Part shown: one piece after another, positions 1 through 64,000 of the stretch
Layout of the letters: every line of letters begins with the position of its first letter
Numbering within the stretch: the first letter of the stretch is position 1
Assembly (NCBI RefSeq): GCF_002332425.1
Contig: NZ_NRGS01000019.1
Coordinates: forward strand, 1 to 64,000
Direction of reading: 5' to 3'
Length of the DNA stretch: 64,000 nt
From: Brachybacterium alimentarium
Lineage (GTDB): Bacteria; Actinomycetota; Actinomycetes; Actinomycetales; Dermabacteraceae
Program-made: the position numbers and the translations under genes
The notes under the pieces: model-generated
Database searches by the model: none
Told to the model about the DNA's origin: nothing
The model's input: only the letters and a program-made list of their open reading frames with translations

Positions 1-1
1 C

Positions 2-1171
2 TCCTGGGACCTGGCCTCGATTTCCAGGGACCAGTTCGGTCGCCACCTCAACACCCTGGTCGCGATGGTCACCGCCGGCACGGTCCCCACGCCCCCGCGC
101 ATGCAGCGCCGGATCGACCTCGATGTCCACGGTCCCGCCGCGGGACTGGCCACCTTGTCGGTGACCGGACCGATCCTGGAGATCAAGGACCTCGCCCACC
201 GCCTGGACACCTGCGCCCACACCCTCCAAGCAGCCCAGCGCCACGCCCTCGACCACGGTGACGAGGAGATCCCGTTCGACCTCGACGGGACCCTGCACAC
301 CCTGGGCAGGCCCCTGTCACTGGCCGCTCTGCGCTACGCGGTCCTCACCCACTCGCTGCTGGACATGGACCCGGTGCCCGCCCCGAAAACGTCCTACACC
401 CTCCTGGTCACCGTCCCCGCACTGACCCTGCTGGGAGTGTCCAATGCTCCCGGGATGCTCGAAGGCGCGATCCCGGTCCCCGCCGACCAGGCGCGAGCCC
501 TCGCCGCGGGACAGGCGGTATGGCAGCGGATCCTCACCGACCCCACCACCGGTGCCTACCTCCCGGTAGCTGCAGAGACATATACGCCGACCAAGCAGAT
601 GCGGCTCCAACTGCGTCTGCGCCACCCGGTCTGCGCCGCGCCCGGCTGCACCCGCCCCACCGTGCTCGCCGCGGAAGACGACCACATCGAGGAATACCAC
701 CACGCTCAACCCGCGCTCGGCGGCCCCACCACGCTGGACAACCTCCACCGCCTGTGCTGGCTGCACCACCAGATCAAAACCGACGGCCACATCGACCCCG
801 AACGCCCCACGACCAGCGATGACCCGGAGATCACTCCCCCGCCACTCGGCCTGATCCCCGAACACCACCCCACCGTGTTCCCACCACTGGAGACCCAATG
901 GGTGATCGACGCGGAGATCCGTGCCCGCACCCGCGAGGACACCGACCTGCTCACCCCCTTCCTCGCCCGCGCACTGGACCACGCCTGGACCACCCACCTC
1001 CGCGCCCACGACGACGCCCTCCGCACCGCCACCACCGAAGCCGCACGTCCCCGCCACGACCGGATCATCGAACAACGCCAACAGATCCACACCCGCCGAC
1101 CCCTCACCCGCCGACACCCGAAATACCCCGACCCCACCCCCGACCACTACAACAACCCACCCCCATTCTGA
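2..1171 (+). CDS. DUF222 / HNH endonuclease, 5' end outside window
   Basis: The frame is open from the first full codon, so the true start lies left of the window; an internal ATG at 65 is not needed as a start. About 389 residues are visible. The N-terminal part fits the DUF222 region that precedes HNH domains in actinobacteria. The HNH domain is near residues 225-280: a Cys-rich strand (HPVCAAPGCTRP), then a DDHIEEY stretch and a NLHRLCWLHHQIKT helix carrying the terminal His residues. The tail is rich in Pro, Arg and His. DUF222-HNH genes are usually multicopy in actinomycete genomes; the physiological role is unknown, with mobile-DNA or repeat-associated nuclease functions proposed. The family call is firm; activity is inferred. 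Confidence 0.88.
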   Translation, partial: SWDLASISRDQFGRHLNTLVAMVTAGTVPTPPRMQRRIDLDVHGPAAGLATLSVTGPILEIKDLAHRLDTCAHTLQAAQRHALDHGDEEIPFDLDGTLHTLGRPLSLAALRYAVLTHSLLDMDPVPAPKTSYTLLVTVPALTLLGVSNAPGMLEGAIPVPADQARALAAGQAVWQRILTDPTTGAYLPVAAETYTPTKQMRLQLRLRHPVCAAPGCTRPTVLAAEDDHIEEYHHAQPALGGPTTLDNLHRLCWLHHQIKTDGHIDPERPTTSDDPEITPPPLGLIPEHHPTVFPPLETQWVIDAEIRARTREDTDLLTPFLARALDHAWTTHLRAHDDALRTATTEAARPRHDRIIEQRQQIHTRRPLTRRHPKYPDPTPDHYNNPPPF

Positions 1172-1204
1172 GCACAGCTCTGCGTGCCGTGCCTGGGCCG
1201 TGCC

Positions 1205-1230
1205 GTCGTGCCGCGCCGTCGTGCCGCGCC
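1205..1230. repeat. 13-bp tandem duplication in a GC-rich 3' spacer
   Basis: Two exact adjacent copies of GTCGTGCCGCGCC, followed by a partial third, lie just after the HNH gene. The rest of the 274-bp spacer up to 1446 holds no gene that can be supported. Confidence 0.7.
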
Positions 1231-1445
1231 GTGCCGCGCACTGTGCTGCGCGTCGCCGTGCCGCACTCCACATCGAGAATCGATCTAGGCACTGGCCTCG
1301 AGTGCCGCACGGGAGCACGAACTACCGCCTGGCCTCCGGCTTCACCGCACAGTTGATTACTACTCGGGAACTTCCGTCGGCACCACGCCATGCCGGAATC
1401 GGTGCGGAGGGGCCGAACCCGTCCGTACCCTGGCAGAATCGCCAC

Positions 1446-3521
1446 ATGTCGACGCCGCTTCCTCACCCCACCGGGCCTCGTTCGTTCCCGACGCTCCTCT
1501 CCCCGTTGGACCTGGGCCGCTTCGAGGTGCGAAACCGGATCGTCATGGGCTCGATGCACGTGGGGCTCGAGGACAAAGCGTCGGACGCGACGAAGCTCGC
1601 CGCCTACCTCGGCGAGCGCGCACGCGGCGGCGTCGGCCTGATCGTCACCGGTGGCTTCTCCCCCGATCGCACCGGACGCCTCACCCCGCGCGGCGCACAG
1701 GCCGACGAACACACCCTGCGGGGGCACGAGGTCATCACCCGCGAGGTCCACGAGGCCGACGGGCGGATCCTGCTCCAGCTGCTCCACGCCGGCCGCTATG
1801 CCTTCCACCCGCTGGCTGCCTCGTCCCGCCGCGGGAAGTCACCGCTGTCCCCCTTCCGTTCCCGCCGGCTCACCCGCCGGGGAGTCACCCGCACCATCGA
1901 GCACTTCGCCGAGGCCTCCCGTCTCGCGATCGAGGCGGGCTACGACGGCGTCGAGATCATGGGCTCCGAGGGCTACCTCCTGAACCAGTTCCTCGCCCCG
2001 GCCACCAACCGTCGCCGGGATCGCTGGGGCCGCGGCGCCGAGGGCCGTCGGGCGCTGCCGCTCGCGATCGCCGGTGCCGTACGCGAAGCGATCGGCGAGG
2101 ATGCCCTGCTCAGCTACCGGATCTCGCTGTTGGACCTCGTGCCTGACGGACAGACCTGGGCGGAAACCGCTACGCTCGCTCGCGGCCTCACCGAGAAGGG
2201 CGTGGACGTGCTGTCCACCGGGATCGGCTGGCACGAGTCCCGAGTGCCCACGATCGTCACCTCCGTGCCTCGCGCGGCCTGGACCGAGCAGACCTCCCGC
2301 CTGCGCGAACTCGTCGACGTTCCCGTCGTCGCCTCGAACCGCATCCATGACCCGTCCGTCGCGGAGCAGATCCTCGCGGACGGGCAGGCCGACCTGATCT
2401 CCATGGCACGTCCCCTGCTGGCCGACCCGCACCTGCCCGCGAAGCTCGCCGACGGCCGCGCTGCGCAGGTCGTCGCGTGCATCTCCTGCAACCAGGCCTG
2501 CCTGGACAAGGTGTTCGACGGCAAGCGGGCCAGCTGCCTGGTCAACCCCCGCGCCGGGCACGAGACCGAACTGGTGCTGACCCCGGTGACGCAGCGCCGT
2601 GCCCGGAAGGTCGCCGTCGTCGGTGCCGGGCCCGCCGGGCTCGAGGCCGCCCTGGCCTCCGCCGAGCGCGGGCACGTCGTCACCCTCTACGAGGCCACCG
2701 GTGAGATCGGCGGGCAGCTGCGCCTGGCCGCCCGCATCCCCGGCAAGGAGGACTACGCCCAGGCCCTGCAGTCCTGGCGGATGCGACTGGCCGCGGCCGG
2801 CGTGGGCATCCGGTTGAACACTCGCCCCGAGGCGAGGGACCTGCTCGGATTCCACGACGTCATCCTCGCCACCGGCGTCACGCCGCGGGTCATCGAGCTC
2901 CCGGCCGACGGCGGACCCGAGGTCATCAGCTACGCGGACCTGCTCGAGGGGCGCGCCGAGGCCGGCGAGCGGGTCGCGATCATCGGGGCCGGCGGCATCG
3001 GCGTCGACGTCGCCGAGTACCTGACCGCTCCCCGTCCCTCCCCGACCCTCGACACCGCTGCCTGGAAGACCCACTGGGGCGTGGTCGATGCTGATCAGCA
3101 GCGCGGTGGCGTCGCCACGCGTCCCGCGCAGGTGGCCGACGACGGCCGTCTCGCCCGCGAGGTCCACCTGCTGCAGCGCAAGGAGACCCGGATCGGCGCC
3201 GGGCTGGGCCGTACCACCGGCTGGGTGCATCGTGCCGAGCTGCGCCACGCCGGAGTCCAGCAGCATCGCGGCGTCACCTATCACCACGTCGACGCCGATG
3301 GCCTGCACCTCACGGAGGACGAGCAGGAGACGGTGCTCGACGTGGACACGATCGTGGTCTGTGCCGGGCAGGTCAGCGTGCGGGACCTGGCCGACGAGAT
3401 CCAGGAGGTGCGTCGCGGGCGGCTCCCCCGCGTGCACGTGATCGGTGGGGCCGACGTCGCCGCGGAACTGGATGCCGAGCGAGCCATCCGTCAGGCCGTG
3501 GAGGTCGCCGCAGGGCTGTGA
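1446..3521 (+). CDS. 2,4-dienoyl-CoA reductase-type NADH:flavin oxidoreductase
   Basis: 691 residues, close to the 672 of E. coli FadH. An N-terminal FMN-binding TIM barrel (about 1-340) is followed by an iron-sulfur motif with C345, C348, C352 and C364. This is the same C-x2-C-x3-C-x11-C spacing as the 4Fe-4S site of FadH and trimethylamine dehydrogenase. FAD and NAD(P) Rossmann motifs follow (GAGPAGLEAA near 390, GAGGIGVDVAEYL near 512). The family passes electrons from NAD(P)H through FAD, 4Fe-4S and FMN to an enoyl-type substrate. The exact substrate is open: dienoyl-CoA, an enone or a methylamine are all possible. The ATG at 1446 was chosen because the barrel begins right after it; upstream codons in the same frame are low-complexity. 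It stands alone, with no fatty-acid genes beside it. Confidence 0.88.
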   Translation: MSTPLPHPTGPRSFPTLLSPLDLGRFEVRNRIVMGSMHVGLEDKASDATKLAAYLGERARGGVGLIVTGGFSPDRTGRLTPRGAQADEHTLRGHEVITREVHEADGRILLQLLHAGRYAFHPLAASSRRGKSPLSPFRSRRLTRRGVTRTIEHFAEASRLAIEAGYDGVEIMGSEGYLLNQFLAPATNRRRDRWGRGAEGRRALPLAIAGAVREAIGEDALLSYRISLLDLVPDGQTWAETATLARGLTEKGVDVLSTGIGWHESRVPTIVTSVPRAAWTEQTSRLRELVDVPVVASNRIHDPSVAEQILADGQADLISMARPLLADPHLPAKLADGRAAQVVACISCNQACLDKVFDGKRASCLVNPRAGHETELVLTPVTQRRARKVAVVGAGPAGLEAALASAERGHVVTLYEATGEIGGQLRLAARIPGKEDYAQALQSWRMRLAAAGVGIRLNTRPEARDLLGFHDVILATGVTPRVIELPADGGPEVISYADLLEGRAEAGERVAIIGAGGIGVDVAEYLTAPRPSPTLDTAAWKTHWGVVDADQQRGGVATRPAQVADDGRLAREVHLLQRKETRIGAGLGRTTGWVHRAELRHAGVQQHRGVTYHHVDADGLHLTEDEQETVLDVDTIVVCAGQVSVRDLADEIQEVRRGRLPRVHVIGGADVAAELDAERAIRQAVEVAAGL

Positions 3522-3652
3522 GCCCGCAGAGCTCGAGCCCGCAACCGCAACCGCGACCGCACAGCCCGCAACCGCACCCGCATCCATGACCAGCGCCGTC
3601 GATTCGGCGGACCCCTGGACACGATGCCTGCGGTCCGGGAGGATCCTTCGGC

Positions 3653-4110
3653 ATGAGCTCACCAGCAGAGTCCGACCTGCTCGCCCGCACTGTCGATCTG
3701 GCCACGGCGAACGTTGCCGCCGGGGGCGGACCGTTCGGCGCGATCGTGGCCACGGCCGACGGGCGTCTCGTCGAAGGGGTCAACCTGGTCAGCGCGATGC
3801 ACGATCCCACCGCGCATGCCGAGGTGCAGGCGATCCGTGCCGCGTGCGCGGAGTTGGAGGCCGTCGAACTGCCTGGCGCGGTGCTCTTCGCGAGCTGCGA
3901 GCCGTGCCCGATGTGCCTGGCCACGGCGCTGTGGGCGCGCATCGACCGGGTGGTGTTCGCCGCCGGGCGGGGTTCGACGACGCCGCGTTCTACGAATACT
4001 TCGAGCGTCCCGGCCGCCACGCGCTGCTCCCCACGGAGCAGTTCCGCCATGCCGAGGCCGTCGCCCCCTTCGAGGCCTGGCGCGCCCACGAGGGGCGCAC
4101 CGCATACTGA
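3653..4110 (+). pseudogene. guanine deaminase-like (CDA fold), frameshifted
   Basis: The first frame from ATG 3653, behind a GGGAGG ribosome site, encodes a deaminase with the zinc/catalytic HAE motif (PTAHAEVQ) and the second zinc motif SCEPCPMC. After VVFAAGR (about 3970) the frame turns into an arginine/serine-rich tail. The expected continuation, AGFDDAAFYEYFERPGRH and then PFEAWRAHEGRTAY, is in the next frame back and stops at 4110. In B. subtilis GuaD this C-terminal segment carries the domain-swapped Tyr used for substrate recognition, and about five more residues would be expected before AGFDD. The simplest reading is a deletion of one base plus a multiple of three near 3962-3972. Unrepaired, the product would be a 156-residue protein lacking its C-terminal active-site lid. 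A sequencing error is possible. Confidence 0.78.
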
Positions 4111-4119
4111 GCACGAGCA

Positions 4120-4139
4120 CTGACCCGAACGCTGGTCAG
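4120..4139. terminator. Hairpin between convergent genes
   Basis: CTGACC and GGTCAG form a 6-bp stem with an 8-nt loop in the 38-bp gap between the deaminase gene and the convergent transpeptidase gene. There is no U-run, so it is only a weak bidirectional terminator candidate. Confidence 0.35.
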
Positions 4140-4148
4140 CACCGCGGC

Positions 4149-6095
4149 TCACGCCCCCTCGAGCACCTCGCGAGCGATGGGTCCGGCGGTCGTGGAGCCG
4201 TAGCTGCCGTCCTCCACGAAGGCGGCGATCACGAGGTCCCCCTGAGCGACGATCACCCACGAATGGAGCTTCAGCTCGCCGTCCTCGTTCGTCCATTCGG
4301 CCGTACCGGTCTTGCCGATCACCGGGTCCCCGGGCAGGTCGGCGAAGTCACGGAGGCTGCCGTCGGTCACCACGCCTCGCAGCAGCTCCTGCATCTGGGC
4401 GGTCTCGTCCTCGGTGAGCGGGGAGTCGACCTCGGGCGCGGCTGACTCCGTGCCCGAGTCCGAATCTGAGTCCGAATCTGAGTCCGAATCTGAGTCCGCC
4501 AGGATCTTCGGCTGCACGGTCGCACCGTTCTGCACACTCGCCAGCACCACCGCCATGGCGAGCGGGGAGGCGAGCACGCGCCCCTGCCCCATCATCGCTG
4601 CGGCATGCTCGACGCCCTCATCCTCCGGGTCCACGGAGCCCATGAACGCCTCGAGGCCGGTGGGCGCGTCCTGACCGATCCCCAGAGTGGTCGCGGCATC
4701 GGCGAGCTGCTGCTGGTCGACGGTGTCGTACTCCAGCAGCATCGCGGTGTTGCAGGAGTGCGCGATCGCGTCGCGCAACGGCATCGACCCGAACAGATCC
4801 GGGGACATCGAATCAGCGTTCTTGAAGCTGCGGCCCTCGACGGTCGCCGTCTCCGGGCACTGGAGAGTGGTGTCCGGGGTGACCCCCGCGCGCAGCAGGG
4901 CCAGTGCGGTGACGGCCTTGAAGGTCGAGCCCGGGGCGTACTGGCCGACCAGGCCCACCGGATAGGACTGGCCCGTCGGCCCGAGGGCGGAGGCGAGCAC
5001 CTCTCCGGTCGAGGGTCGCAGGGCGACCACCGCGGACGCCGAGTCCTCGTCGGCGATCGCCGACGTGGCCAGACGCTGCAGGTGATCGTCCAGGGTGGTG
5101 CGCACCTCGGTGCCGTCGACCGCGGCGACCTCGTGCAGCGAGCGCTCGGTGCCGGCGTCGGGGTCCACGGCGATCACCTTCGCACCGGCGGTGCCGACGA
5201 GGGCTTCGCGCTCGGCGGCGACGATCCCGCCGCTGGCCACGAGGTCCCCGGACTCGATCTCCCCGTCGGACTCCTCGACATCCTCGGCGCTGGCCTCCCG
5301 CAGGGCGCCGAGCACGCCGGGGGCGTAGTCGCGCTCGGTCGCGAGCGGCTGAGTCTTCTCCACCGCCCGGAAGCCGGCGACGTCCGCGGCATCATCGAGC
5401 GGGTAGTCGCCCTCGTCGGAGACCCGGATGGTGAGCGCGGGGACGAAGGCGTCGGGCCCGTAGTCGGCGACGGACTGCGCGAAGCGGTCCTCGTCGATGT
5501 CGAGCAGTCCGGCGAGCTCACGGGCGGAGGCCTCCGGGTCCGCGTCCTCGAGCTGGGTCTTGTCCAGGCCCAGCACCTTCACCTCGCCGGGCCCGTAGAG
5601 CTCCTTGCCGTCGCGATCGGTGACGGTGCCGAGCGTCGGGTCGACGGTCTTCAGATCGAGGTTCTCGCGGTCGCCGAGATCCGGCGCGAACACCTCGGGA
5701 GTGAGGTCCGCGGACCAGCCGTCCTCGCCTCGATGCAGGGTGGCCTCGGTGGTGTATTCCCAGGTACCGGCGTCATCGGGAAGGGTCCAGGTCCAGTCCA
5801 GGGTCGCAGTGCGCAGGCCGTCGTCGGCCGTGCCGGCATCGGCGAGCTCGACCTCGGGCGCGGCGCCGGTCGCCTCGATCAGCGGGCCCAGGATCCGGTC
5901 GTGCTCGGCGGTGTCGGTCTCAGAGGAGAAGTCGCCCTCGGGCAGCGCGTCGGCGAGCGCCTGCGCCTCCTCCTCGCCGTTGTCGGCGCGCTGTCGCCAG
6001 AGCAGACCGCCCACCACCAGGGCGGCGATCACCACCAGTGCGACGACGAGGATCACGGGGCCGCGGCGACGCGACCGGGATGCGGAGGAGTCCAT
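4149..6095 (-). CDS. Penicillin-binding transpeptidase with NTF2-like (MecA_N-type) domain
   Basis: 648 residues. A short basic N-terminus and one membrane helix (about 13-34) anchor it. An NTF2-like domain of the MecA_N type spans about 40-155, then a dimerisation-type domain, then the transpeptidase from about 330. The active-site motifs are intact: S390-T-F-K393, S447-C-N449 and K595-T-G597. The family cross-links peptidoglycan stem peptides outside the membrane and is a beta-lactam target. The start was set at the ATG at 6095 because the helix follows at once; further upstream the frame is only the antisense of the PfkB gene. Oddity: residues 534-548 are an almost pure Ser-Asp repeat between the SxN and KTG motifs, encoded by a 12-bp DNA repeat. 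It is transcribed divergently from the PfkB gene. Confidence 0.92.
   Translation of the reverse strand: MDSSASRSRRRGPVILVVALVVIAALVVGGLLWRQRADNGEEEAQALADALPEGDFSSETDTAEHDRILGPLIEATGAAPEVELADAGTADDGLRTATLDWTWTLPDDAGTWEYTTEATLHRGEDGWSADLTPEVFAPDLGDRENLDLKTVDPTLGTVTDRDGKELYGPGEVKVLGLDKTQLEDADPEASARELAGLLDIDEDRFAQSVADYGPDAFVPALTIRVSDEGDYPLDDAADVAGFRAVEKTQPLATERDYAPGVLGALREASAEDVEESDGEIESGDLVASGGIVAAEREALVGTAGAKVIAVDPDAGTERSLHEVAAVDGTEVRTTLDDHLQRLATSAIADEDSASAVVALRPSTGEVLASALGPTGQSYPVGLVGQYAPGSTFKAVTALALLRAGVTPDTTLQCPETATVEGRSFKNADSMSPDLFGSMPLRDAIAHSCNTAMLLEYDTVDQQQLADAATTLGIGQDAPTGLEAFMGSVDPEDEGVEHAAAMMGQGRVLASPLAMAVVLASVQNGATVQPKILADSDSDSDSDSDSDSGTESAAPEVDSPLTEDETAQMQELLRGVVTDGSLRDFADLPGDPVIGKTGTAEWTNEDGELKLHSWVIVAQGDLVIAAFVEDGSYGSTTAGPIAREVLEGA
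4456..4497. repeat. 12-bp tandem repeat inside the transpeptidase gene
   Basis: Three and a half copies of GAGTCCGAATCT encode the Ser-Asp run on the minus strand. The unit length is a multiple of three, so copy-number change would lengthen or shorten the run without breaking the frame. Confidence 0.9.
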
Positions 6096-6124
6096 GCGCA
6101 CATGATCCCACCCCGATGCTCCCG

Positions 6125-6134
6125 ACCCTAGACT
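6125..6134. promoter_or_regulatory. Overlapping divergent -10 boxes
   Basis: On the plus strand TAGACT (6129-6134) lies 6 nt before the ATG of the PfkB kinase, the layout of a leaderless transcript. On the minus strand TAGGGT (6130-6125) would serve the transpeptidase gene with a leader of about 25 nt. The two boxes share bases, so the promoters may compete. Confidence 0.5.
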
Positions 6135-6140
6135 CGGTCC

Positions 6141-7052
6141 ATGCCCCGCGTGCTGCACACTGCCCAGGCTCTCGTCGACATCGTCCTCGAGATCGACGAG
6201 CTGCCCCCGCGCGGCGGCAATGCGAATGCGCAGAGCGAGCAGTGGTACGCCGGCGGCGCCGTGACCACGCTGGTCGCGGCCGCGCGCACGGGTGCCGAGT
6301 CCGTGCACGGCGGAGCGCACGGGACGGGCATCCATGGCGATCGGATCCGTGAGGCGCTCGCGGCCGACGGGGTGCGGCTGTCGGACCGGCCCCGCCAGGA
6401 GGCCGACACCGGCTACTGCACGGTCCTGCTCGAGCCGTCGGCTGAACGCACCTTCCTCACCGTCTACGGGGCCGAGCGCGATGTCACCGCCGCCTCCTTC
6501 GCCACGCTCGCTCCGCAGCCCGGTGATCTGCTGTGCCTCTCGGGCTACAGCCTGTTCGAGCCGACGCGCGAGCCGTTGCTGGAGTTCCTGGAGAGCGTGC
6601 CCGAGGGAGTCGAGGTGGTGCTCGATCCGGGCGCCCCGTTCGCGACCTTCCCGCGCGAGGTGCAGGAACGGGTGCTCGCTCGCACCACGGTGTGGACCTC
6701 CAACGCCGACGAGGCCCGCGCTCTGACCGGGCTCGAGGCCCTGGAGGACACGCCCGAGGCGCTGCGCCGACGGATCGGGGCCCATGCCGTCGTCATCGTG
6801 CGCGACGGGGAGCGCGGCTGCACCGTCTTCCACCACGGTCGCGGCACCGAGATCCCCGCCTTCCCCGTCACCGCGGTGGACACCAACGGGGCCGGGGACA
6901 CCCACACCGGCGTGCTGCTGGCGGAGCGGGCCCTCGGTGCGGACTGGGAATCCGCCGCGACCCGGGCGAACGCCGCCGCCTCGATCGCCGTGACCCGCAA
7001 GGGCCCGCAGAGCAGCCCGACCCGCGCCGAGGTCGACGCGTTCCTGGCCTGA
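6141..7052 (+). CDS. PfkB-family carbohydrate kinase
   Basis: 303 residues, a normal length for the ribokinase/PfkB family. The N-terminal glycine-rich substrate loop (WYAGGAVTT near residues 34-42) and the C-terminal signature DTNGAGDTHTG with the catalytic-base Asp (near 252) are both present. The family transfers the ATP gamma-phosphate to a sugar hydroxyl or a nucleoside. The sugar cannot be named from sequence. It stands alone between the divergent transpeptidase gene and a glutathione peroxidase gene, and has no ribosome binding site but a close -10 box, suggesting leaderless translation. Confidence 0.85.
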   Translation: MPRVLHTAQALVDIVLEIDELPPRGGNANAQSEQWYAGGAVTTLVAAARTGAESVHGGAHGTGIHGDRIREALAADGVRLSDRPRQEADTGYCTVLLEPSAERTFLTVYGAERDVTAASFATLAPQPGDLLCLSGYSLFEPTREPLLEFLESVPEGVEVVLDPGAPFATFPREVQERVLARTTVWTSNADEARALTGLEALEDTPEALRRRIGAHAVVIVRDGERGCTVFHHGRGTEIPAFPVTAVDTNGAGDTHTGVLLAERALGADWESAATRANAAASIAVTRKGPQSSPTRAEVDAFLA

Positions 7053-7178
7053 CCGGCCCTCGCCCTTGCTCCCTCGCCCTGCTTCCTCGTCGCCGTGGAG
7101 GACGAGGTGAGGAGATGACCATGGAGTCCTCAGGACGCGGCCCTACGATAGACGCGAGCGACGAGAGGACTGGGCGCT

Positions 7179-7697
7179 ATGGAGCAGGCAGCCGGGACGA
7201 GCGGACCCACCACCTTCCACGACTTCTGGGCCACGACCATCGACGGCGAGCGCCGCGAGATGAGCGAGTACCGGGGCCGACTGGTGCTCGTCGTCAACAC
7301 CGCCACCCAGTGCGCCTTCACCCCGCAGCTCAAAGGGCTGCAGTCGCTCCAGGACGAGTTCTCCGAGCACGGCTTCACGGTGCTCGGCTTCCCTTCGGAC
7401 CAGTTCCATCAGGATCCCGGAAGCGATGAGGACACGAAGGACGCGTGCACCTCGACCTACGACGTCACCTTCCCGCTGTTCTCCAAGATCGATGTGAACG
7501 GCCCCGGGGCGCATCCGCTGTGGCGGTGGATGCGCGAGCAGAAGGCCGGGGTGATGGGCGGGCGCATCGCCTGGAACTTCACGAAATTCCTCGTGGACGG
7601 CGACGGCAACGTGCAGCGTCGCTACGCACCTCCGGTGCCGCCCGTGCGGATCGCCTCGAGGATCCGGACCGAGCTGGGCCTGCGCGACGCGCACTGA
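7179..7697 (+). CDS. Glutathione peroxidase family protein (Cys type)
   Basis: 172 residues. The peroxidatic residue is a cysteine in NTATQCAFT, where animal enzymes have selenocysteine. The conserved WNFTKFLVDGDG segment supplies the active-site Trp and Asn. The usual GFPCNQF motif reads GFPSDQF, so its Cys is replaced by Ser; a resolving cysteine may be the one in KDACTSTYD. In bacteria these enzymes generally use thioredoxin or mycothiol-linked reductants rather than glutathione. The product is cytoplasmic, with no signal peptide. A TACGAT box at about 7144 and a GAGAGG ribosome site precede the ATG. Confidence 0.88.
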   Translation: MEQAAGTSGPTTFHDFWATTIDGERREMSEYRGRLVLVVNTATQCAFTPQLKGLQSLQDEFSEHGFTVLGFPSDQFHQDPGSDEDTKDACTSTYDVTFPLFSKIDVNGPGAHPLWRWMREQKAGVMGGRIAWNFTKFLVDGDGNVQRRYAPPVPPVRIASRIRTELGLRDAH

Positions 7698-7756
7698 GAG
7701 GGCCCCCGACCCTGTAGCGTGGGACACAACTTCTGCCCACTCGAAAGGGGTACCCC

Positions 7757-8887
7757 ATGGAAGGCGTCGTCATCTTCCTGGTCGTCGCGGTCGTCGTGAT
7801 CGTCGTCCTGATCATCCTGGCAGCACTGCTGTTCGGCGGTCTGCGCACGTCCATCATGTTCACCGTCCACTCCCGCGAAGCGGTGATCGTCGAACGCTTC
7901 GGCAAGTTCAAGCGCGTCGCGCACGCCGGCCTGAACTTCAAGGCACCGTTCGTCGACAACACGACCCGCCCGATCTCGTTGCGCGTGCAGCAGCTCGAGG
8001 TGAACATCGAGTCCAAGACCAAGGACAACGTGTTCGTCAACGTGCCGGTCGCGGTGCAGTACGTGATCAAGGAGGAGCAGGTCGTCGACGCGTACTACAA
8101 GCTCTCCAACGCCGAGGCGCAGATCCGCTCCTACGTGTTCGACACCGTGCGCTCGGCCCTGTCGAGCCTCGAGCTGGACGCGGCCTTCGAGTCGAAGGAC
8201 GACATCGCCCACAGCGTCGAGCAGACCCTGTCGGCCCGCATGCACGAGTTCGGCTTCAACATCATCAACACCCTGGTCCAGGACATCTCCCCGGACCAGC
8301 GCGTGCGCGATTCGATGAACTCCATCAACGCCGCCCAGCGCGACCGCGTCGCCGCGCAGTCCCTCGCCGAGGCGGACAAGATCAAGCGCGTCACCCAGGC
8401 CGAGGCGGAAGCCGAGTCCAAGCGTCTGCAGGGTGAGGGCGTCGCCGCTCAGCGCAAGGCGATCGCCCTGGGCATCGCCGAGCAGTACGAGATGCTCCGC
8501 AAGGTCGGCATCGAGAACTCCGCCGAGCAGCTGCTGCTGATGACGCAGTACTTCGACACCATGCAGGACGTGGCCCGCAACGGCCGCTCCAACGTGCTCT
8601 ACCTGCCCTCGAACCCCGGCGCCGTGGGCGGCATGGGCGACGAGATCCGCACCGCCATGCTGCAGTCGCAGGCCGCGGCCGAGGCGAGCCAGAACGCGGA
8701 CGTCGCCGACGCCGACCAGCGCCAGCGGATCTCCGCCCAGCAGCTGCGCGATCAGGAGAAGGAGCGCGCCGATCGCGCGCGCTCCGACGCCGAGCAGCGG
8801 GCGCGCACGGCGCAGCACAAGGCGGGCGAGCAGGCTTCCGGCCAGACTCCGCCGTGGGCGCATCCCGGCTCCGCGAACCAGGGCTGA
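7757..8887 (+). CDS. SPFH/Band 7 (stomatin/prohibitin-like) membrane protein
   Basis: 376 residues. A hydrophobic anchor of about 28 residues (EGVVIFLVVAVVVIVVLI) is followed by the SPFH domain (SREAVIVERFGKF to about residue 200), a charged coiled-coil segment rich in Ala and Glu, and a polar tail. The family forms large oligomeric rings that organise membrane microdomains and bind proteases. An NfeD partner is often adjacent in other genomes but none is seen here. The start is behind GAAAGGGG with TAGCGT at 7715 as a likely -10 box. It is followed after 10 bp by the sulfatase gene and may be cotranscribed with it. Confidence 0.88.
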   Translation: MEGVVIFLVVAVVVIVVLIILAALLFGGLRTSIMFTVHSREAVIVERFGKFKRVAHAGLNFKAPFVDNTTRPISLRVQQLEVNIESKTKDNVFVNVPVAVQYVIKEEQVVDAYYKLSNAEAQIRSYVFDTVRSALSSLELDAAFESKDDIAHSVEQTLSARMHEFGFNIINTLVQDISPDQRVRDSMNSINAAQRDRVAAQSLAEADKIKRVTQAEAEAESKRLQGEGVAAQRKAIALGIAEQYEMLRKVGIENSAEQLLLMTQYFDTMQDVARNGRSNVLYLPSNPGAVGGMGDEIRTAMLQSQAAAEASQNADVADADQRQRISAQQLRDQEKERADRARSDAEQRARTAQHKAGEQASGQTPPWAHPGSANQG

Positions 8888-8897
8888 TCCTCGCGGG

Positions 8898-10370
8898 ATG
8901 AGTCGGCCGAACATCATCCTGGCGTGCGTCGACGAGATGCGGGCCGATGCGATGGGCGCCGCCGGCAACGAGCACATCGACACCCAGAACCTCGATGATC
9001 TCGCCGGCGGCGGCTACCGCTTCACACGCGCCTACTCGGCGACGCCCACCTGTGTCCCGGCACGGGTCGCGATGTTCACCGGGCAGTCGCCCGATCGTCA
9101 CGGGCGCTACGGGTACCGGGAGGGCATCTCCTTCCCGGACGCGCACCCGGTGACCTTGCAGTCCACTCTGCGGGGCGCCGGGTACCAGGCGTTCGGGATC
9201 GGCAAGATGCACGTGTTCCCCGACCGTGCGCGCTGCGGCTTCGACGAGGTGCTGCTGCACGACGGGTTCCTGCACATCTCCCGGCGACTGACGCAGGGGC
9301 CGTCGGCCCAGATCGACGACTACGTCGACTTCCTGCGCCGCGAGACCGGGGACCCCCGGGCCGACTACCAGGAGACCGGGATCGGCTGCAATGCGATGAC
9401 CGCCCGGCCATGGGAGCGCGAGGAACGCCTGCATCCCACCCGCTGGGTGGCCGACGAGTCGTTCCGCTTCCTCGAGCGGCGCGACCCCACCCGCCCCTTC
9501 TTCCTGTACATGTCCTTCCACCGGCCCCATGCACCCTTCGATCCGCCGGCCTGGCTGTGGGACAAGTACCGCGGCCGGGAGTTCCCGCCACGGCCGATGG
9601 GCGACTGGGTGGAGAGGTTCGACGAGCACCGCCGCGACTTCTCCTCCGAGGCGGAGTTCGGGGCGCAGAAGGAGAGCACCCATCAGCAGGTGCGCGCCGG
9701 CTATTACGGCTCGATCGAGTTCGTCGACCTGCAGCTGAACCGTCTGCGCGAGAAGCTCTCGGATCATGGCCTGCTCGAGGACACGGTCGTCGTGTTCGTC
9801 TCGGACCACGGCGACATGATGGGCGATCACGACATGTACCGGAAGTCGGTGGGCTACGAGGGCTCAGCCCGGATCCCCCTCGTGATGCACGTGCCGCCCC
9901 GCTGGCGCGAGGGCTGGGGCGCGCCCGGCGAGGTCTCGGCGATCGCCGAGCTGCGCGATCTCATGCCCACCCTGCTCGGCCTCGCCGGGGTCGAGGTGCC
10001 CGGCAGCGTGGACGGCCTGGATCTGCGGCCGACGACGGCGGGCGGCACCGGGCGGGAGCACCTGCACGGGGAGCATCTGATCGGCTCGTTGGGGCGGCAC
10101 TCGATGCAGTGGATCCGCTCCCAGCGGTTCAAATACCTCTGGTTCTCCGGGGACGGGCACGAGCAGCTCTTCGACCTCGAGACGGATCCGCACGAGCTGC
10201 ACGACCTCGCCGACGACCCCGGAGCTGCCGACGAGCTGGCCCGGCATCGGGAGATCCTGGTCCAGGAGCTGGAAGGACGCGAGGAGGGGTTCGTGCACGA
10301 CGGACACCTCGTCGCGGGACGGACGCCGCAGTCCGAGGCCTCCTGGGTGCGGGAGCACGCGCGGCTCTGA
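8898..10370 (+). CDS. Type I (formylglycine-dependent) sulfatase
   Basis: 490 residues of the alkaline-phosphatase superfamily. The maturation motif C52-V-P-A-R56 (C-x-P-x-R) marks the cysteine to be converted to formylglycine. The N-terminal Asp (PNIILACVDEMR) and the later SDHGDMMGDH segment would bind the metal. No signal peptide is visible, so it is probably cytoplasmic and would act on imported sulfate esters or be matured before any export. The substrate is unknown; plain choline, aryl or sugar sulfates are all possible. A formylglycine-generating enzyme able to mature it is encoded 41 kb away at 50675. Confidence 0.9.
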   Translation: MSRPNIILACVDEMRADAMGAAGNEHIDTQNLDDLAGGGYRFTRAYSATPTCVPARVAMFTGQSPDRHGRYGYREGISFPDAHPVTLQSTLRGAGYQAFGIGKMHVFPDRARCGFDEVLLHDGFLHISRRLTQGPSAQIDDYVDFLRRETGDPRADYQETGIGCNAMTARPWEREERLHPTRWVADESFRFLERRDPTRPFFLYMSFHRPHAPFDPPAWLWDKYRGREFPPRPMGDWVERFDEHRRDFSSEAEFGAQKESTHQQVRAGYYGSIEFVDLQLNRLREKLSDHGLLEDTVVVFVSDHGDMMGDHDMYRKSVGYEGSARIPLVMHVPPRWREGWGAPGEVSAIAELRDLMPTLLGLAGVEVPGSVDGLDLRPTTAGGTGREHLHGEHLIGSLGRHSMQWIRSQRFKYLWFSGDGHEQLFDLETDPHELHDLADDPGAADELARHREILVQELEGREEGFVHDGHLVAGRTPQSEASWVREHARL

Positions 10371-10504
10371 CCTCCTGAACCCGCCGGAGCCCGCCGGAGC
10401 CCGTCGAAGGTCGAGGGTCCCGTGGCGGAAAGATCGACTGCAGGCGGAGCGCGTGAGTGCCGTAGAGCGATGTGTCCTGCCTGCGCAGCTGGTGGAGTAG
10501 GGAC

Positions 10505-11632
10505 ATGAACGACTCCGCGCCGACAACGCCGTCCGACCCTGTGCCGCCCACTGCCGCTGCAGCTGCCGATGCCGATGCCGATGCCGCCCATGCTGCGGGT
10601 CCCGCCGATCCTTATGCTGCCGAGAAGAAGCTCGGACGCCTCGTCGCGGTCACCCTGGGATGGTGGGCCCACGGCGGGGTGCGCCTGCTGCTCGCCGTCG
10701 TGCTGCTCTACTACGGGGTCGCGAAGCTCGTGTTCGGCCAGTTCGGCCTCGCGGACACGGGCGACGCCCTCATCGCGCACGGCGAGATGAGCCCGATGGG
10801 GCTGCTGTGGCGGATGGCCGCGTTCTCCCCGCTGTTCCAGTTCCTCTCCGGCCTCGCGGAGTTCGGCGCCGGCCTGGCTCTGCTGTGGCGGCGCACGGTC
10901 CCCCTCGGGGCGGTGATCGGTGCCGCGTCCATGTCGCTCGTGCTGGTGCTGAACCTGGGCTACGACGTGATGGTCAAGACCCCTTCGCTCGTGTACCTGA
11001 TCATGTCGCTGATCGTGCTGATCCCCTGGATTCCGCGGCTGGCCAGGGCGTTCCTGGGCCACGGCGCGATCGGTCGTGGGCCCGTGCCCAGGTTGGTGCC
11101 GTGGCGTCCGCTGGAGCGGGTCACGAACATCCTCGGACCGATCGCGGCGCTGGCGCTGGTCGCGCTCGTGAGCTGGGGCGTCAGCTCGATGTACCCCGAG
11201 CGCAGCACCGACGAGTCCGTGCCTGCCGGGGTCTGGGCCGTGCAGGAGGACTCTGCGGAGCCGGCCGGCCAGCTCGCCGAGGACACCCGCTGGAGCGCGA
11301 TCGCCTTCGGCTCGACGATCGAAGGCGAGACCTCCCAGGTGCAGCTGCGCCGAGCGGACGGCGAGCTGCTGGCCGGCACCTACCAGCGCACCGACGAGAG
11401 CACCGTCCAGCTCGAGCTGGGGCCGCTGCGCGAGGAGGGCCAGCCCGTCACCGACTATCTCGAGCAGGCGACGACGTCGCTGACGCTGAGCATCGACGAG
11501 CGGAGCGACGGGACGCTGCACGTGACCGGTGAGGGCCAGGACCTGGTGCTGACCCCGGACGACTCGGGCACGACGCTCTACGACCGTGGATTCAGCTGGG
11601 GTGTGCGCCCGGATGATCCCTTCAACCGCTGA
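10505..11632 (+). CDS. DoxX-like membrane protein with C-terminal extracytoplasmic domain
   Basis: 375 residues. After a Pro/Ala-rich cytoplasmic N-terminus (about 35 residues) come four membrane helices with the layout of the DoxX family (WAHGGVRLLLAVVLLYYGVAKLVF and following). A fifth helix lies near 205-225, and about 150 polar residues with no recognised fold follow. DoxX proteins are linked to thiol and quinone redox processes at the membrane; the role here is not established. The start was placed at the ATG at 10505 because a GGAGTAGGG ribosome site precedes it. Confidence 0.72.
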   Translation: MNDSAPTTPSDPVPPTAAAAADADADAAHAAGPADPYAAEKKLGRLVAVTLGWWAHGGVRLLLAVVLLYYGVAKLVFGQFGLADTGDALIAHGEMSPMGLLWRMAAFSPLFQFLSGLAEFGAGLALLWRRTVPLGAVIGAASMSLVLVLNLGYDVMVKTPSLVYLIMSLIVLIPWIPRLARAFLGHGAIGRGPVPRLVPWRPLERVTNILGPIAALALVALVSWGVSSMYPERSTDESVPAGVWAVQEDSAEPAGQLAEDTRWSAIAFGSTIEGETSQVQLRRADGELLAGTYQRTDESTVQLELGPLREEGQPVTDYLEQATTSLTLSIDERSDGTLHVTGEGQDLVLTPDDSGTTLYDRGFSWGVRPDDPFNR

Positions 11633-11640
11633 CGTGCCTC

Positions 11641-11646
11641 TATGAT
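11641..11646 (+). promoter_or_regulatory. -10 box of a leaderless gene
   Basis: TATGAT ends 6 nt before the ATG at 11653, the layout of actinobacterial leaderless promoters; no ribosome binding site is present. Confidence 0.5.
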
Positions 11647-11652
11647 CCGAGG

Positions 11653-12171
11653 ATGACCGCTCCGGGCCCACGACCTCGTCGGATCTACGGAGTCCTGTGC
11701 CTGGTCGGCGCCCTGACCTGGGGCCTGGCGCTGATCCTGCTCGTGGTCGCCGGCATCAGCGGCCTCTACGCTGTCCTGCTGGGCGCCTCCGAGGCTCTCA
11801 CCCCCTCCCCGGACGGACCCCAGGACGGCCGGGTCGTGACGGGCGTGATGATCGGGTCGATGGTGGGCGCGGTCGCGCTCGCCCTGATCACCCTGGTGCT
11901 GGATGCGGTGGTGGCGGTGTGCTCGGTGGGCCGGTTGCGCGCCGGGCGGGGCCGGGCGCCGGTGTCGATCCTCGCGCTCGTGGGCGTCGGAGCGGGCACC
12001 GTGCTGCCGCTGGCCCTGGGGGCGCTCGCGGTCGGCGCCCACGGCGCCGAGCTGTCACGGGTCGCCGGGACGCTGGGATGGCTGCTCGCCGCGGAACTGC
12101 TCGTGCTCGCACCGTGCGCGCGTCTGGGCCAGATGATCGGCGGGATCGTCGACGCGGCCGACCCGCGCTGA
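11653..12171 (+). CDS. Small four-helix membrane protein, unknown function
   Basis: 172 residues with four strongly hydrophobic segments (about 12-38, 58-85, 97-120 and 130-150) separated by short Arg/Pro-rich loops. No family motif was recognised. It begins without a ribosome binding site just after the DoxX-like gene and precedes the nuclease-helicase operon. Coding character is supported by its high GC at third positions and by its hydrophobic pattern. Confidence 0.6.
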   Translation: MTAPGPRPRRIYGVLCLVGALTWGLALILLVVAGISGLYAVLLGASEALTPSPDGPQDGRVVTGVMIGSMVGAVALALITLVLDAVVAVCSVGRLRAGRGRAPVSILALVGVGAGTVLPLALGALAVGAHGAELSRVAGTLGWLLAAELLVLAPCARLGQMIGGIVDAADPR

Positions 12172-12173
12172 TC

Positions 12174-12194
12174 AGGGCCTCGTGCGTCGGCCCT
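12174..12194 (+). terminator. GC hairpin after the small membrane protein gene
   Basis: AGGGCC and GGCCCT pair around a 9-nt loop starting 3 nt after the stop codon. A pyrimidine stretch (CTCCCCTAC) follows but there is no true T-run. It would separate this gene from the nuclease-helicase operon. Confidence 0.4.
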
Positions 12195-12257
12195 CTCCCC
12201 TACTGTGGTCCCGTGCGGCGGAACGTGCCGCTGTCATCTCGTGAAGGAGCCCGGACG

Positions 12258-14957
12258 ATGCAGATCGAGTTCGGCTGGTCGCTGGACGGCACCTCCTGGG
12301 CGGATGCCGGCTCCGGCGGGGCCAGCGGCCAGGTGCGCATGGGCCCGCGAGGGCTGGTCGCGCTGCTGCAGACCCGCCTGGCGCTGACCCGTCCGTCGGT
12401 CGACCCCGCGGTGCGGATCGCGCAGTACGCGAGCGCGATCTCCGCGGCCCGGCACGAGTGGGTGCACGACTCCTTCGACGTCGATCCCTGGGCGACCGCC
12501 GCGACGATGCTGCACTGGCGCGATGCCGCCGTCGCAGCCGGGGCCCGCCTGCGCCCAGCGCCCGGTCTGCCCGCGCGGATCGACGCGCTGTGCGCGATCG
12601 AGGAGGTCGCCGAGCTCTCCCCCGGCGCGGCCGACGACCTCCGTGAACTGGTCGAACTGCTCGAGAGCCTCTCCGCGGACCCGTGGCCGCTGGGGATCGA
12701 CGAGATCCGCTGCCAGGAGAGCCCGGAGACCCTCCCGGGAATGTGGCCGCGGCTGCTCAGGCTGCTCGCCGGGGCGGGCGTCGACGTGGTGACCGCGCAC
12801 GACGCGCAATCCGGCAGGCCCGAACTGGTGCTGGTCGAGGCGGACGACGAATGGGCTGCCGCCGAGACCGCCGCCCGGTTCCTCGCCGGGCGCGACGGCG
12901 AGCCCGTCCACGTCCTCGCCACCGAGGACACCGTGCTGCTGGATCAGGAGCTGCGCCGCCGAGGGCAGGCCGCGATCGGGGTGGCGGGCGCCTCCGCGAA
13001 CCGCACCAGCCTGCAGATCCTGCCGCTGTACCTCTCGATCGCGATCGCTCCGGTGGACGTGCAGCAGCTCGGCGCCTTCCTGGACCTGCGGGTGCTCGAC
13101 GCCCCGGAGACGGATCGCGAGCCCATCGGCCTGGTGCCCTCACGGGTGCGCCGACGGTTCCTGGATGCGCTGGCCGCTGAGCCGGGCACCGGCGGTCCGG
13201 CCTGGGAGGCGGTGCTCACCGAGCTCGCCGCCGATCCCGAGGAGGCGGCGGCTCTCGAGATCGCCCGGGAGATCTCTGCCCTGGTCACCGACCCGATCAG
13301 TCCCGATCAGCTCACTCCCGCACGGCTGCGCGCGGCGACCTCCTGGCTCGGGACGCGGCTGCGCGCCCTCGGCCAGGGCGACCCCGGGCTGGTCCGGGCC
13401 GGGGCCCACCTGCAGACCTTCCTCGAGGTGCTCGACACCCTCGGCGAGGACCATGTGCTCCGTCCCCGCGAACTCTCCCAGATCGTGGAGTCCGCCGGAG
13501 GCCGCGCCGGTTCGCCGTTCGCCCGCCCCGAGGCGACGTCGGCCTGGACCGCGTGCACGCGCCCCGCCCAGCTGCGCGCGGACGGCGGGGACGTGCTGTG
13601 GTGGGGAGCGGATCGACAGGACGCGCAGACCGGGGTGACCTGGGATCCGCTCGAGATCACTGCGCTCGAGGGGCTCGGTGCGGTGCTGCTGGACCCCGCC
13701 GCTCTCGCCGCACTGGAGACCGACGCCGGGCTGAGAGCGCTGCTCGGCGCCGGGCGGTTGATCGTGGTCCGCACGCGCACGCGCACCGAGCAGGCCACGG
13801 CCCCGCATTCCCTGCTCGCCCACCTCGCCGCCGACCGGGCCGAGGCCGGGGAGGACGTCGCGAAGGTGCTCGCGCGGCATCTCGTGGACCCGCGCGAGGC
13901 GCTGGGCCCGGAGGGATGGTCGCTCGCCGGGTCGCGCCGGGAGGTGCGGGTTCCTCCGCCCGCGCCGCCGGTGGCGCGTCCGGACGACCTCACCAAGCAG
14001 GTCGATCCTGCACCCCACCTGGTGCCGCAGGCGCTGAGCTACTCCCAGGCGGAGAACCTGCTGGGCTGCCGGCAGAAGTGGACCTATCGCACCGGGCTCG
14101 GGATCCGGCCCGCGTCGGTCGCGAGCGTGCCCAGCGGCAACCAGATGATCGGCACCCTCGTGCACGCCGTCGTCGAGGAGCTGGTGAACGAGGGGACTGA
14201 GCGGGGCCGGACGGGTCCCCCGTCGGCCGCAGACATCGAGCGGACGCTCGACGCGCTGCTCCCCCAGCTCGCCTCGGAGCTGCTGCTGCCCGGCCGCGAG
14301 GTCGAGCTGACCACGATGCGCGAGACCTCCGTGCGCTCGCTCGAGGAGTTCTTCACCCGCCTGGCCGACGCGGGCCTGGTGATCACCTCGGTCGAGTCCC
14401 GCTTCGAGGAGCCGCTCACCCTGCACCTGCGCCGCGGCGACCTGGAGGTGCCGTTCCTGGGATTCCGCGACGTGCTCGCCGAGGATGCCTCCGGCCGCCC
14501 CACCGTCATCGACCTGAAGTGGACCGCCGCGGCGAAGAAATACCCCGAGCTGTTCGATGCCGGCGAGGCCCTGCAGCTGGCCTCCTACGCCTGGTCGCTG
14601 CACGACGACAGCGCCGACGTCGGCTACTTCCTGCTCAAGCAGGGCGAGTTCGTCTCCGCGAACCCGGCGCTGGATCCCCACGGCCGGCCCACGCTCGACA
14701 TCGCGAAGGCCTGGTCGATGACCACCGAGGGCATCACCGAGGCGCTCGACGCGATCGGCGAGGGCACCGTCTCCGCGCAGTCCGGGCAGATCCTGCGGGA
14801 TGCCGGGCAGGACCCGGGCACCCCGCGCCAGACCGCGAAGAAGACCTACGCCGCCGCCCAGGAGTCGGCGCGGGCCGAGGGCGGGATCGTGGTCGACGCC
14901 CGCTGCGACTTCTGCGACTTCTCCCTGCTGTGCGGCCTGAGAGGCGATGCATCATGA
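12258..14957 (+). CDS. AddB-like PD-(D/E)XK nuclease with 4Fe-4S cysteines
   Basis: 899 residues. The C-terminal third is a RecB-type nuclease: a His in GTLVHAVVEE, then the catalytic Asp in GFRDVLAE and the DLK of VIDLKWT at about 738-754. Four cysteines frame it as in AddB: C604 (LLGCRQKW) and C883, C886, C892 (RCDFCDFSLLC). The N-terminal two thirds should be a helicase-like scaffold, but where AddB has a Walker A loop only a Gly/Ser-rich stretch without the GKT/S lysine is seen. It is probably a structural half that scans DNA, as in AddB/RecC. A GAAGGAG ribosome site precedes the ATG at 12258. The stop overlaps the next start as ATGA, so translation is coupled with the AddA-like subunit. 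Likely role: processing of double-strand ends for RecA-dependent repair. Confidence 0.85.
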   Translation: MQIEFGWSLDGTSWADAGSGGASGQVRMGPRGLVALLQTRLALTRPSVDPAVRIAQYASAISAARHEWVHDSFDVDPWATAATMLHWRDAAVAAGARLRPAPGLPARIDALCAIEEVAELSPGAADDLRELVELLESLSADPWPLGIDEIRCQESPETLPGMWPRLLRLLAGAGVDVVTAHDAQSGRPELVLVEADDEWAAAETAARFLAGRDGEPVHVLATEDTVLLDQELRRRGQAAIGVAGASANRTSLQILPLYLSIAIAPVDVQQLGAFLDLRVLDAPETDREPIGLVPSRVRRRFLDALAAEPGTGGPAWEAVLTELAADPEEAAALEIAREISALVTDPISPDQLTPARLRAATSWLGTRLRALGQGDPGLVRAGAHLQTFLEVLDTLGEDHVLRPRELSQIVESAGGRAGSPFARPEATSAWTACTRPAQLRADGGDVLWWGADRQDAQTGVTWDPLEITALEGLGAVLLDPAALAALETDAGLRALLGAGRLIVVRTRTRTEQATAPHSLLAHLAADRAEAGEDVAKVLARHLVDPREALGPEGWSLAGSRREVRVPPPAPPVARPDDLTKQVDPAPHLVPQALSYSQAENLLGCRQKWTYRTGLGIRPASVASVPSGNQMIGTLVHAVVEELVNEGTERGRTGPPSAADIERTLDALLPQLASELLLPGREVELTTMRETSVRSLEEFFTRLADAGLVITSVESRFEEPLTLHLRRGDLEVPFLGFRDVLAEDASGRPTVIDLKWTAAAKKYPELFDAGEALQLASYAWSLHDDSADVGYFLLKQGEFVSANPALDPHGRPTLDIAKAWSMTTEGITEALDAIGEGTVSAQSGQILRDAGQDPGTPRQTAKKTYAAAQESARAEGGIVVDARCDFCDFSLLCGLRGDAS

Positions 14958-17900
14958 GCTTCACCCTGATCAACGCCTCTGCCGGCTCCGGCAAGACGTA
15001 CACGCTGACGCGGCTGCTGGCCGAGCGCCTCGAGGAGGGACTGGACCCCTCGCAGGTCATCGCCACCACCTTCACCGTCAAAGCGGCCGACGAGCTCTCC
15101 CAGCGGGTGCGCTCCACGCTGCTGGACCGTCAGCAGGTCGAGGCCGCCCGCGGCATCGACAGCGCGCTGATCAGCACCGTGAACTCGGTCGCCGGGCGCC
15201 TGGTCACGGAATACGCACTGGATGCCGGGATCTCGCCCGACGTCCAGGTGCTCGACGACACCACGCAGAAGGCGACCTTCGCCGCGGCGATCGACCGCAC
15301 CACCGCCGCCGCCGGAGTGCGCTGGGCGGCGATGCTGGCCCGCACCGAGCACGACGGCGACGAGAAGGACACCGGCTTCGCGTTCGCGCACCGGAAGCAG
15401 GCCTGGCGCGGTCGGGTCAAGGACGTCGCGGACACCGCTCGCACCAACCTGCTCAGCGCCGAGGACCTGCGCGCGGCGGCCCCCGCCTCCTGGGAGGAGT
15501 TCCGCGCCGCAGCGCACCTCCCCGAGCCCGGAGAGGACCTGCGCGGGCGCTGGCTGCACGAGCTGGGACAGCGGATCGGTGACTTCGCGCAGGACATCCA
15601 GGCCTCGGTCGATGAGTCCGGCGACCCCGTGAAGGGCGGGCCGATCGCTCCGCGGAGCGTGAACAAGGCGCGCACGGACCTCGAGGCGCTGCGTCGGACG
15701 GAGCGGACCCTGCGCGATCGCGACCGGGCGCCGTGGTCCAGCTGGCTGCGGCTGGCCGGCGGGACGTTCGGCGCCCCGGCCAAGAAGGCCCTGGAGCCGC
15801 TGGCCGCGGAGATCGAGGAGGGCTTCGCGCAGAACCCCGCCTGGCAGCAGGACCTGCAGGACCTCATCGCGCTCGTGCTCGACGTCGCCGCGGAGTCCCT
15901 CGAGGCGTACGAGACCTACAAGCGCGAGCTGGGACTGATCGACTTCATCGACCAGGAGGTGCGGGCCCTGCGTCTGCTCCAGGAGTCCCCTCGCGTGCGC
16001 GCATCGATCGCCTCGCGCTTCCGCCTGCTCGCCGTCGACGAGTTCCAGGACACCTCCCCCATCCAGCTCGCCCTGTTCCTCGAACTCTCCCAGCTCATCG
16101 AGGACAAGATCTGGGTGGGCGACCCCAAACAGGCGATCTACGGCTTCCGCGACGCCGATCCGCGCCTGATGCGGGACATCATCGACGCGCTCGAGGGCGG
16201 CGGCACCGTGTTCGGCACCGGCGAGGTGCAGAACCTCTCCCACTCGTGGCGCTCGCAGAAGCTGCTGGTGGACTTCTCCAACGCCGTGTTCGCCCCGGTG
16301 TTCGCACCCGACGGGGAGGGCCTGGAGAGGATCACCCTCTCGATCCCCGCCCCGCGGGAGTCGGCGGCGGGCAGCGGCATGCTCGAGGTCTGGGAGGCGA
16401 CGAAGAACGACCGACGCGCGGTCTCCGCGCAGAAGCATGCGGCGATGATCGCCGAGCAGATCCGGCAGCGGATCGACCAGGGCGCCTTCACCCCCGGATC
16501 CACCGCGGTGCTGGTGCGCAGCAACGCCCAGCGGGCCTCCGTCGTCGCCGCCCTGCAGGAGCGCGGCGTGCCGACCGCCGGTGCCGCGCATCCGCTGCTC
16601 GCCACCCGGGAGGCGCAGATGGTGCGGGCGGCGCTCGCGGTCACCCTCGACGGCTCCGACACCCTCGCGCTGACCGAGCTGGTGACGCTGCTCGATGACC
16701 ACGGCGCCCACCAGGACTGGTTCGCCCAGCTCACCGCCGCGCCGGACCGCGACGCACGCCGCGCCGTCTTCGCCAGCTGGTGGGACGACGACGTGCTCAG
16801 CGGGCTGCGGGAGGTGCGTCGCGCCTGCATCGGCTTCACCCCGGTCGAGATGATCAGCGCCCTGATCGACGCCCTGGACCTGCCGCAGCGGATCAAGCGC
16901 TGGAGCGGCCAGGGAGCACGCCGCCGCACCCTCGACGCACTGCGGGCGCTCGCGCACGAGACCACCGAGAGGCGCCGCGCGGAGGGATCCCCCATCACCC
17001 TCACCGGGCTGCGGTCCGAGCTCGATGCCTGGGAGGAGGGGCCCGACCTCTCCGCCCTGCCCGATGCGGTCTGGGTGGGCACCGTCCACGGCGCCAAGGG
17101 CCTGGAATGGGACCACGTCATCACCTATCTCGGGGGCCCGCCGAAGGAGCGCGATCACTCCAGCGGGGTGCTCGTCGCCTCCCCCGGCGCACTCGACGTC
17201 ACCGCTCCGCTGTCCGGCCGCAGCCTGCGCTTCTGGCCGAAGGTCGCAGCTCCGGGCGAGGTGGTCGCGGATCTCGCGACCTCGGCGTTCGCGACCCGTC
17301 GGCGCGATGCGGAGGCCGAGGAGTCCGGGCGCGTGCACTACGTGGCGCTCACGCGCGCGGCCCGCACCTCCGTGCTCGCCGTGCCGGGTGCGGCGACGGT
17401 GCTGGACAGCCTGATCCAGGACGTCGATGGAACGGGCGACGGGATGCAGGACGGAGTCCACCTGGTGAGCTGGTCCGACGACGAGATCGCGGTGCACGGC
17501 ACGGCGGCTCCCCTGCCGGCGACGGTGACCGCGGTGAACGTCGACGAGCTGCTCGAGGAGGAGCCGCAGCGCCTGCCGCCGAGCGGCGACCCCCTCGCGG
17601 CGAGCGATGTGCCGCTGCGCCCGAGCGGGGAGACGTCCGCGCGGGTCACGGGCCGCTTCCAGGCCTCCGCCGTCGGCTCCGACGATGCGCTCGGCGAAGT
17701 GCTCGAGCCGCAGAGCATCGGTCCGGTGCTCGTCCATGGCGGCGGGCAGCGCTGGGAGCGGGTCGGCGAAGCCGTGCACGCCTATCTCGCCCTGCCGCTG
17801 GAGCATCTCTCGGCGCAGCAGCGCACGGCCGCCGCCGAGCGCCTCCTGCAGCGCTGGGTGGTGACCCGCACGGTCGGCGCCCAGGTGCTGCTGGACGCCG

Positions 17901-18232
17901 GTGAGGCGTGGGCGCGCTTCCTCGCCGCGGAGTTCCCCGGCGCCGAGCAGCTCACCGAGCAGCCGATCACCTGGTGGAACGAGGACTCCCAGGTCATGGA
18001 GGGGTGGATCGACACCCTGCTGCGCCTGCCCGACGGCTCGATCGTGCTGGTGGACCACAAGACCTATCCCGGGGACGATCCCGTGGGGCATGTGCGCCGG
18101 GAATACCTGGGGCAGATGGCCACCTATGCGCGGGCGCTGGCCGCCTCCGGCACGGCCCCGGACCGGATCCTGGTGCACCTGCCGCTGCGGGGCCAGGTCG
18201 TCGAGGTGAGGCTGCATGACGTCGTGCGCTGA
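14954..18232 (+). CDS. AddA-like UvrD-family helicase-nuclease
   Basis: 1092 residues. It has the full superfamily 1A helicase set: Walker A (SAGSGKT at 9-15), motif II (VDEFQDTSP near 362), motif III (VGDPKQAIYGF near 392), and the VGTVHGAKGLEWD and HYVALTRAAR motifs near 710-800. The C-terminus holds a RecB-type nuclease with the catalytic triad spread over GEAVHAYL, GWIDTLLRL and VLVDHKTY (about 935-1040). Together with the upstream AddB-like protein it forms a predicted two-subunit, two-nuclease enzyme that resects double-strand breaks. The ATG overlaps the previous stop. The pairing resembles AddAB rather than RecBCD, since no RecD-like gene is near. Confidence 0.9.
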   Translation: MSFTLINASAGSGKTYTLTRLLAERLEEGLDPSQVIATTFTVKAADELSQRVRSTLLDRQQVEAARGIDSALISTVNSVAGRLVTEYALDAGISPDVQVLDDTTQKATFAAAIDRTTAAAGVRWAAMLARTEHDGDEKDTGFAFAHRKQAWRGRVKDVADTARTNLLSAEDLRAAAPASWEEFRAAAHLPEPGEDLRGRWLHELGQRIGDFAQDIQASVDESGDPVKGGPIAPRSVNKARTDLEALRRTERTLRDRDRAPWSSWLRLAGGTFGAPAKKALEPLAAEIEEGFAQNPAWQQDLQDLIALVLDVAAESLEAYETYKRELGLIDFIDQEVRALRLLQESPRVRASIASRFRLLAVDEFQDTSPIQLALFLELSQLIEDKIWVGDPKQAIYGFRDADPRLMRDIIDALEGGGTVFGTGEVQNLSHSWRSQKLLVDFSNAVFAPVFAPDGEGLERITLSIPAPRESAAGSGMLEVWEATKNDRRAVSAQKHAAMIAEQIRQRIDQGAFTPGSTAVLVRSNAQRASVVAALQERGVPTAGAAHPLLATREAQMVRAALAVTLDGSDTLALTELVTLLDDHGAHQDWFAQLTAAPDRDARRAVFASWWDDDVLSGLREVRRACIGFTPVEMISALIDALDLPQRIKRWSGQGARRRTLDALRALAHETTERRRAEGSPITLTGLRSELDAWEEGPDLSALPDAVWVGTVHGAKGLEWDHVITYLGGPPKERDHSSGVLVASPGALDVTAPLSGRSLRFWPKVAAPGEVVADLATSAFATRRRDAEAEESGRVHYVALTRAARTSVLAVPGAATVLDSLIQDVDGTGDGMQDGVHLVSWSDDEIAVHGTAAPLPATVTAVNVDELLEEEPQRLPPSGDPLAASDVPLRPSGETSARVTGRFQASAVGSDDALGEVLEPQSIGPVLVHGGGQRWERVGEAVHAYLALPLEHLSAQQRTAAAERLLQRWVVTRTVGAQVLLDAGEAWARFLAAEFPGAEQLTEQPITWWNEDSQVMEGWIDTLLRLPDGSIVLVDHKTYPGDDPVGHVRREYLGQMATYARALAASGTAPDRILVHLPLRGQVVEVRLHDVVR

Positions 18233-18872
18233 GGTGATCGCTGCGCAGGAGGCCATCCAGCGCGCACTGGTCCTGGTCGATGAGGCACGACGTTCGGGCA
18301 CGCGGCGGCTGCTCGGGATCGCCGGGGCCCCGGGGGCCGGGAAGTCGACCCTCACGGAGCAGCTCGCCGCGCAGCTGCCGGAGGGGTCGTGCGTCGTGGT
18401 GCCGATGGACGGCTTCCACCTGGCCGACGTCGCGCTCGCTCGGCTGGGCCGGGCGCAGCGCAAGGGCGCCCCGGACACCTTCGACGCCGCGGGCTATGCG
18501 GCGCTGCTGCAGCGGATCCGCACCGCGATGCCGCAGGATCCATCGGTGTGGGCGCCGATGTTCGAGCGCGAGCTCGAGCAGCCGCTGGCCGGCGCGATCG
18601 AGGTGCCCGCCCAGGTGCCGCTCGTGATCACCGAGGGCAACTACCTCCTCGCCGAGGACGGCGCCTTCGCGCAGGTCCCCGCTCTGCTCGATGCCCGTTG
18701 GTTCGTCGAGACACCCGATCCGCTGCGCCACGAGCGGCTGATCGCCCGCCACGAGCGCTTCGGGAAGACCCCGCAGCAGGCGCGGGACTGGGCGCTGGGA
18801 CCCGACGAGGCCAATGCCCGCCTGGTCGCCGCGACCCGCTCCCGCGCCGATGCCGTGGTGGAGCTGGGCTGA
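18216..18872 (+). CDS. Nucleoside/nucleotide kinase family P-loop protein
   Basis: 218 residues. The P-loop GAPGAGKST (near 37-45) and the MDGFHLAD segment (near 65) match the uridine-kinase/phosphoribulokinase-like family often annotated as nucleoside/nucleotide kinase or fructose transport kinase. EGNYLL is the usual downstream motif. It overlaps the helicase gene by 17 bp and so belongs to the same transcript, although a link to DNA repair is not obvious. The substrate may be a sugar, nucleoside or pantothenate; it cannot be fixed from sequence. Confidence 0.82.
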   Translation: MTSCAEVIAAQEAIQRALVLVDEARRSGTRRLLGIAGAPGAGKSTLTEQLAAQLPEGSCVVVPMDGFHLADVALARLGRAQRKGAPDTFDAAGYAALLQRIRTAMPQDPSVWAPMFERELEQPLAGAIEVPAQVPLVITEGNYLLAEDGAFAQVPALLDARWFVETPDPLRHERLIARHERFGKTPQQARDWALGPDEANARLVAATRSRADAVVELG

Positions 18873-18877
18873 CCCGT

Positions 18878-18924
18878 CGAGCCGGGCGCAGCTCATCGAG
18901 CCGGGCTGAGCTCATCGAGCCGGC
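18878..18924. repeat. 19-bp tandem repeat between convergent genes
   Basis: Two and a half copies beginning with TCGAGCCGGG start at 18878, 18897 and 18916. They fill most of the gap between the kinase gene and the convergent GH35 gene. Confidence 0.8.
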
Positions 18925-18934
18925 ACGGTCCATG

Positions 18935-21900
18935 TCACACCAGCGGCGGCGCGATCCCGATCGACCCGGTGCGGGCGAAGACCGGGACCAGCTCGATGGT
19001 CTCGGGGCCGGCGCCGGCCTCCTTCGCCGCCACCCAGACGGCGAGGGTGTTCATGCCCTGGTGCTCGAGCAGACCGGAGGGGATCGTGAACTCGGACTGC
19101 GGGCCGATGTCCCCGATGTAGAGGCCGACGTTCCAGCCGTTGACGTAGAGCACCGCCTGGCAGGCATCGCTGCGGCCGTCCTCGAAACGGGGTGAGCGCA
19201 CCGCGAGGCGCCAGCCGGTGTCGACGCCGTCCGCCACGTCGAGCGTGAAGGAGGCGCGGTACCAGCGGATGCCGGCGGACTCCGCGGTCAGGGTGTCGGT
19301 CGGCTCCCACGCGGAGTCGTCGTGAGCGGGCAGATGCCAGCCGTGGCGCTCCCCGTGCAGCCCGCCCACGTTGTACAGCGTGCGCAGACCGTCCTCGCCC
19401 TCGGCACCCTGGATCCTCCAGGTGATCTCGCCGTCTGCCGGCAGGACGGCGTCGAACAGGCCGCGGTTCTGCTTGGAGAGACCGTCGTCGCTCCAGTCGA
19501 GGTTCTGCCCGAGGTTGTGGACGAGCACGCTGAGCACCGCGTCCTCACCCGGAACGGCGACGCCGTCAGGCAGGGCGAGGTTCTGGTCGGTGCCGTCGGC
19601 CGGGGCGGCGCCGACATAGGTGCCGTCGGCCCAGACCTGCAGGAAGGCGGGGGCCTTCCCCTGAGCGGGCTGGCCCGTGCCGCCGTTCCCGCGCAGCGTG
19701 ATCTCCCGACCCGCGGCGGCGGTGAAGCGCGCCCGGTACCAGATGCTGCCCTCGTAGAAGCCGTAGTGGTTCGAGTCCAGGACCACGCCGCCGCGGCCCG
19801 GGCCCTGGTATTCCGTGGATCCCTCGGTGGAATCGGCGACCCTCCAGTCGGCGTCGTCGAAGTCGTCGGCGGCCTCCGGAGCCTCGTCGGCGACCTGGAA
19901 GGCGAGGTCCGGGACGGCGGGTACCGAGGGCTCAGGGAGCGTCCACGTGACGATGCCGTCCTTCGCGGAGCGGGAGGAGCCGTTGATCCGCACCCGGCGG
20001 ATGCCGTCGGGCGCATCGATGCGCACCGCGGCGGCCTCGGTCGAGCCGATCACGAGATCCGCGTCGGCGCGGGAGAAGGCGACCGTGCGGGCCAGGCCCG
20101 CGCCCTCGACCACCACGTGCGCGTCGGCCGTGCCGGGGGTCGCGGTCATCCGGTCCGCGGGTCGTCCGCCGAGGAACCAGGTGGTGGCCGCCGCGTCACG
20201 GGAGAGCAGACGCAGCGCGAGCAGGCTCGGAGCCCCGGTGCCCTCAGAAGTGACCGGGGAGCCAGTGATCTCGACCTGGATCGGCTCGGCGGCGGGCGTG
20301 AGGTTCAGCCGGAGCTGACCGGTCTCGCCGTCCCAGACGGTCTCGACGCCGTCGGGTGCATCGACCTGCGGCTCGTCGGCGTAATGCAGGACGATCTCGG
20401 CCGGGTCGCCCGCGTGACCGATGAGGTGCTGCAGGTGGCCTCCGCGCCGCGGCAGGGTCGGACCGAAGGGCGCGGCCGTCGAATACAGCAGGCCGTGCTC
20501 CCCGACCACCATGTCCGCCACGAGGGTGAGGGCGTCGCGGCCGTGCAGATGCAGGAAGGCGTCCTCCTGCTGGGGCACGCGGGGCCAGCCCACCACGCCG
20601 TCCGGGATCTCCACATCCTCGTCGCCGGAGGTGCCCGGCAGGTCCAGCGCATCGAGGGTCACCACGGTGCCCTCCCCGCCGTCGGCCGGCTCTCCGAGGG
20701 CCTCGAGCACCAGGGTGTGCTCCCCCTCGGTGAGATCCTGCACCTGGTAGCTGATCTGCTGGGCGGGCTTGTTCTGCTCGGTGTCGACGTGGCTGGTGAA
20801 GGTGCCGTGCTCGGTCCCGTCCACGAGCACCCGCGCCCTGCCATGGTCGGTGCCGGTCGCGGTGATGACGTCCACCGCGGTGCCGGTGAAGGTCCAGCTC
20901 GCCGTGGCCCCCGCGGTCTCGGTGCGCATGAGCGTGCCGCCGGAGGCCGTGCCGTCCTCGACCTCGGTCCAGTCGCCCTCGTAGGTGATCGCGGGATCGC
21001 GGTCGTCCGCCGTCGGGCCGTCCTCGCCGGCGTCATCGGGGTCCCCCAGCACGAGCGCGGTCGCGAAGCGGGTGTCGGTCTCGTCGTTCGAATCGGCCAG
21101 GCGGAAGGCGAGCAGGCGCGGAGCGCCACCCTCGGTCGCCGCGGTGAGATCGTCCGTCGACAGACGCTGGTAGGCCTGGATCGCACCGCCGTCGAGCTCG
21201 GGCACCGGCTGCGGCGCGACCGGGGTCATCGAGGCGATCTGTCCGACGGCCTGCTGGAGGTAGCCCAGCTCCTTCTGCACCGCGAGCTTCTCGGTGAGCT
21301 CCCGGTCCTCGGTGATCGCGGCGCCGTAGTCGTAGCTCGTGAAGCCCGAGGACGGCGATCCGGTGTAACCGAGGTTCGTGCCGCCGAAGGCCATGTAGTA
21401 GTTGAACGCGGTGACACCGCCCGCGAGGTTCCGCACGCCCCACTGCCGGGTGAAGGCGGGGTCGGTGAACTCGTAGGCCTGATGGGAGTCGAAGGCGGCG
21501 CCCCACGGGGTGAAGGCCCCGCCCTGGGACTCGGTGATGAACTGCGGGGTGTCCGGGCTGATCTGGCGGTACCCCTCCTCCGACTCGCCGATGCGTGCCC
21601 TGTCCCCGCCCGCGTTGAAACCCAGCGGGTAGTGATCGTAGGCGTAGAAATCGGTGCCGTGCTTCTCGGTGTCCGCGAAGCGCCCGCCCATGCCGTAGTC
21701 GTTGTGGAACAGCGGCACGGTGATCCCGGTGGAGCGCACGTGATCGGACAGCGCGCGCAGGAACGCCGAGCGTTCCGCATCCTCGCTGATCAGCTCGTTC
21801 TCCACCTGGTACATGAGCACGCTGCCGCCGCCGTCGGTCACCTGATGGGCGGTGATGATCTCGTTGATCGCGCTCAGCCAGGCGCAGGAGTCCGCGAGGT

Positions 21901-22522
21901 TCTGCGGATCCGTCGAGCGCAGGCCGGCCGCCCGGTTGGTCATGTAGGCGGGCAAGCCGCCCATCGAGATCTCGGCGTTCACATAGGGGCCGGGGCGGGC
22001 GATGACGTAGAGCCCCTCCTCCGCCGCCATGGTCAGCAGCAGGTCCACGTCCTTGATCCCGCTGAAGTCGAACTCCCCGTCGGGCGCGGACTGGTGCAGC
22101 CCCCAGAAGAAGTAGAAGGAGACCGCCGTGAAGCCGGCCGCCTTGAGGATCTGCAGCAGGTCACGCCACTGCGCCGGGGCCGGCACTCGCCAGGGATGGA
22201 TCTCGCCGGAGTAGAGGAGCAGGCGCTCGTCGTCCACCAGGAAGGAGTGCTCGTCCCAGGTGACCGTGTGCGCCCGCCCGTCGTTGCCGGGGAAGCGCGA
22301 GGTGCCGCGCAGAAGATCGGCGGTGGAGGCCCTCGCGTCGACCGCGGAGGGCACGCTCGGGGCGGCCGGCCCGCTCGGGGTGGACGGGGCGAGGGGCGCG
22401 GGCCCGGCCGCGAGGGCCGGACCCGCTGCGGTGCCGGCCACCGCGGCACCCGAGGCGCAGGCCCCCAGTCGCAGGAACCCCTTCCGGCTCAGAGCGGGCA
22501 GGGTCGGGCGCACTGGGGACAT
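18935..22522 (-). CDS. Secreted GH35 beta-galactosidase, multidomain
   Basis: 1195 residues. The N-terminus (LSRKGFLRLGACASG then a long Ala-rich stretch to AAG near 40) is a Tat-like signal with Arg-Lys in place of Arg-Arg. The GH35 barrel covers about 85-400: GEIHPWRVPAPAQW, the acid/base Glu in QVENEL (E243) and the nucleophile Glu in FITESQGG (E331). Then follow a beta-rich middle region and C-terminal jelly-roll domains typical of large family members. It should remove terminal beta-galactose from glycans outside the cell. The ATG at 22522 has a GAGGAG ribosome site. A LacI-type operator candidate lies about 50 bp upstream, so expression is probably sugar-controlled. The gene is transcribed alone. 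Confidence 0.92.
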   Translation of the reverse strand: MSPVRPTLPALSRKGFLRLGACASGAAVAGTAAGPALAAGPAPLAPSTPSGPAAPSVPSAVDARASTADLLRGTSRFPGNDGRAHTVTWDEHSFLVDDERLLLYSGEIHPWRVPAPAQWRDLLQILKAAGFTAVSFYFFWGLHQSAPDGEFDFSGIKDVDLLLTMAAEEGLYVIARPGPYVNAEISMGGLPAYMTNRAAGLRSTDPQNLADSCAWLSAINEIITAHQVTDGGGSVLMYQVENELISEDAERSAFLRALSDHVRSTGITVPLFHNDYGMGGRFADTEKHGTDFYAYDHYPLGFNAGGDRARIGESEEGYRQISPDTPQFITESQGGAFTPWGAAFDSHQAYEFTDPAFTRQWGVRNLAGGVTAFNYYMAFGGTNLGYTGSPSSGFTSYDYGAAITEDRELTEKLAVQKELGYLQQAVGQIASMTPVAPQPVPELDGGAIQAYQRLSTDDLTAATEGGAPRLLAFRLADSNDETDTRFATALVLGDPDDAGEDGPTADDRDPAITYEGDWTEVEDGTASGGTLMRTETAGATASWTFTGTAVDVITATGTDHGRARVLVDGTEHGTFTSHVDTEQNKPAQQISYQVQDLTEGEHTLVLEALGEPADGGEGTVVTLDALDLPGTSGDEDVEIPDGVVGWPRVPQQEDAFLHLHGRDALTLVADMVVGEHGLLYSTAAPFGPTLPRRGGHLQHLIGHAGDPAEIVLHYADEPQVDAPDGVETVWDGETGQLRLNLTPAAEPIQVEITGSPVTSEGTGAPSLLALRLLSRDAAATTWFLGGRPADRMTATPGTADAHVVVEGAGLARTVAFSRADADLVIGSTEAAAVRIDAPDGIRRVRINGSSRSAKDGIVTWTLPEPSVPAVPDLAFQVADEAPEAADDFDDADWRVADSTEGSTEYQGPGRGGVVLDSNHYGFYEGSIWYRARFTAAAGREITLRGNGGTGQPAQGKAPAFLQVWADGTYVGAAPADGTDQNLALPDGVAVPGEDAVLSVLVHNLGQNLDWSDDGLSKQNRGLFDAVLPADGEITWRIQGAEGEDGLRTLYNVGGLHGERHGWHLPAHDDSAWEPTDTLTAESAGIRWYRASFTLDVADGVDTGWRLAVRSPRFEDGRSDACQAVLYVNGWNVGLYIGDIGPQSEFTIPSGLLEHQGMNTLAVWVAAKEAGAGPETIELVPVFARTGSIGIAPPLV

Positions 22523-22570
22523 GCGGGAACTCCTCGTCGAGCGGTCGGGACTCGGACGTTAGCAGACCGC

Positions 22571-22583
22571 TGAACGTTTTACA
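22571..22583 (-). promoter_or_regulatory. LacI-type operator at the GH35 promoter
   Basis: TGAACGTTTTACA (plus strand) is a near-palindrome centred on CG. Reading leftwards on the minus strand it overlaps the -35/spacer zone of a possible -10 box TAACGT, placing it where a repressor would block the GH35 promoter. Confidence 0.6.
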
Positions 22584-22597
22584 GGAGTCTCGGGCAG

Positions 22598-23095
22598 TCA
22601 GCCGGCCATGACGGTGCGGGCGAAGCTCTCGGAGCGCTCCCGCAGCCTCTGGATCCGCTGCTCCCGATGGAAGGCGAGCAGGTGCTCGTCCTCCGTCTGC
22701 GATTCGAACGCCGTCGGCGCCCGGCGCACGTTGCGCGAGCACCGGAAGTCGGCGCACAGCCAGGTCCCGACGGTGTTGCCCCGTCGGCCGCCGGGGCCGC
22801 CGAGCGGCGCGACGAACGATGCGGCGTGGAGGCCGTCGACGATGTCCTCGCACCAGGCGCACATCATCTTCCGCGCGGCGGTCTTGTCGGAACCGCGCAG
22901 CATGATGCTCACGGGCTGGTCGTCGACCTCGAGCACCACGTAGTGCAGCTGGGGCCGACGGGAGTCCTGCCAGCCGAAGCATTCCAGCTCGTCCCAGCGG
23001 ACGGCATCGAGCGACGGGATGGCGGCCCGCTTCGCGTCGCCCTTGCTGGCGTTGACGAAGGAGCTGCGGATCAGGTTTTCGGTCAGGGGAATCAT
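22598..23095 (-). CDS. FBP-domain (EF-G-binding, FusB-like) protein
   Basis: 165 residues. The N-terminal helical part (LIRSSFVNASKGDAKR) and the C-terminal four-cysteine treble-clef zinc finger, C-x2-C (MMCAWCEDI) and C-x4-C (WLCADFRCSRNVR), match the elongation-factor-G-binding FBP family. In FusB/FusC this fold binds EF-G and frees it from the ribosome, giving fusidic acid resistance; many actinobacterial members have no known phenotype. The ATG follows a GAGGA site. The roughly 180-nt leader upstream contains a short open frame and two strong hairpins, which is unusual and may mean ribosome-dependent control. Confidence 0.82.
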   Translation of the reverse strand: MIPLTENLIRSSFVNASKGDAKRAAIPSLDAVRWDELECFGWQDSRRPQLHYVVLEVDDQPVSIMLRGSDKTAARKMMCAWCEDIVDGLHAASFVAPLGGPGGRRGNTVGTWLCADFRCSRNVRRAPTAFESQTEDEHLLAFHREQRIQRLRERSESFARTVMAG

Positions 23096-23114
23096 GGGGG
23101 TGTCCTCACGACGG

Positions 23115-23157
23115 GCGCGCGGCAGCGTCCCGCATCCGGCGGGATCGCGCGGCGCGC
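23115..23157 (-). promoter_or_regulatory. Leader hairpin next to the FBP ribosome site
   Basis: TCCCGC (23128-23133) pairs with GCGGGA (23139-23144) around a 5-nt loop. A 7x7 internal loop separates this from an outer stem of GCGCGC (23115-23120 and 23152-23157). The structure ends about 10 nt before the GAGGA ribosome site of the FBP gene. Confidence 0.5.
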
Positions 23158-23181
23158 AGGGAGTTCAGGAAGAGTGCGTGA

Positions 23182-23200
23182 CGGCGTGCTGAGCACGCCG
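23182..23200 (-). promoter_or_regulatory. 19-bp perfect palindrome after the leader ORF
   Basis: CGGCGTGCT, one base, AGCACGCCG. It begins 2 nt after the stop codon of the short leader ORF and could fold as a tight RNA hairpin or bind a dimeric protein. Confidence 0.55.
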
Positions 23201-23202
23201 GG

Positions 23203-23256
23203 TCAGGCCGAGCAGGCCGCGTGGGCCGCCCCGCTTCCCGCAGGCGTCGTGCGCAT
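23203..23256 (-). CDS. Putative 17-residue leader peptide upstream of the FBP gene
   Basis: An ATG at 23256 with a very good ribosome site (GAAAGGGAG, 5 nt spacing) opens a frame encoding MRTTPAGSGAAHAACSA and a TGA stop. It lies between a predicted promoter and the two leader hairpins of the FBP gene. No homology is claimed; the case rests on the strong ribosome site and position. Chance occurrence cannot be excluded. Confidence 0.42.
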   Translation of the reverse strand: MRTTPAGSGAAHAACSA

Positions 23257-23285
23257 GCTGTCTCCCTTTCGTCGTGGACGCGGCA

Positions 23286-23314
23286 ACGCTACGCCCGCAC
23301 GGGAACCTCGACAA
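23286..23314 (-). promoter_or_regulatory. Predicted promoter of the FBP leader
   Basis: On the minus strand TTGTCG (23314-23309), a 17-bp spacer and TAGCGT (23291-23286). Transcription would begin near 23279, giving a leader of about 180 nt. Confidence 0.5.
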
Positions 23315-23330
23315 GGGGATTCCCGTGCGG
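23295..23330. promoter_or_regulatory. 36-bp inverted repeat, 11-bp perfect arms
   Basis: CCGCACGGGAA and TTCCCGTGCGG flank a 14-nt loop. It starts 22 bp after the aldo/keto reductase stop codon and also covers the -35 and spacer of the predicted FBP promoter. It could be the terminator of the upstream operon, an operator, or both. Confidence 0.55.
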
Positions 23331-23352
23331 CGTGGCCCGCGAGACACCGGGA

Positions 23353-24237
23353 TCAGGCGATGATCTGGTTCAGCTGCTCGAGATCCTCGGCGCTCAGCTC
23401 GAGGGTCATCGCGCGGGCGGAGTCGCTGATCGACTCGGGACGGCTCGCGCCGGGGATCGGGACGACGTGCTCTCCCAGCGAGAGCTCCCAGGCCAGGACC
23501 ACCTGCTGCGGGCTCACACCGTGGGACTCGGCGATGCGCTGGATCTGCGGGAACCTCTCCCCCACCGCGCTCGCGCCGCCACCGGTGCCGCCCAGCGGGG
23601 ACCACGGCACGAATGCGATGCCGTGCTCGCCGCAGTGCTCGAGCTCGCGGCGGCTGGTGTGGAAGAAGGTGGGTGAGAACTCGTTCTGCACGGCGGCCAG
23701 GCCCCCGTCGCCGAGCACCTCGAGGGCCACGTCGATCTCCTCGACGTTCGCGTTGGAGATGCCGATCTCGCGGATCAGCCCCTCCTCCTTCAGCGCGGCG
23801 AGCGCCTCGACGCCCTCGGCGTAGCGGATGCTGCGATCCGGGCGGTGCCAGTAATAGAGGTCCACCGAGTCGATCTCGAGGGCGGCGAGCGACTTCTCGA
23901 GCGCGGAGCGGAGATAGGAGGCGGAGCCGTCGCGGCCGCCGCCCTCGGCCGAGCGGGTGATGCCGCCCTTGGTCGCGAGGGTGACGGAGGAGCGATCCCC
24001 GCCCCAGCTGCGCAGCGCCTCGGCCACGAGCTCCTCGTTGTGGCCCATCGTGTCCCAGCTCGGGGCATAGATGTCAGCGGTGTCGAGGAGGGTCACGCCG
24101 GCGTCGAGCGCGGCATGGATCGTGGCCGTCGCACGATCGGCCAGGGCGGGCTCGCCGCGCCCCATGGACAGGGGCATGGCGCCGAGGCCCAGGGCGGAGA
24201 CGGACAGGGAGCCGATACGGCGGGTGGGTGCAGTCAT
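23353..24237 (-). CDS. Aldo/keto reductase
   Basis: 294 residues, a typical (beta/alpha)8 aldo/keto reductase. The catalytic tetrad is recognisable: Asp and Tyr in LLDTADIYAP, Lys in TLATKGG and His in LYYWHRPD. It uses NADPH to reduce aldehydes or ketones, or the reverse on sugars. It is last in the minus-strand series GH172, fucose-isomerase-like enzyme, LacI and this gene, only 9 bp after the regulator. It could therefore act on the same sugar, for example as an L-fucose or galactose dehydrogenase. It also has its own close -10 box (TAGGCT, 6 nt before the ATG) and no ribosome site. Confidence 0.87.
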   Translation of the reverse strand: MTAPTRRIGSLSVSALGLGAMPLSMGRGEPALADRATATIHAALDAGVTLLDTADIYAPSWDTMGHNEELVAEALRSWGGDRSSVTLATKGGITRSAEGGGRDGSASYLRSALEKSLAALEIDSVDLYYWHRPDRSIRYAEGVEALAALKEEGLIREIGISNANVEEIDVALEVLGDGGLAAVQNEFSPTFFHTSRRELEHCGEHGIAFVPWSPLGGTGGGASAVGERFPQIQRIAESHGVSPQQVVLAWELSLGEHVVPIPGASRPESISDSARAMTLELSAEDLEQLNQIIA

Positions 24238-24243
24238 GCCCTC

Positions 24244-24249
24244 AGCCTA
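24244..24249 (-). promoter_or_regulatory. Leaderless -10 box of the aldo/keto reductase gene
   Basis: On the minus strand TAGGCT ends 6 nt before the ATG. It overlaps the stop codon of the lacI-type gene, so the reductase may also be made from its own leaderless transcript. Confidence 0.45.
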
Positions 24250-25323
24250 GGACGATGCGTGGCCTGCGTCACGAGGCGTCCAGGAGCCGTCGGTCCGCGG
24301 CCGCCGCCCACGCTGCGTGGATTCGCGCTCGATGATCTTCGAGCGCAGCAGCGTCGTGGAGGGCTCCTCGTCCGGATTGGCGATGCGCTGGCCGAGCATG
24401 CGTGCGGCGGCGCGGCTGGTGGCGCGCACCGGCTGATGGACGACGGAGACCGACGGGGTCACCAGACGGGTCCACAGGTCGTCGTCGGTCGCGAGCAGGG
24501 CCGGAGCGTCGTCCCGGCCGCGCATCGCCTCGAACGCCCCGGCGGACATCCGGTTGTTCGTGACATAGACGCAGTCGGCGTCGCCCTCCGCGAGGATCTG
24601 CGCCATCAGCGCCGCGCCGGACTCCAGCTGCAGGTCACCGCGCAGGACGACCGTCTCGTCGAGCTCGATCCCCGCCTCCCGCCAGGCGGCGAGATATCCA
24701 CTGACGCGATCCTCGGTGGTGCGCAGCTGGGAGGGCCCGCCGATCACGGCCGGCCGGCGGTAGCCGCGCTCGTGGAGGTGGCGGGCGGCCTGGCGGCCGG
24801 CGTCGAGGTTGTCGGTGGCGACCAGGTCGGTGTTCGCCCCCTCGATCCAGCGGTCCACCAGCACCACCGGGATCCCCGCCTCGGTGAGCGGGGAGAGATC
24901 CGTGAGGGTGCTGTGCACCGGGACGAGCAGCACCCCGGAGACGTGACGGCCCACCAGCTGCGCGAAGCATTCCCGCTCGATCTCGAGATCGTCCTCGGTG
25001 TGTGCGATCGTCACCGACTGGTGATCGCCGCGCGCGATCCGTTCGACCTCGCTGATGATCTGCGTGAAGTACGGGTTCGCCGCGTCGGGCGCGACCACCG
25101 CGATCTGGGAGGTGCCGCCGCGCCGCAGCGAGCGCCCCATGGCGTTGGGCACGTAGCCCGTCGACCGCACGGCGGCACGCACCCGACGGGAGAGCTCCTT
25201 GTCGACGCTCGCGGCGCCGTTGATCACCCGGGAGACCGTCGCCGAGGAGACCCCGGCCGTCCGGGCGACATCCAGGATCGTGGGTCTCGGCGACACCATG
25301 GGGCTCCTCTTCACGCTCGGCAC
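24247..25323 (-). CDS. LacI-family transcriptional regulator (glycan locus)
   Basis: 358 residues. The N-terminal helix-turn-helix (TILDVARTAGVSSATVSRVI) and hinge helix are followed by a periplasmic-binding-protein-like sensor domain (about 70-335). The gene lies 11 bp after the fucose-isomerase-like gene and before the reductase, so it is encoded inside the operon it probably controls. CG-centred operators with GTTTAC-type half sites flank both sides of this locus and recur elsewhere in the window. It is the first candidate to read them; a second LacI protein is encoded at 57399. The start could also be the internal ATG nine codons later. Confidence 0.9.
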   Translation of the reverse strand: MPSVKRSPMVSPRPTILDVARTAGVSSATVSRVINGAASVDKELSRRVRAAVRSTGYVPNAMGRSLRRGGTSQIAVVAPDAANPYFTQIISEVERIARGDHQSVTIAHTEDDLEIERECFAQLVGRHVSGVLLVPVHSTLTDLSPLTEAGIPVVLVDRWIEGANTDLVATDNLDAGRQAARHLHERGYRRPAVIGGPSQLRTTEDRVSGYLAAWREAGIELDETVVLRGDLQLESGAALMAQILAEGDADCVYVTNNRMSAGAFEAMRGRDDAPALLATDDDLWTRLVTPSVSVVHQPVRATSRAAARMLGQRIANPDEEPSTTLLRSKIIERESTQRGRRPRTDGSWTPRDAGHASS

Positions 25324-25334
25324 GAGCCGTCTGC

Positions 25335-26984
25335 TCAGTCTTCGACGATGACGGCGTCACCGCACAGATGCACGGTCACCCCGAGGCGGTGGAACAGCGC
25401 CGCCTTCGCAGAGAGCGCGCGATCGGCGGCGGCTGCGTCATCAGCGTAGACGAGCTGGGCGTGGTTGGCCTTGTGCCGTCCCATGAACTGGTCCCGGCTC
25501 ACGCCGTGCAGCACGACGCTGGCGATCGGCCATTCGGGGTTCGTGGCCTCCTTGCGCCGACGGACCTCCTCCTCGGGCAGCTCGACGACGCTGCCGCGGC
25601 CGATGTCGACGTGCAGGATGTCGTCCTGCACGTAGACCCGGGACCAGACGATCTCGCCGGGCTTGGAGACGCCGTTGATCGTCGAGCCGCCGGCCGGGAA
25701 GAACTCCGGGCCCTGGCGCCAGCCCTCGGCGTCGGCATATCCGCCGGCGAAGTGGCTGGGCGGGACGGATCCGGAGATCTCGTAGACCCACACGTACTGC
25801 CCGTCGAACTCCTCCCCCCAGCGCACGTCGTGCAGCGTGGTGGCGGGATCCATGCCCATCGCGGTCCAGAGGCGATGGGTGACCAGGGCGTCGACCGCGA
25901 CGCCCTCGTCGACCTCGTTGAAGTTCGGCAGGGCCTCGCCCTCCCACAGCACCCGGGAGCCGTCACGGCTGGTCACCGGCGGGCGCTGCACGTTGTTGAG
26001 CAGTCCTTCGACCAGGTCGGAGGCGGGGGTGACGTCCTTCAGGCCCTGCTGGTACTGGATACCCACAGCATCCAGGCCGAAGTCGTCGCTGATGCGCAGC
26101 GCCGCGATGTACATCGCGTACTGGCTGCGCAGCTGGGACTCGGTGAGCTCGGTGGCCTCATCGGTGCCCAGCCGGAACGTCATCCCGGCCTCACGCAGCC
26201 AGGCGCCGATGGCGTCGGCCTCCTCGTCGGTGACCGTCTGCATCTCGGCCCACAGCGCGGACTGGCTCAGGCGCTCCTTGTAGATGCCCAGGGGGTTGAG
26301 CATCTCGTCGTCGATGATCGCGTTGTACATGCCCATGCAGCCCTCGTCGAAGATCCCGATGATGGCCTTGTCGGCCATCAGCTGATCGGCGAGCGCGCGC
26401 CCCAGCTCGACCTCGGGAGTGCGGGGCAGGTGAGGCAGCGGGCGCACGTGGGACTCATCGTGGGCCAGCTCGCCGGTGGCGATCCAGGTGGCGATGCCCT
26501 CGCGGAAGAAGTCGTCGGTGCCGTCCACGGTCCAGAGCGTGGAGTATCCGCGACCCATCTTCGTCAGCCCGCCGTTGAGGTTCAGCAGGCCCACCAGTCC
26601 GGGCCACTCCGGGGCGAAGTTCGCGACGGTGAGGATCGGGCCTCGATGGGTGCGCAGGCCCGCGAGCACGTGGTGGCTGTACTGCCAGTTGGCGGTCGCG
26701 ACGATCAGCGGGGCCTCGGGCGGGATGTCCTGGAAGACCTCCATGCCCATGCGCTGGGAGCGGATGAAGCCGTGACCGAACTCCGCGTCGGGCTCGAAGC
26801 CGCGCTGGACGGTCCATCCGGCCGCTTCGACGGCCTCGCCGACGAGCCGCTCGAGCTCCTGCTGGAAGGGCCAGGCGGGAACGTTCGCGCTCTCGCGCAG
26901 GTCGCCGCTGGGGATGAGGACGACGGTCCTGTCCGGAGCGGGGATCTCGTCGCGGACGGTGGGCATCTGGTAGGCGGCAGTCAT
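25335..26984 (-). CDS. L-fucose isomerase-like family protein
   Basis: 549 residues, somewhat shorter than the 591 of E. coli FucI. The central FDEGCMGMYNAI and GIYKERLSQSALWAEM stretches and the C-terminal GRHKANHAQLVYA segment with its His fit the fucose/arabinose isomerase superfamily. The family uses Mn2+ bound by Glu, Asp and His to convert an aldose to a ketose, such as L-fucose to L-fuculose or D-arabinose to D-ribulose. No fuculose kinase or aldolase is adjacent, so the true substrate may differ. The ATG at 26984 is the first with a ribosome site (AGGGAGAACC). It is flanked by GH172 upstream and LacI downstream. Confidence 0.85.
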   Translation of the reverse strand: MTAAYQMPTVRDEIPAPDRTVVLIPSGDLRESANVPAWPFQQELERLVGEAVEAAGWTVQRGFEPDAEFGHGFIRSQRMGMEVFQDIPPEAPLIVATANWQYSHHVLAGLRTHRGPILTVANFAPEWPGLVGLLNLNGGLTKMGRGYSTLWTVDGTDDFFREGIATWIATGELAHDESHVRPLPHLPRTPEVELGRALADQLMADKAIIGIFDEGCMGMYNAIIDDEMLNPLGIYKERLSQSALWAEMQTVTDEEADAIGAWLREAGMTFRLGTDEATELTESQLRSQYAMYIAALRISDDFGLDAVGIQYQQGLKDVTPASDLVEGLLNNVQRPPVTSRDGSRVLWEGEALPNFNEVDEGVAVDALVTHRLWTAMGMDPATTLHDVRWGEEFDGQYVWVYEISGSVPPSHFAGGYADAEGWRQGPEFFPAGGSTINGVSKPGEIVWSRVYVQDDILHVDIGRGSVVELPEEEVRRRKEATNPEWPIASVVLHGVSRDQFMGRHKANHAQLVYADDAAAADRALSAKAALFHRLGVTVHLCGDAVIVED

Positions 26985-27010
26985 GGTTCTCCCTGGTCGT
27001 GAGGCGGAGG

Positions 27011-28144
<1,134 letters not shown>

Positions 28145-28175
28145 GGGGAACCCCTAGGAAGATCGACGTTGATCA

Positions 28176-28220
28176 GGAAACGTTTACCGGCACGATACGG
28201 AAGGTGTGGGCGACCGTCAA
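28176..28220 (-). promoter_or_regulatory. Promoter and LacI-type operator of the GH172 operon
   Basis: Reading the minus strand: TTGACG (28220-28215), 17-bp spacer, TATCGT (28197-28192), then operator GGTAAACGTTTCC (28188-28176) at the expected start of transcription. The operator is a near-perfect palindrome about AAACGTTT. Confidence 0.7.
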
Positions 28221-28294
28221 CGGGCACATCGCCCAGGTGCGAGCAGGCATGGCACCACACCCACCGCACGTCATGCCATTGCGTCCTGTGACCG

Positions 28295-28342
28295 TTGACA
28301 CGTTTCTCACTCGTGGATACATTGGCACGTAATCGTTTACCG
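28295..28342 (+). promoter_or_regulatory. Promoter and LacI-type operators of the CUT1 transporter operon
   Basis: TTGACA (28295-28300), 17-bp spacer and TACATT (28318-28323) form one of the best promoters in the window. GTAATCGTTTACCG (28329-28342) sits at the expected start site. A weaker half site (ACGTTTCTCA) lies in the spacer. The leader to the lipoprotein start at 28470 is about 140 nt. Confidence 0.7.
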
Positions 28343-28469
28343 CCCGTTTCCGACCGGCGGACCGCACACCGACGTGCGTCCCGTGAGATCCGTCCGCGCG
28401 CCTGGAGCTGCTCCGGATGACCCGCAGCTCCTGGCACGATCCGTCGGCACTGACACAAGGAGCAGCACC

Positions 28470-29819
28470 ATGAAACGACGTACTCTCCTCTCCGCAGCGG
28501 GACTCTCCGCCACGGCCGCCTCGCTCGCCGCCTGCGGCAGCGGAACCCCCGGCCAGTCCAAGGACGACGCCGACGCGGCAGGAGACCGCACGCAGATCGA
28601 GTTCTGGCACCGCACGTTCACGCCGTTCGAGAACGAGTGGTACGCGGACATCGTCAAGCAGTACAACGACGCCCAGGACACGTACTTCGTCACGGACGTC
28701 GAGGTCCCGGCCGACGCCTGGGAGCAGCGCGTGAAGTCCGCCCAGGCCGCCGGCACCATGCCCGATGTCTACACCGACCCCTCCACGATGGACGAGGGAG
28801 CGCGGCTGGGACAGTTCCTCGCCCTCGACGACCTGCTCGACGCCGAGCAGCTGGACGACCTCACCGACCAGGCCAAGGAGCTCGTGACCGTCGACGGGAA
28901 GGTGTACGGATACCCGCTCCTGCTCGAGCCGCAGTCCGCCCTGTTCTGGAACAAGGAGATGTTCGAGGAGGCCGGCCTGGATCCCGAGAAGCCTCCGACC
29001 TCCTGGGACGAGCTCTACGAGACCTGCGAGAAGCTCCTCCCCGCCCTCCCCGATGGCACCTTCGCGCTGACCACCGCCGGTGACCAGGACACCTTCGCGT
29101 GGGCCACGGTGGGCCAGCAGTACCAGGTGTCCGGGCACTTCCCCATCACGGATGACTGGTCCGAGGCCGATACCGACGACCCGAAGTACGAGGAGCTGCT
29201 GGGCTTCTACAAGACGCTGCGGGAGAAGGGCTACATCCCCAAGCAGCCGCTGGGACCCTATGTCGAGGCGAAGGCCTACGGCGAGAAGAAGTGCGCCATG
29301 ATGACCTCCGGCTCCTGGGCGTTCAGCGAGATCGCCTCGGACTACGAGGAGCTCCTGGACTCCACCGGCATCGCGCCGTTCCCGACCAGCGACGGAGACC
29401 TCTCGGACTCCGTGGCCACGCTGGGCAACTTCAAGTGGGTCATCGACGCCAAGACCGAGCAGCCCGAGGCCGCCGCGGACTTCGTGTCCTGGTGCCTCGC
29501 CGGGGACGTCGAGAACCTGGTGCCGTTCTTCGTCGGCACCCAGTTCACCAAGGCACCGGCCCGGCCCTCCGTCGCCGACGCCGTCCAGGCCGCCCCGGAG
29601 GCCGACGACGCACCGTGGTCCGCCGTGGTCAGCGAGGACATCGCGCCGGCCTCGATCTCCAATCCCTCCTACCCCTGGGACATCCTGCTCGCCATGGGCA
29701 AAGCCCTGGAGAAGGGGATGAACGGCGAGGATCCCGCCGCCGCGCTCAAGGCCGCCGGCACGGAGATCCAGAAGGTCATCGACCGCGAGGAGCTCGCGGG
29801 CAAGGCACCGCAGGACTGA
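28470..29819 (+). CDS. Sugar ABC transporter substrate-binding lipoprotein (CUT1)
   Basis: 449 residues. A type II signal peptide (MKRRTLLSAAGLSATAASL) ends at the lipobox LAAC, so Cys22 would be lipidated and the protein held on the outer face of the membrane. The mature part is a family 1 extracellular sugar-binding protein (IEFWHRTFTPFENEW at the start; SQSALWAEM-like motifs absent). It is followed 3 bp later by two permease genes. No ATPase gene is in the operon, so a shared MsmK-type ATPase encoded elsewhere is expected. The ATG follows AAGGAGCAGCACC. The ligand is probably the oligosaccharide handled by the divergent GH172 operon. Confidence 0.92.
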   Translation: MKRRTLLSAAGLSATAASLAACGSGTPGQSKDDADAAGDRTQIEFWHRTFTPFENEWYADIVKQYNDAQDTYFVTDVEVPADAWEQRVKSAQAAGTMPDVYTDPSTMDEGARLGQFLALDDLLDAEQLDDLTDQAKELVTVDGKVYGYPLLLEPQSALFWNKEMFEEAGLDPEKPPTSWDELYETCEKLLPALPDGTFALTTAGDQDTFAWATVGQQYQVSGHFPITDDWSEADTDDPKYEELLGFYKTLREKGYIPKQPLGPYVEAKAYGEKKCAMMTSGSWAFSEIASDYEELLDSTGIAPFPTSDGDLSDSVATLGNFKWVIDAKTEQPEAAADFVSWCLAGDVENLVPFFVGTQFTKAPARPSVADAVQAAPEADDAPWSAVVSEDIAPASISNPSYPWDILLAMGKALEKGMNGEDPAAALKAAGTEIQKVIDREELAGKAPQD

Positions 29820-29822
29820 CCG

Positions 29823-30752
29823 GTGTCCACGACCGTCACGTCCCCGCCCCGCTCCGCGGACGGCACACCGCTGAGAGCACACCCTCCCCGCGATGACCGC
29901 ATCGCGTTCCTGATGCTCGCACCGGTGCTGATCCTGCTGAGCATCTTCGTCATCGTGCCGACGATCTACGCGATCTACCTGAGCTTCTTCAACTGGAGCT
30001 TCTACCAGGACTCGGAGTTCGTCGGCCTGCGGAACTTCACCAACGCACTCACCGACCCGGAGTTCCGGGCCGCGATCCGGCGCGGAGTGCTGTTCGTGCT
30101 CATGACACTGCCCATCCAGCTGCTGCTGTCGTTCCTCATCGCGAGCTTCGTGACAGGGGTGGGCAAGCGCCTGGGCACCGCTCTGAAGATCTCCGTCTAC
30201 ATCCCGACGATCATCTCCGCGGTGATCACCTCGATCACATTCGCCCTGATCTATGAGTACTCCGGCGGTCTCCTCAATGCCGTCGTGGGCCTGGTCGGCA
30301 TCGAGGACCAGGCCTGGATCGGCGACGTCCGACTGGCCCTGCCGGCGATCGCGGTGCCGGCGATCTGGATGGGCCTCGGTCTGATGACGCTGATCATGAT
30401 CGCCGCGATGCTCGACGTCCCGGAGAGCTTCTACGAAGCGGCAGAGCTCGAAGGGGCGAACTGGTGGCAGCGCACCCTGTACATCACGATCCCCCAGATG
30501 AAGAACGTGCTGCTGTACCTGCTGATCACGGGCTTCGTGGCGGCGATCCAGCAGTACGAGCTGCCGCTGGTGATGACCGGCGGCGGTCCCCTCGACTCCA
30601 CCACACTGCCCAACCTCTTCATCTTCAACCACTTCCGCGGGGACACCTACCAGGGCTATTCGATCGCGGCGGCGCTGCTGCTGTTCCTCGTCCTCGGAGC
30701 GATCTCCGCCCTGATCTTCCGCGTGCTGAGCTCCGAGAAGCTGGTGGACTGA
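29823..30752 (+). CDS. Sugar ABC transporter permease (MalF type)
   Basis: 309 residues with six membrane helices. The cytoplasmic EAA loop (YEAAELEGANWWQRTLYITI, near 205-225) contacts the ATPase. The start is a GTG 3 bp after the lipoprotein stop, so translation is probably coupled. It pairs with the next permease to make the CUT1 channel. Confidence 0.92.
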   Translation: MSTTVTSPPRSADGTPLRAHPPRDDRIAFLMLAPVLILLSIFVIVPTIYAIYLSFFNWSFYQDSEFVGLRNFTNALTDPEFRAAIRRGVLFVLMTLPIQLLLSFLIASFVTGVGKRLGTALKISVYIPTIISAVITSITFALIYEYSGGLLNAVVGLVGIEDQAWIGDVRLALPAIAVPAIWMGLGLMTLIMIAAMLDVPESFYEAAELEGANWWQRTLYITIPQMKNVLLYLLITGFVAAIQQYELPLVMTGGGPLDSTTLPNLFIFNHFRGDTYQGYSIAAALLLFLVLGAISALIFRVLSSEKLVD

Positions 30753-30755
30753 CCG

Positions 30756-31652
30756 ATGACCCTCACCCACGAGCCCTCCGGCTCCACCGCCGTCACGTCG
30801 CCCCCGGTGGTCAGGCGCCGTCGCGCCCTCACTCCCACCAGAGTGCTGGCAGGCATGGTCCGCGTCGCGGTCGCCGTGCTCATCATCGGTGCGGCGCTGT
30901 TCCCGCTGGCCTGGATGGCGATCGCCGGCTTCAAGTCGAAGCAGGAGGTGGTGCGCACCCCGTTCCAGTTCTTCCCCGAGGTCTGGCGCCTGGAGAACTA
31001 CCGGACGATCCTCGACGACCCCGCATTCGTGCGGACCCTGGCCATCACGGGGCTGGGCGCGGTGCTGTTCACCCTGCTGAGCCTCACCGTGAACTCCTTC
31101 GCCGCCTACGCCTTCGCGCGGTTGGACTTCCACTTCAAACGGGCCCTATGGGTGGTGGTCATCTCGACCATGTTCATCCCCGGCATGACCATCCTGCTGA
31201 CCTCGTTCATCGTGGTCACGAAACTGCACATGCTGGACACGCTCGCCGTGCTGATCCTGCCCGGAGCCGCCGCCGCGGTGCATGTCTTCTTCATCCGCCA
31301 GTTCTACCTGAACATCCCGCGCAGCCTCGAGGAGGCCGCGATGATCGACGGCTGCGGCAAGTTCGAGATCTTCGTGAAGCTGTTCGTCCCGTTGTCGAAA
31401 CCGCCGTTCGTCGTGGTCGGCATCACCTCGTTCCTGGTGTTCTGGAACGCCTACGTCTGGCCGGTCATGACGATCACCAGCCCGGATCTCTACCAGGTGC
31501 AGCAGTACCTCGCGACCTTCCGCTCCGAGCGCTCGAGCGAACTGGCGATGCTCATGGCCGGGTCCACGCTCGCCGCAGCGCCCGTGATCGTCCTGTTCCT
31601 GATCTTCCAGCGGCAGATCATCGCGAACATCAAGATGGCGGGGCTGAAGTAA
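30756..31652 (+). CDS. Carbohydrate ABC transporter permease (MalG type)
   Basis: 298 residues, six membrane helices, with the EAA loop LEEAAMIDGCGKFEIFVKLF near 190-210. It begins 3 bp after the MalF-type gene and completes the transporter. The operon seems to end here: a spacer of 264 bp with inverted repeats follows, beginning with one copy of a repeat also found at 33.4 kb. Confidence 0.92.
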   Translation: MTLTHEPSGSTAVTSPPVVRRRRALTPTRVLAGMVRVAVAVLIIGAALFPLAWMAIAGFKSKQEVVRTPFQFFPEVWRLENYRTILDDPAFVRTLAITGLGAVLFTLLSLTVNSFAAYAFARLDFHFKRALWVVVISTMFIPGMTILLTSFIVVTKLHMLDTLAVLILPGAAAAVHVFFIRQFYLNIPRSLEEAAMIDGCGKFEIFVKLFVPLSKPPFVVVGITSFLVFWNAYVWPVMTITSPDLYQVQQYLATFRSERSSELAMLMAGSTLAAAPVIVLFLIFQRQIIANIKMAGLK

Positions 31653-31663
31653 GGGCATGCCCC

Positions 31664-31694
31664 GCGTCGCCGACGGGCCGATGGTGAGGCGCAC
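31664..31694. repeat. 31-bp repeat, left copy
   Basis: These 31 bases are identical to 33453-33483. This copy lies 11 bp after the MalG-type stop codon; the other is at the far side of the frameshifted lipoprotein gene, in the same orientation. Confidence 0.92.
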
Positions 31695-31783
31695 ACAGCA
31701 CCGAGAACGCTGAAGCGCGCTCGGCAGGGAGCAGCAGGACGACACCGGCGTCCGTCCAGCGAACTCGTGCGTCTGTCTGCGGC

Positions 31784-31846
31784 CTATCCGGCACCGTCGC
31801 TGCTGGATAGCGTGAGAGACCGGACCGGTCTGTCCTCACCGGTCTG
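31784..31846. promoter_or_regulatory. Inverted repeats upstream of the second sugar-binding lipoprotein
   Basis: A hairpin-like element at 31784-31810 has 10-bp arms (CTATCCGGCA / TGCTGGATAG, one G-T pair) and a 7-nt loop. At 31817-31831, AGACCGG-a-CCGGTCT is a perfect 15-bp palindrome. ACCGGTCTG is repeated 14 bp on at 31838-31846. These are operator-like but unlike the AAACGTTT sites of the neighbouring operon. Confidence 0.5.
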
Positions 31847-31916
31847 CCGTTCCCGTGGAAAGGCCGATGATGAACGTTCCTCACCGCCCGAGCGGCATGG
31901 CTCCCGAGGCTTCCCC

Positions 31917-33310
31917 ATGATCGACCGGAGGGCATTCCTGCGCGCCCTCGCGGCCGGGGGCGCGGTCTCCGTGACCGGCGGGGCCATCACCGGATGCACC
32001 GATCGCCCCACCGGATCCGACCGGGATCCGAACACCGTGACCATGTGGGGCATCTGGGCGAGCGACGTGGACAAGGAAGCCGATGTCATCGAGGCCTTCA
32101 CCGAGCAGAATCCCGGGATCACGGTGTCCGTCTCGCAGGTTCCCAGCAGCTCGCAGGGGGACGCCTCCTCGGTGATCACGTCCGTCCGCGGACGGACGGG
32201 ACCGGACGTCTACTTCATGGGGCGATTCAGCGGCGCCGAGATGGCCTCCCTGGGCCTGCTCGAACCGATCGATGAGTTGATCCGGGAGCACGAGGGCGTC
32301 GAGCCCGAGGAGTTCATGGCGAACTGGGTGAAGTTCTCGACGGACGAGCTGCTCTACGACGGCCAGTGGTACGGCCTCCCGATGGACACGGACACCCGCG
32401 CCATGTACTACAACAAGGACCTCACCGACGAGGCCGGCGTGGACCCGGAGCTGCTCGACCCGGCGGGCGGACCGATGACGCTGGAGCAGATGTGGGAGAT
32501 CAGCGACGCCTTCGATCTCCAGGACGAGCAGGGCACCTACGAGCGGATCACCTGGATCCCGTGGGACGGCGAAGCGTCGCTGATGATGTGGGCGATGGCC
32601 TCCGGAGTGAGGTTCTTCGACGACAGCACCTGCGGCATGACGCTCGATTCCCCGGAGATGCTGGACGTCGCGACCGAGTACGCGAGCTGGGTCGAGCGGC
32701 TCCAGTTCTCCCGGGTCGACGCCTCAAGGCGACGTACGAGCCGCCGAACGCCCCGCCGACGCAGACCTCTTTCTTCTCCGACCGGCAGATGTTCCAGATC
32801 TCCGGACCCTGGGGCGTGCAGGCCCAGCACGACTACAGGCCGGACATGCGCTACGGGGTGACCCACGTTCCCGTCGCCGACAGCGCGGACGATCCCTTCA
32901 CCTGGGCCGGCGGATTCGGCCTCGCGATGCCGAAGGGCTCGAGCATGTCCGAGGCCGCCTGGAAGCTCATGACGTTCTACGCCGGCTACGAGGGACAGCG
33001 CATCCTCATGCCGCAGATCTCCCGGATCCCCACCAGCCTGGAGGCGGTCCAGGACGATCGGGCCTGGGATTCGAGCATCGAGTTCTTCGTCGAGATCATG
33101 GAGTTCGCCCGCTCCCGACCGCCATTGCCCGTCGGGACGAAGCTCTGGGACGCGATGATGATGATGCAGGACAGCCTCAACCAGCAGTCGCAGAGCCCCG
33201 ACGAGGCGATCAAGACGGCCCAGGCCTATGTCGATCCCACGATGCAGCAGTTCTGTCCGGTCACGCTCCCCGACGGGTTCGGCGAACCGGACCCTCACTT
33301 CGACCGTTGA
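31917..33310 (+). pseudogene. Second sugar-binding lipoprotein (family 1), frameshifted
   Basis: The ATG at 31917 begins a twin-arginine lipoprotein signal (IDRRAFLRALAAGG, then lipobox AITGC). The frame encodes a family 1 sugar-binding protein as far as WVERLQFSRVDA near 32720. There it runs into Arg-rich nonsense, while the true continuation (LKATYEPPNAPPTQTSFFS to the C-terminus at 33310) is in the frame one base back. A single-base deletion between about 32715 and 32730 explains this. Without repair the product lacks its C-terminal lobe and cannot bind sugar. No permease or ATPase follows, so it was either a lone accessory binding protein for the upstream CUT1 permeases or an orphan. A sequencing error in the GC-rich stretch is the alternative. 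Confidence 0.82.
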
Positions 33311-33368
33311 TCCGTCGCACGCGCTCCCGACCTCCGACGGACGTCAGCGAAGAGCCACCAATAAGGGC

Positions 33369-33483
33369 GCGTCACCGACAGACCGTTCGTGAGAGGGCAT
33401 CACCGATGGGCCGATGGTGAGGAAGCGTCACCGACAAGCCGACAGTGACGGGGCGTCGCCGACGGGCCGATGGTGAGGCGCAC
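33369..33483. repeat. 28-bp-period tandem repeat array (4 units)
   Basis: Imperfect units start at 33369, 33397, 33425 and 33453, exactly 28 bp apart, without spacers. The shared pattern is G-C-R-T-C-R-C-C-G-A-Y near the left end and GTGA near position 22. Each unit can form a small hairpin by pairing TCAC or TCACC with GTGA or GGTGA; unit 3 pairs CGTCAC with GTGACG. The last unit plus 6 bp (33453-33483) is copied exactly at 31664. The rest of this 397-bp gap has no gene. Confidence 0.88.
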
Positions 33484-33616
33484 GGGCGATATAGCCAGAT
33501 GACCTCACCAGCGGCCCGCCCGTGACACAGGAGCGCATCGCCCAGGCCCACGTCCCTCAGACCTGGCCCCAATCCGGCGCGCGACTGGGGGTACCGAGCA
33601 GCTGGACAGCCCGAGT

Positions 33617-33639
33617 GCCCAACAGTTGAGCGGTTGGGC
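33617..33639. terminator. Hairpin downstream of the PepSY gene
   Basis: GCCCAAC and GTTGGGC pair around a 9-nt loop, about 70 bp after the minus-strand PepSY stop and beyond the plus-strand lipoprotein gene. No T-run is present; a bidirectional terminator is plausible. Confidence 0.4.
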
Positions 33640-33653
33640 GTTGGGCAGTGGGC

Positions 33654-33702
33654 GTGAGGCGAGAGGCGAGAGGCGAGAGGCGTGAGGCGTGAGGCGTGAG
33701 GC
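33654..33702. repeat. Heptamer tandem repeat, 7 copies
   Basis: Seven uninterrupted copies of GWGAGGC (one GTGAGGC, three GAGAGGC, three GTGAGGC) end 5 bp before the PepSY stop codon. It is a simple-sequence tract likely to vary in copy number. Confidence 0.92.
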
Positions 33703-33707
33703 GAGGA

Positions 33708-34427
33708 TCAGTCGACGGTGACGTCGCCGGTCTCGGCGTCGACGGTGGCCTCCTGCTCGTCCGCGCCGTCGGCGATGTCGAACTGGTACTGGATCATTCC
33801 GTCGTCATACTCGAGCTTCCAGCCGCGCAGCTCGCCGTCGCGCTCGGCCGTGGCGGCCTTGAGAGCGTCGTCGTACGTCATGGGATCGTTCAGGTCGATC
33901 GCCTTCTCCTGGTCATCGGTCGTCTCGCTCTCGTCGGCGACCACCTCACCGGTCACCGCGTCGATCACGACCTTGTGGTCCGTGGTGCCCGCCAGGATCT
34001 TCACGTCCCACTGCCAGGCGCTGTCGGACTCGTCGTAGTCGAGCTCGACGGCGTGCAGCGTGCCGTCGCCGACCTCGCCCTGCGCGGTCTCGACAGCGTC
34101 CTCCGCCTGGACCGGCGGCGCGTCGGTGCGCAGGTCCGTGTCGGGGCCGTAGTCGTCGGCGCTCGCGGAGGTGTCTCCGCCGGCGTCGCTGGCACCACCC
34201 GAGTCACTGGCACCACCGGAATCGCTGGCGCCCCCGGAGTCGCTGCTGCCGCTTGCGCCACTCATCCCCTCGTCGCCGCCGGCGTCGCTCTGGGTCGTCG
34301 AGGCGCCATCATCCGCGCCGCCACCGGAGTCGTCGGAGTCGCTGCTGCAGCCCACCGCGCCGACGGCGAGGATCCCGCTCGTGGCCACCAGGGCCGCCTT
34401 GCTCCACAGTCCGCGTCGTGTGGTCAT
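33708..34427 (-). CDS. PepSY-domain lipoprotein
   Basis: 239 residues. The signal peptide ends at the lipobox AVGC. A linker of Ser/Gly/Asp/Ala repeats (SDSGGA repeated) follows to about residue 75, then two PepSY-type modules. The first is around DAVETAQGEVGDGTLHAVEL and carries a VIDAVTGEV ending; the second is around TYDDALKAATAERDGELRGW and ends with TVDAETGDVTVD. PepSY modules are thought to bind or inhibit peptidases or to act as envelope sensors. The ATG at 34427 was preferred over one 48 bp earlier because GAGGAG lies 6 nt before it. A perfect 17-bp palindrome lies about 40 bp upstream. Confidence 0.82.
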   Translation of the reverse strand: MTTRRGLWSKAALVATSGILAVGAVGCSSDSDDSGGGADDGASTTQSDAGGDEGMSGASGSSDSGGASDSGGASDSGGASDAGGDTSASADDYGPDTDLRTDAPPVQAEDAVETAQGEVGDGTLHAVELDYDESDSAWQWDVKILAGTTDHKVVIDAVTGEVVADESETTDDQEKAIDLNDPMTYDDALKAATAERDGELRGWKLEYDDGMIQYQFDIADGADEQEATVDAETGDVTVD

Positions 34428-34464
34428 CCGACTCTCCTCTCGCTGCGCCCGACGGTGCCGGACG

Positions 34465-34481
34465 GATTCAGTCACTGAATC
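34465..34481 (-). promoter_or_regulatory. 17-bp perfect palindrome upstream of the PepSY gene
   Basis: GATTCAGTCACTGAATC (8-bp arms, one central base), AT-richer than its surroundings. It is a likely binding site for a dimeric regulator of the lipoprotein gene. The rest of the spacer to 34718 holds nothing recognisable. Confidence 0.55.
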
Positions 34482-34718
34482 GTGCTCTCGAGGCTACGTC
34501 CGATGCCTCCGAACGGGGAGGTGTGATCGGTGAGGGATCCGGGTGGGCACTGCGGTTCACGGCATGACCTGCATCGATGCAGAATCGATGAGGGCACGAC
34601 GGTTCGTGACCGCCTGGTCCGTCAACAGGCGCGTGAGCGGGTCGCTGAACGCGCCCTTGAGCCGGTCCGTCGGCGGACCCGTGAGCCGGCCCGTGAGGCT
34701 CGAGCGGACTCCTCGCCG

Positions 34719-35663
34719 TTATTCCCAGCGCTCCCGGACGAGGGCGAGCAGGGAGTCGCGCCGCTGGATCCTGTGCTGCTGGAGCAGCGGCAGGCTCGGG
34801 TCGCGGGGCCAGCGGGAGGCGTCGACGAAGAAGCCGAGGATCCCTGCGAACACGTCGGAGCCCACCTGCCGCGGCAGGCCGTGGGCATCCAGCACGGCGT
34901 CGGCCCTGGCGTTCACGGCGAGCGTGCCGCCGACGTCTTCGACGGAGGAGAGCAGCTGGAGGGCGTCGGCGACCCGGCTGCCCCGTGAGGCCCACGCCCA
35001 GTCCACGATGCTCACCTCGCCCCCGTCGATGTGCCCGCCCCCGTCGACGATCAGGAGGTTGTCCGCACGCACGTCGGAGTGGCACAGGGTGTCGCCGTCC
35101 AGCGCGTGGATGCCGCGGCGGGCAGCGGCGCGCAGCTCGTCGAGCCGTGCGGCGAGCCAGGGGTCCAGACCCGTCGGCGGATCCTCGGCGACGCGGTCGA
35201 AGCCCAGCATGTCGGGACCGAGGGACTCCGCGACGCTCGGCAGGCCAGGTACCGGACAGGGAGTGGTCGCGTCCTGCAGGGCGTCGAACGCGGCGAGCAC
35301 CTGGTCCAGCTGTGCAGGGTCCCAGGGCTCTGCAGGCAGTTCCCCCGGTGCTGCTTCGGTGACCAGGACGAACCACTCGTCCTGCTCGATGACCGCGACG
35401 AGTGCGGGCACCGGCGCCGCGTCCGGCATCTGCTCGAGCACGGTGGCCTCCGCCCGGTTCAGCCTCATCGAGCCGGGGTTGTCCTGCTCCCGCACCGCCT
35501 TCACGAAGAGGCGACGGCCCGCCGACGAACGCAGGATCTCCGCGCTGCTGGAGGAGAAGCCGCCCCGGCAGGAGTGCGTGCCCACCACGGGGCCGCCCAG
35601 GACCTCCTCGAGGCGTGCGCGCAACCGGTCAGGGAAGTCGGACCAGGTCAGGCGGAGCGTCAT
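34719..35663 (-). CDS. Aminoglycoside phosphotransferase (APH)-family kinase
   Basis: 314 residues with the eukaryotic-like kinase fold of APH enzymes. The catalytic loop is CHSDVRADNLLI (Asp base and Asn metal ligand, near 195-206) and the metal-binding Asp is in SIVDWAWAS. Such proteins phosphorylate aminoglycosides, macrolides, homoserine, choline or other small hydroxyl compounds. Nothing here points to resistance, so an aminoglycoside substrate should not be assumed. No export signal. No clear ribosome site precedes the ATG. Confidence 0.83.
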   Translation of the reverse strand: MTLRLTWSDFPDRLRARLEEVLGGPVVGTHSCRGGFSSSSAEILRSSAGRRLFVKAVREQDNPGSMRLNRAEATVLEQMPDAAPVPALVAVIEQDEWFVLVTEAAPGELPAEPWDPAQLDQVLAAFDALQDATTPCPVPGLPSVAESLGPDMLGFDRVAEDPPTGLDPWLAARLDELRAAARRGIHALDGDTLCHSDVRADNLLIVDGGGHIDGGEVSIVDWAWASRGSRVADALQLLSSVEDVGGTLAVNARADAVLDAHGLPRQVGSDVFAGILGFFVDASRWPRDPSLPLLQQHRIQRRDSLLALVRERWE

Positions 35664-35790
35664 GGCCTCACCCTGGCACGGCCGGAAGCGGGCCGCACGG
35701 GAATATCCGGCGCTGGTCCCGCGCCGAGGGCCGACCCGCGGTCGTGGACCGCTGTGCGCGGCGGTGCTGGGCCGCGGGGGTTGACCACGG

Positions 35791-35826
35791 CTCCGGCTCC
35801 GACTCCGACTCCGACTCCGACTCCGA
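35791..35826. repeat. Hexamer tandem repeat CTCCGA/CTCCGG
   Basis: Six copies lie in the 177-bp spacer between the NmrA-like gene stop (35841) and the APH gene start. It is related in sequence to the Ser-Asp-coding repeat of the transpeptidase gene. Confidence 0.9.
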
Positions 35827-35840
35827 CTAAGTCTCGAGGC

Positions 35841-36590
35841 TCAGCCGTGGGGCCGTGGCTCGTGCTCGGCGAGCCACTGCGCATAGGTGGGGCCGACGGC
35901 CGGCACCTCGGGCCCGGGCAGCATGCCGCCCTGGGCCATCGACGCGCTCGGCGTCACGCCGACGACGGCGGTGTCGTCCCCGCGGACGGCGAGCAGGCGC
36001 CGCGCCTGGTCCAGCGTGTTCTCGACCTGCGGCCCGGCGACCTGGACGAGCTCCTCGGGGCGCTCCTCCAGCGCGGCCCGGAGCAGCACGCGGGCGACCT
36101 CGCGGGTGTCGACGGGCTGGGAGGGCACGTCCATGATGGTCAGCTGGTCGCCCTCGCGCTGCAGCATGTTCCCCACGAAGTCGTGGAACTGGGTGGCCCG
36201 CACGGTCACCGGTCCGGGGCAATGCTCGCGCGCGGCCTGCTCGTGGGCGAGCTGGGCACGGTAGAACCCATAATCCTGCATGTGGTCGATCCCGATGATC
36301 GAGGTGACCACGGTGCGCGAGATCCCCGCGTCCATGGCGGCCGCGCCGAGGGTCTCCATCGCCCGGCCGAACCACTGCGTGGCCTCCGTCGCCTCGAGGG
36401 TGGGCGGCTTGACGCAGTCGATGATCACGTCGGCTCCGGCGAGCGCCGCGGGCAGGCCCTGCCCGGTCATGATGTCGATGCCTGTGGACCGGGCGACCTC
36501 CCGCACCTCGTGTCCGTCGGCGCGGGCTTTCTCGACGACTCTCGCTCCGAGCGTTCCCGTCGCTCCGACGACGGCGATGACCTGTGCCAT
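35841..36590 (-). CDS. NmrA-like / atypical SDR NAD(P)-binding protein
   Basis: 249 residues. The N-terminal Rossmann motif VVGATGTLGARVV (G-x-x-G-x-x-G, residues 7-13) binds NAD(P). There is no classical YxxxK pair, as in NmrA-type sensors and atypical SDRs. It may reduce a small carbonyl compound or act as a redox sensor. The ATG at 36590 has GGAGGAG 7 nt before it. It is followed on the same strand by the APH-family gene and preceded by the enolase-family gene, with only 35 bp between. Confidence 0.82.
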   Translation of the reverse strand: MAQVIAVVGATGTLGARVVEKARADGHEVREVARSTGIDIMTGQGLPAALAGADVIIDCVKPPTLEATEATQWFGRAMETLGAAAMDAGISRTVVTSIIGIDHMQDYGFYRAQLAHEQAAREHCPGPVTVRATQFHDFVGNMLQREGDQLTIMDVPSQPVDTREVARVLLRAALEERPEELVQVAGPQVENTLDQARRLLAVRGDDTAVVGVTPSASMAQGGMLPGPEVPAVGPTYAQWLAEHEPRPHG

Positions 36591-36625
36591 TGCTGACTCC
36601 TCCCTCTGCGGCGCTGCCGGCGATC

Positions 36626-37732
36626 TCACCCGCTGAGCTCGAGGGCGAAGCCGGGCGTCGCTGGCAGCGTGATGCGTCCATCCTGCAACCGGTAGGCGGA
36701 GGCGTCGACCCCGTCGGTCGTGCCGGGCACCGATTCGACGACGTCGATGTTCCCCAGGCCTGCGGCGAGCTGCGCGGCATACAGGGTCTTCAACGGGTGA
36801 CCCCAGGCGTGCGGCGAGGCGACCGCGCCGATCTCGTGGACGGTCGGCATGAGGCGACGCCAGGCGGTGAACCCGAAGGACAGGACGTCCATGAGCAGCA
36901 CGTCCAGCAGTCCCTCACGGGCCAGGTCCAGCACGAGGCCGACATCGGGCTCGAACTCCCCGTCGGCCACCAGGACCTCCGATCCGTTGCGCGTCAGGTG
37001 CTCGCGCACGAGCGCGAGGCCGCTGCGGTGCTCGGCGAAGGGCTCTTCGATCCAGAAGAGGTCCCACTCCTGGGCCGTGTCGAGGAAGCGGACGGTCTGC
37101 TCCGGGCTGTAGCCGTCGTTCATGTCGACCATCAGCCGGGCTCCGGGATAGGCGGTGCGCACCGCCTGGAGGACCTCCAGGTCACGGTCGAATCCGGCGA
37201 CCACCGGCATCCACCGGTTCCCGCGGCCGATCTTGAGCTTGAAGGCCCTGTACCCGGCCTCCCAGTCGGCCGCGCACGAGGCGAGCACCCCGGCCGTACC
37301 GCGCGGATCCTGCTCGGGGTCCAGGTCGTCGAAGTAGATCGCCCCGGAGTAGCAGTCCACGGCCAGCGCGCCATGGCCGCCGAGCATCCTGTGGACCGGG
37401 ATTCCCAGGATCGTCGCGGCGAGGTCGTGGAGGGCGATGTCCAGCGGCAGCGCTCGCGGGGCGATCACCCCGACGGCGGGGTCGAAGATCTCTTCGAGCG
37501 GGAGGCCGATGCAGGCGCCGAGGTCGGGCTCGGGCCCCTCATAGATCCCCCACCCGCTCACCCCGGTGTCGGTGCGCACCGTGATCGCGAGGGCCCCGGG
37601 GCCGTCGCCGTGGGCGCCGAGGCGTGCGTTGCGGCCGATGGTGCGGGGATACCTGCTGCGCAGCGGAGCGCTGTCGACGGAGGTGATCCGGTGCCCGGTC
37701 AGGGCGTCGGCCGGGAGAGCTGCGGTGCTCAT
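36626..37732 (-). CDS. Enolase-superfamily sugar-acid dehydratase/racemase-like protein
   Basis: 368 residues, typical of the mandelate racemase/muconate lactonising group. KLKIGRG gives the first catalytic Lys. The metal ligands are the Asp of MVDMNDGYSPEQ, the Glu of WIEEPFAEH and the acidic residue of VADGEFE. The His of HAWGHPLKT could be the second base. Members abstract a proton alpha to a carboxylate, usually dehydrating or epimerising sugar acids. It ends before the NmrA-like gene and begins by a 4-bp ATGA overlap with the GH43-like gene, so the two are translated together. Confidence 0.82.
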   Translation of the reverse strand: MSTAALPADALTGHRITSVDSAPLRSRYPRTIGRNARLGAHGDGPGALAITVRTDTGVSGWGIYEGPEPDLGACIGLPLEEIFDPAVGVIAPRALPLDIALHDLAATILGIPVHRMLGGHGALAVDCYSGAIYFDDLDPEQDPRGTAGVLASCAADWEAGYRAFKLKIGRGNRWMPVVAGFDRDLEVLQAVRTAYPGARLMVDMNDGYSPEQTVRFLDTAQEWDLFWIEEPFAEHRSGLALVREHLTRNGSEVLVADGEFEPDVGLVLDLAREGLLDVLLMDVLSFGFTAWRRLMPTVHEIGAVASPHAWGHPLKTLYAAQLAAGLGNIDVVESVPGTTDGVDASAYRLQDGRITLPATPGFALELSG

Positions 37733-38586
37733 GCGCGCACCTCCAGGGGGCGGATCGTGAGACCGCCGCGATCCCAGCCGCCGCCGGTGATCCAGGTGCG
37801 GTCCCCGTCGGCGACGATCTCCGCGCAGTGCTCGTCCAGGTCCACGTCGAGCGCGCCGGAGTCCTCGAAGCGCAGCGGATCGGAGGAGCAGCAGGCGAGC
37901 GTGCGGTCATACTGGTCGGAGTCGCAGACGAACAGCACCCAGCGCTCCCCCGCGCGGATCACGAAGGGGGATTCGGTGGGGCCGCCGACGGTCCCGGACG
38001 CGGTCGAGCGATAGGCGACAACGGGCTCCGACCAGGTCAGAAGGTCTTCCGAGGTGCGCACGGCGACCTCGTGGAAGCCCCCGTCGGGCGCGGAGGTGCG
38101 CGTGTAGTACAGCAGCCAGCGCTGTCCGTCGCGCAGCACCATGGGGTCCCGTGCGTCGAACCCGTCGGTGAACAGCGCCGGCTCGTGCGGGGTCCAGGTG
38201 AACAGGTCCGCGCTGGTCGCGACCGTCATCCGATAGGCGGTGTGGTCCGCGGTGCCGCCCGCGTAGAACATCCAGTAAAGGTCCTCGTGGGCGATCACGT
38301 GCGGCGCCCAGACGTGGGTCTCGCCGATCTCCGGCCGTGCGTGGAGCACCGGGTCGTGGACGGTCCACGGGGCGCCCTCGAGGTCCGCCGCCGTGGCGTG
38401 GAGGAAGCGGTCCTCCCCCAGCGGGTCCGCCGGCTCGGGATGCCAGATCCCGAAGACGTGCCAGATGCCGTCAGCCGCGCGGATCAGCGTGTGGTCATTG
38501 ATGTACCAGGGCTCCTCGGCCGACGGCGAGGCGTCGAGCAGGCGCCGCTTGGCGCCGGGGAGCAGACGGACGGGTGCAGCGGACAC
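37729..38586 (-). CDS. GH43/GH32-fold (five-bladed propeller) glycosidase-like protein
   Basis: 285 residues. Repeated blade motifs (EPWYINDHTLIRAADG, ETHVWAPHVIAHEDLYWMFY, DARDPMVLRDGQRWLLYY, TESPFVIRAGERWVLF) match the clan F/J beta-propeller hydrolases. An Asp in the INDHT strand and the DP of ARDPM could be catalytic; a catalytic Glu is plausible in GGPTESPF. The start was set at a GTG (38586) with GGAG 8 nt upstream, since the longer upstream frame is low-complexity. There is no signal peptide, so it probably acts on an imported oligosaccharide or glycoside of a uronic acid, given the coupled enolase-family gene. Confidence 0.78.
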   Translation of the reverse strand: MSAAPVRLLPGAKRRLLDASPSAEEPWYINDHTLIRAADGIWHVFGIWHPEPADPLGEDRFLHATAADLEGAPWTVHDPVLHARPEIGETHVWAPHVIAHEDLYWMFYAGGTADHTAYRMTVATSADLFTWTPHEPALFTDGFDARDPMVLRDGQRWLLYYTRTSAPDGGFHEVAVRTSEDLLTWSEPVVAYRSTASGTVGGPTESPFVIRAGERWVLFVCDSDQYDRTLACCSSDPLRFEDSGALDVDLDEHCAEIVADGDRTWITGGGWDRGGLTIRPLEVRA

Positions 38587-38827
38587 AGGGCTTCTCCAGG
38601 TCAGGGAGCGGTGGGGGTCAACGGGTGGATGGCGGGCCGGCGCCAGATCGGGGCCAGCAGGTTCTCGGTGAGCGCACGGTGGGCCGGGAGCCCGTGGGGA
38701 TTGAAAGAAGGCCCTTCCTCTCCGGCATCGGAAGCGTCGTCGCGGGTCCCGGTGCGTCGTCGCCACCGGATCGGGGGCCTGCCCCCGTATCGACGAGATC
38801 GGACTCGTTCGGCACTCCATCGGTGAC
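38587..38827 (-). other. Long leader or gene remnant before the GH43-like gene
   Basis: About 240 bp separate the predicted promoter/operator from the GTG start. One minus-strand frame stays open through most of it and ends in NLLAPIWRRPAIHPLTPTAP and a stop that overlaps the GH43-like ribosome site region. It has no credible start and no family that was recognised. It may be the tail of a deleted gene or simply a long leader. Confidence 0.3.
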
Positions 38828-38857
38828 GAATCGTTTTCTCAGTGCATGAGAACCATA
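38828..38857 (-). promoter_or_regulatory. Promoter and LacI-type operator of the GH43/enolase genes
   Basis: On the minus strand a -10 box TATGGT (38857-38852) is followed 13 bp on by GAAAACGATTC (38838-38828), a CG-centred operator candidate. The -35 (TTACTG) is weak. Confidence 0.5.
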
Positions 38858-39036
38858 GGCGACCCTCGAAGGGCCAGTAAAGAGTGGTGGACCGCGTCTC
38901 CGGCGAGCCCGCATATGCCTGCTCTGCGCGGGATCGCCTCATCGACCGCATGACCTCGTGCGTTGCCCTGACAGCACCCATCGAGTTGTGGCGACGAATA
39001 CTGGATGCCCTGCAGTGGGTCGCCGCCCGTCCGCGC

Positions 39037-39073
39037 GTAAACGTTTGCTGACAGGTGGCCGAACATCTACGCT
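39037..39073 (+). promoter_or_regulatory. LacI-type operator overlapping the DUF4185 promoter
   Basis: GTAAACGTTTGC (39037-39048) contains the perfect palindrome AAACGTTT. It overlaps the -35 of TTGCTG (39045), 17-bp spacer, TACGCT (39068-39073). Repressor bound here would block transcription of the secreted DUF4185 protein. Confidence 0.68.
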
Positions 39074-39115
39074 GAACGCACCCGACGTGACGCCGACCAC
39101 ACCACTGGAGCTGTG

Positions 39116-40435
39116 ATGACCCCCGCGCACCGTCCCCGACCCGACCGCTCTGCCGAGGAGCCCCTCGACTGCTCTGCTGACGGCTCCGTCAGCCCTCCCG
39201 AGGGTCGCCACGAGAACGCCCCGACCGATGGACTGCCCGCCGAGGACGAGGACGTCTCGCGCTCCTCGTTCCTGCGCGGCGGAGTCCTGGCACTGGGCGC
39301 CGGGTCGATCGGCGCGGCGGGCCTCGCCGCGTCGTTCGCCGCACCGCCGGCCGACGCGCACCCCCGGGATCGGGAGCGCCCCGCACGAGGAGGAAGCACC
39401 GGAGTGGACCCCAATCCTGACTATCAGCGACCCCGGATCACGCGCCTCGCGACGCTCACCGGACCGGAGAGGACCACACGGTTCCGGATGGACGCGACCG
39501 ATCTGGGCGCTCCGGCGGTGACGCCCGACGGCCGCATCCTGATGATCTTCGGCGACACCTTCGAGGAGCCGAAGGTGGGCGGAGGCTGGTGGCGCTCCCC
39601 CGTCGGCCTCTATGCCGACCCCGACCGCCCGTTGGAGAAGGGCGTGGATTGGACCAGCGCCGTGGGCGGACGAACCGCCGAGCAGCTGGTCGAGTACGAG
39701 CACGACAGCGATCCGGTCTCCACGATCCTGCCCGGGGATGTGCTGACCATCGGCGACACCATGTACCTGTGGATGATGGTCAACCACGGCTTCGGAACGG
39801 TGGGGTCCACCGAGATCTGGACATCGACCGATTCCGGCGAGAGCTGGGAGCGCACCGCCGAGATGTTCCCCGGTGACCACCTCGAGGGCCGGTGCCAGCA
39901 GTGCACCTGGGCCCTGCATCCGACCGACGGTCACGTATACCTGCTCACGACCGGCTTCCAGCGGGACAAGGAGGCCATCCTGCAGCGCGTCCCCGCGGAG
40001 TCGATCCTGGACCCGGAGGCCTACGAGACCTGGGGGACGACGGGCGAGGGCGAGGAGCGCACCGGCTCCTGGGGCGCGGAGCCGACCGCTGCGGTCGACG
40101 GACAGGTGGGCGAGATGTGCCTGCGGATCGTCGAGGACTCGTGGGTCCTGACCTGGTTCAACTCCGGGCTGTACCGAGTGGACGTGCTGATCGCGGACTC
40201 CCCCGTGGGCCTCACGGAGTCGCCCTTCGGCGAGACCCTGCTGTGGGGCTGCAACTGGGACCAGGAGGACGACGAGCGCGTGGCGCAGCTGTACGGGCCC
40301 TATGTGCTGCCCGGCTCCACACTGGATGATCTGCACCTGGCGTGCTCGCAGTGGCGAACGGGGCCGGACTGGCCATACCACGTCGAACAGTTCCGAGTGG
40401 AGGGGCTCGGCGCCGGGATGCGGTCACTGGCGTGA
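39116..40435 (+). CDS. Secreted DUF4185-domain protein
   Basis: 439 residues. A long charged N-terminus (about 45 residues) precedes a Tat-like core (SRSSFLRGGVLALGAG, only one Arg) and an Ala-rich stretch ending at ADA near 80. The rest is a DUF4185 domain, a propeller-type fold seen in secreted actinobacterial proteins: LMIFGDTFEEP, VGSTEIWTSTDSGESWER, WGAEPTAAVDGQVGEM, LTWFNSGLYRVDVLIAD. Asp-box-like SxDxGxxW (STDSGESW) is present, as in sialidases and other glycosidases; enzymatic activity is unproven. GGAG precedes the ATG by 5 nt. The LacI-type operator ties it to glycan use. Confidence 0.8.
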   Translation: MTPAHRPRPDRSAEEPLDCSADGSVSPPEGRHENAPTDGLPAEDEDVSRSSFLRGGVLALGAGSIGAAGLAASFAAPPADAHPRDRERPARGGSTGVDPNPDYQRPRITRLATLTGPERTTRFRMDATDLGAPAVTPDGRILMIFGDTFEEPKVGGGWWRSPVGLYADPDRPLEKGVDWTSAVGGRTAEQLVEYEHDSDPVSTILPGDVLTIGDTMYLWMMVNHGFGTVGSTEIWTSTDSGESWERTAEMFPGDHLEGRCQQCTWALHPTDGHVYLLTTGFQRDKEAILQRVPAESILDPEAYETWGTTGEGEERTGSWGAEPTAAVDGQVGEMCLRIVEDSWVLTWFNSGLYRVDVLIADSPVGLTESPFGETLLWGCNWDQEDDERVAQLYGPYVLPGSTLDDLHLACSQWRTGPDWPYHVEQFRVEGLGAGMRSLA

Positions 40436-40439
40436 CGGG

Positions 40440-41015
40440 TCAGCCCGCGGAGCCCTTCGCGCGCGACTGCAGCGCGACCGAGGTGAACACGGCGCCCTGT
40501 CCGTCGCGAGCGCGATAGACGTACTCCTTGTCGGTGACCACCCGGCCGGAGCCGCCAGCTTCGATGACCCGGACGTCCGTGCCGATCACGACCTCGAGGG
40601 CGCCCTCGATGACATGGATCATCATGCCCGGGCTCGGCACTCCCGAGCCCCCGCGGCGCTCGTCGGCCCCCACGAGCCTCCACTTCCAGGTCTCCACGGA
40701 GAGCTGCTCGGTATCGATCGCGTCCAGCAGCACGGACCAGCTGCCGTTCTCGGTGCTCCACACCTCGATCCCGTCCGGGGCGGCGCCCTCACCGGCGCCC
40801 ATGAGAGCGGCGAAGGTGGTGCCGAGCCCGGCGGCGACGCGATCCAGGGTCGAGACCGAGGGGTTGGCCTGACCGAGCTCGATCTGGGTGAGCATGCGGC
40901 GGCTGACGTCACTGCGCTCGGCCAGGGCGGCGACGCTGAGGTCCAGCTCCTGGCGCGCGGCGCGGATGCGGTCGCCGAGCTGAGCGACGACGGCAGGGCG
41001 CATTCCTCCGGTCAT
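40440..41015 (-). CDS. XRE-family regulator with C-terminal cupin
   Basis: 191 residues. The N-terminal XRE helix-turn-helix (IRAARQELDLSVAALAERS and following, residues about 14-65) is joined to a small cupin barrel (about 105-180) that would sense a ligand. Such proteins often repress a neighbouring transporter; a divergent MFS gene lies 163 bp away. The ATG at 41015 has no ribosome site but a TAGGCT box 7 nt upstream, indicating a leaderless message; the next ATG (15 bp later) is an alternative. Confidence 0.84.
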   Translation of the reverse strand: MTGGMRPAVVAQLGDRIRAARQELDLSVAALAERSDVSRRMLTQIELGQANPSVSTLDRVAAGLGTTFAALMGAGEGAAPDGIEVWSTENGSWSVLLDAIDTEQLSVETWKWRLVGADERRGGSGVPSPGMMIHVIEGALEVVIGTDVRVIEAGGSGRVVTDKEYVYRARDGQGAVFTSVALQSRAKGSAG

Positions 41016-41022
41016 GACGCAG

Positions 41023-41081
41023 AGCCTATCCGGGGTGATGGGAACTATATTGCGCATGCGATGCGATGAGCACTATGTTGC
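41023..41081. promoter_or_regulatory. Divergent XRE/MFS control region with direct repeats
   Basis: On the minus strand TAGGCT (41028-41023) is the leaderless -10 of the XRE gene. CTATATTGC (41045-41053) and CTATGTTGC (41073-41081) form a direct repeat 28 bp apart in an AT-rich pocket, fitting two binding sites for the regulator. Confidence 0.5.
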
Positions 41082-41178
41082 TCAGAGCGGGCCCGCCCGA
41101 TGCGGCGAGCCCGTCGCGTCTGCCTGTGCGCGCGCCCGCCCGGGCGCCGCCCCGTCCCTGTCGAAGGAGGTCCGTCCC

Positions 41179-42492
41179 ATGCGTCGTCCCACCCCGGATA
41201 CGCCCCTGCTGCGCTGGTTCGCCTCCTCGGGCCTCTTCGTGATGCCGCAGGCCGCGGCGCCGATCGCCTTCGCACTCGTCGCGCTGCCGCTGACCGGCGA
41301 TGCCGCCAGCGGCGCCGCCATGATGCTCGCGATGACGCTCGCCCAGGTCGTGGGCGCTGTGCCGATCACCCGGTTCGGCCGACGCTTCTCCCCCGTGCCC
41401 TTCGTGCGCGTGCTCATCGGCCTGCGCACCCTCGCCCTGGTGGCGATCGCGGTGCTCGCCGGGATCGGAGCACCTTTCGCGCTCGTGGTGAGCGGTGCGG
41501 CGCTGGCCGGGCTCGTCAACGGCGCCGCCTTCGGAACCCTGCGTGCCGTGCTGAACCACCTGGTGCCCGCCTCGCGGCTGCCACGCGCGCTCGGGATCGC
41601 CGCGACCCTCAACGAGGTCACCTTCGTGGCGTCCCCGGTGCTCGCGGCAGCGCTCGGCGGGATCTCCCCGCAGGCAGCGGTCTGGTCGATGGTGGTGCTC
41701 GGGATGGGCCCGATGTTCCTGCTGCCCCGCGTCGCGAGCGCCACTGCGCCCGGCCCGGAGAGGCGGCGCAGCCGCATGCGCCTCACCCCGAGCATCGCCC
41801 TGTGGCTGACGTGCGCCGCGGCGAGCGCGGCCGCGATCTCCGCGATCGAGATCGGCGCCGTCTCGATGGCGGTGTCCTTCGGCCTGCCCGCCACATGGGG
41901 CGTGCTCTTCCCCGTCGCGCTGTGCGTGACCTCGATCTGCGGCGGGGTCTGGGTGAGCGTGCGCAACCGCGTGCCGCGTCGGCGCACCGTCCTGGCCTGG
42001 CTCGCGATCACCGCGCTCGGCGTGGCGTCGGTCGGGTTCGGCAACTCGGTGGCCGCCACCGTGGTGGGAGCGCTGCTCGTGGGCGCCGTGCTCGCACCGC
42101 TGGCCACCTACTATTCGCTGATCCTGGATCGCCTGGTGGATCCCGAGCACCGCGCCGAGGTGTTCGCGCTGCTGCGCACCGCGAGCGCGCTGGGCATCAT
42201 CACCTCGAGCGCGCTCATCTCGCTGGTCTCGCTGCCGGCGACCTTCGCGGTGGTCATCACCATGATGACCGTGGTGCTGCTGCTGGCCGGCAGCGTGTTC
42301 ACGACCGCCTGGGTGCAGGCCCGACGCCGCCGGCTCGCCCGCGAGGCCGACGCGCTGCGCGACCTCGAGCCCGACGCGAGCGTTCCGGGCGGACAGGACA
42401 GTCGGGCCGTTCACGGCGCGACGCCCGTCGGGCATCCCGACAGCACCGATCCCGAGCGGACCGCCGAGGAGCACGCGGGCATCCCCGGCTGA
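41179..42492 (+). CDS. MFS transporter (putative exporter)
   Basis: 437 residues with about twelve membrane helices and a 50-residue polar C-terminal tail. The loop between helices 2 and 3 (VPITRFGRRFSP) resembles the MFS signature. A GGAGG site lies 8 nt before the ATG at 41179. It is divergent from the XRE-cupin gene, which probably regulates it. The substrate is unknown; sugar or drug efflux are both possible. It converges on the NagZ-type gene across a repeat-containing spacer. Confidence 0.85.
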   Translation: MRRPTPDTPLLRWFASSGLFVMPQAAAPIAFALVALPLTGDAASGAAMMLAMTLAQVVGAVPITRFGRRFSPVPFVRVLIGLRTLALVAIAVLAGIGAPFALVVSGAALAGLVNGAAFGTLRAVLNHLVPASRLPRALGIAATLNEVTFVASPVLAAALGGISPQAAVWSMVVLGMGPMFLLPRVASATAPGPERRRSRMRLTPSIALWLTCAAASAAAISAIEIGAVSMAVSFGLPATWGVLFPVALCVTSICGGVWVSVRNRVPRRRTVLAWLAITALGVASVGFGNSVAATVVGALLVGAVLAPLATYYSLILDRLVDPEHRAEVFALLRTASALGIITSSALISLVSLPATFAVVITMMTVVLLLAGSVFTTAWVQARRRRLAREADALRDLEPDASVPGGQDSRAVHGATPVGHPDSTDPERTAEEHAGIPG

Positions 42493-42542
42493 TCCGGCGG
42501 GCGCTCCGGCCCAGGCAGGTCAAGCCCCGTCAGCACCTGCCC

Positions 42543-42598
42543 GAGCCGGTCGGCGCACGAACCGAGCCGGTCAGCGCGAGGCCTGAGCCGGTCAGCGC
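42543..42598. repeat. 21-bp-period tandem repeat between convergent genes
   Basis: Three copies of GAGCCGGTCRGCGC start at 42543, 42564 and 42585, with diverged filler between. The last copy runs over the stop codon of the GH3 gene. Confidence 0.85.
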
Positions 42599-44427
42599 AG
42601 GCCGTGACCGAGCGGGTACGCCTCCCCCGTGCCGTCGGCCGTGGGGATCGCGACCGGGAGCCTCCCGCGCAGGCTGACGGTCCCGGCGAGGATCCCGGCC
42701 ACGGCGCGGAGCGACGCATCAGAGTCGCCGTAGGCGGCGAGGGAGGCGTCGACCGGCCCGACGTGCACCACGTCGTAGGGGTTGCGCAGCGAGACGTGCA
42801 CGACGGGCGCCTCCCCCGCGGCCAGCTCCGTCACCAGGGCCACCTGCTCGTCCGGCGTGGTGAACGCGGAGGACGAGGTGAACACCAGCACTGCGTCGGC
42901 CTCGGAAGCCGCCGTCGCCGCCTGGTCGATCTCTGCGGCGTCCATCGTCGGGGTCGCGGCGATGGTGGCCGCGAAGCCCTGATCCTCGAGGGCATCGGCG
43001 GCGACCCGGAGTTTCGCGTCGCTGCCCGCCCCGGTGACCAGCACCGCCGCTCCGGCCTCGAGCGGCAGGGTGCCGTCGTCGTCGGCGAGGAGGGTGAGGG
43101 AGTCCTCCGCGATGGACCGGGCGGAGCTCATCGCGCGTCGTGCGCCGACCGTGCCGGTCGCGGCGGCGGCATCGACCTCGACCCCCTGGAACAGTCCGCG
43201 ACGAAGTTTCTGGGCGAGGATGCGGCGCACCGACGCGTCCAGACGTTCCTCGGTGATCTCGCCGCCGGCCACCGCGTCGCGCACGCCGCCGATCGCGGCG
43301 GCGAGGTCCGGCGGCATGAGCATCTGGTCCGCGCCGGCGAGGATCGCCTCGACCGGCACCCGGTCGTCGGAGAACAGCGTGCGCACGCCCTCCATGGCGA
43401 GGGAGTCGGTGACGATGACGCCGTCGTAGCCGAGCTCCTCGCGCAGCAGCCCGGTGAGGATCGGGTGCGAGAGGGTCGCGGGCACTCCGGAGTCGTCGAG
43501 CGCCGGGACCATGATGTGCGCGGTCATGATCGAGTCGATCCCCGCCTCGATCGCGGCGAGGAAGGGCGGCAGGTCCAGCTCGTCGAGCTGCTCGCGGGTG
43601 TGATCGATGACCGGCAGCCCCACATGGGAATCGGTCGCGGTGTCACCGTGGCCGGGGAAGTGCTTCGCGGCGGCCGAGCAGTTCGCCCCCTGCAGGCCCA
43701 GGATCTGGGCGGTGCCGAGGCGGGCGACCGCGGCCGGATCCGCGCCCAGGGAGCGCACTCCGATGACAGGATTCTGCGCTTCGACGTTGACGTCGACCAC
43801 GGGGGCGAAGGCCTGGTGGAGGCCGGCGGCGCGCATCTCGGCGCCCACGATCTCCCCGGCCCGTCGGGCATGGGCCCGGGACCCCGTCGCGCCGAGGGCC
43901 ATCGCTCCCGGCAGCGGCGTGGCAGGAGCGGGCAGGCGGTAGACGACGCCCCGCTCCTCGTCGGCGCTGATGAGCAGCGGGATCCCACCGGCGTCGAGCG
44001 CGGCGGCCTGCGCATCGTTCGAGAGCGTCGCGACCTGCTCGATGTCCTCGAGGTTCTCGCTCCAGGTGAAGTAGATGAGGCCGCCCACGTGGTGGGTGCG
44101 CACGATCTCGGCGATCGTGTCCACGCCGGTGGTGCTCGTGTTGGATTCGTGGGGCTCGTCCGCCGTGGCGCCGTATCCGACGGCCACGAACATCTGACCG
44201 ATCTTCTGCTCGATGCTCAGGCCGGCGAGCAGCTCGTCGATCGGCTCCTCCTGCCGCCCGCCGTCGGCCCGGGCGGCAGCGGGCACCGCGAAGGCTCCCC
44301 CGGCGAGCGCGGCCGCGCCAAGCGCACGACGGGTGAGAAGGGTGCGATCCGCGGAGCCGGAGGGCGGGGCGGCGGAGGCCGAAGCGGGGGTCTGCGGGGT
44401 GCGAGGGTGAGGGATGCGGGGTGTCAT
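42592..44427 (-). CDS. nagZ: Secreted GH3 beta-N-acetylhexosaminidase (NagZ type)
   Basis: 611 residues. A twin-arginine signal (LTRRALGAAALAGGAFAVPA) ends near AARA 54. The GH3 barrel carries the NagZ-specific loop KHFPGHGDTATDSH (255-268), whose His and Asp act as acid/base, and the nucleophile Asp in VIVTDSLAMEG (D341). A C-terminal alpha/beta domain (about 430-600) follows, as in two-domain B. subtilis NagZ. It releases N-acetylglucosamine from the non-reducing end of peptidoglycan fragments. It lies 10 bp after the DUF1343 gene; in B. subtilis nagZ and namZ are also neighbours and work in sequence. Confidence 0.88.
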   Translation of the reverse strand: MTPRIPHPRTPQTPASASAAPPSGSADRTLLTRRALGAAALAGGAFAVPAAARADGGRQEEPIDELLAGLSIEQKIGQMFVAVGYGATADEPHESNTSTTGVDTIAEIVRTHHVGGLIYFTWSENLEDIEQVATLSNDAQAAALDAGGIPLLISADEERGVVYRLPAPATPLPGAMALGATGSRAHARRAGEIVGAEMRAAGLHQAFAPVVDVNVEAQNPVIGVRSLGADPAAVARLGTAQILGLQGANCSAAAKHFPGHGDTATDSHVGLPVIDHTREQLDELDLPPFLAAIEAGIDSIMTAHIMVPALDDSGVPATLSHPILTGLLREELGYDGVIVTDSLAMEGVRTLFSDDRVPVEAILAGADQMLMPPDLAAAIGGVRDAVAGGEITEERLDASVRRILAQKLRRGLFQGVEVDAAAATGTVGARRAMSSARSIAEDSLTLLADDDGTLPLEAGAAVLVTGAGSDAKLRVAADALEDQGFAATIAATPTMDAAEIDQAATAASEADAVLVFTSSSAFTTPDEQVALVTELAAGEAPVVHVSLRNPYDVVHVGPVDASLAAYGDSDASLRAVAGILAGTVSLRGRLPVAIPTADGTGEAYPLGHGLR

Positions 44428-44437
44428 GGGCTGCTCC

Positions 44438-45805
44438 TCAGTAGCGACGGTAGCGCTCGGTGGTCAGCTGGAAGCGGCGTGCATCGCGCCTCCACGCGGT
44501 GACGATGGATTCGGCGCTCTTGCCGGCCTCGAGCATCGTGCGGGTGCGCTTGGTGCCCGAGAGCTTGTCGATCCAGCACACGTCGTCCTCGGTGCGGCAG
44601 TCCTCCTCCTCGCGCCAGTCGACCTCGTCGACGTTCGCGAACAGCGCGGCGAGCACGTGGATGCCGGTGCGCACCGGCTCGTAGGCCGCGGCGTCGGTGA
44701 CGTGCAGCTGCAGGCCGCCGCAGAACTCCCCGGCGTGCTTGGAGGTGGTGGGGGTGGCGAACATCGGTCGGTACAGCACGCCGGGCAGCTTCGCGGCCTG
44801 CAGATCGGCGATGATCGCGTCGACCTGGGCCTCCGTGATGAAGGGGGCGCCGAACCAGAGGAACGGGGTGGTGGTGCCGCGCCCCTCGGAGACGTTGATC
44901 GACTCGATCAGTCCGGTGCCGGCGTAGACCACGGCGGTGTCCGGGGTGGGGATGTTCGGGGAGGGCAGCACCCAGGGCAGCTCCTGGATGGGCGGGGCCG
45001 ACGGGTCGTACCCGGTCATCTCGATGACCTCGAGGTCCACGGCCTTGTCGAGGAACTCGCCGTTGAACAGCGAGGCGAGCTCGCCGACGGTGAGGCCGTG
45101 GGTCTGGGGGATCTCCCGCAGACCCACGAAGGAGGACAGCTCGGGCTCGAGCAGGAAGCCCTCGATGCCGGTGCCCAGCGGGTTCGGGCGGTCCAGCACG
45201 ATGAAGCGCTTGTCGTTCTCCCCCGCCGCCTCCATCGAGTAGTAGAGGGTCCAGATGTACGTGTAATAGCGGACGCCGACGTCCTGGATGTCGAAGATCA
45301 GCACGTCGACGTCCTCGAGCATCTCCGGCGTGGGCTTCTGGGTGTCGCCGTACAGCGAGCGCACCGGCAGGCCCGTCTTCTCGTCGACGTAGTCGCCGAC
45401 GGATCCACCCGCGGGCTCGGCCCCGCGGACCCCGTGCTCGGGGCCGAACAGCGCGGTCAGCGTGAATCCGCCCTCCTCCTGCGCGGCGACCAGGATGTCG
45501 ATCGTGGAGCGCAGCTCGCGATCGGCGCCGGTGGGGTTGGTGATGAGGCCGACGTTCGCATCGCGCAGGGTCTCCAGCGCCTCGGGCTCCTGGAGGCGTT
45601 CGACGCCGAGGGAGAAGTCCCCCTCAGCGGCGCGCCCGCCCCGTCCGGAGGGAGCGGCCTGGGCCGCACCGGCCGTGGCGAGCACCGCCCCGGCGGGCAG
45701 GGCGCCCAGGGAGGCGAGCACACGGCGGCGCCCCGGCTTCTTCCCGTCCTTGCCTGTGCGGTCCTGTCGGCTCTGGTCGCTCTGCTGCGGGGCTCGGTGC
45801 GTCAC
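44438..45805 (-). CDS. namZ: DUF1343 / GH171 exo-N-acetylmuramidase (NamZ-like)
   Basis: 455 residues from the GTG at 45805, which has GGAGGA 7 nt upstream; an ATG 18 bp earlier is the alternative. The N-terminus (KKPGRRRVLASLGALPAG, AQAA) is a twin-arginine signal. The DUF1343 domain covers the rest: GLITNPTGADRELRSTIDIL, FGPEHGVRGAEPAG, IFDIQDVGVRYYTYIWTLYY, LDRPNPLGTGIEGFLLEPEL. B. subtilis NamZ removes terminal N-acetylmuramic acid from glycan chains, alternating with NagZ. A promoter and LacI-type operator lie 80-140 bp upstream, so namZ-nagZ can be expressed apart from the transporter genes. Confidence 0.87.
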   Translation of the reverse strand: MTHRAPQQSDQSRQDRTGKDGKKPGRRRVLASLGALPAGAVLATAGAAQAAPSGRGGRAAEGDFSLGVERLQEPEALETLRDANVGLITNPTGADRELRSTIDILVAAQEEGGFTLTALFGPEHGVRGAEPAGGSVGDYVDEKTGLPVRSLYGDTQKPTPEMLEDVDVLIFDIQDVGVRYYTYIWTLYYSMEAAGENDKRFIVLDRPNPLGTGIEGFLLEPELSSFVGLREIPQTHGLTVGELASLFNGEFLDKAVDLEVIEMTGYDPSAPPIQELPWVLPSPNIPTPDTAVVYAGTGLIESINVSEGRGTTTPFLWFGAPFITEAQVDAIIADLQAAKLPGVLYRPMFATPTTSKHAGEFCGGLQLHVTDAAAYEPVRTGIHVLAALFANVDEVDWREEEDCRTEDDVCWIDKLSGTKRTRTMLEAGKSAESIVTAWRRDARRFQLTTERYRRY

Positions 45806-45856
45806 GGCGCGTTCCTCCGTCATCGTCGTCGGGTCTGGTCGCGCGCGGCGCCGAAG

Positions 45857-45880
45857 GCACCGCACCACGTCGTGCGGTGC
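45857..45880 (-). promoter_or_regulatory. Leader hairpin upstream of namZ
   Basis: GCACCGCAC and GTGCGGTGC pair perfectly around a 6-nt loop, between the operator and the start codon of the DUF1343 gene. It may stabilise the leader or slow polymerase. Confidence 0.45.
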
Positions 45881-45884
45881 ACGC

Positions 45885-45897
45885 GGAAACGTTTTTC
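45885..45897 (-). promoter_or_regulatory. LacI-type operator of namZ-nagZ
   Basis: GGAAACGTTTTTC (plus strand) with core AAACGTTT lies about 15 bp downstream of the predicted start of transcription, a roadblock position for a repressor. Confidence 0.65.
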
Positions 45898-45918
45898 GGC
45901 GCTCTGCGCGCCCCGTCG

Positions 45919-45947
45919 ACGCTAACAACGAAGCGTGCCGGTGACAA
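45919..45947 (-). promoter_or_regulatory. Predicted promoter of namZ-nagZ
   Basis: On the minus strand TTGTCA (45947-45942), 17-bp spacer, TAGCGT (45924-45919). GTGAC-AACC-GTCAC (45941-45954) is a small inverted repeat across the -35. Confidence 0.62.
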
Positions 45948-45961
45948 CCGTCACACGCGGT

Positions 45962-46384
45962 TCAGGCGTCGTCGTCCCCCACCACGCCCTTGCGCAGCAT
46001 GACGCAGCCGTACTTGCGGGTCTCCAGGGTGCGCAGCACCGCGAAGACCTCTCGGCCGCGATCGTAGAAGTCGAAGCGGTCGATCCATGCGATGCGGTCG
46101 GCTCGTGCGGCTGCGGCCTCCTGGATCTCGGCCTGCACCTCCTCGCCGGTGCCGGGCTCGGGCGTCATGAGGGTGACGGACGGGCCTGCGTACATGTCCA
46201 CGGGCAGCACGGTGCGCACGGCGCGCACTGCCTCCGGTGAGGGGACGGCCAGATCGATCACGGGCACACCCATCGCATGAGAGGGGTAGTGGGCGTCGGT
46301 GACCAGCAGGGTGTCGTTGTGCCCCATGTGGTCGAGGAGCCGCAGCAGGTCGCCGGAGAGCAGGGGGTCGATGCCGGTGAGCAT
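45962..46384 (-). CDS. RbsD/FucU-family mutarotase
   Basis: 140 residues, the usual family length. HMGHNDTLLVTDAHYPSHA contains the conserved His-Asp-His region, and the C-terminal RKYGCVMLRKGVV fits FucU more than RbsD. Members interconvert alpha and beta anomers of L-fucose, ribose or similar sugars, speeding their entry into metabolism. It follows the binding-protein gene of the ribose-type transporter on the same strand after a 140-bp spacer with a strong hairpin. It fits either imported amino sugars or the fucose-isomerase-like enzyme at 25 kb. Confidence 0.87.
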   Translation of the reverse strand: MLTGIDPLLSGDLLRLLDHMGHNDTLLVTDAHYPSHAMGVPVIDLAVPSPEAVRAVRTVLPVDMYAGPSVTLMTPEPGTGEEVQAEIQEAAAARADRIAWIDRFDFYDRGREVFAVLRTLETRKYGCVMLRKGVVGDDDA

Positions 46385-46478
46385 GGGTGGTGGGCCTTTC
46401 GGTGGAGTGGTGGGATCGCGGGAGAGCGGAAAGCGGAAAGCGGAGGGCGGGAGCAGGACCGCGAGCCGGTCGGAGCGG

Positions 46479-46514
46479 CCGGCCCGGCCAGTTCTGTCAG
46501 GCCGGCCGGGCCGG
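46479..46514 (-). terminator. Strong GC hairpin between binding-protein and mutarotase genes
   Basis: CCGGCCCGGCC and GGCCGGGCCGG pair around a 14-nt loop, starting 11 nt after the binding-protein stop codon. It lacks a T-run and may act as partial terminator or 3' protector, giving more binding-protein message than downstream message. Confidence 0.45.
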
Positions 46515-46524
46515 TCGGGGCCTC

Positions 46525-47496
46525 TCAGTCGTAGACCATCGCCTGGATCTCGTCGTCGTCGATGTTGTCGGCGTCGTACCAGTACGAGCCGGTGTCGGTG
46601 AACTCCTCGAGGTCCTCCCCCTTGACCGCGGAGATCGCGGCCTCGACCGTGAGGCGGCCGATGGACTGCGGATCCTGGGTGACGGCGCCGAGCATGACGC
46701 CGTCGCGGATCGCCTCCTGCTGCGCGGAGCCCGAGTCGAAGCCGACCACCTTGATCTCCTCGCCGCTCAGGCCGAGCTCCTTGACCGCGTTGACGACGCC
46801 GATCGCCGAGCCCTCGTTGGTGCCGTACATGCCCACCAGGTCGTTCGCGCCGATCATGGCCTTGGCGACGTCAGCGGACTTCAGATGGTCGCCGTCGCCG
46901 TACTGGATGTCGACGATCGCGATGTCGGGATTGTTCTCCTCGATGTACTCCACGAAGCCGTCGCGCCGGTCCACGCTGGTGGCGTTGATCTGGCTGTGCG
47001 CGACGATCGCGATCTCGCCCTTGCCGCCGATGGCCTCGGCGAGGTGCTCAGCGGCGATCGCCCCGGCGGCCTTGTTGTCCGTGGCTGCGAGGTTCTGGGA
47101 GTAGTCGCTGTCGCAGCCGGCGTCGAACTCGACGATCGGGATGTCCGCGCCCTCGGCTCTGTCGTAGAGAGGCACGCAGGCCTCGGGGTCCAGGGCCGCG
47201 AAGCAGATCGCATCGGGGGCGCGGTCGATGGCCGCCTGGAACATCTGCAGCTGGCTGTCGATCTCGGTCTCGGCGGCGGGGCCGTCGAAGCTGATGGTCA
47301 CGCCGTGCTCCTCGGCGGCCTCCTCCGCGCCCTTCTTCACGGCCTGCCAGAACTGGTGCTGGAAGCCCTTGGAGATGAGGGCGATGTCGAGTGCGTCCTC
47401 ACCGCCCTCACCGCCTCCGCGGTTGCAGGCGGACAGGGCGACGAGCAGGGGTGCGGCGGCGAGCGCCGTGATACCGGACCTTCGGGTGAACTCCAT
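46525..47496 (-). CDS. Sugar ABC transporter substrate-binding lipoprotein (RbsB type)
   Basis: 323 residues. The signal (MEFTRRSGITALAAAPLLVA) ends at lipobox LSAC. The mature part is a type 1 periplasmic-binding fold (ALISKGFQHQFWQAVKKGAEEAA, ICFAALDPEAC, GMYGTNEGSAIGVVNA, VVGFDSGSAQQEAI) as in RbsB-like CUT2 proteins. CUT2 systems carry monosaccharides. Given the adjacent NamZ and NagZ, N-acetylmuramic acid or N-acetylglucosamine are candidate ligands, although this is inference. A 173-bp spacer without features separates it from the permease gene. Confidence 0.9.
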   Translation of the reverse strand: MEFTRRSGITALAAAPLLVALSACNRGGGEGGEDALDIALISKGFQHQFWQAVKKGAEEAAEEHGVTISFDGPAAETEIDSQLQMFQAAIDRAPDAICFAALDPEACVPLYDRAEGADIPIVEFDAGCDSDYSQNLAATDNKAAGAIAAEHLAEAIGGKGEIAIVAHSQINATSVDRRDGFVEYIEENNPDIAIVDIQYGDGDHLKSADVAKAMIGANDLVGMYGTNEGSAIGVVNAVKELGLSGEEIKVVGFDSGSAQQEAIRDGVMLGAVTQDPQSIGRLTVEAAISAVKGEDLEEFTDTGSYWYDADNIDDDEIQAMVYD

Positions 47497-47669
47497 CGTG
47501 ACTCCGATCCTCGGTGCCGGATCCGGCACCTCGTGGGTGGGGCGGGCTCCTCGCGTCGGTGCGGGAGGCCGGGTGCTGCGGGCTGGGGTGGGGCTGCGGG
47601 CGGTGGAACTGGTGGGGGTGACGGAGGTCGTGGCGGTGGTGCTCGTCGGACGCTCCTTCGGCCGGGGCC

Positions 47670-48689
47670 TCAGGCGGACCTCTTGTTGCGCAGGGTGTCG
47701 AAGAAGACCGCGAGGGCGATGACGATGCCGACCACGACGTTCTGCCACTCGGTCTGGATCGAGAGGATGCGCAGCCCGTTGATGAGGACGCTCATGATGA
47801 GCGCGCCGATCAGGGTGCCGGTGATCGAACCGCGGCCGCCCATCAGGGAGGTGCCGCCGATGATCACGGCGGCGATGGCCTGCAGCTCGTACCCCACGCC
47901 CAGCTGTGGCTGTGCGGAGCCCAGGCGGGAGGCCATCACCACGCCGGCGACACCCGTGAACAGGCCCGCGACGATGTAGATGATCAGCTTCCAGCGACGG
48001 GTGTCGATGCCGGACAGGCGCGCCGCCTCCTCGTTGGAGCCGATGGCCACGGTGATCCGGCCGAAGATCGTCTTGGACAGCAGGAACCAGGCGAGCGCGG
48101 CCACCAGGAACATGATCAGCACGGCGTTGGGGAGCCCCGGTATCAGCGTGCCGAGCGCGATGCTCTGGAAGGAGGGCACGTCGTTGAAGTAGATCGGGGA
48201 GACGCCGGAGATCACGAGGGCGAGGCCCTGGGCGATCATCATCATCGCGAGGGTGGCGATGAACGGAGGCAGCCCCAGTATCGCGACGTTGAGCCCGTTG
48301 AGCAGGCCGATCACTCCGCCTGTGAGGATTCCGAGCAGCACCGCGAGCGGCATCGGCAGCCCGAGGTCCACGGCGAAGATGCCTGTCATCACCGAGCACA
48401 GGGTCATGCCGGTCCCGATGGACAGGTCGATCCCGGCGGTGGTGATCACAAAGGTGGTGCCCAGCGCCAGGATGCCGATCACCGCGGTGGCCAGCAGCAC
48501 ACCGGAGATGTTCGACCAGGTCAGGAAGCGCGGGCTCGCCGCCCAGAAGAACAGGAGGAGGGCGATCAGGGTGCCGAAGGCGAGACCTTGCTGGAGCCAG
48601 GCCCTCCAGGCGGGAGTGGAGGGCGCGGCGGTCGTGCCGCCCGCTCTCGCCTCCGTGGCGACGGCTGCGCCGTTCTCGCTGCTGCTCAT
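47670..48689 (-). CDS. Sugar ABC transporter permease (RbsC type)
   Basis: 339 residues, about ten membrane helices, RbsC family. The conserved TTAGIDLSIGTGMTLCSV and GRGSITGTLIGALIM segments are clear. The ATG at 48689 overlaps the ATPase stop codon as ATGA. With the ATPase and binding protein it forms a CUT2 importer. Confidence 0.92.
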   Translation of the reverse strand: MSSSENGAAVATEARAGGTTAAPSTPAWRAWLQQGLAFGTLIALLLFFWAASPRFLTWSNISGVLLATAVIGILALGTTFVITTAGIDLSIGTGMTLCSVMTGIFAVDLGLPMPLAVLLGILTGGVIGLLNGLNVAILGLPPFIATLAMMMIAQGLALVISGVSPIYFNDVPSFQSIALGTLIPGLPNAVLIMFLVAALAWFLLSKTIFGRITVAIGSNEEAARLSGIDTRRWKLIIYIVAGLFTGVAGVVMASRLGSAQPQLGVGYELQAIAAVIIGGTSLMGGRGSITGTLIGALIMSVLINGLRILSIQTEWQNVVVGIVIALAVFFDTLRNKRSA

Positions 48690-50209
48690 GCTGCGGCTCC
48701 TTCTGCGGCATCGAACCTCGTGGCGAGGTCCATGATCGAGTTCTGGGTGGCGTCCTCGCTGGCGAGGGTCCCGGTGATCCGGCCGTTGGCCATCACGACG
48801 ATGCGATGGGACAGGCGGAGCACTTCGGGCAGCTCGCTGGAGATGACGATGATCGAGGTGCCGGTGGCGGCGAGCTTCTGGAGGAGCGTGTAGATCTCCT
48901 CCTTCGCGCCGACGTCGATGCCTCGGGTGGGCTCGTCGAAGATGAGGATGTCGCAGTCGCGCACCAGCCACTTGGCGATGACGACCTTCTGCTGGTTGCC
49001 TCCGGACAGGAGCTTCACGGGCTGCTCGACGTTCGGGGTCCGGGTGCGCAGGTCTTCCACGTGCTGCTGCGCGACGCGTCGGGCCCGACGGTCGTTCATG
49101 ATCCCGAGCAGGCCCGAGAAGCGGCCGAGGGAGGCGGCGATGGTGTTGGTGGTGACGGACTGCTCGAGCAGCAGGCCGAGGCTCTTGCGGTCCTCGGAGA
49201 GGTATCCGATCCCGTGACGCACCGCGTCTGCGGGCTGACGGATCCGGGCCACGCGACCGTTGATCTCGACTCGCCCGCTGGTGGACGGGTCGGCGCCGAT
49301 GATGGCCCGCGCGGTCTCGGTGCGCCCGGCGCCCATCAGGCCGGCGAAGCCGAGGATCTCCCCGCGGTGCAGCTCGAAGCCGACGTCCTTGAGCAGGGTC
49401 CTCGTGCTCAGTCCGTCGACCTTCAGCACCACGTCGCGACCGGCCGTGTCGAACGGCTCGGGCTTCGACCCGGTGTCGATCGTGCGGCCCACCATCATCT
49501 CGATGATCGTGGGCACATCGATCTCGTCGCGGTCCAGGGAGCCGATGTACTGGCCGTCCCGCAGCACGGTCACCCGGTCGGCGAGGCGCTTGAGCTCCTC
49601 CATCCGATGGGAGATGTAGATGATCCCGGTGCCGGAGGCGCGCAGGGACTCGATCAGCCCGAACAGGGTCTCCACCTCGGTGTCGGTCAGGGCGCTGGTG
49701 GGCTCGTCCATGATCAGCACTCGCGCGTCCACGGACAGCGCCTTGGCGATCTCGACCATCTGCTGGGCGGCGACCGTGAGGGTGGAGACCTTGGTGCGCG
49801 GATCCAGCTGGATGCCCAGATCGCCGAGCAGCGCGGCGGCCTGCCGGTTCAGGGCCTTCTCGTCGAGCATCAGGCCTCTGCGGGGCTCACGGCCGAGATA
49901 GATGTTCTGCGCGACCGTGAGGTCGGGCATCAGGTTCATCTCCTGGTGGATGATGCTGATCCCCAGCTCCTGGGCGTCGGCCGGCCCGGTGATGTCGACC
50001 TCGCGGCCGTCGACCGCGATCGTGCCTTCGTCCCGCGCATAGATGCCGGAGAGGATCTTCATGAGCGTGGACTTGCCGGCGCCGTTCTCGCCGACCAGCA
50101 CGAGCACCTCCCCGGCGTCGAGCTGGAACTCGACGCCCTGGAGGGCTTTGACGCCCGGGAAGCTCTTGCTGATCCCGCGCACTTCGAGGAGAGGTGGTTC
50201 CACTGTCAT
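48686..50209 (-). CDS. Sugar ABC transporter ATP-binding protein (RbsA type)
   Basis: 507 residues with two nucleotide-binding domains. Domain 1 (about 5-245) has Walker A GENGAGKST, a signature region with TVAAQQMVEIAKALS and Walker B VLIMDEPTSAL. Domain 2 (about 255-500) has a degenerate Walker A (GLMGAGRTE) with a good signature LSGGNQQKVVIAKWL, the usual CUT2 asymmetry. It is the first gene of the transporter operon; a promoter with LacI-type half site and an upstream palindrome precede it. Confidence 0.93.
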   Translation of the reverse strand: MTVEPPLLEVRGISKSFPGVKALQGVEFQLDAGEVLVLVGENGAGKSTLMKILSGIYARDEGTIAVDGREVDITGPADAQELGISIIHQEMNLMPDLTVAQNIYLGREPRRGLMLDEKALNRQAAALLGDLGIQLDPRTKVSTLTVAAQQMVEIAKALSVDARVLIMDEPTSALTDTEVETLFGLIESLRASGTGIIYISHRMEELKRLADRVTVLRDGQYIGSLDRDEIDVPTIIEMMVGRTIDTGSKPEPFDTAGRDVVLKVDGLSTRTLLKDVGFELHRGEILGFAGLMGAGRTETARAIIGADPSTSGRVEINGRVARIRQPADAVRHGIGYLSEDRKSLGLLLEQSVTTNTIAASLGRFSGLLGIMNDRRARRVAQQHVEDLRTRTPNVEQPVKLLSGGNQQKVVIAKWLVRDCDILIFDEPTRGIDVGAKEEIYTLLQKLAATGTSIIVISSELPEVLRLSHRIVVMANGRITGTLASEDATQNSIMDLATRFDAAEGAAA

Positions 50210-50317
50210 CCCGCTTCATCGGAGGGGGCCGCTCACGCGTCTCCCTGCAGGAAGACACTGCAGGAAGACATCGGATCGTTGAGGTCCGGAAATGCCGGCC
50301 GGTGTGACGTGCACCCT

Positions 50318-50346
50318 AACGTAGCAAGGGATCGTTTACTCGCCAA
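50318..50346 (-). promoter_or_regulatory. Promoter with LacI-type site of the CUT2 operon
   Basis: On the minus strand TTGGCG (50346-50341), 17-bp spacer, TACGTT (50323-50318). The spacer contains AGTAAACGATCCC, matching the AAACG half of the other operators. The leader to 50209 is about 100 nt. Confidence 0.58.
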
Positions 50347-50360
50347 TACATCGAGGTCGC

Positions 50361-50386
50361 GGATCTGTGTTCATGCACTCAGATCC
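50361..50386 (-). promoter_or_regulatory. 26-bp near-perfect palindrome at about -62 of the CUT2 promoter
   Basis: Arms GGATCTG and CAGATCC, with 11 of 13 symmetric positions paired. The centre resembles a CRP/GlxR box (TGTGT-N6-ACTCA against TGTGA-N6-TCACA). Its distance from the expected start site matches a class I activator position. Confidence 0.5.
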
Positions 50387-50659
50387 CTGAGGAGCCCCAG
50401 GTAGGCATCGGCGAGGGCGACACGGGCGCGCTTCGATCCGGCTCCTCCTCGGGAAGGGCCCTCCCTGGCCACGCGATGATCATCGAGGGATGTTTCCCAG
50501 AACCCTACGCGGACACATCGGAGGTGTTGCGGCATCCTTGCAGGTCGCGTCCAGTGCCGGACGACGTGAGGAGCCAGCACACTTCTCGTCAGCACGCTCC
50601 TCGTCAGCACCGTCCTCGCCGTACGGGGACGGCGGGTCAGCCGTCCCGGCCCGCGGCGG
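50387..50659. other. Spacer without recognised genes
   Basis: No supported gene. It has a short CTCGTCAGCAC direct repeat near 50586-50610 and GC-rich sequence up to the inverted repeat at the formylglycine-generating enzyme start. Confidence 0.5.
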
Positions 50660-50677
50660 CATACGGTGGTCCGTATG
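50660..50677 (+). promoter_or_regulatory. Inverted repeat over the start codon of the formylglycine-generating enzyme gene
   Basis: CATACGG-TGGT-CCGTATG, 7-bp perfect arms; the last three bases are the ATG. TACGGT within the left arm, 7 nt before the ATG, fits a leaderless -10 box. A regulator bound here would cover both promoter and start codon; as RNA the element could hide the start only if transcription begins upstream. Confidence 0.5.
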
Positions 50678-51724
50678 ACTGCCCCGCGCGATCGTCGCGA
50701 CCCCACGCACGCCCCCGCCTCTGATGCCGCACCCGACGCCGCGCCCGCCGCCGTGGCGTCCTGCTGCGCCGCCGGGCGCGAATCGATGCATGGTGCCGAG
50801 CCTCCTTCGTCGGGCGGGGGCCTTGCCACTCGGCCGACGGCGTCGGCTCCCTCGACCTCTCATGCGTGGGCGGCTCCGACGGACGCCGTGCGCGCCCGCG
50901 CCGAGCGCGCGGTGACGATCGCTGCGGGCTCCTTCCGCATGGGCACCGAGGATCGGGACCGCAATCCTGGCGATGGCGAGTCCCCCGTGCGGTCCGTCGA
51001 CCTGCCGGCATTCCGGATCGATCCGACCTGCGTGACCAACGCGGAGTTCGCCGCCTTCGTGGACGAGACCGGTTATGTCACCGAGGCCGAGGAGTTCGGC
51101 TGGTCCTTCGTGTTCGCCGCGCTGCTCGAGAAGGAGCTGCGCCGGGCGAGCCGCAAGCCTCCGGGGACGCCCTGGTGGCGCGCGGTCGAGGGCGCGCGCT
51201 GGGACCAGCCCGAGGGACCGGGATCGAACGTCGCCGAGCGCGCCGAACATCCCGTCGTGCACGTCTCGCTGCGGGACGCAGAGGCCTTCGCACAGTGGTG
51301 CGGGATGCGTCTGCCCCGGGAGGCGGAATGGGAGAAAGCGGCCCGTGGGGGCCTGGACCAGGCCCGCTACGCCTGGGGCGATGAGCTCACTCCCGGCGGT
51401 GAGCACCGCTGCAACATCTGGCAGGGTGCCTTCCCCGTGCGCAACACGCTCGAGGACGGATATCTCGCGACAGCGCCGGTGCGCTCGTTCCCTCCCAACG
51501 ATTTCGGCCTGTACGAGGTGGCGGGGAACGTCTGGGAATGGTGCAGCGACCCCTGGACCACCGGACAGGCCTCCTCGATGACCGGCGACGTGCGCGTGAT
51601 GCGGGGCGGCTCGTACCTGTGCCACGACTCGTACTGCAACCGCTATCGCGTCGCTGCGCGCAGTGCGACCGCGGCGGAGGATGCGAGTGGCAACAAGGGC
51701 TTCCGGCTCGCGGTCGACGTCTGA
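50675..51724 (+). CDS. Formylglycine-generating enzyme (SUMF1 family)
   Basis: 349 residues. After about 75 low-complexity residues comes the FGE-sulfatase domain: GSFRMGTEDRDRNPGDGE, VTNAEFAAFV, GMRLPREAEWEKAARGG, NVWEWCSDPW and GNKGFRLAV. The redox pair that defines true formylglycine-generating enzymes is present as C316-HDSY-C321 (human C336/C341). It should oxidise the Cys of C-x-P-x-R sulfatases, such as the one encoded at 8898 (CVPAR), using copper and oxygen. An in-frame GTG 9 bp earlier is an alternative start. It is alone, and converges on the TetR gene. Confidence 0.9.
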   Translation: MTAPRDRRDPTHAPASDAAPDAAPAAVASCCAAGRESMHGAEPPSSGGGLATRPTASAPSTSHAWAAPTDAVRARAERAVTIAAGSFRMGTEDRDRNPGDGESPVRSVDLPAFRIDPTCVTNAEFAAFVDETGYVTEAEEFGWSFVFAALLEKELRRASRKPPGTPWWRAVEGARWDQPEGPGSNVAERAEHPVVHVSLRDAEAFAQWCGMRLPREAEWEKAARGGLDQARYAWGDELTPGGEHRCNIWQGAFPVRNTLEDGYLATAPVRSFPPNDFGLYEVAGNVWEWCSDPWTTGQASSMTGDVRVMRGGSYLCHDSYCNRYRVAARSATAAEDASGNKGFRLAVDV

Positions 51725-51779
51725 CCTGGCGGCGCCTCGGCCGACGCAGCCGACGCAGTCGGCTCAGCCAGCGCAGCCA

Positions 51780-51826
51780 GCTCGGCCGACGCGACCAGCG
51801 CAGCCGGCTCGGCCGACGCGACCAGC
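51780..51826. repeat. 20-bp direct repeat between convergent genes
   Basis: GCTCGGCCGACGCGACCAGC occurs at 51780-51799 and 51807-51826, within a longer tract of related GCAGCC/GCTCGG words filling the gap after the formylglycine-generating enzyme gene. Confidence 0.88.
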
Positions 51827-51833
51827 AGCCGTC

Positions 51834-52475
51834 TCAGGCGCCCGCGGTGCTCCACTTCTGCTTGAGCTCCTCGACGTGCTCGGCCATGGCCGCACCCATG
51901 TCGATCTCCGGGTCCAGCAGCCACTGCACCTGCAGGCCGTCCATCAGAGCGACCGTCGTGCGAGCGATGCGCTCAGCAGGGGCGTCGGCCCGCACGTGGC
52001 CCTCGCGCTGTGCCGCTCGTATGCCGTCGACGAGCATCCCGACGACGACGGAGTAGTGGCCCAGCATCCATTCGTGCGCAGGATGCTCGGCCGTCGCGGC
52101 CTCGCCGATCATCGTGGTGTAGAGATGCACGAGCTGGCGCCTGCCCTGGTTCAGCTGCGCCACATGAGTCAGGTGCTCGAAATCGGCCCAGGGACCGTCG
52201 CCGAACGCCGCTCGCGGGTCGGAGTCCGCGGCGTCGCGGTGATCGAGCACCGCTCCGAGCAACGCCTTCTTCGAGGAGAAGTGATGGGCGAGACCGGAGG
52301 GCGAGATGCCGGCGGCCGCCGCGACCTGCGCCATCGAGGTCGCGGCGAAGCCCTGCCGGGCGATGAGGTCGATCGCCGCGCGCAATGCCGCCTCACGCAC
52401 CACCGCCGAATCCTGGCCGCGCGGGCGCCCGGGGCGCCGGCGCACGGATCGCCCGTCGTGAGCAGCAGTGCTCAT
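51834..52475 (-). CDS. TetR-family transcriptional regulator
   Basis: 213 residues. The N-terminal TetR helix-turn-helix (TSMAQVAAAAGISPSGLAHH, about 45-70) follows a basic stretch; the C-terminal half is a helical ligand domain with TetR_C-type sequence (DGIRAAQREGHVRADAPAE, RIARTTVALMDGLQVQWLL). It lies 112 bp after the MFS gene on the same strand. A TetR-like operator sits at the MFS promoter, so autoregulation through a shared transcript is likely. Confidence 0.9.
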   Translation of the reverse strand: MSTAAHDGRSVRRRPGRPRGQDSAVVREAALRAAIDLIARQGFAATSMAQVAAAAGISPSGLAHHFSSKKALLGAVLDHRDAADSDPRAAFGDGPWADFEHLTHVAQLNQGRRQLVHLYTTMIGEAATAEHPAHEWMLGHYSVVVGMLVDGIRAAQREGHVRADAPAERIARTTVALMDGLQVQWLLDPEIDMGAAMAEHVEELKQKWSTAGA

Positions 52476-52587
52476 CGCTCTCCTCGGCTCATCGTTCTTC
52501 TCGGCTCGCGGCGTCCACCAGCTCCGGGACGACGAGGAACGGCCAGGACGAGGTGTCCCGTCCCAGCCGTGCCTTGTCAGACGCCCA

Positions 52588-53928
52588 CTATTTCACGCCG
52601 CGGATGAACATCGTGAGGATCGCCCCGAAGAGGGCCGCGATGGCCGCGGCAACCAGCAGCGCCGTGAAGTCGGTGCCGCCTCCGAGCTTGGCGAGAAGAA
52701 ACCCGCCGACGCCCGGCGCGAGCGATTGGGGCAGGGCGTTGGCCATGTTGAACACGCCCAGATCCTTGCCGGCGTTCTCGCGGTCCGGGAGCACCTCGAA
52801 CACGAGGGCGAGATCGACGGCGAGGTACATGCCATAGGCGATACCCATGATCGCTTCGCACACGTAGAAGCCGGTGACGGTGTCGACGTGCAGGAGGCCG
52901 TAGGTGCCGATGCCGAAGACGAGGATCGAGACGGCGACCATGACCTTGCGTCGGCCGAGCTTGTCGGAGAGCCACCCGGCCAGCAGACCCGCGACCATCG
53001 AGGCCACGGTGTAGACCGTGACCCCGACGGCGACCGCAGCCGCTGCGGCCCCGGCGGAGAGACCGAGGTGGTTGGTCATGTAGAACAGGCGGAAGGTGAT
53101 GAAGAGGTAGGACGCCAGGATGATGAGGAAGCGGCCCCACCAGGCCAGACCGAAGTCCGGGTGCTTCACCGGATTGGTCCAGAAGGTCGCGACGAGCTCT
53201 CGCAGGTTGAACGGATAGCGGTTCGCCTTGAGCACCGGCTCCGGGAGCATCAGGGCGTACACCGACACCAGGACCAGGCCCAGCACTGCCGGGACCATGA
53301 AGAGCAGCAGCATGTTGCTGGAGAAGGCGGCGCTCAGCCAGGTCGCGACCATGACCGCCGAGTTCTGCGCGATGCCGATCAGGCCGGAGGTCTTGCCGTA
53401 CTGCTCGGCGGGCAGCTGATCCGCGACGGACGCGAGGAAGGCGGCGAAGGCGAGATTCGCGCAGGCCTGGGACAGGAACCACCCGATGGCCATCATGAGG
53501 GGGCCGGTGGCGAGGGCGATGAGCAGCAGCGAGAGCGTCAGGCCCATGATGCCGAGGACCATCCAGGGGCGGCGTCTGCCCAGACCGGAGGTGGTGCGGT
53601 CCGAGATGCGCCCGCCGAGCGCATTGAAGATGACCGCCGCGAGCGCACCGGGCGCGATGACCATCGCCGTCATCGCCACCTGCTCGGCCGCGTCCGTGGT
53701 GAGGGTCTGCGCCTTCAGCTGGATCGAGACCGTCGCCGGCCCGAGCAGGGCCACGTAGATGCCGAACTGAGCGAGCACGATGCCGGCGATGAACCAGATG
53801 GGGCGCTTGGCCTCGGGCTTGATCCCCAGGTGCGGGATCGGCAGCTTCGGCCCGATGCGGTTCGGGCTGCCCTCAAGGTCGATGGTCGGGTCCGGAGCGA
53901 AGCCCGCCCGGGGTTCCTGGATCGTCAC
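52588..53928 (-). CDS. MFS transporter (glycoside/sugar type)
   Basis: 446 residues from a GTG at 53928 with GAAGGAG 8 nt upstream. There are twelve predicted helices. Loops ISDRTTSGLGRRRPWMVLG and LSDKLGRRKVMV are the two MFS signatures; the first, with R-T-x-S-x-x-G-R-R-R-P-W, is common in glycoside-pentoside-hexuronide and related transporters. Probable role: uptake or efflux of a sugar or glycoside, controlled by the downstream TetR protein through the palindrome at 54013. Confidence 0.87.
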   Translation of the reverse strand: MTIQEPRAGFAPDPTIDLEGSPNRIGPKLPIPHLGIKPEAKRPIWFIAGIVLAQFGIYVALLGPATVSIQLKAQTLTTDAAEQVAMTAMVIAPGALAAVIFNALGGRISDRTTSGLGRRRPWMVLGIMGLTLSLLLIALATGPLMMAIGWFLSQACANLAFAAFLASVADQLPAEQYGKTSGLIGIAQNSAVMVATWLSAAFSSNMLLLFMVPAVLGLVLVSVYALMLPEPVLKANRYPFNLRELVATFWTNPVKHPDFGLAWWGRFLIILASYLFITFRLFYMTNHLGLSAGAAAAAVAVGVTVYTVASMVAGLLAGWLSDKLGRRKVMVAVSILVFGIGTYGLLHVDTVTGFYVCEAIMGIAYGMYLAVDLALVFEVLPDRENAGKDLGVFNMANALPQSLAPGVGGFLLAKLGGGTDFTALLVAAAIAALFGAILTMFIRGVK

Positions 53929-54012
53929 GAGGTGGACTCCTTCGTCAGGGTTCGCGAGCACGCAGTGGGGCCTCGCATCAGTGCGGGCCGCACGGAACGG
54001 CCACGGCGAACA

Positions 54013-54036
54013 TTATTAGTTGCATCGCACTAATAA
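54013..54036 (-). promoter_or_regulatory. TetR-type operator at the MFS promoter
   Basis: TTATTAGT and ACTAATAA are perfect 8-bp arms around 8 bp (TGCATCGC). It is the most AT-rich spot in the neighbourhood. The arm next to the MFS gene reads TAATAA on the minus strand and may double as the -10 box. Confidence 0.68.
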
Positions 54037-54196
54037 GTCGAGCCGTTCCCGACCACTGGTCGACATCCACAAGTGGACACGGCCGTACACAGGCCTTTTG
54101 GGGACATTCAGTGAGTGAGGTCACTCATGCAGATCGTCATGCCGATCAGTCGATACCCCTGGAGAGCGGCGACGGCTGACTTCCCTGGGAGTCATC

Positions 54197-54406
54197 GTGC
54201 TCAGCCCGGAGACGATCAGCGAAGAGCTGACGCCCGCTCGACGGGCCGCGCTGGGCGAGCTGCATCTGAGAAGGATCGACCTGGCGGACGAGGTCCGCGT
54301 GGTGAGCGAAGCCGGCTACATCGGGTCCGCGACGCGACGCGAGATCGAGTACGCCCGGAAGAAGAACAAGGTCATCAGCTCGGTGGAGCCGGATCTCGAC
54401 GTGTGA
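54197..54406 (+). pseudogene. C-terminal remnant of a deoxyribosyltransferase-like protein
   Basis: 69 residues from a GTG; the frame is open further upstream and also reads RRLTSLGVIVLSPE. The sequence LGELHLRRIDLADEVRVVSE and GYIGSATRREIEYARKKNK matches the C-terminal half of small actinobacterial proteins with a nucleoside 2-deoxyribosyltransferase-like fold, as remembered from the family. The N-terminal strand and glycine loop of that fold (a CGSTRF-type motif) is not found in any nearby frame. It is either a truncated gene or a divergent short protein. Confidence 0.42.
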
Positions 54407-54447
54407 AGCCGGTTGGGCCCTCATACAGCCCGACCCGGTTCGCCCCC

Positions 54448-55431
54448 TTAGCCCTCCACGATCCGGAATCGAGCCTCGCTGCCGACGACCAACTCTGCCC
54501 GCCCGCCGATCGGCAGGGTGGCCAACGGCATAGTGTGTCCCACGTCGGCGCCGGCCAGCACGGACTTTCCGGCAAGTGCCGGTTGTCGCGCGATGATCTC
54601 CGCGAGAAGATCCCGCGTCACTCCGGATCGACGCTGGAACCGCCCGACGACGAGCCCCCGCACGCCGTCGGCATCCGGAAGCTGCAGCAGCGACGTGAGG
54701 TTGCGAGCGAACTCCGCGGCATCGCTCGCCGAGTCATCTTCCAGGACGAGCAGCGCGCCCTCGAGCGAAGGCATGTACGGGGTGCCTTGAAGCAGATTCA
54801 GTGTGCAGAGGTTCGTCCCGACCACGCGCCCCTCCGCTGACCCGGCCTGCAGCGTCCACCAGCCGCCGTCAGACTCGAGATGCCGGTCCTCCTGATCGAG
54901 GAACCAGAGATCGTCCGTCCACTCCTTCGAAGACTCGACCTCGAACGGCGCCCCCTCGAACAGCGCTCGATGAAACCCCGTCTGGGTCTGGGAGAAGTGG
55001 TCGCGCATGCCGAAGCTGGACCAGTGCGGGCCGCTGTAGGTCACGAGCCCCGCACGTTCCAGGACCGCACACTGCAAAGCAGTGATGTCAGAGTAGCCGC
55101 AGAGGATCTTGGGATTCGCGGCGAAGAGGTCGAAATCCAGGTGCGGGAGAAGCTCGTTGCTGTTGGTACCCCCGATGACCGTGAGAAGTGCGCGCACCTC
55201 CGGGTCCGCGACAGCCTCGTGCAGATCAGTGACCCGCGAGGCGATCGACGAGGAGCCGAAGGCATCGCGCTCATCGACGTGGCGTCCGTAGCTCAACCGC
55301 AATTCCATCGAGGCGAAGCGCTTCTCGATGATCGACGTGTGGTCGTGCTCCGTCACCCAGGAGCGAGAAAGAGACGGAGCGATCACTCGCACCAAGTCCC
55401 CCGGTTGCAGGAGGGGAGGGAATGTCGGCAT
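54448..55431 (-). CDS. S66 peptidase: LD-carboxypeptidase / MccF-like
   Basis: 327 residues. LQPGDLVRVIAPSLS opens the S66 N-terminal domain. The nucleophile Ser is in VIGGTNSNELLPHLDF and the downstream Glu and His are in the C-terminal half (GHTMPLATLPIGG). The GGTNSN form resembles MccF-type enzymes, which cleave microcin C-like aminoacyl-nucleotides, more than peptidoglycan LD-carboxypeptidases. Role: muropeptide recycling or self-protection against a peptidyl-nucleotide antibiotic. Its GC content is visibly lower than its neighbours, which hints at later acquisition. The ATG has no ribosome site but a TAGATT box 6 nt before it. Confidence 0.87.
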   Translation of the reverse strand: MPTFPPLLQPGDLVRVIAPSLSRSWVTEHDHTSIIEKRFASMELRLSYGRHVDERDAFGSSSIASRVTDLHEAVADPEVRALLTVIGGTNSNELLPHLDFDLFAANPKILCGYSDITALQCAVLERAGLVTYSGPHWSSFGMRDHFSQTQTGFHRALFEGAPFEVESSKEWTDDLWFLDQEDRHLESDGGWWTLQAGSAEGRVVGTNLCTLNLLQGTPYMPSLEGALLVLEDDSASDAAEFARNLTSLLQLPDADGVRGLVVGRFQRRSGVTRDLLAEIIARQPALAGKSVLAGADVGHTMPLATLPIGGRAELVVGSEARFRIVEG

Positions 55432-55437
55432 AGGAGA

Positions 55438-55443
55438 AATCTA
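55438..55443 (-). promoter_or_regulatory. Leaderless -10 box of the S66 peptidase gene
   Basis: On the minus strand TAGATT ends 6 nt before the ATG at 55431; no ribosome site is between them. Confidence 0.5.
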
Positions 55444-55465
55444 TCCGGACGGCTCCACACATCGC

Positions 55466-56023
55466 TCAGCGTGGCTCAGCGAGGTCCGAGGTGCCGGTCG
55501 AAGCGGCCCGATCATGAGGGAACTGTTGAGAGGCATCCACGAATAACAGCTCGTCCTGCGCATCCCGCCCAGAGCTCAGAGGTCGCGACCACGCGACCTC
55601 ACGGGCCAGCTGACCGCTTTGTCGGAACAAGCGAACCTGATGCGAGTCAGCCAGGACCTCCGCGAGGTCGCCGCGGTCAGCAGACTCGAACCCCAGTCCT
55701 TGCCAGAAGGGCCCCGAGCGCCGACTGAACAACCACGCCCTCGTAGAGCCCTCTTCAGCGGCACGCTCGAGCGCGAACATCGCGAGAGCGCGCCCCCGCC
55801 CACGAGACCGCTGGGCCGGGCTGACGGCCACACTGCGGATCAACGCATGGTGGCCGTCCCTGCTGACTTCGTAGCCCGTACTCCCGACGATCTCACCGCT
55901 CCGGTCACGCTCGACCCATAGCCTCACGCTCGACTCATCCAAGCCGCTCAACGTCAGATCGACCTCGCGCAAGAACGCGGTCAGAGCGCCAGCATCAGCC
56001 GGCCGGTACTGCCGAAGATTCAC
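55466..56023 (-). CDS. GNAT-family N-acetyltransferase
   Basis: 185 residues from a GTG at 56023. The core shows the acetyl-CoA loop region as SVAVSPAQRSRGRGRALAMF (R-x-x-G-x-G/A type) and FWQGLGFE as the final strand. The layout recalls ArsN-type acetyltransferases, but the substrate is open. The start is uncertain because no good ribosome site is seen and the upstream frame is open. It lies 34 bp before the S66 peptidase gene and shares its moderately lower GC, so the two could have arrived together. Confidence 0.75.
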   Translation of the reverse strand: MNLRQYRPADAGALTAFLREVDLTLSGLDESSVRLWVERDRSGEIVGSTGYEVSRDGHHALIRSVAVSPAQRSRGRGRALAMFALERAAEEGSTRAWLFSRRSGPFWQGLGFESADRGDLAEVLADSHQVRLFRQSGQLAREVAWSRPLSSGRDAQDELLFVDASQQFPHDRAASTGTSDLAEPR

Positions 56024-56106
56024 GCACCCAGTCAAACATCCGAAATCGCTCAGGCGCGAGGATCGACACGGCGCACTCTTCCGGGGCGCGCATCGCCCGC
56101 GGGGCG

Positions 56107-57402
56107 TCAGGCGGCGCGGCGGCCGGTGGCGAGGTCGAGCAGGTGGTCGATCACGCCCTGACCGCTCGCGCGCAGGCCGTTGTGCTCGTACTCGCTGGTC
56201 ACCCAGGGGTGCACACCGCTCAGCATCTCGGCCGTGGCCAGCGAGTACTGCCGCGGCACATAGGCGTCCTCGAAGTAGACGGCCGCTGCGCCGGGCACGT
56301 CGGCCGCCCGCAGCGCCTGCTCGTCGTAGAGCCGCGGCCACTCGTGCTCGGCGAGCAGATCCGCGGCCTCGGCCCAGGGCGCGAGCTCGGGGTCCTCCGC
56401 GAACAGGTCGCGGTGGATGTGCTCGCCGGCCAGCAGGGTCGGATCCTCGCGCACGGCGTCAGGCATCATGCGGTCCGCGGTCCAGCGGGTCGCGACCCCG
56501 TCGGCCCAGCAGCTCTCGTGGATCACGGCGTACAGCGGATTGCGGCCGCCGAAGGGCAGGGCCGCGGCGAGGTCGTGCAGGAACGCCGGGGAGGCGGGGT
56601 CGAGGTCCAGCAGGTAGTGCAGGCGCTCCTGCCCGCCGGAGGCGCCGAGCAGGTGGCCCAGGCGGCGCAGACGCTCGACGCCCACGCGCTGGCCGTCCGG
56701 GAGGCGCAGGGTGCCGGACGCGGCGGAGTCGGCGAGGCGACGGAAGCGCTCGCGATCCTCGGGGAAGCGGGCCCAGTAGCGCTCGCTGCGGGTGATCATG
56801 CCGTCCCAGGTGGTGGCGTAGACGGCGTCCATATCGGGTCCCACCGTCGGCAGACCCCCGGTGAACAGGGCCTTGTCGACGCTGCCGGCGTGAGCGCTGA
56901 GGTAGCGCAGGGCGGTGAAGCCGCCGAACGACTGCCCCAGCAGCGACCAGGCCTGCGCACCGAGATGCTCACGCAGCAGCTCGGCGTCATGGGCGATCGC
57001 GTCGGCCCGGAAGTGGGTGAGATAGGCGGCCTGCTGGGCGGCGGTCGCGTCGCGCAGGGTGGCGGCGCCGTCGATCGCGCCGTCCGGCAGCGGCGCGTCC
57101 AGGCCGACGGGGGCGGAGCGGCCGGTGCCGCGCTGGTCGAGCATGACCACCCGGTGGTCCCGCAGTGCGCGTGCGAGCCACGGCGGGGACGAAGCCTCCA
57201 CGGGGCGCGGAGCCTCGGAGCCGGGGCCGCCCTGGAGGAAGACCAGGAAGGGGCGGTCCTGCCCGTCGGGTTCGGCCACGATGCGCGCGAACAGCTCGAT
57301 CGTGGGCGAGTCCGACCGGGCGTGGTCCAGCGGCACCGGCAGCGTGAGGTCCGTGAGGTGCAGGCCGGGAAGGGTCCAGGTGGAGGAGGTCATCATGCTC
57401 AT
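56107..57402 (-). CDS. Alpha/beta hydrolase, proline iminopeptidase-like (S33)
   Basis: 431 residues. The oxyanion strand (LVFLQGGPGSEAPRP), nucleophile elbow GQSFGGF (Ser near 163), a cap domain and the late Asp/His region (AVYFEDAYVPRQY, TSEYEHNGLRASG) match S33 aminopeptidases with a large cap. It would free N-terminal proline or other residues from small peptides in the cytoplasm. The ATG at 57402 overlaps the LacI stop codon; ATGs 6 and 9 bp later are alternatives. It is last in a three-gene transcript DeoR, LacI and hydrolase. Confidence 0.87.
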   Translation of the reverse strand: MSMMTSSTWTLPGLHLTDLTLPVPLDHARSDSPTIELFARIVAEPDGQDRPFLVFLQGGPGSEAPRPVEASSPPWLARALRDHRVVMLDQRGTGRSAPVGLDAPLPDGAIDGAATLRDATAAQQAAYLTHFRADAIAHDAELLREHLGAQAWSLLGQSFGGFTALRYLSAHAGSVDKALFTGGLPTVGPDMDAVYATTWDGMITRSERYWARFPEDRERFRRLADSAASGTLRLPDGQRVGVERLRRLGHLLGASGGQERLHYLLDLDPASPAFLHDLAAALPFGGRNPLYAVIHESCWADGVATRWTADRMMPDAVREDPTLLAGEHIHRDLFAEDPELAPWAEAADLLAEHEWPRLYDEQALRAADVPGAAAVYFEDAYVPRQYSLATAEMLSGVHPWVTSEYEHNGLRASGQGVIDHLLDLATGRRAA

Positions 57403-58457
57403 TCCTCGTCGTCCTCGTCGTGGGTGGTGGCGCCGTGGAAGAACTGCCACTCGAAGGTGTGCAGCTCTCCCTGGCGTTCGCCGCGGTGGCGGGCGGCGTC
57501 GACCACCACGGCGGAGATGCGGGCGAACACGTCGTCCACGCCGTAGTAGCTGATCGGGTCGAAGTACTCGGACTCGGCAGGCACGTCACCGATCGAGATG
57601 ATCTCGAGGCTCCCGGGAACATCGATCCCCAGGCGCTCGGCGGCGGACTGCAGGGCCACCGCCTGGTACCCGGTGAAGCAGATGACGGCCTCGGGGCGGT
57701 CCGGGCCGGAGAGCCAGTCCAGGCTCGAGCGGTAGGTGTCCCGGGCGCCGATGGGGGTGAGGCGCACGTGCTTCTCCGGGCTCGGGTCCCCGTGCTCGCG
57801 AGCAGCATCGAGGAAGGCGAGCGCACGCGGGTGGGAGAACGTGTGCGACGCGCCACCGCCCAGCTCCGGTGCCAGCAGGTGCACCGTCGCGTGCCGGGCG
57901 CGCAGTCGGGCGAAGGCGTGAGCGATCGCTCGGTACGGGGTCGAGGAGATCACGTCGAAGCCGGCCGGTTCCATCTGCGCGGTGAACGCGACGATGCCGG
58001 TCTGTGTGGTGGCGGCCAGGCGGTGCACCCGCTCCGGTCCCTCCTCGACGAAGTCGACGCTGGTGATGAAGGCGGCGTCGGCCGAGGCTCCGGAGAGGTA
58101 CTCGACCCAGCGCTCGTCGGCGAGGACCAGGGTGGACAGGTCGTGTGGGAGGGCGTCCTCCCGCACCTGCGTGGCCAGCTGCACGCCCCATGGATCATCC
58201 AGCGTGCCCAGCGCCAGCACGATGCCCCCGCCTCGGCCGGTGCGCATCGCCTGGGCGTTGCGGTTGGGAACGTACCCGAGGGCCTCGGCGGCCGCGCGCA
58301 CCTTGGCCTTCGTGGCGGGTGAACCGGCGGAGCGGCTGCCGCCCCGCCCACTGAGCACGAACGAGGCGGTCGCGATCGAGACACCCGCCTCGCGGGCGAC
58401 ATCCGACAGGGTGATCGTCGCGCGATGGGGGGCGGGGACGGTGACGTCGCTGCTCAT
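57399..58457 (-). CDS. LacI-family transcriptional regulator (second)
   Basis: 352 residues with the DNA-binding helices (ITLSDVAREAGVSIATASFV) and a sugar-binding-like sensor domain. Its hinge region has an unusual Gly/Ser-rich insert (SGRGGSRSAGSPAT). It overlaps the DeoR stop by 4 bp and precedes the hydrolase gene. It might read the AAACGTTT sites of the window or control the hydrolase; neither is proven. Confidence 0.9.
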   Translation of the reverse strand: MSSDVTVPAPHRATITLSDVAREAGVSIATASFVLSGRGGSRSAGSPATKAKVRAAAEALGYVPNRNAQAMRTGRGGGIVLALGTLDDPWGVQLATQVREDALPHDLSTLVLADERWVEYLSGASADAAFITSVDFVEEGPERVHRLAATTQTGIVAFTAQMEPAGFDVISSTPYRAIAHAFARLRARHATVHLLAPELGGGASHTFSHPRALAFLDAAREHGDPSPEKHVRLTPIGARDTYRSSLDWLSGPDRPEAVICFTGYQAVALQSAAERLGIDVPGSLEIISIGDVPAESEYFDPISYYGVDDVFARISAVVVDAARHRGERQGELHTFEWQFFHGATTHDEDDEE

Positions 58458-59320
58458 GCCTGCTCGGCCTCCTGGTGGGCGGGATCGAGGTCCGCGAGGT
58501 GGATCCGCACTCCGGACTCGCGCAGCGCCTCGAGCGCTGCGGGGTCCGCCGCGCTGTCGGTGACGAGGTCGTGGATCCCCGAGGCGGGGGTGATGCGCGC
58601 GAACGCGCTGGCACCGATCTTCTCCGCGTCGGCCACGACGACGACCCGGGTGGAGCGCTCCATGAGCCGGGCGCTGATCGAGGCCTCGGATTCATCATGG
58701 GTGACGGCGCCGTCGCGGGCGCTGACGGCGTTCACCCCGAGGAAGAGGGTGTCGATGCGGATCTGGGCGAGCAGCTGCTCGCCCCAGGATCCGACCAGCT
58801 CGAAGCTGGACTCGCGGACCACACCACCGGTGACGACGAGCTGCAGATGTTTGCGCACCGCGAGCTCCTGGGCGATGTTGATCGCGTTGGTGACCAGCAC
58901 GGTGGGGCGCTCGGCCTCGCGGAACGAGGCCCGGGCGGCGAGCTCCTGGGCGAGGGCCGTGGTGGTGGTGCCGCCGTTCAGACCGATCACGGAGCCGGGG
59001 TCGACCAGACCCACCGCGCGGCGGGCGATCGCCTCCTTCGCGCCCGCATGGCGGGCGGCGCGGTAGCGCATCGGCAGCGAGCTGGCGTCGGGATTGGCGG
59101 AGGCGCCTCCGTGGGTGCGGATCACCAGCTGCTGGTCGGCGAGGGCGTCGAGATCGCGACGGGCGGTGGCCGGGGAGATACGGAGTGACGAGACCAGGTC
59201 GTCCACGCTCACGTGTCCGGCGTCGATGACGAGATCGAGCACCAGGTCCTGGCGGTGACGGCGCCCTCGTGCGCCTCGGGGGCCGGGATCGCCCGGAGCA
59301 GACTCCGGCACAGACTTCAC
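58454..59320 (-). CDS. DeoR/GlpR-family regulator (AgaR-like)
   Basis: 288 residues from a GTG with GGAGG 7 nt upstream. The DeoR helix-turn-helix (VSVDDLVSSLRISPATARRD) and the sensor domain with the phosphosugar loop (GSVIGLNGGTTTTALAQEL, LVVTGGVVRESSFELVG) are intact. The family senses phosphorylated sugars. It is divergent from the SIS-ROK-PfkB-aldolase operon and is its likely repressor, with a candidate operator at 59462. Confidence 0.9.
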   Translation of the reverse strand: MKSVPESAPGDPGPRGARGRRHRQDLVLDLVIDAGHVSVDDLVSSLRISPATARRDLDALADQQLVIRTHGGASANPDASSLPMRYRAARHAGAKEAIARRAVGLVDPGSVIGLNGGTTTTALAQELAARASFREAERPTVLVTNAINIAQELAVRKHLQLVVTGGVVRESSFELVGSWGEQLLAQIRIDTLFLGVNAVSARDGAVTHDESEASISARLMERSTRVVVVADAEKIGASAFARITPASGIHDLVTDSAADPAALEALRESGVRIHLADLDPAHQEAEQA

Positions 59321-59428
59321 CTGGTCCCCTCCTGGAGCATCTCGAGCGGCGTGCCGGTCCGGGGCCGCGGTCCCCGCATGCTACCGCTCGGCAGGCCAGG
59401 CCACTGGCTCTACGCGGGCAGGTCGCAT

Positions 59429-59454
59429 GGTCGCCGCCCGAGAAGGGCGCGACC
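59429..59454. promoter_or_regulatory. Hairpin in the DeoR/SIS intergenic region
   Basis: GGTCG-c-CGCCC pairs with GGGCG-CGACC around a 5-nt loop with one bulged C. It may be an operator or an RNA structure in the DeoR leader. Confidence 0.35.
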
Positions 59455-59461
59455 CTCAGAT

Positions 59462-59499
59462 CAAAGTGATTGCTTTTGCTCGTTTAGGGCAGCTACAGT
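59462..59499 (+). promoter_or_regulatory. Promoter and DeoR-type operator of the SIS-aldolase operon
   Basis: CAAAG and CTTTTG (59462-59478) form an AT-rich inverted repeat in GC-rich DNA. TTGCTT (59470) with an 18-bp gap to TACAGT (59494-59499) is a plausible promoter overlapping it. Confidence 0.5.
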
Positions 59500-59537
59500 C
59501 AGGAACATGCATTTGGGGTGGGTTCGCCCGCCCACCT

Positions 59538-59605
59538 GACTCGTTCTGCCCGACTCGTTCTGCTCGATCCGTTCTGTTCGATCCGTTCTGCTCGATTCGT
59601 TCTGG
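59538..59605 (+). repeat. 14-bp tandem repeat in the leader of the SIS gene
   Basis: Units starting at 59538, 59552, 59566, 59580 and 59594 follow GAYYCGTTCTGYYC, exactly 14 bp apart. The array begins about 30 bp after the expected start of transcription and ends at the GGGAGG ribosome site. Confidence 0.9.
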
Positions 59606-59613
59606 GAGGCCCC

Positions 59614-60537
59614 ATGACCACCTCGTCCGCCACCACCACCGCGGCCGTCCCGACCTCCGCCCTCACGGCGACCGAGTCGGAGCTGCGCTCGCAGCCGGAG
59701 ACCTGGCGCCGCGCCCTCAAGGTGCTGCCGGAGGTGAGCGGCCGGTTGCCCCGGCCGGGCGAGCGGGTGCTGGTCGTCGGCTGCGGGACCTCATGGTTCA
59801 TGGCCATGGCGTACGCGGCGCTGCGCGAGGCAGCCGGGCACGGGGTGACCGACGCGGTCACCGCGACCGAGGTCTCCCCCGCCCGCGAGTACGACCGGAT
59901 CGTGGCGCTCTCCCGCTCCGGGACCACCACCGAGATCACCGCACTGCTGCGCGCGACGTCGACGCCCTCGGTGCTGATCACCGCCGTGGGCGAGGGGCCC
60001 GCCGCCGCGGAGGCGAGCTCCGAGATCGTGCTCGACTTCGCCGACGAGACCTCCGTGGTCCAGACCCGCTTCGCGACCACCGCGCTGGTGCTCCTGCGCG
60101 CCTCCCTCGGGGAGGACCTCTCCGCCGCGATCGCGGACGCCGAGCAGGTGCTGTCCTCCGAACCGGCCGACGAGCTGGTCACCGCCGAGCAGGTGACCTT
60201 CCTGGGCACGGGGTGGACCAAGGGCCTGGCGGACGAGGCGGCGCTGAAGATGCGCGAGGCCACCCAGTCCTGGACCGAGGCGTACTACGCGATGGAGTAC
60301 CGCCACGGCCCGATCGCGATCGCCGAGCCGGGCCGCGTCGTCCACGTCTTCGGCGGCGCCCCCGACGGACTGCAGGACCAGGTCGCGGCGACCGGCGCGG
60401 ACTGGGTCGCCTCCGAGGCCGACCCCCTGGCCCAGCTGGTGGCCGTGCACCTGTGGGCGGTGCGCCGCGCCGCGCATCGGGGCATGGATCCCGACTCCCC
60501 GCGCCACCTCACCCGCGCCGTCCATCTCGAGCCGTGA
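59614..60537 (+). CDS. SIS-domain sugar isomerase (AgaS-like)
   Basis: 307 residues. Two SIS modules are visible: VLVVGCGTSWFMAMAYAAL with SRSGTTTEI, and VTFLGTGWTKGLADEAALKM with YRHGPIAI. The layout is that of AgaS and the GlmS isomerase half. Family members deaminate or isomerise amino-sugar phosphates, such as galactosamine-6-phosphate to tagatose-6-phosphate. The ATG at 59614 has GGGAGG 4-9 nt before it; an upstream GTG would translate the leader repeat and is unlikely. First gene of the operon. Confidence 0.87.
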   Translation: MTTSSATTTAAVPTSALTATESELRSQPETWRRALKVLPEVSGRLPRPGERVLVVGCGTSWFMAMAYAALREAAGHGVTDAVTATEVSPAREYDRIVALSRSGTTTEITALLRATSTPSVLITAVGEGPAAAEASSEIVLDFADETSVVQTRFATTALVLLRASLGEDLSAAIADAEQVLSSEPADELVTAEQVTFLGTGWTKGLADEAALKMREATQSWTEAYYAMEYRHGPIAIAEPGRVVHVFGGAPDGLQDQVAATGADWVASEADPLAQLVAVHLWAVRRAAHRGMDPDSPRHLTRAVHLEP

Positions 60538-60557
60538 CCGGCACCAGGAGCGATGCG

Positions 60558-61523
60558 GTGACCCGCGCGATCGGGGTCGACGTCGGCGGAACCCGCACCA
60601 AGATCGGCCTGGTCGGCTCCGACGGCTCGCTCGGCATCCCCTACTCCCTGCCCACCCCTGGCGACCCTCACGACCTGTGCGCGCTCATCGCACGGGAGAC
60701 CGCCTCCGTGCGCACCCAGGCCGGGCTGGACGGCGAGGTGCCCGTCGGCATCGCCGTGCCGGGGATCCTCGACGAGGACCGAGAGGTGGTCGAGCTCGCC
60801 GTGAACCTCGGCTGGAAGGACCTCGAGCTCGGGGCGATGCTGCGGGAAGCGGTCGGTGCCCCGCTGGCCCTCGGTCACGACGTGCGCGCCGGCGGACTCG
60901 CCGAGGCCGCCTGGGGCGCCGGGCGGCTCTTCGCCCAGAGCACCACCACGCCGTCGCTGCCCCCGGTCGCCGACCTCCTCTTCGTCCCCATCGGCACCGG
61001 CATCGCCGCCGCCGTGGTGCACGACGGCGCCGTGTTCGGCGACCGCTTCACCGGGGAGATCGGCCAGGTGCTCGTCGAGGAGCCGTACACCGGGCAGAGG
61101 ATGCGACTGGAGGAAGTGGCCTCCGCCTCCGCGATCGGTCGCCGCTACGCCGCGCTGGTCGATGCGGGCGAGGACCCGCTGGTGCTCACCGACGGCGGCC
61201 GGCCCGCGGCCCGCGCGGTGGTCGATGGCGCCCGCGACGGCGACCCACAGGCCGAGACCATCCTGTTCAGCGCGCTGGACACGCTCGGCCAGGCGCTGGC
61301 CACGATCATCTCGAGCGTGGGCACGCGTCCGGTGGTGATCGGCGGCGGTCTCGCCGAGGGCGGCTCCATCGTGCTGGAGACCCTGCGCTCCTCGATCGCG
61401 GCCCGGCTCGGTGTGGTGCCCGCTCCCCCGGTGCTGCCGTCCTCGCTCGGCATGTGGGCCGGCTGCCAGGGCGCGGGACTGCTGGGCATGATCCGCGCCC
61501 GACGCACGGAGCCCGTCGGATGA
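60558..61523 (+). CDS. ROK-family sugar kinase lacking the usual zinc motif
   Basis: 321 residues from a GTG at 60558 with AGGAG 7 nt upstream; a GTG at 60534 overlapping the SIS stop is possible. The ATP loop GVDVGGTRTKIGLV and the LGHDVRAGGLAEA and PIGTGIAAAVV segments place it in the ROK group. The hallmark His of GEIGH is Gln here (FTGEIGQVLV) and the C-x-C-G-x-x-G-C zinc cluster is absent. It is thus a divergent kinase, probably for an amino sugar or hexose entering the pathway. Confidence 0.85.
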   Translation: MTRAIGVDVGGTRTKIGLVGSDGSLGIPYSLPTPGDPHDLCALIARETASVRTQAGLDGEVPVGIAVPGILDEDREVVELAVNLGWKDLELGAMLREAVGAPLALGHDVRAGGLAEAAWGAGRLFAQSTTTPSLPPVADLLFVPIGTGIAAAVVHDGAVFGDRFTGEIGQVLVEEPYTGQRMRLEEVASASAIGRRYAALVDAGEDPLVLTDGGRPAARAVVDGARDGDPQAETILFSALDTLGQALATIISSVGTRPVVIGGGLAEGGSIVLETLRSSIAARLGVVPAPPVLPSSLGMWAGCQGAGLLGMIRARRTEPVG

Positions 61524-62533
61524 TCCTCGCCCTCACCCCGAACCCCGCCCTGGATCTCACCTACGAGGTGGACTCGATCGCCGCCTTCGCCGAGCACCGC
61601 GTGCGCCGCGTGCATGCGGCTCCCGGCGGCAAGGGTGTCAACGTGGCCCGGGTGCTCGCGCAGCTGGGACGACGGGCGCTGTGCGCGGGCCCGCTCGGCG
61701 GCGCGACCGGCGAGGAGATCCGTGACCTGCTGGTCGCGGCCGACGGGGTGTGGCAGGCCTGGACCCCGATCTCCGGCAGCAGCCGGCGCACGGTCACCGT
61801 CGTCGCGCCCGACGGCGCGACCGGGTTCCACGAGCCGGGACCCGCCCTCTCCTCCGCCGAGTGCTCGCAGCTGAAGGAGGACCTCCGCGCCCGGCTCTCC
61901 TCCGACGCTGCGCCGCAGAGCTCAGACACTGGGCCGCAGAGCTCCGACACCTGCCCGCAGCCCTCCGATGACGCACGACGGATCGTCGCGGTCACGCTGA
62001 GCGGGTCCCTGCCTCCCGGGCTCGACGGCGACCAGCTCGCCGGCCTCGTGCAGGCGTGCCGGGAGCACGAGCGACCGGTGCTGGTGGACACCTCGGGCCC
62101 GGCGCTGCTGGACGCCGCGCGCGCCGGGGCGGACGTGCTCAAGCCGAATCTCGGCGAAGCTCTCGCCGCGACCGGCGAGGACACCCCGCTGGCTGCGGCA
62201 CGGGCCCTGCTCGGCCTCGGTGCCGGCACCGTCGTGTGCTCCCTCGGGGCCGACGGGATGCTCGGCGTGCACCGCGCCCCCGCGGGGGACGCCGCCTGGC
62301 AGGCCGCGCCGGCCGAGGCGATCAGCGGGAACCCCACGGGGGCGGGCGATTCCGTCGTGGCCGTGCTCGCGGCCCGCCTGCTCGTGGACGCGGATCCGCT
62401 GCCGGACGTCCTGCGCCATGCCGTCGCCGTGAGTGCGAGCGCCGTGACCTGCCCCGTCGCCGGGCAGATCGATCCCGGCCTCGCCGCGCAGCTCCTGCCC
62501 ACCGTCTCGATCGAGGAGATCCCATGCCCCTGA
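61520..62533 (+). CDS. 1-phosphofructokinase/tagatose-6-phosphate kinase-type PfkB protein
   Basis: 337 residues. LTPNPALDLTYEVD and PGGKGVNVARVLAQLG mark the hexose-phosphate PfkB group (FruK, LacC, PfkB), and GNPTGAGDS holds the catalytic Asp. It would make a bisphosphate for the next enzyme, an aldolase. The ATG overlaps the ROK stop. A 21-residue insert of three PQSSDTG-like heptapeptides (about 132-152, nt 61913-61975) is encoded by a 21-bp repeat and is absent from ordinary members. Confidence 0.87.
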   Translation: MILALTPNPALDLTYEVDSIAAFAEHRVRRVHAAPGGKGVNVARVLAQLGRRALCAGPLGGATGEEIRDLLVAADGVWQAWTPISGSSRRTVTVVAPDGATGFHEPGPALSSAECSQLKEDLRARLSSDAAPQSSDTGPQSSDTCPQPSDDARRIVAVTLSGSLPPGLDGDQLAGLVQACREHERPVLVDTSGPALLDAARAGADVLKPNLGEALAATGEDTPLAAARALLGLGAGTVVCSLGADGMLGVHRAPAGDAAWQAAPAEAISGNPTGAGDSVVAVLAARLLVDADPLPDVLRHAVAVSASAVTCPVAGQIDPGLAAQLLPTVSIEEIPCP

Positions 62534-63378
62534 TCCCCCTGGCCCCCGCGGCCCGTGCCGCCCGTTCGCGCGGGGAGGGCCTCGCCGCGTTCAACGTGGT
62601 CCATGTGGAGAACGCCGAGGCCTTCGCGTCGGCCGCTGCTCGCGCCGGCAGCCCGGTGGTGCTGCAGATCAGCCAGAACGCCGCCCGCTATCACGGCGGG
62701 CTCGCCCCGATCGGGCTGGCCACCCTCGAGATCGCGCGGGCCGCGGAGGCCGACGTCGTGGTCCACCTCGACCACGCCGACGATCTCGACCTCGTGCGCG
62801 AGGCGCTGGACCTCGGCGTCAGCTCGATCATGTACGACGGCTCGAAGCTGCCCGATGAGGAGAACCGGGCCCGCACCGCAGAGGTGGTGCGGGCGGCACA
62901 TGACCTCGGGGTGAGCGTCGAGGCGGAGCTCGGCGAGGTGGGCGGGAAGGACGGCGTGCACTCCCCCACCGCCCGCACGGACCCGGCCGAGGCCGCCCGC
63001 TTCGTCGCGGACACCGGGGTGGACCTGCTCGCCGTCGCCGTCGGCACCTCCCATGCGATGACCGAGCGCACCGCGCTGCTCGACCTCGCACTGATCGAGG
63101 AGATCGCCTCCGCCGTGGAGGTGCCGCTGGTGCTGCACGGCTCCTCGGGCGTGGCCGACGCCGACATCCAGGCCGCGATCCGCGCGGGGATGACAAAGAT
63201 CAACGTCTCCACCCATCTGAACACCGTGTTCACCGGAGCCGTGCGGGAGCTGCTGGAGACGAATCCGGACGTGGTGGACACCCGCACGTGGATGCGGGCG
63301 GGGCGCGAGGCGGGCGCCGAGGAGGCGGCGCGGCTGATGACCCTGTTCCGGGACGCGAAGGCGGGGGTGCCCGCCTGA
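62524..63378 (+). CDS. Class II (zinc) fructose/tagatose-bisphosphate aldolase
   Basis: 284 residues, as in GatY/KbaY/AgaY. HLDHADD gives the catalytic Asp and a zinc His, EAELGEVGGKDG the phosphate/cation loop, and LHGSSGV another zinc His; KINVSTHLN follows. It splits a ketose bisphosphate to dihydroxyacetone phosphate and glyceraldehyde 3-phosphate. It overlaps the PfkB gene by 10 bp, so all enzymes of this operon are translationally coupled. Tagatose- and fructose-type substrates cannot be separated by eye. Confidence 0.9.
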   Translation: MPLIPLAPAARAARSRGEGLAAFNVVHVENAEAFASAAARAGSPVVLQISQNAARYHGGLAPIGLATLEIARAAEADVVVHLDHADDLDLVREALDLGVSSIMYDGSKLPDEENRARTAEVVRAAHDLGVSVEAELGEVGGKDGVHSPTARTDPAEAARFVADTGVDLLAVAVGTSHAMTERTALLDLALIEEIASAVEVPLVLHGSSGVADADIQAAIRAGMTKINVSTHLNTVFTGAVRELLETNPDVVDTRTWMRAGREAGAEEAARLMTLFRDAKAGVPA

Positions 63379-63389
63379 GAGGGCGGCTG

Positions 63390-63998
63390 CTACTGCCCGG
63401 TGAACAGGCTCAGCGCCGGGCCGAGGGTGTTCAGCAGGATGATCACGCCGACGATCCCCACGGCCCAGGAGAAGGCACTGGAGGCGTGCCGCACCGACCA
63501 GTCATGGGCCCGATCGAGGAAGGCGTCGGCCCGGCCGCCGAGCGCGGCACGGACTCCGCACAGCGCAGCGCCGGGCACGATCATCACCGCGCAGTAGCCC
63601 ACGAGTATGAGGGCTCCGTGGCCCAGCCCGACGCCCATGTCGGCGATGATCCCCATCGCGGCGAGGTACGGGATCATCGAGGCCGCCTCGATGACGCCGG
63701 CCAGCAGCGCGAGACCGATCAGCAGCGACGGACGGCCCGAGGCACGACGGGCCCGCTCCGTCCACTTCCGCGCCGAGGCCTCGGGATCACCGCCGCGCTT
63801 CGCGACCGCCTTGGGGTCGATGCGGAAGGACCACCACAGCAGGAAGCCGCCGAGCAGTGCGAGCGCGAGCATCACCACCGGGGAGTCCAGCAGGTGTCCG
63901 AAGGACTCGATCAGCGGCAGCAGCCCGGCCAGCAGGGCGATGCCCAGCGCCAGGTAGAACACGCCGATCACCGCCAGATAGAGCAGGGTGCGGCCCGC
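63390..63998 (-). CDS. GAP/Sap-like integral membrane protein, 5' end outside window
   Basis: About 203 residues are visible; the frame stays open to the right edge, so the N-terminus is missing. Five hydrophobic helices are seen (YLAVIGVFYLALGIALLAGL, VVMLALALLGGFLLW, GLALLAGVIEAASMIPYLAAM, ALILVGYCAVMIVPGAAL, AVGIVGVIILLNTLGPAL) with a cytoplasmic Arg/Lys-rich loop between the second and third. This layout fits the GAP family (sulfolipid-addressing-protein-like) or an LysE/DsbD-like transporter. The call is tentative. It converges on the aldolase gene with 11 bp between stops. Confidence 0.55.
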   Translation of the reverse strand, partial: AGRTLLYLAVIGVFYLALGIALLAGLLPLIESFGHLLDSPVVMLALALLGGFLLWWSFRIDPKAVAKRGGDPEASARKWTERARRASGRPSLLIGLALLAGVIEAASMIPYLAAMGIIADMGVGLGHGALILVGYCAVMIVPGAALCGVRAALGGRADAFLDRAHDWSVRHASSAFSWAVGIVGVIILLNTLGPALSLFTGQ

Positions 63999-64000
63999 GA

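Follow-up and report, generated by a model that had tools for sequence, protein, structure and literature searches.

A Conserved Short Frame with an Internal Hairpin as a Probable Regulatory Leader of an Actinobacterial FusB-Family Gene

Introduction

The staphylococcal fusB gene carried on pUB101 is described, in the available portions of three papers, as being controlled by leader-based translational attenuation, in which fusidic acid stalls ribosomes on the fusB leader, the stalled ribosomes alter the structure of the RNA, and the fusB ribosome site becomes available (PMC12008383, PMC12493156, PMC3352095). The arrangement appears as aj1-leader peptide-fusB in the accessible text of a further paper (PMC12561750), and a review from 2025 states, in the part available, that the regulation of FusB homologs remains unknown (PMC12493156). 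The sequence-only reading from which the present study started knew of no description of such a leader for this family, for which the staphylococcal one has been published. The leader analyzed herein resembles that of staphylococcal fusB in that a short frame precedes a FusB-family gene; it differs in being actinobacterial and chromosomal and in carrying a hairpin inside the frame, as far as the two may be compared by description rather than by leader sequence.

The WhiB7/WblC leaders of actinobacteria also bear an upstream open reading frame (uORF) and belong to a gene of the response to ribosome inhibitors, and are thus alike to the present leader within the same phylum. In contrast to this likeness, the WhiB7-like gene of the genome under study (G000) has a different uORF-like frame, and the covariance model R1 (see below) found only the fbp leader in that genome. 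In Escherichia coli, the uORF toiL of topAI has been proposed to act as a sensor of several ribosome inhibitors that exposes a ribosome site, and Rho termination is described as following from repression (PMC12121999). While toiL is similar as a proposed sensor of ribosome inhibitors, it belongs to another gene in another organism.

No description of an actinobacterial fbp leader was found in the literature searched, which was mostly free of subscription papers. Leader control of a FusB-family gene is already known, and the locus described herein most likely represents a new, widespread actinobacterial variant that looks unrelated to it.

Results

In the window, i.e., the whole stretch of 64,000 nucleotides analyzed (contig NZ_NRGS01000019.1 of Brachybacterium alimentarium), the leader occupies the minus-strand interval that separates an aldo/keto reductase gene (23353-24237) from the gene for a 165-aa protein (Table 1). 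Every part named in the sequence-only reading is located on this strand, and its promoter-like pair, 17-codon frame, palindrome 2 nt past the stop, and second hairpin are all present in the sequence and the predicted fold. When folded from the predicted transcription start, the leader reached -97 kcal/mol (z -3.02), and only 1 of 200 dinucleotide shuffles was as good. Generic sigma-70 and terminator scans of 22400-24400 returned no match and did not flag the promoter-like pair, while Rfam gave no matches in the window and one in the leader with an E-value of 7.5, far below the gathering score of that family.

Table 1. Features of the fbp leader and its gene in the window
Feature	Position	Strand	Basis
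WblC/WhiB7-like box AATC, 3 nt 5' of the -35 element	23318..23321	-	relaxed WblC motif
Promoter-like pair: -35 TTGTCG (23314-23309) and -10 TAGCGT (23291-23286), 17-nt spacer	23286..23314	-	sequence
Predicted transcription start	~23279	-	inference
5' arm GUCCACGACG, potential pairing with the fbp ribosome-site region	23270..23279	-	fold; mixed statistical support
uORF ribosome site AGGGAG, potential pairing with CUCCCU (23163-23158)	23262..23267	-	sequence, predicted fold
17-codon uORF MRTTPAGSGAAHAACSA, ATG 23256 to TGA 23203	23203..23256	-	23/28 genus loci; motif at 81/184 merged loci
Core hairpin within the uORF, CGGG-GC-GGCC-CACGC-GGCC-UG-CUCG	23209..23233	-	GGCC arms in 79/79, pair counts
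Hairpin I, odd 19-nt palindrome CGGCGTGCTCAGCACGCCG, 2 nt past the uORF stop	23182..23200	-	sequence, genus leaders
CUCCCU, partner of the uORF ribosome site	23158..23163	-	predicted fold
Hairpin II, branched, about 23157-23115, 7 nt before the fbp ribosome site	23115..23157	-	fold, genus leaders
fbp ribosome-site region CGUCGUGAGGAC, GAGGA at 23107-23103	23102..23113	-	sequence, fold
fbp, 165-aa FusB-family protein with an FBP_C domain, ATG 23095	22598..23095	-	PF16571, FusC profile match, Foldseek

The 165-aa product was assigned to Pfam FBP_C (PF16571, E 2.9e-48). A profile of 17 relatives matched FusC (2yb5, E 4.1e-6) with four cysteines aligned, and these residues (C79, C82, C114, and C119) are invariant in the 17 relatives. 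The AlphaFold2 model of FBP (mean pLDDT 92.3, pTM 0.87) was searched using Foldseek, in which ranks 1-5 were FusC and FusB entries (E 4.7e-5 to 5.5e-3). The FusB-like identity proposed from the sequence was therefore correct, and the downstream gene encodes a FusB-family protein with putative EF-G binding and release. The N-terminal four-helix bundle of the FusB family was absent, with the profile covering FusC residues 100-201 only and the model containing no such bundle; the window FBP appears to correspond to the C-terminal domain only of a FusB-family protein. FBP_C was detected in 27 of 47 genomes of the family, all from the genus to which the window belongs, and in none of nine genomes from five other genera, and its occurrence is, thus, patchy.

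Among 38 Brachybacterium genomes, 27 carry fbp at a total of 28 loci, one of which is partial. The short frame and its ribosome site were recognizable at 23 of these 28 loci, and its conservation among relatives, which had been suggested as a check, held both here and across genera. The length was 17 codons at 22 of the 23 loci; the stop was lost in L011, extending the frame to 22 codons, and was TAG in L008. The five loci without a recognized uORF were L015, L025, L026, and L027, the FBPs of which are 40-61% identical to the window FBP, and L017, in which a deletion removed the promoter and most of the uORF. In the natural deletion seen in L017 and L119 (Brachybacterium epidermidis), fbp sits close behind the aldo/keto reductase gene. 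Genome G015 has two fbp loci (L021 and L028), one partial at a contig end and both with the leader; this genome is listed as 81% complete with 5% contamination and may be a mixture.

A scan of the genus and family using a core pattern with one mismatch was dropped because every genome matched, and this overly permissive pattern was replaced by R1, a covariance model of the 75-nt uORF stretch that includes no fbp sequence. Within the genus, R1 matched 22 of the 27 fbp-carrying genomes and none of the 11 in which fbp is absent. One weak match (G002:C1:2497305, E 3e-4) was located away from fbp and was attributed to chance, with neither fbp nor such a uORF being recognized in L078.

Over 297 genomes of the order, R1 yielded seven matches outside the genus (E 1.3e-4 to 9.4e-4), each of which was upstream of fbp and separated by 118-250 nt from a same-strand FBP_C match. 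Among named fbp loci, which were the best 80 of at least 576, the strict uORF pattern was found at 52, compared with none of the 80 reverse-strand windows and a single one of 387 other tiles, while inspection of the remaining named loci by eye revealed 14 variants, two type B frames, and 12 loci without a uORF. The strict set spans 18 named genera and three orders, and includes Blastococcus (Geodermatophilales) and Kineococcus (Kineosporiales).

We then assembled a non-exhaustive set of 208 fbp loci, comprising 28 from the genus, the best 30 of the order, the 80 named loci, a further 40 chosen from the order, and the best 30 of the class, which was reduced to 201 by an exact-match filter and to 184 by merging repeats of the same organism. 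A codon-blind motif of the uORF peptide was present at 81 of the 184 merged loci, in one reverse window, and in none of 726 tiles, and a relaxed hairpin pattern at 99 of the 184, with two on the reverse strand and 6 of 726 tiles. Unmerged counts for the 201 loci were 114 for the relaxed hairpin, for which a wider loop range was used, and 12 for type B; this wider pattern also appeared on the reverse strand in 19 windows and in 13 of 779 tiles. In 105 leaders that have both a core and a ribosome site, counted with repeats unmerged, the start codon was in frame with the core in 104, at distances of 2, 5, 7, 8, 10, 11, 12, or 15 codons, against a chance expectation of one third (p 1.7e-48 if the leaders were independent, which they are not), and an in-frame reading of the exception, L194, exists by eye. 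The 89 distinct uORFs start with ATG (83) or GTG (6) and stop with TGA (85) or TAG (4). Since it is conserved across genera beyond chance, the 17-codon frame ahead of fbp is no accident.

Another kind of short frame, type B, was detected at 12 of the 184 merged loci, on no reverse strand, and in no tile. It is a leaderless uORF that starts a few nucleotides after the -10 box and contains E-V-[V/A/S/I]-G, with Leifsonia as a named example, and a type A uORF was found at none of these 12 loci. The type B loci, with their E-V-x-G core and strong hairpin, belong to other families (L112, L166, L191, L198, L206-L209, L212-L214, and L228). Seven of the type B loci have a five-nt loop; in all of these, seven of the eight hairpin pairs form, and the inner pair is swapped, being C-G in five and G-C in two. 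GAGGU before a GC-rich hairpin is common to types A, A', and B, and these types may share a common descent, judging from their sequences.

Regarding RNA structure, the sequence-only reading emphasized two hairpins downstream of the frame. The palindrome (hairpin I) proved to be partly conserved, with a perfect stem of at least 6 bp in 14 of 23 genus leaders; hairpin II formed such a stem in 12 of 23, and in 4 of 23 its region had fewer than 30 nt, which indicates that it is dispensable. The consistently conserved structure is instead a GGCC-N5-GGCC hairpin inside the uORF, which the sequence-only reading had missed. In 79 distinct uORFs picked by peptide alone, with codons disregarded and repeats of one organism merged, both arms were GGCC in 79 of 79. 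The core Ala codons were GCC at both positions in all 79, while fbp genes use GCC at 56% and GCG at 37%; the core Gly codon was GGG in 46 of 46 (17% in fbp genes), and the core Val codon was GTG in 45 of 45 (36%). Compared with recoded versions that encode the same peptide, the core was also more stable (mean z -1.74), and 61 of the 79 ranked in the best tenth. The invariance of the arms in frames selected by peptide shows that the RNA and the reading frame are both under selection.

In leaders selected by the pattern, including those in alignment A3, the uniformity of the arms arises partly by construction because the pattern already contains GGCC arms; the conclusion of an RNA constraint held under peptide-only selection with merged repeats. 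In A3 (79 pattern-selected sequences, 63 distinct), the structure was 96.4% paired versus 24-68% for slid versions; four of its eight pairs never vary, one shows changes in both partners, and the outermost pair does not form in 16 of 63. Covariation alone is weak within the genus, since 64 of 500 shuffles reached the score of the genus alignment A1, which has a ninth inner pair. Independent support for the RNA constraint is provided by core loops of four nt in 8 of 105 leaders and by L091, L161, L185, and L187, in which the frame is off by one against the stem (e.g., MSAGSEVGRTGHLV) and GGCC/GGCC is retained.

The constraint on the RNA and a stem that is kept while loop length or frame changes may also be expected of a protein-binding site, perhaps for FBP itself, with the uORF being incidental, and a possible role for nucleic-acid binding by FusB in its own synthesis was raised in the available portion of an earlier study (PMC3352095). 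However, the in-frame starts in 104 of 105 leaders, placed 2 to 15 codons from the core, would not be expected if translation were incidental, and we regard this explanation as quite unlikely. The conserved motif AG[SC][GE][VA]AxxAC may be taken as a sign that the uORF encodes a small peptide acting in trans, whereas the length of the peptide varies from 14 to 37 aa and its second half differs in L091, L161, L185, and L187 with the stem being kept, which makes a trans-acting product very improbable. An attenuator responsive to cysteine would account for the Cys codon in the core of most uORFs; however, there is only one such codon, and it is TGC in 78 of 89 distinct uORFs and otherwise TTC (4), CAC (4), TCC (2), or TAC (1). 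This candidate was rejected as extremely improbable because the codon it requires is missing from the core in 11 of 89.

The published WblC motif consists of GAAAWY, a -35 element TKGMNN, and a -10 element TANNNT, in the available portion of the source (PMC7157823), the main text of which does not contain "FBP" or "fibronectin". In a relaxed form (AAWY, three nt, TKG, spacer, TANNNT), the box was present in the window and at 31 of the 184 merged fbp loci, with none on the reverse strand and none in 726 tiles; the first count was 34 of 201 loci and 0 of 779 tiles. Within the genus, 8 of the 28 loci carry it, and among the best 30 loci of the class the figure is 19. Neither type of uORF, A or B, was recognized at any of these 30 class-level loci, with L260 matching the relaxed hairpin pattern only. 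In several class-level families (L233-L262), the promoter that carries the WblC-like box is situated near the start of fbp.

The enrichment of this box, together with its occurrence at class-level loci in which no type A or B uORF was recognized, allows the proposal that the WblC/WhiB7-like promoter performs all of the regulation and that the leader is a passenger. This proposal has only a slim chance of being correct in view of the retention of the leader over 18 named genera and three orders, and of the 15 leaders of type A, among 104 counted with repeats unmerged, that carry both the box and the uORF. The window genome contains four WhiB genes, one of which ends in KRGRGRPRK, which we take to be the AT-hook of WhiB7. 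The WhiB7-like gene at G000:C5:520572-520724 (L266) is preceded by a uORF-like frame, MIIIRNLAGAGLRPVGAPSLLQRERGYAPAVPSLS, which has a GTG start and is unlike the fbp uORF.

In the predicted fold of the window leader, the 5' end GUCCACGACG pairs with CGUCGUGAGGAC and the uORF ribosome site pairs with CUCCCU, and both ribosome sites are closed together. For the uORF ribosome site and its downstream segment in the genus, a comparison of duplex energies between self and cross pairings gave p 0.17, while the longest Watson-Crick run gave p 0.0038, 0.0024, and 0.0002 for three site windows, and p 0.0056-0.0124 when G-U pairs were allowed, with three control windows at 0.80-0.99. Since the run-length measure was chosen after duplex energy, the result for this pairing is no more than suggestive. 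When masking by the 5' arm was assessed at the fbp ribosome site, wider windows gave p 0.53, 0.095, and 0.78 (controls 0.026-0.118) and narrower ones gave p 0.013, 0.046, 0.047, and 0.20. The predicted masking probability exceeded 0.5 in 7 of 23 genus leaders versus 10.9% with the arm shuffled, and averaged 0.18 in the 52 strict leaders, including nine from Brachybacterium, among the named loci (the best 80 of at least 576), and is, thus, not general. When a ribosome masking the uORF was simulated, predicted access to the fbp ribosome site was unchanged on average. The masking of this site by the 5' end of the transcript is weakly supported by these models.

Discussion

We consider it probable that the region is a regulatory mRNA leader that senses translation through its uORF and controls a FusB-family gene. 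Support for this is provided by the conservation of the leader, the kept frame and ribosome site, the RNA constraint, the coupling to fbp, and the promoter box, and a feature of attenuators of the fusB kind, i.e., a conserved frame and ribosome site ahead of the gene, is present. A role for the leader as a sensor is likely; we infer that the uORF is translated in the cell and acts as this sensor, that induction results from stalling, and that either the translation or the transcription of fbp is the output. The absence of a recognized uORF at 5 of 28 genus loci and 12 of 80 named loci, the non-universal hairpins I and II, and the unchanged mean access to the fbp ribosome site in the masking simulation count against this reading. 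A promoter with a WblC/WhiB7-like box would give rise to a leader of approximately 185 nt, on which ribosomes would translate the 17-codon uORF, and the 3' half of this frame, when free of ribosomes, would fold into the conserved hairpin. Whether a ribosome on the uORF passes, or is stalled and queued by an inhibitor, would then set the leader fold and turn fbp on or off. In Brachybacterium, one possible, weakly supported output would be that the 5' end of the transcript no longer pairs with the fbp ribosome site, which is thereby freed.

Such a leader would tie relatives of the EF-G-rescue proteins to the state of translation and, via the WblC/WhiB7-like box, link fbp to the antibiotic response of actinobacteria. 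The uORF start, the core hairpin, and the promoter box represent precise targets for studies on whether proteins of this kind serve in natural translation stress.

A bolder version, to which we assign a small chance, is that the uORF is a built-in test of EF-G, in which the in-frame hairpin demands strong, repeated translocation and a trapped or weak EF-G would lead to a halt at the hairpin, refolding, and the production of FBP, which is presumed to free EF-G, closing a feedback loop. The hairpin, not the peptide, would then be the sensor, and types A, A', and B would all go back to a single ancient leader.

The decision may also be made at the level of transcription, with Rho or a pausing polymerase terminating after the uORF unless a stalled ribosome prevents this. 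The stretch between the uORF and fbp contains C in excess of G, with (C-G)/(C+G) being 0.145 in 88 leaders versus 0.032 in 2367 tiles, and this mild excess of C over G leaves room for Rho; in addition, L094 has a terminator-like hairpin and a T run after its uORF. On the other hand, only 11% of leaders have an excess above the 95th percentile of tiles, and terminator-like sites are not enriched (3 of 104 leaders versus 19 of 1311 tiles), with none in the window. Transcriptional control of this type is possible, though somewhat doubtful. Single genomes have terminator-like hairpins with T-rich tails before fbp; counted from the fbp match or start, these are located at -142 in L094, -53 in L192, and -74 in L224.
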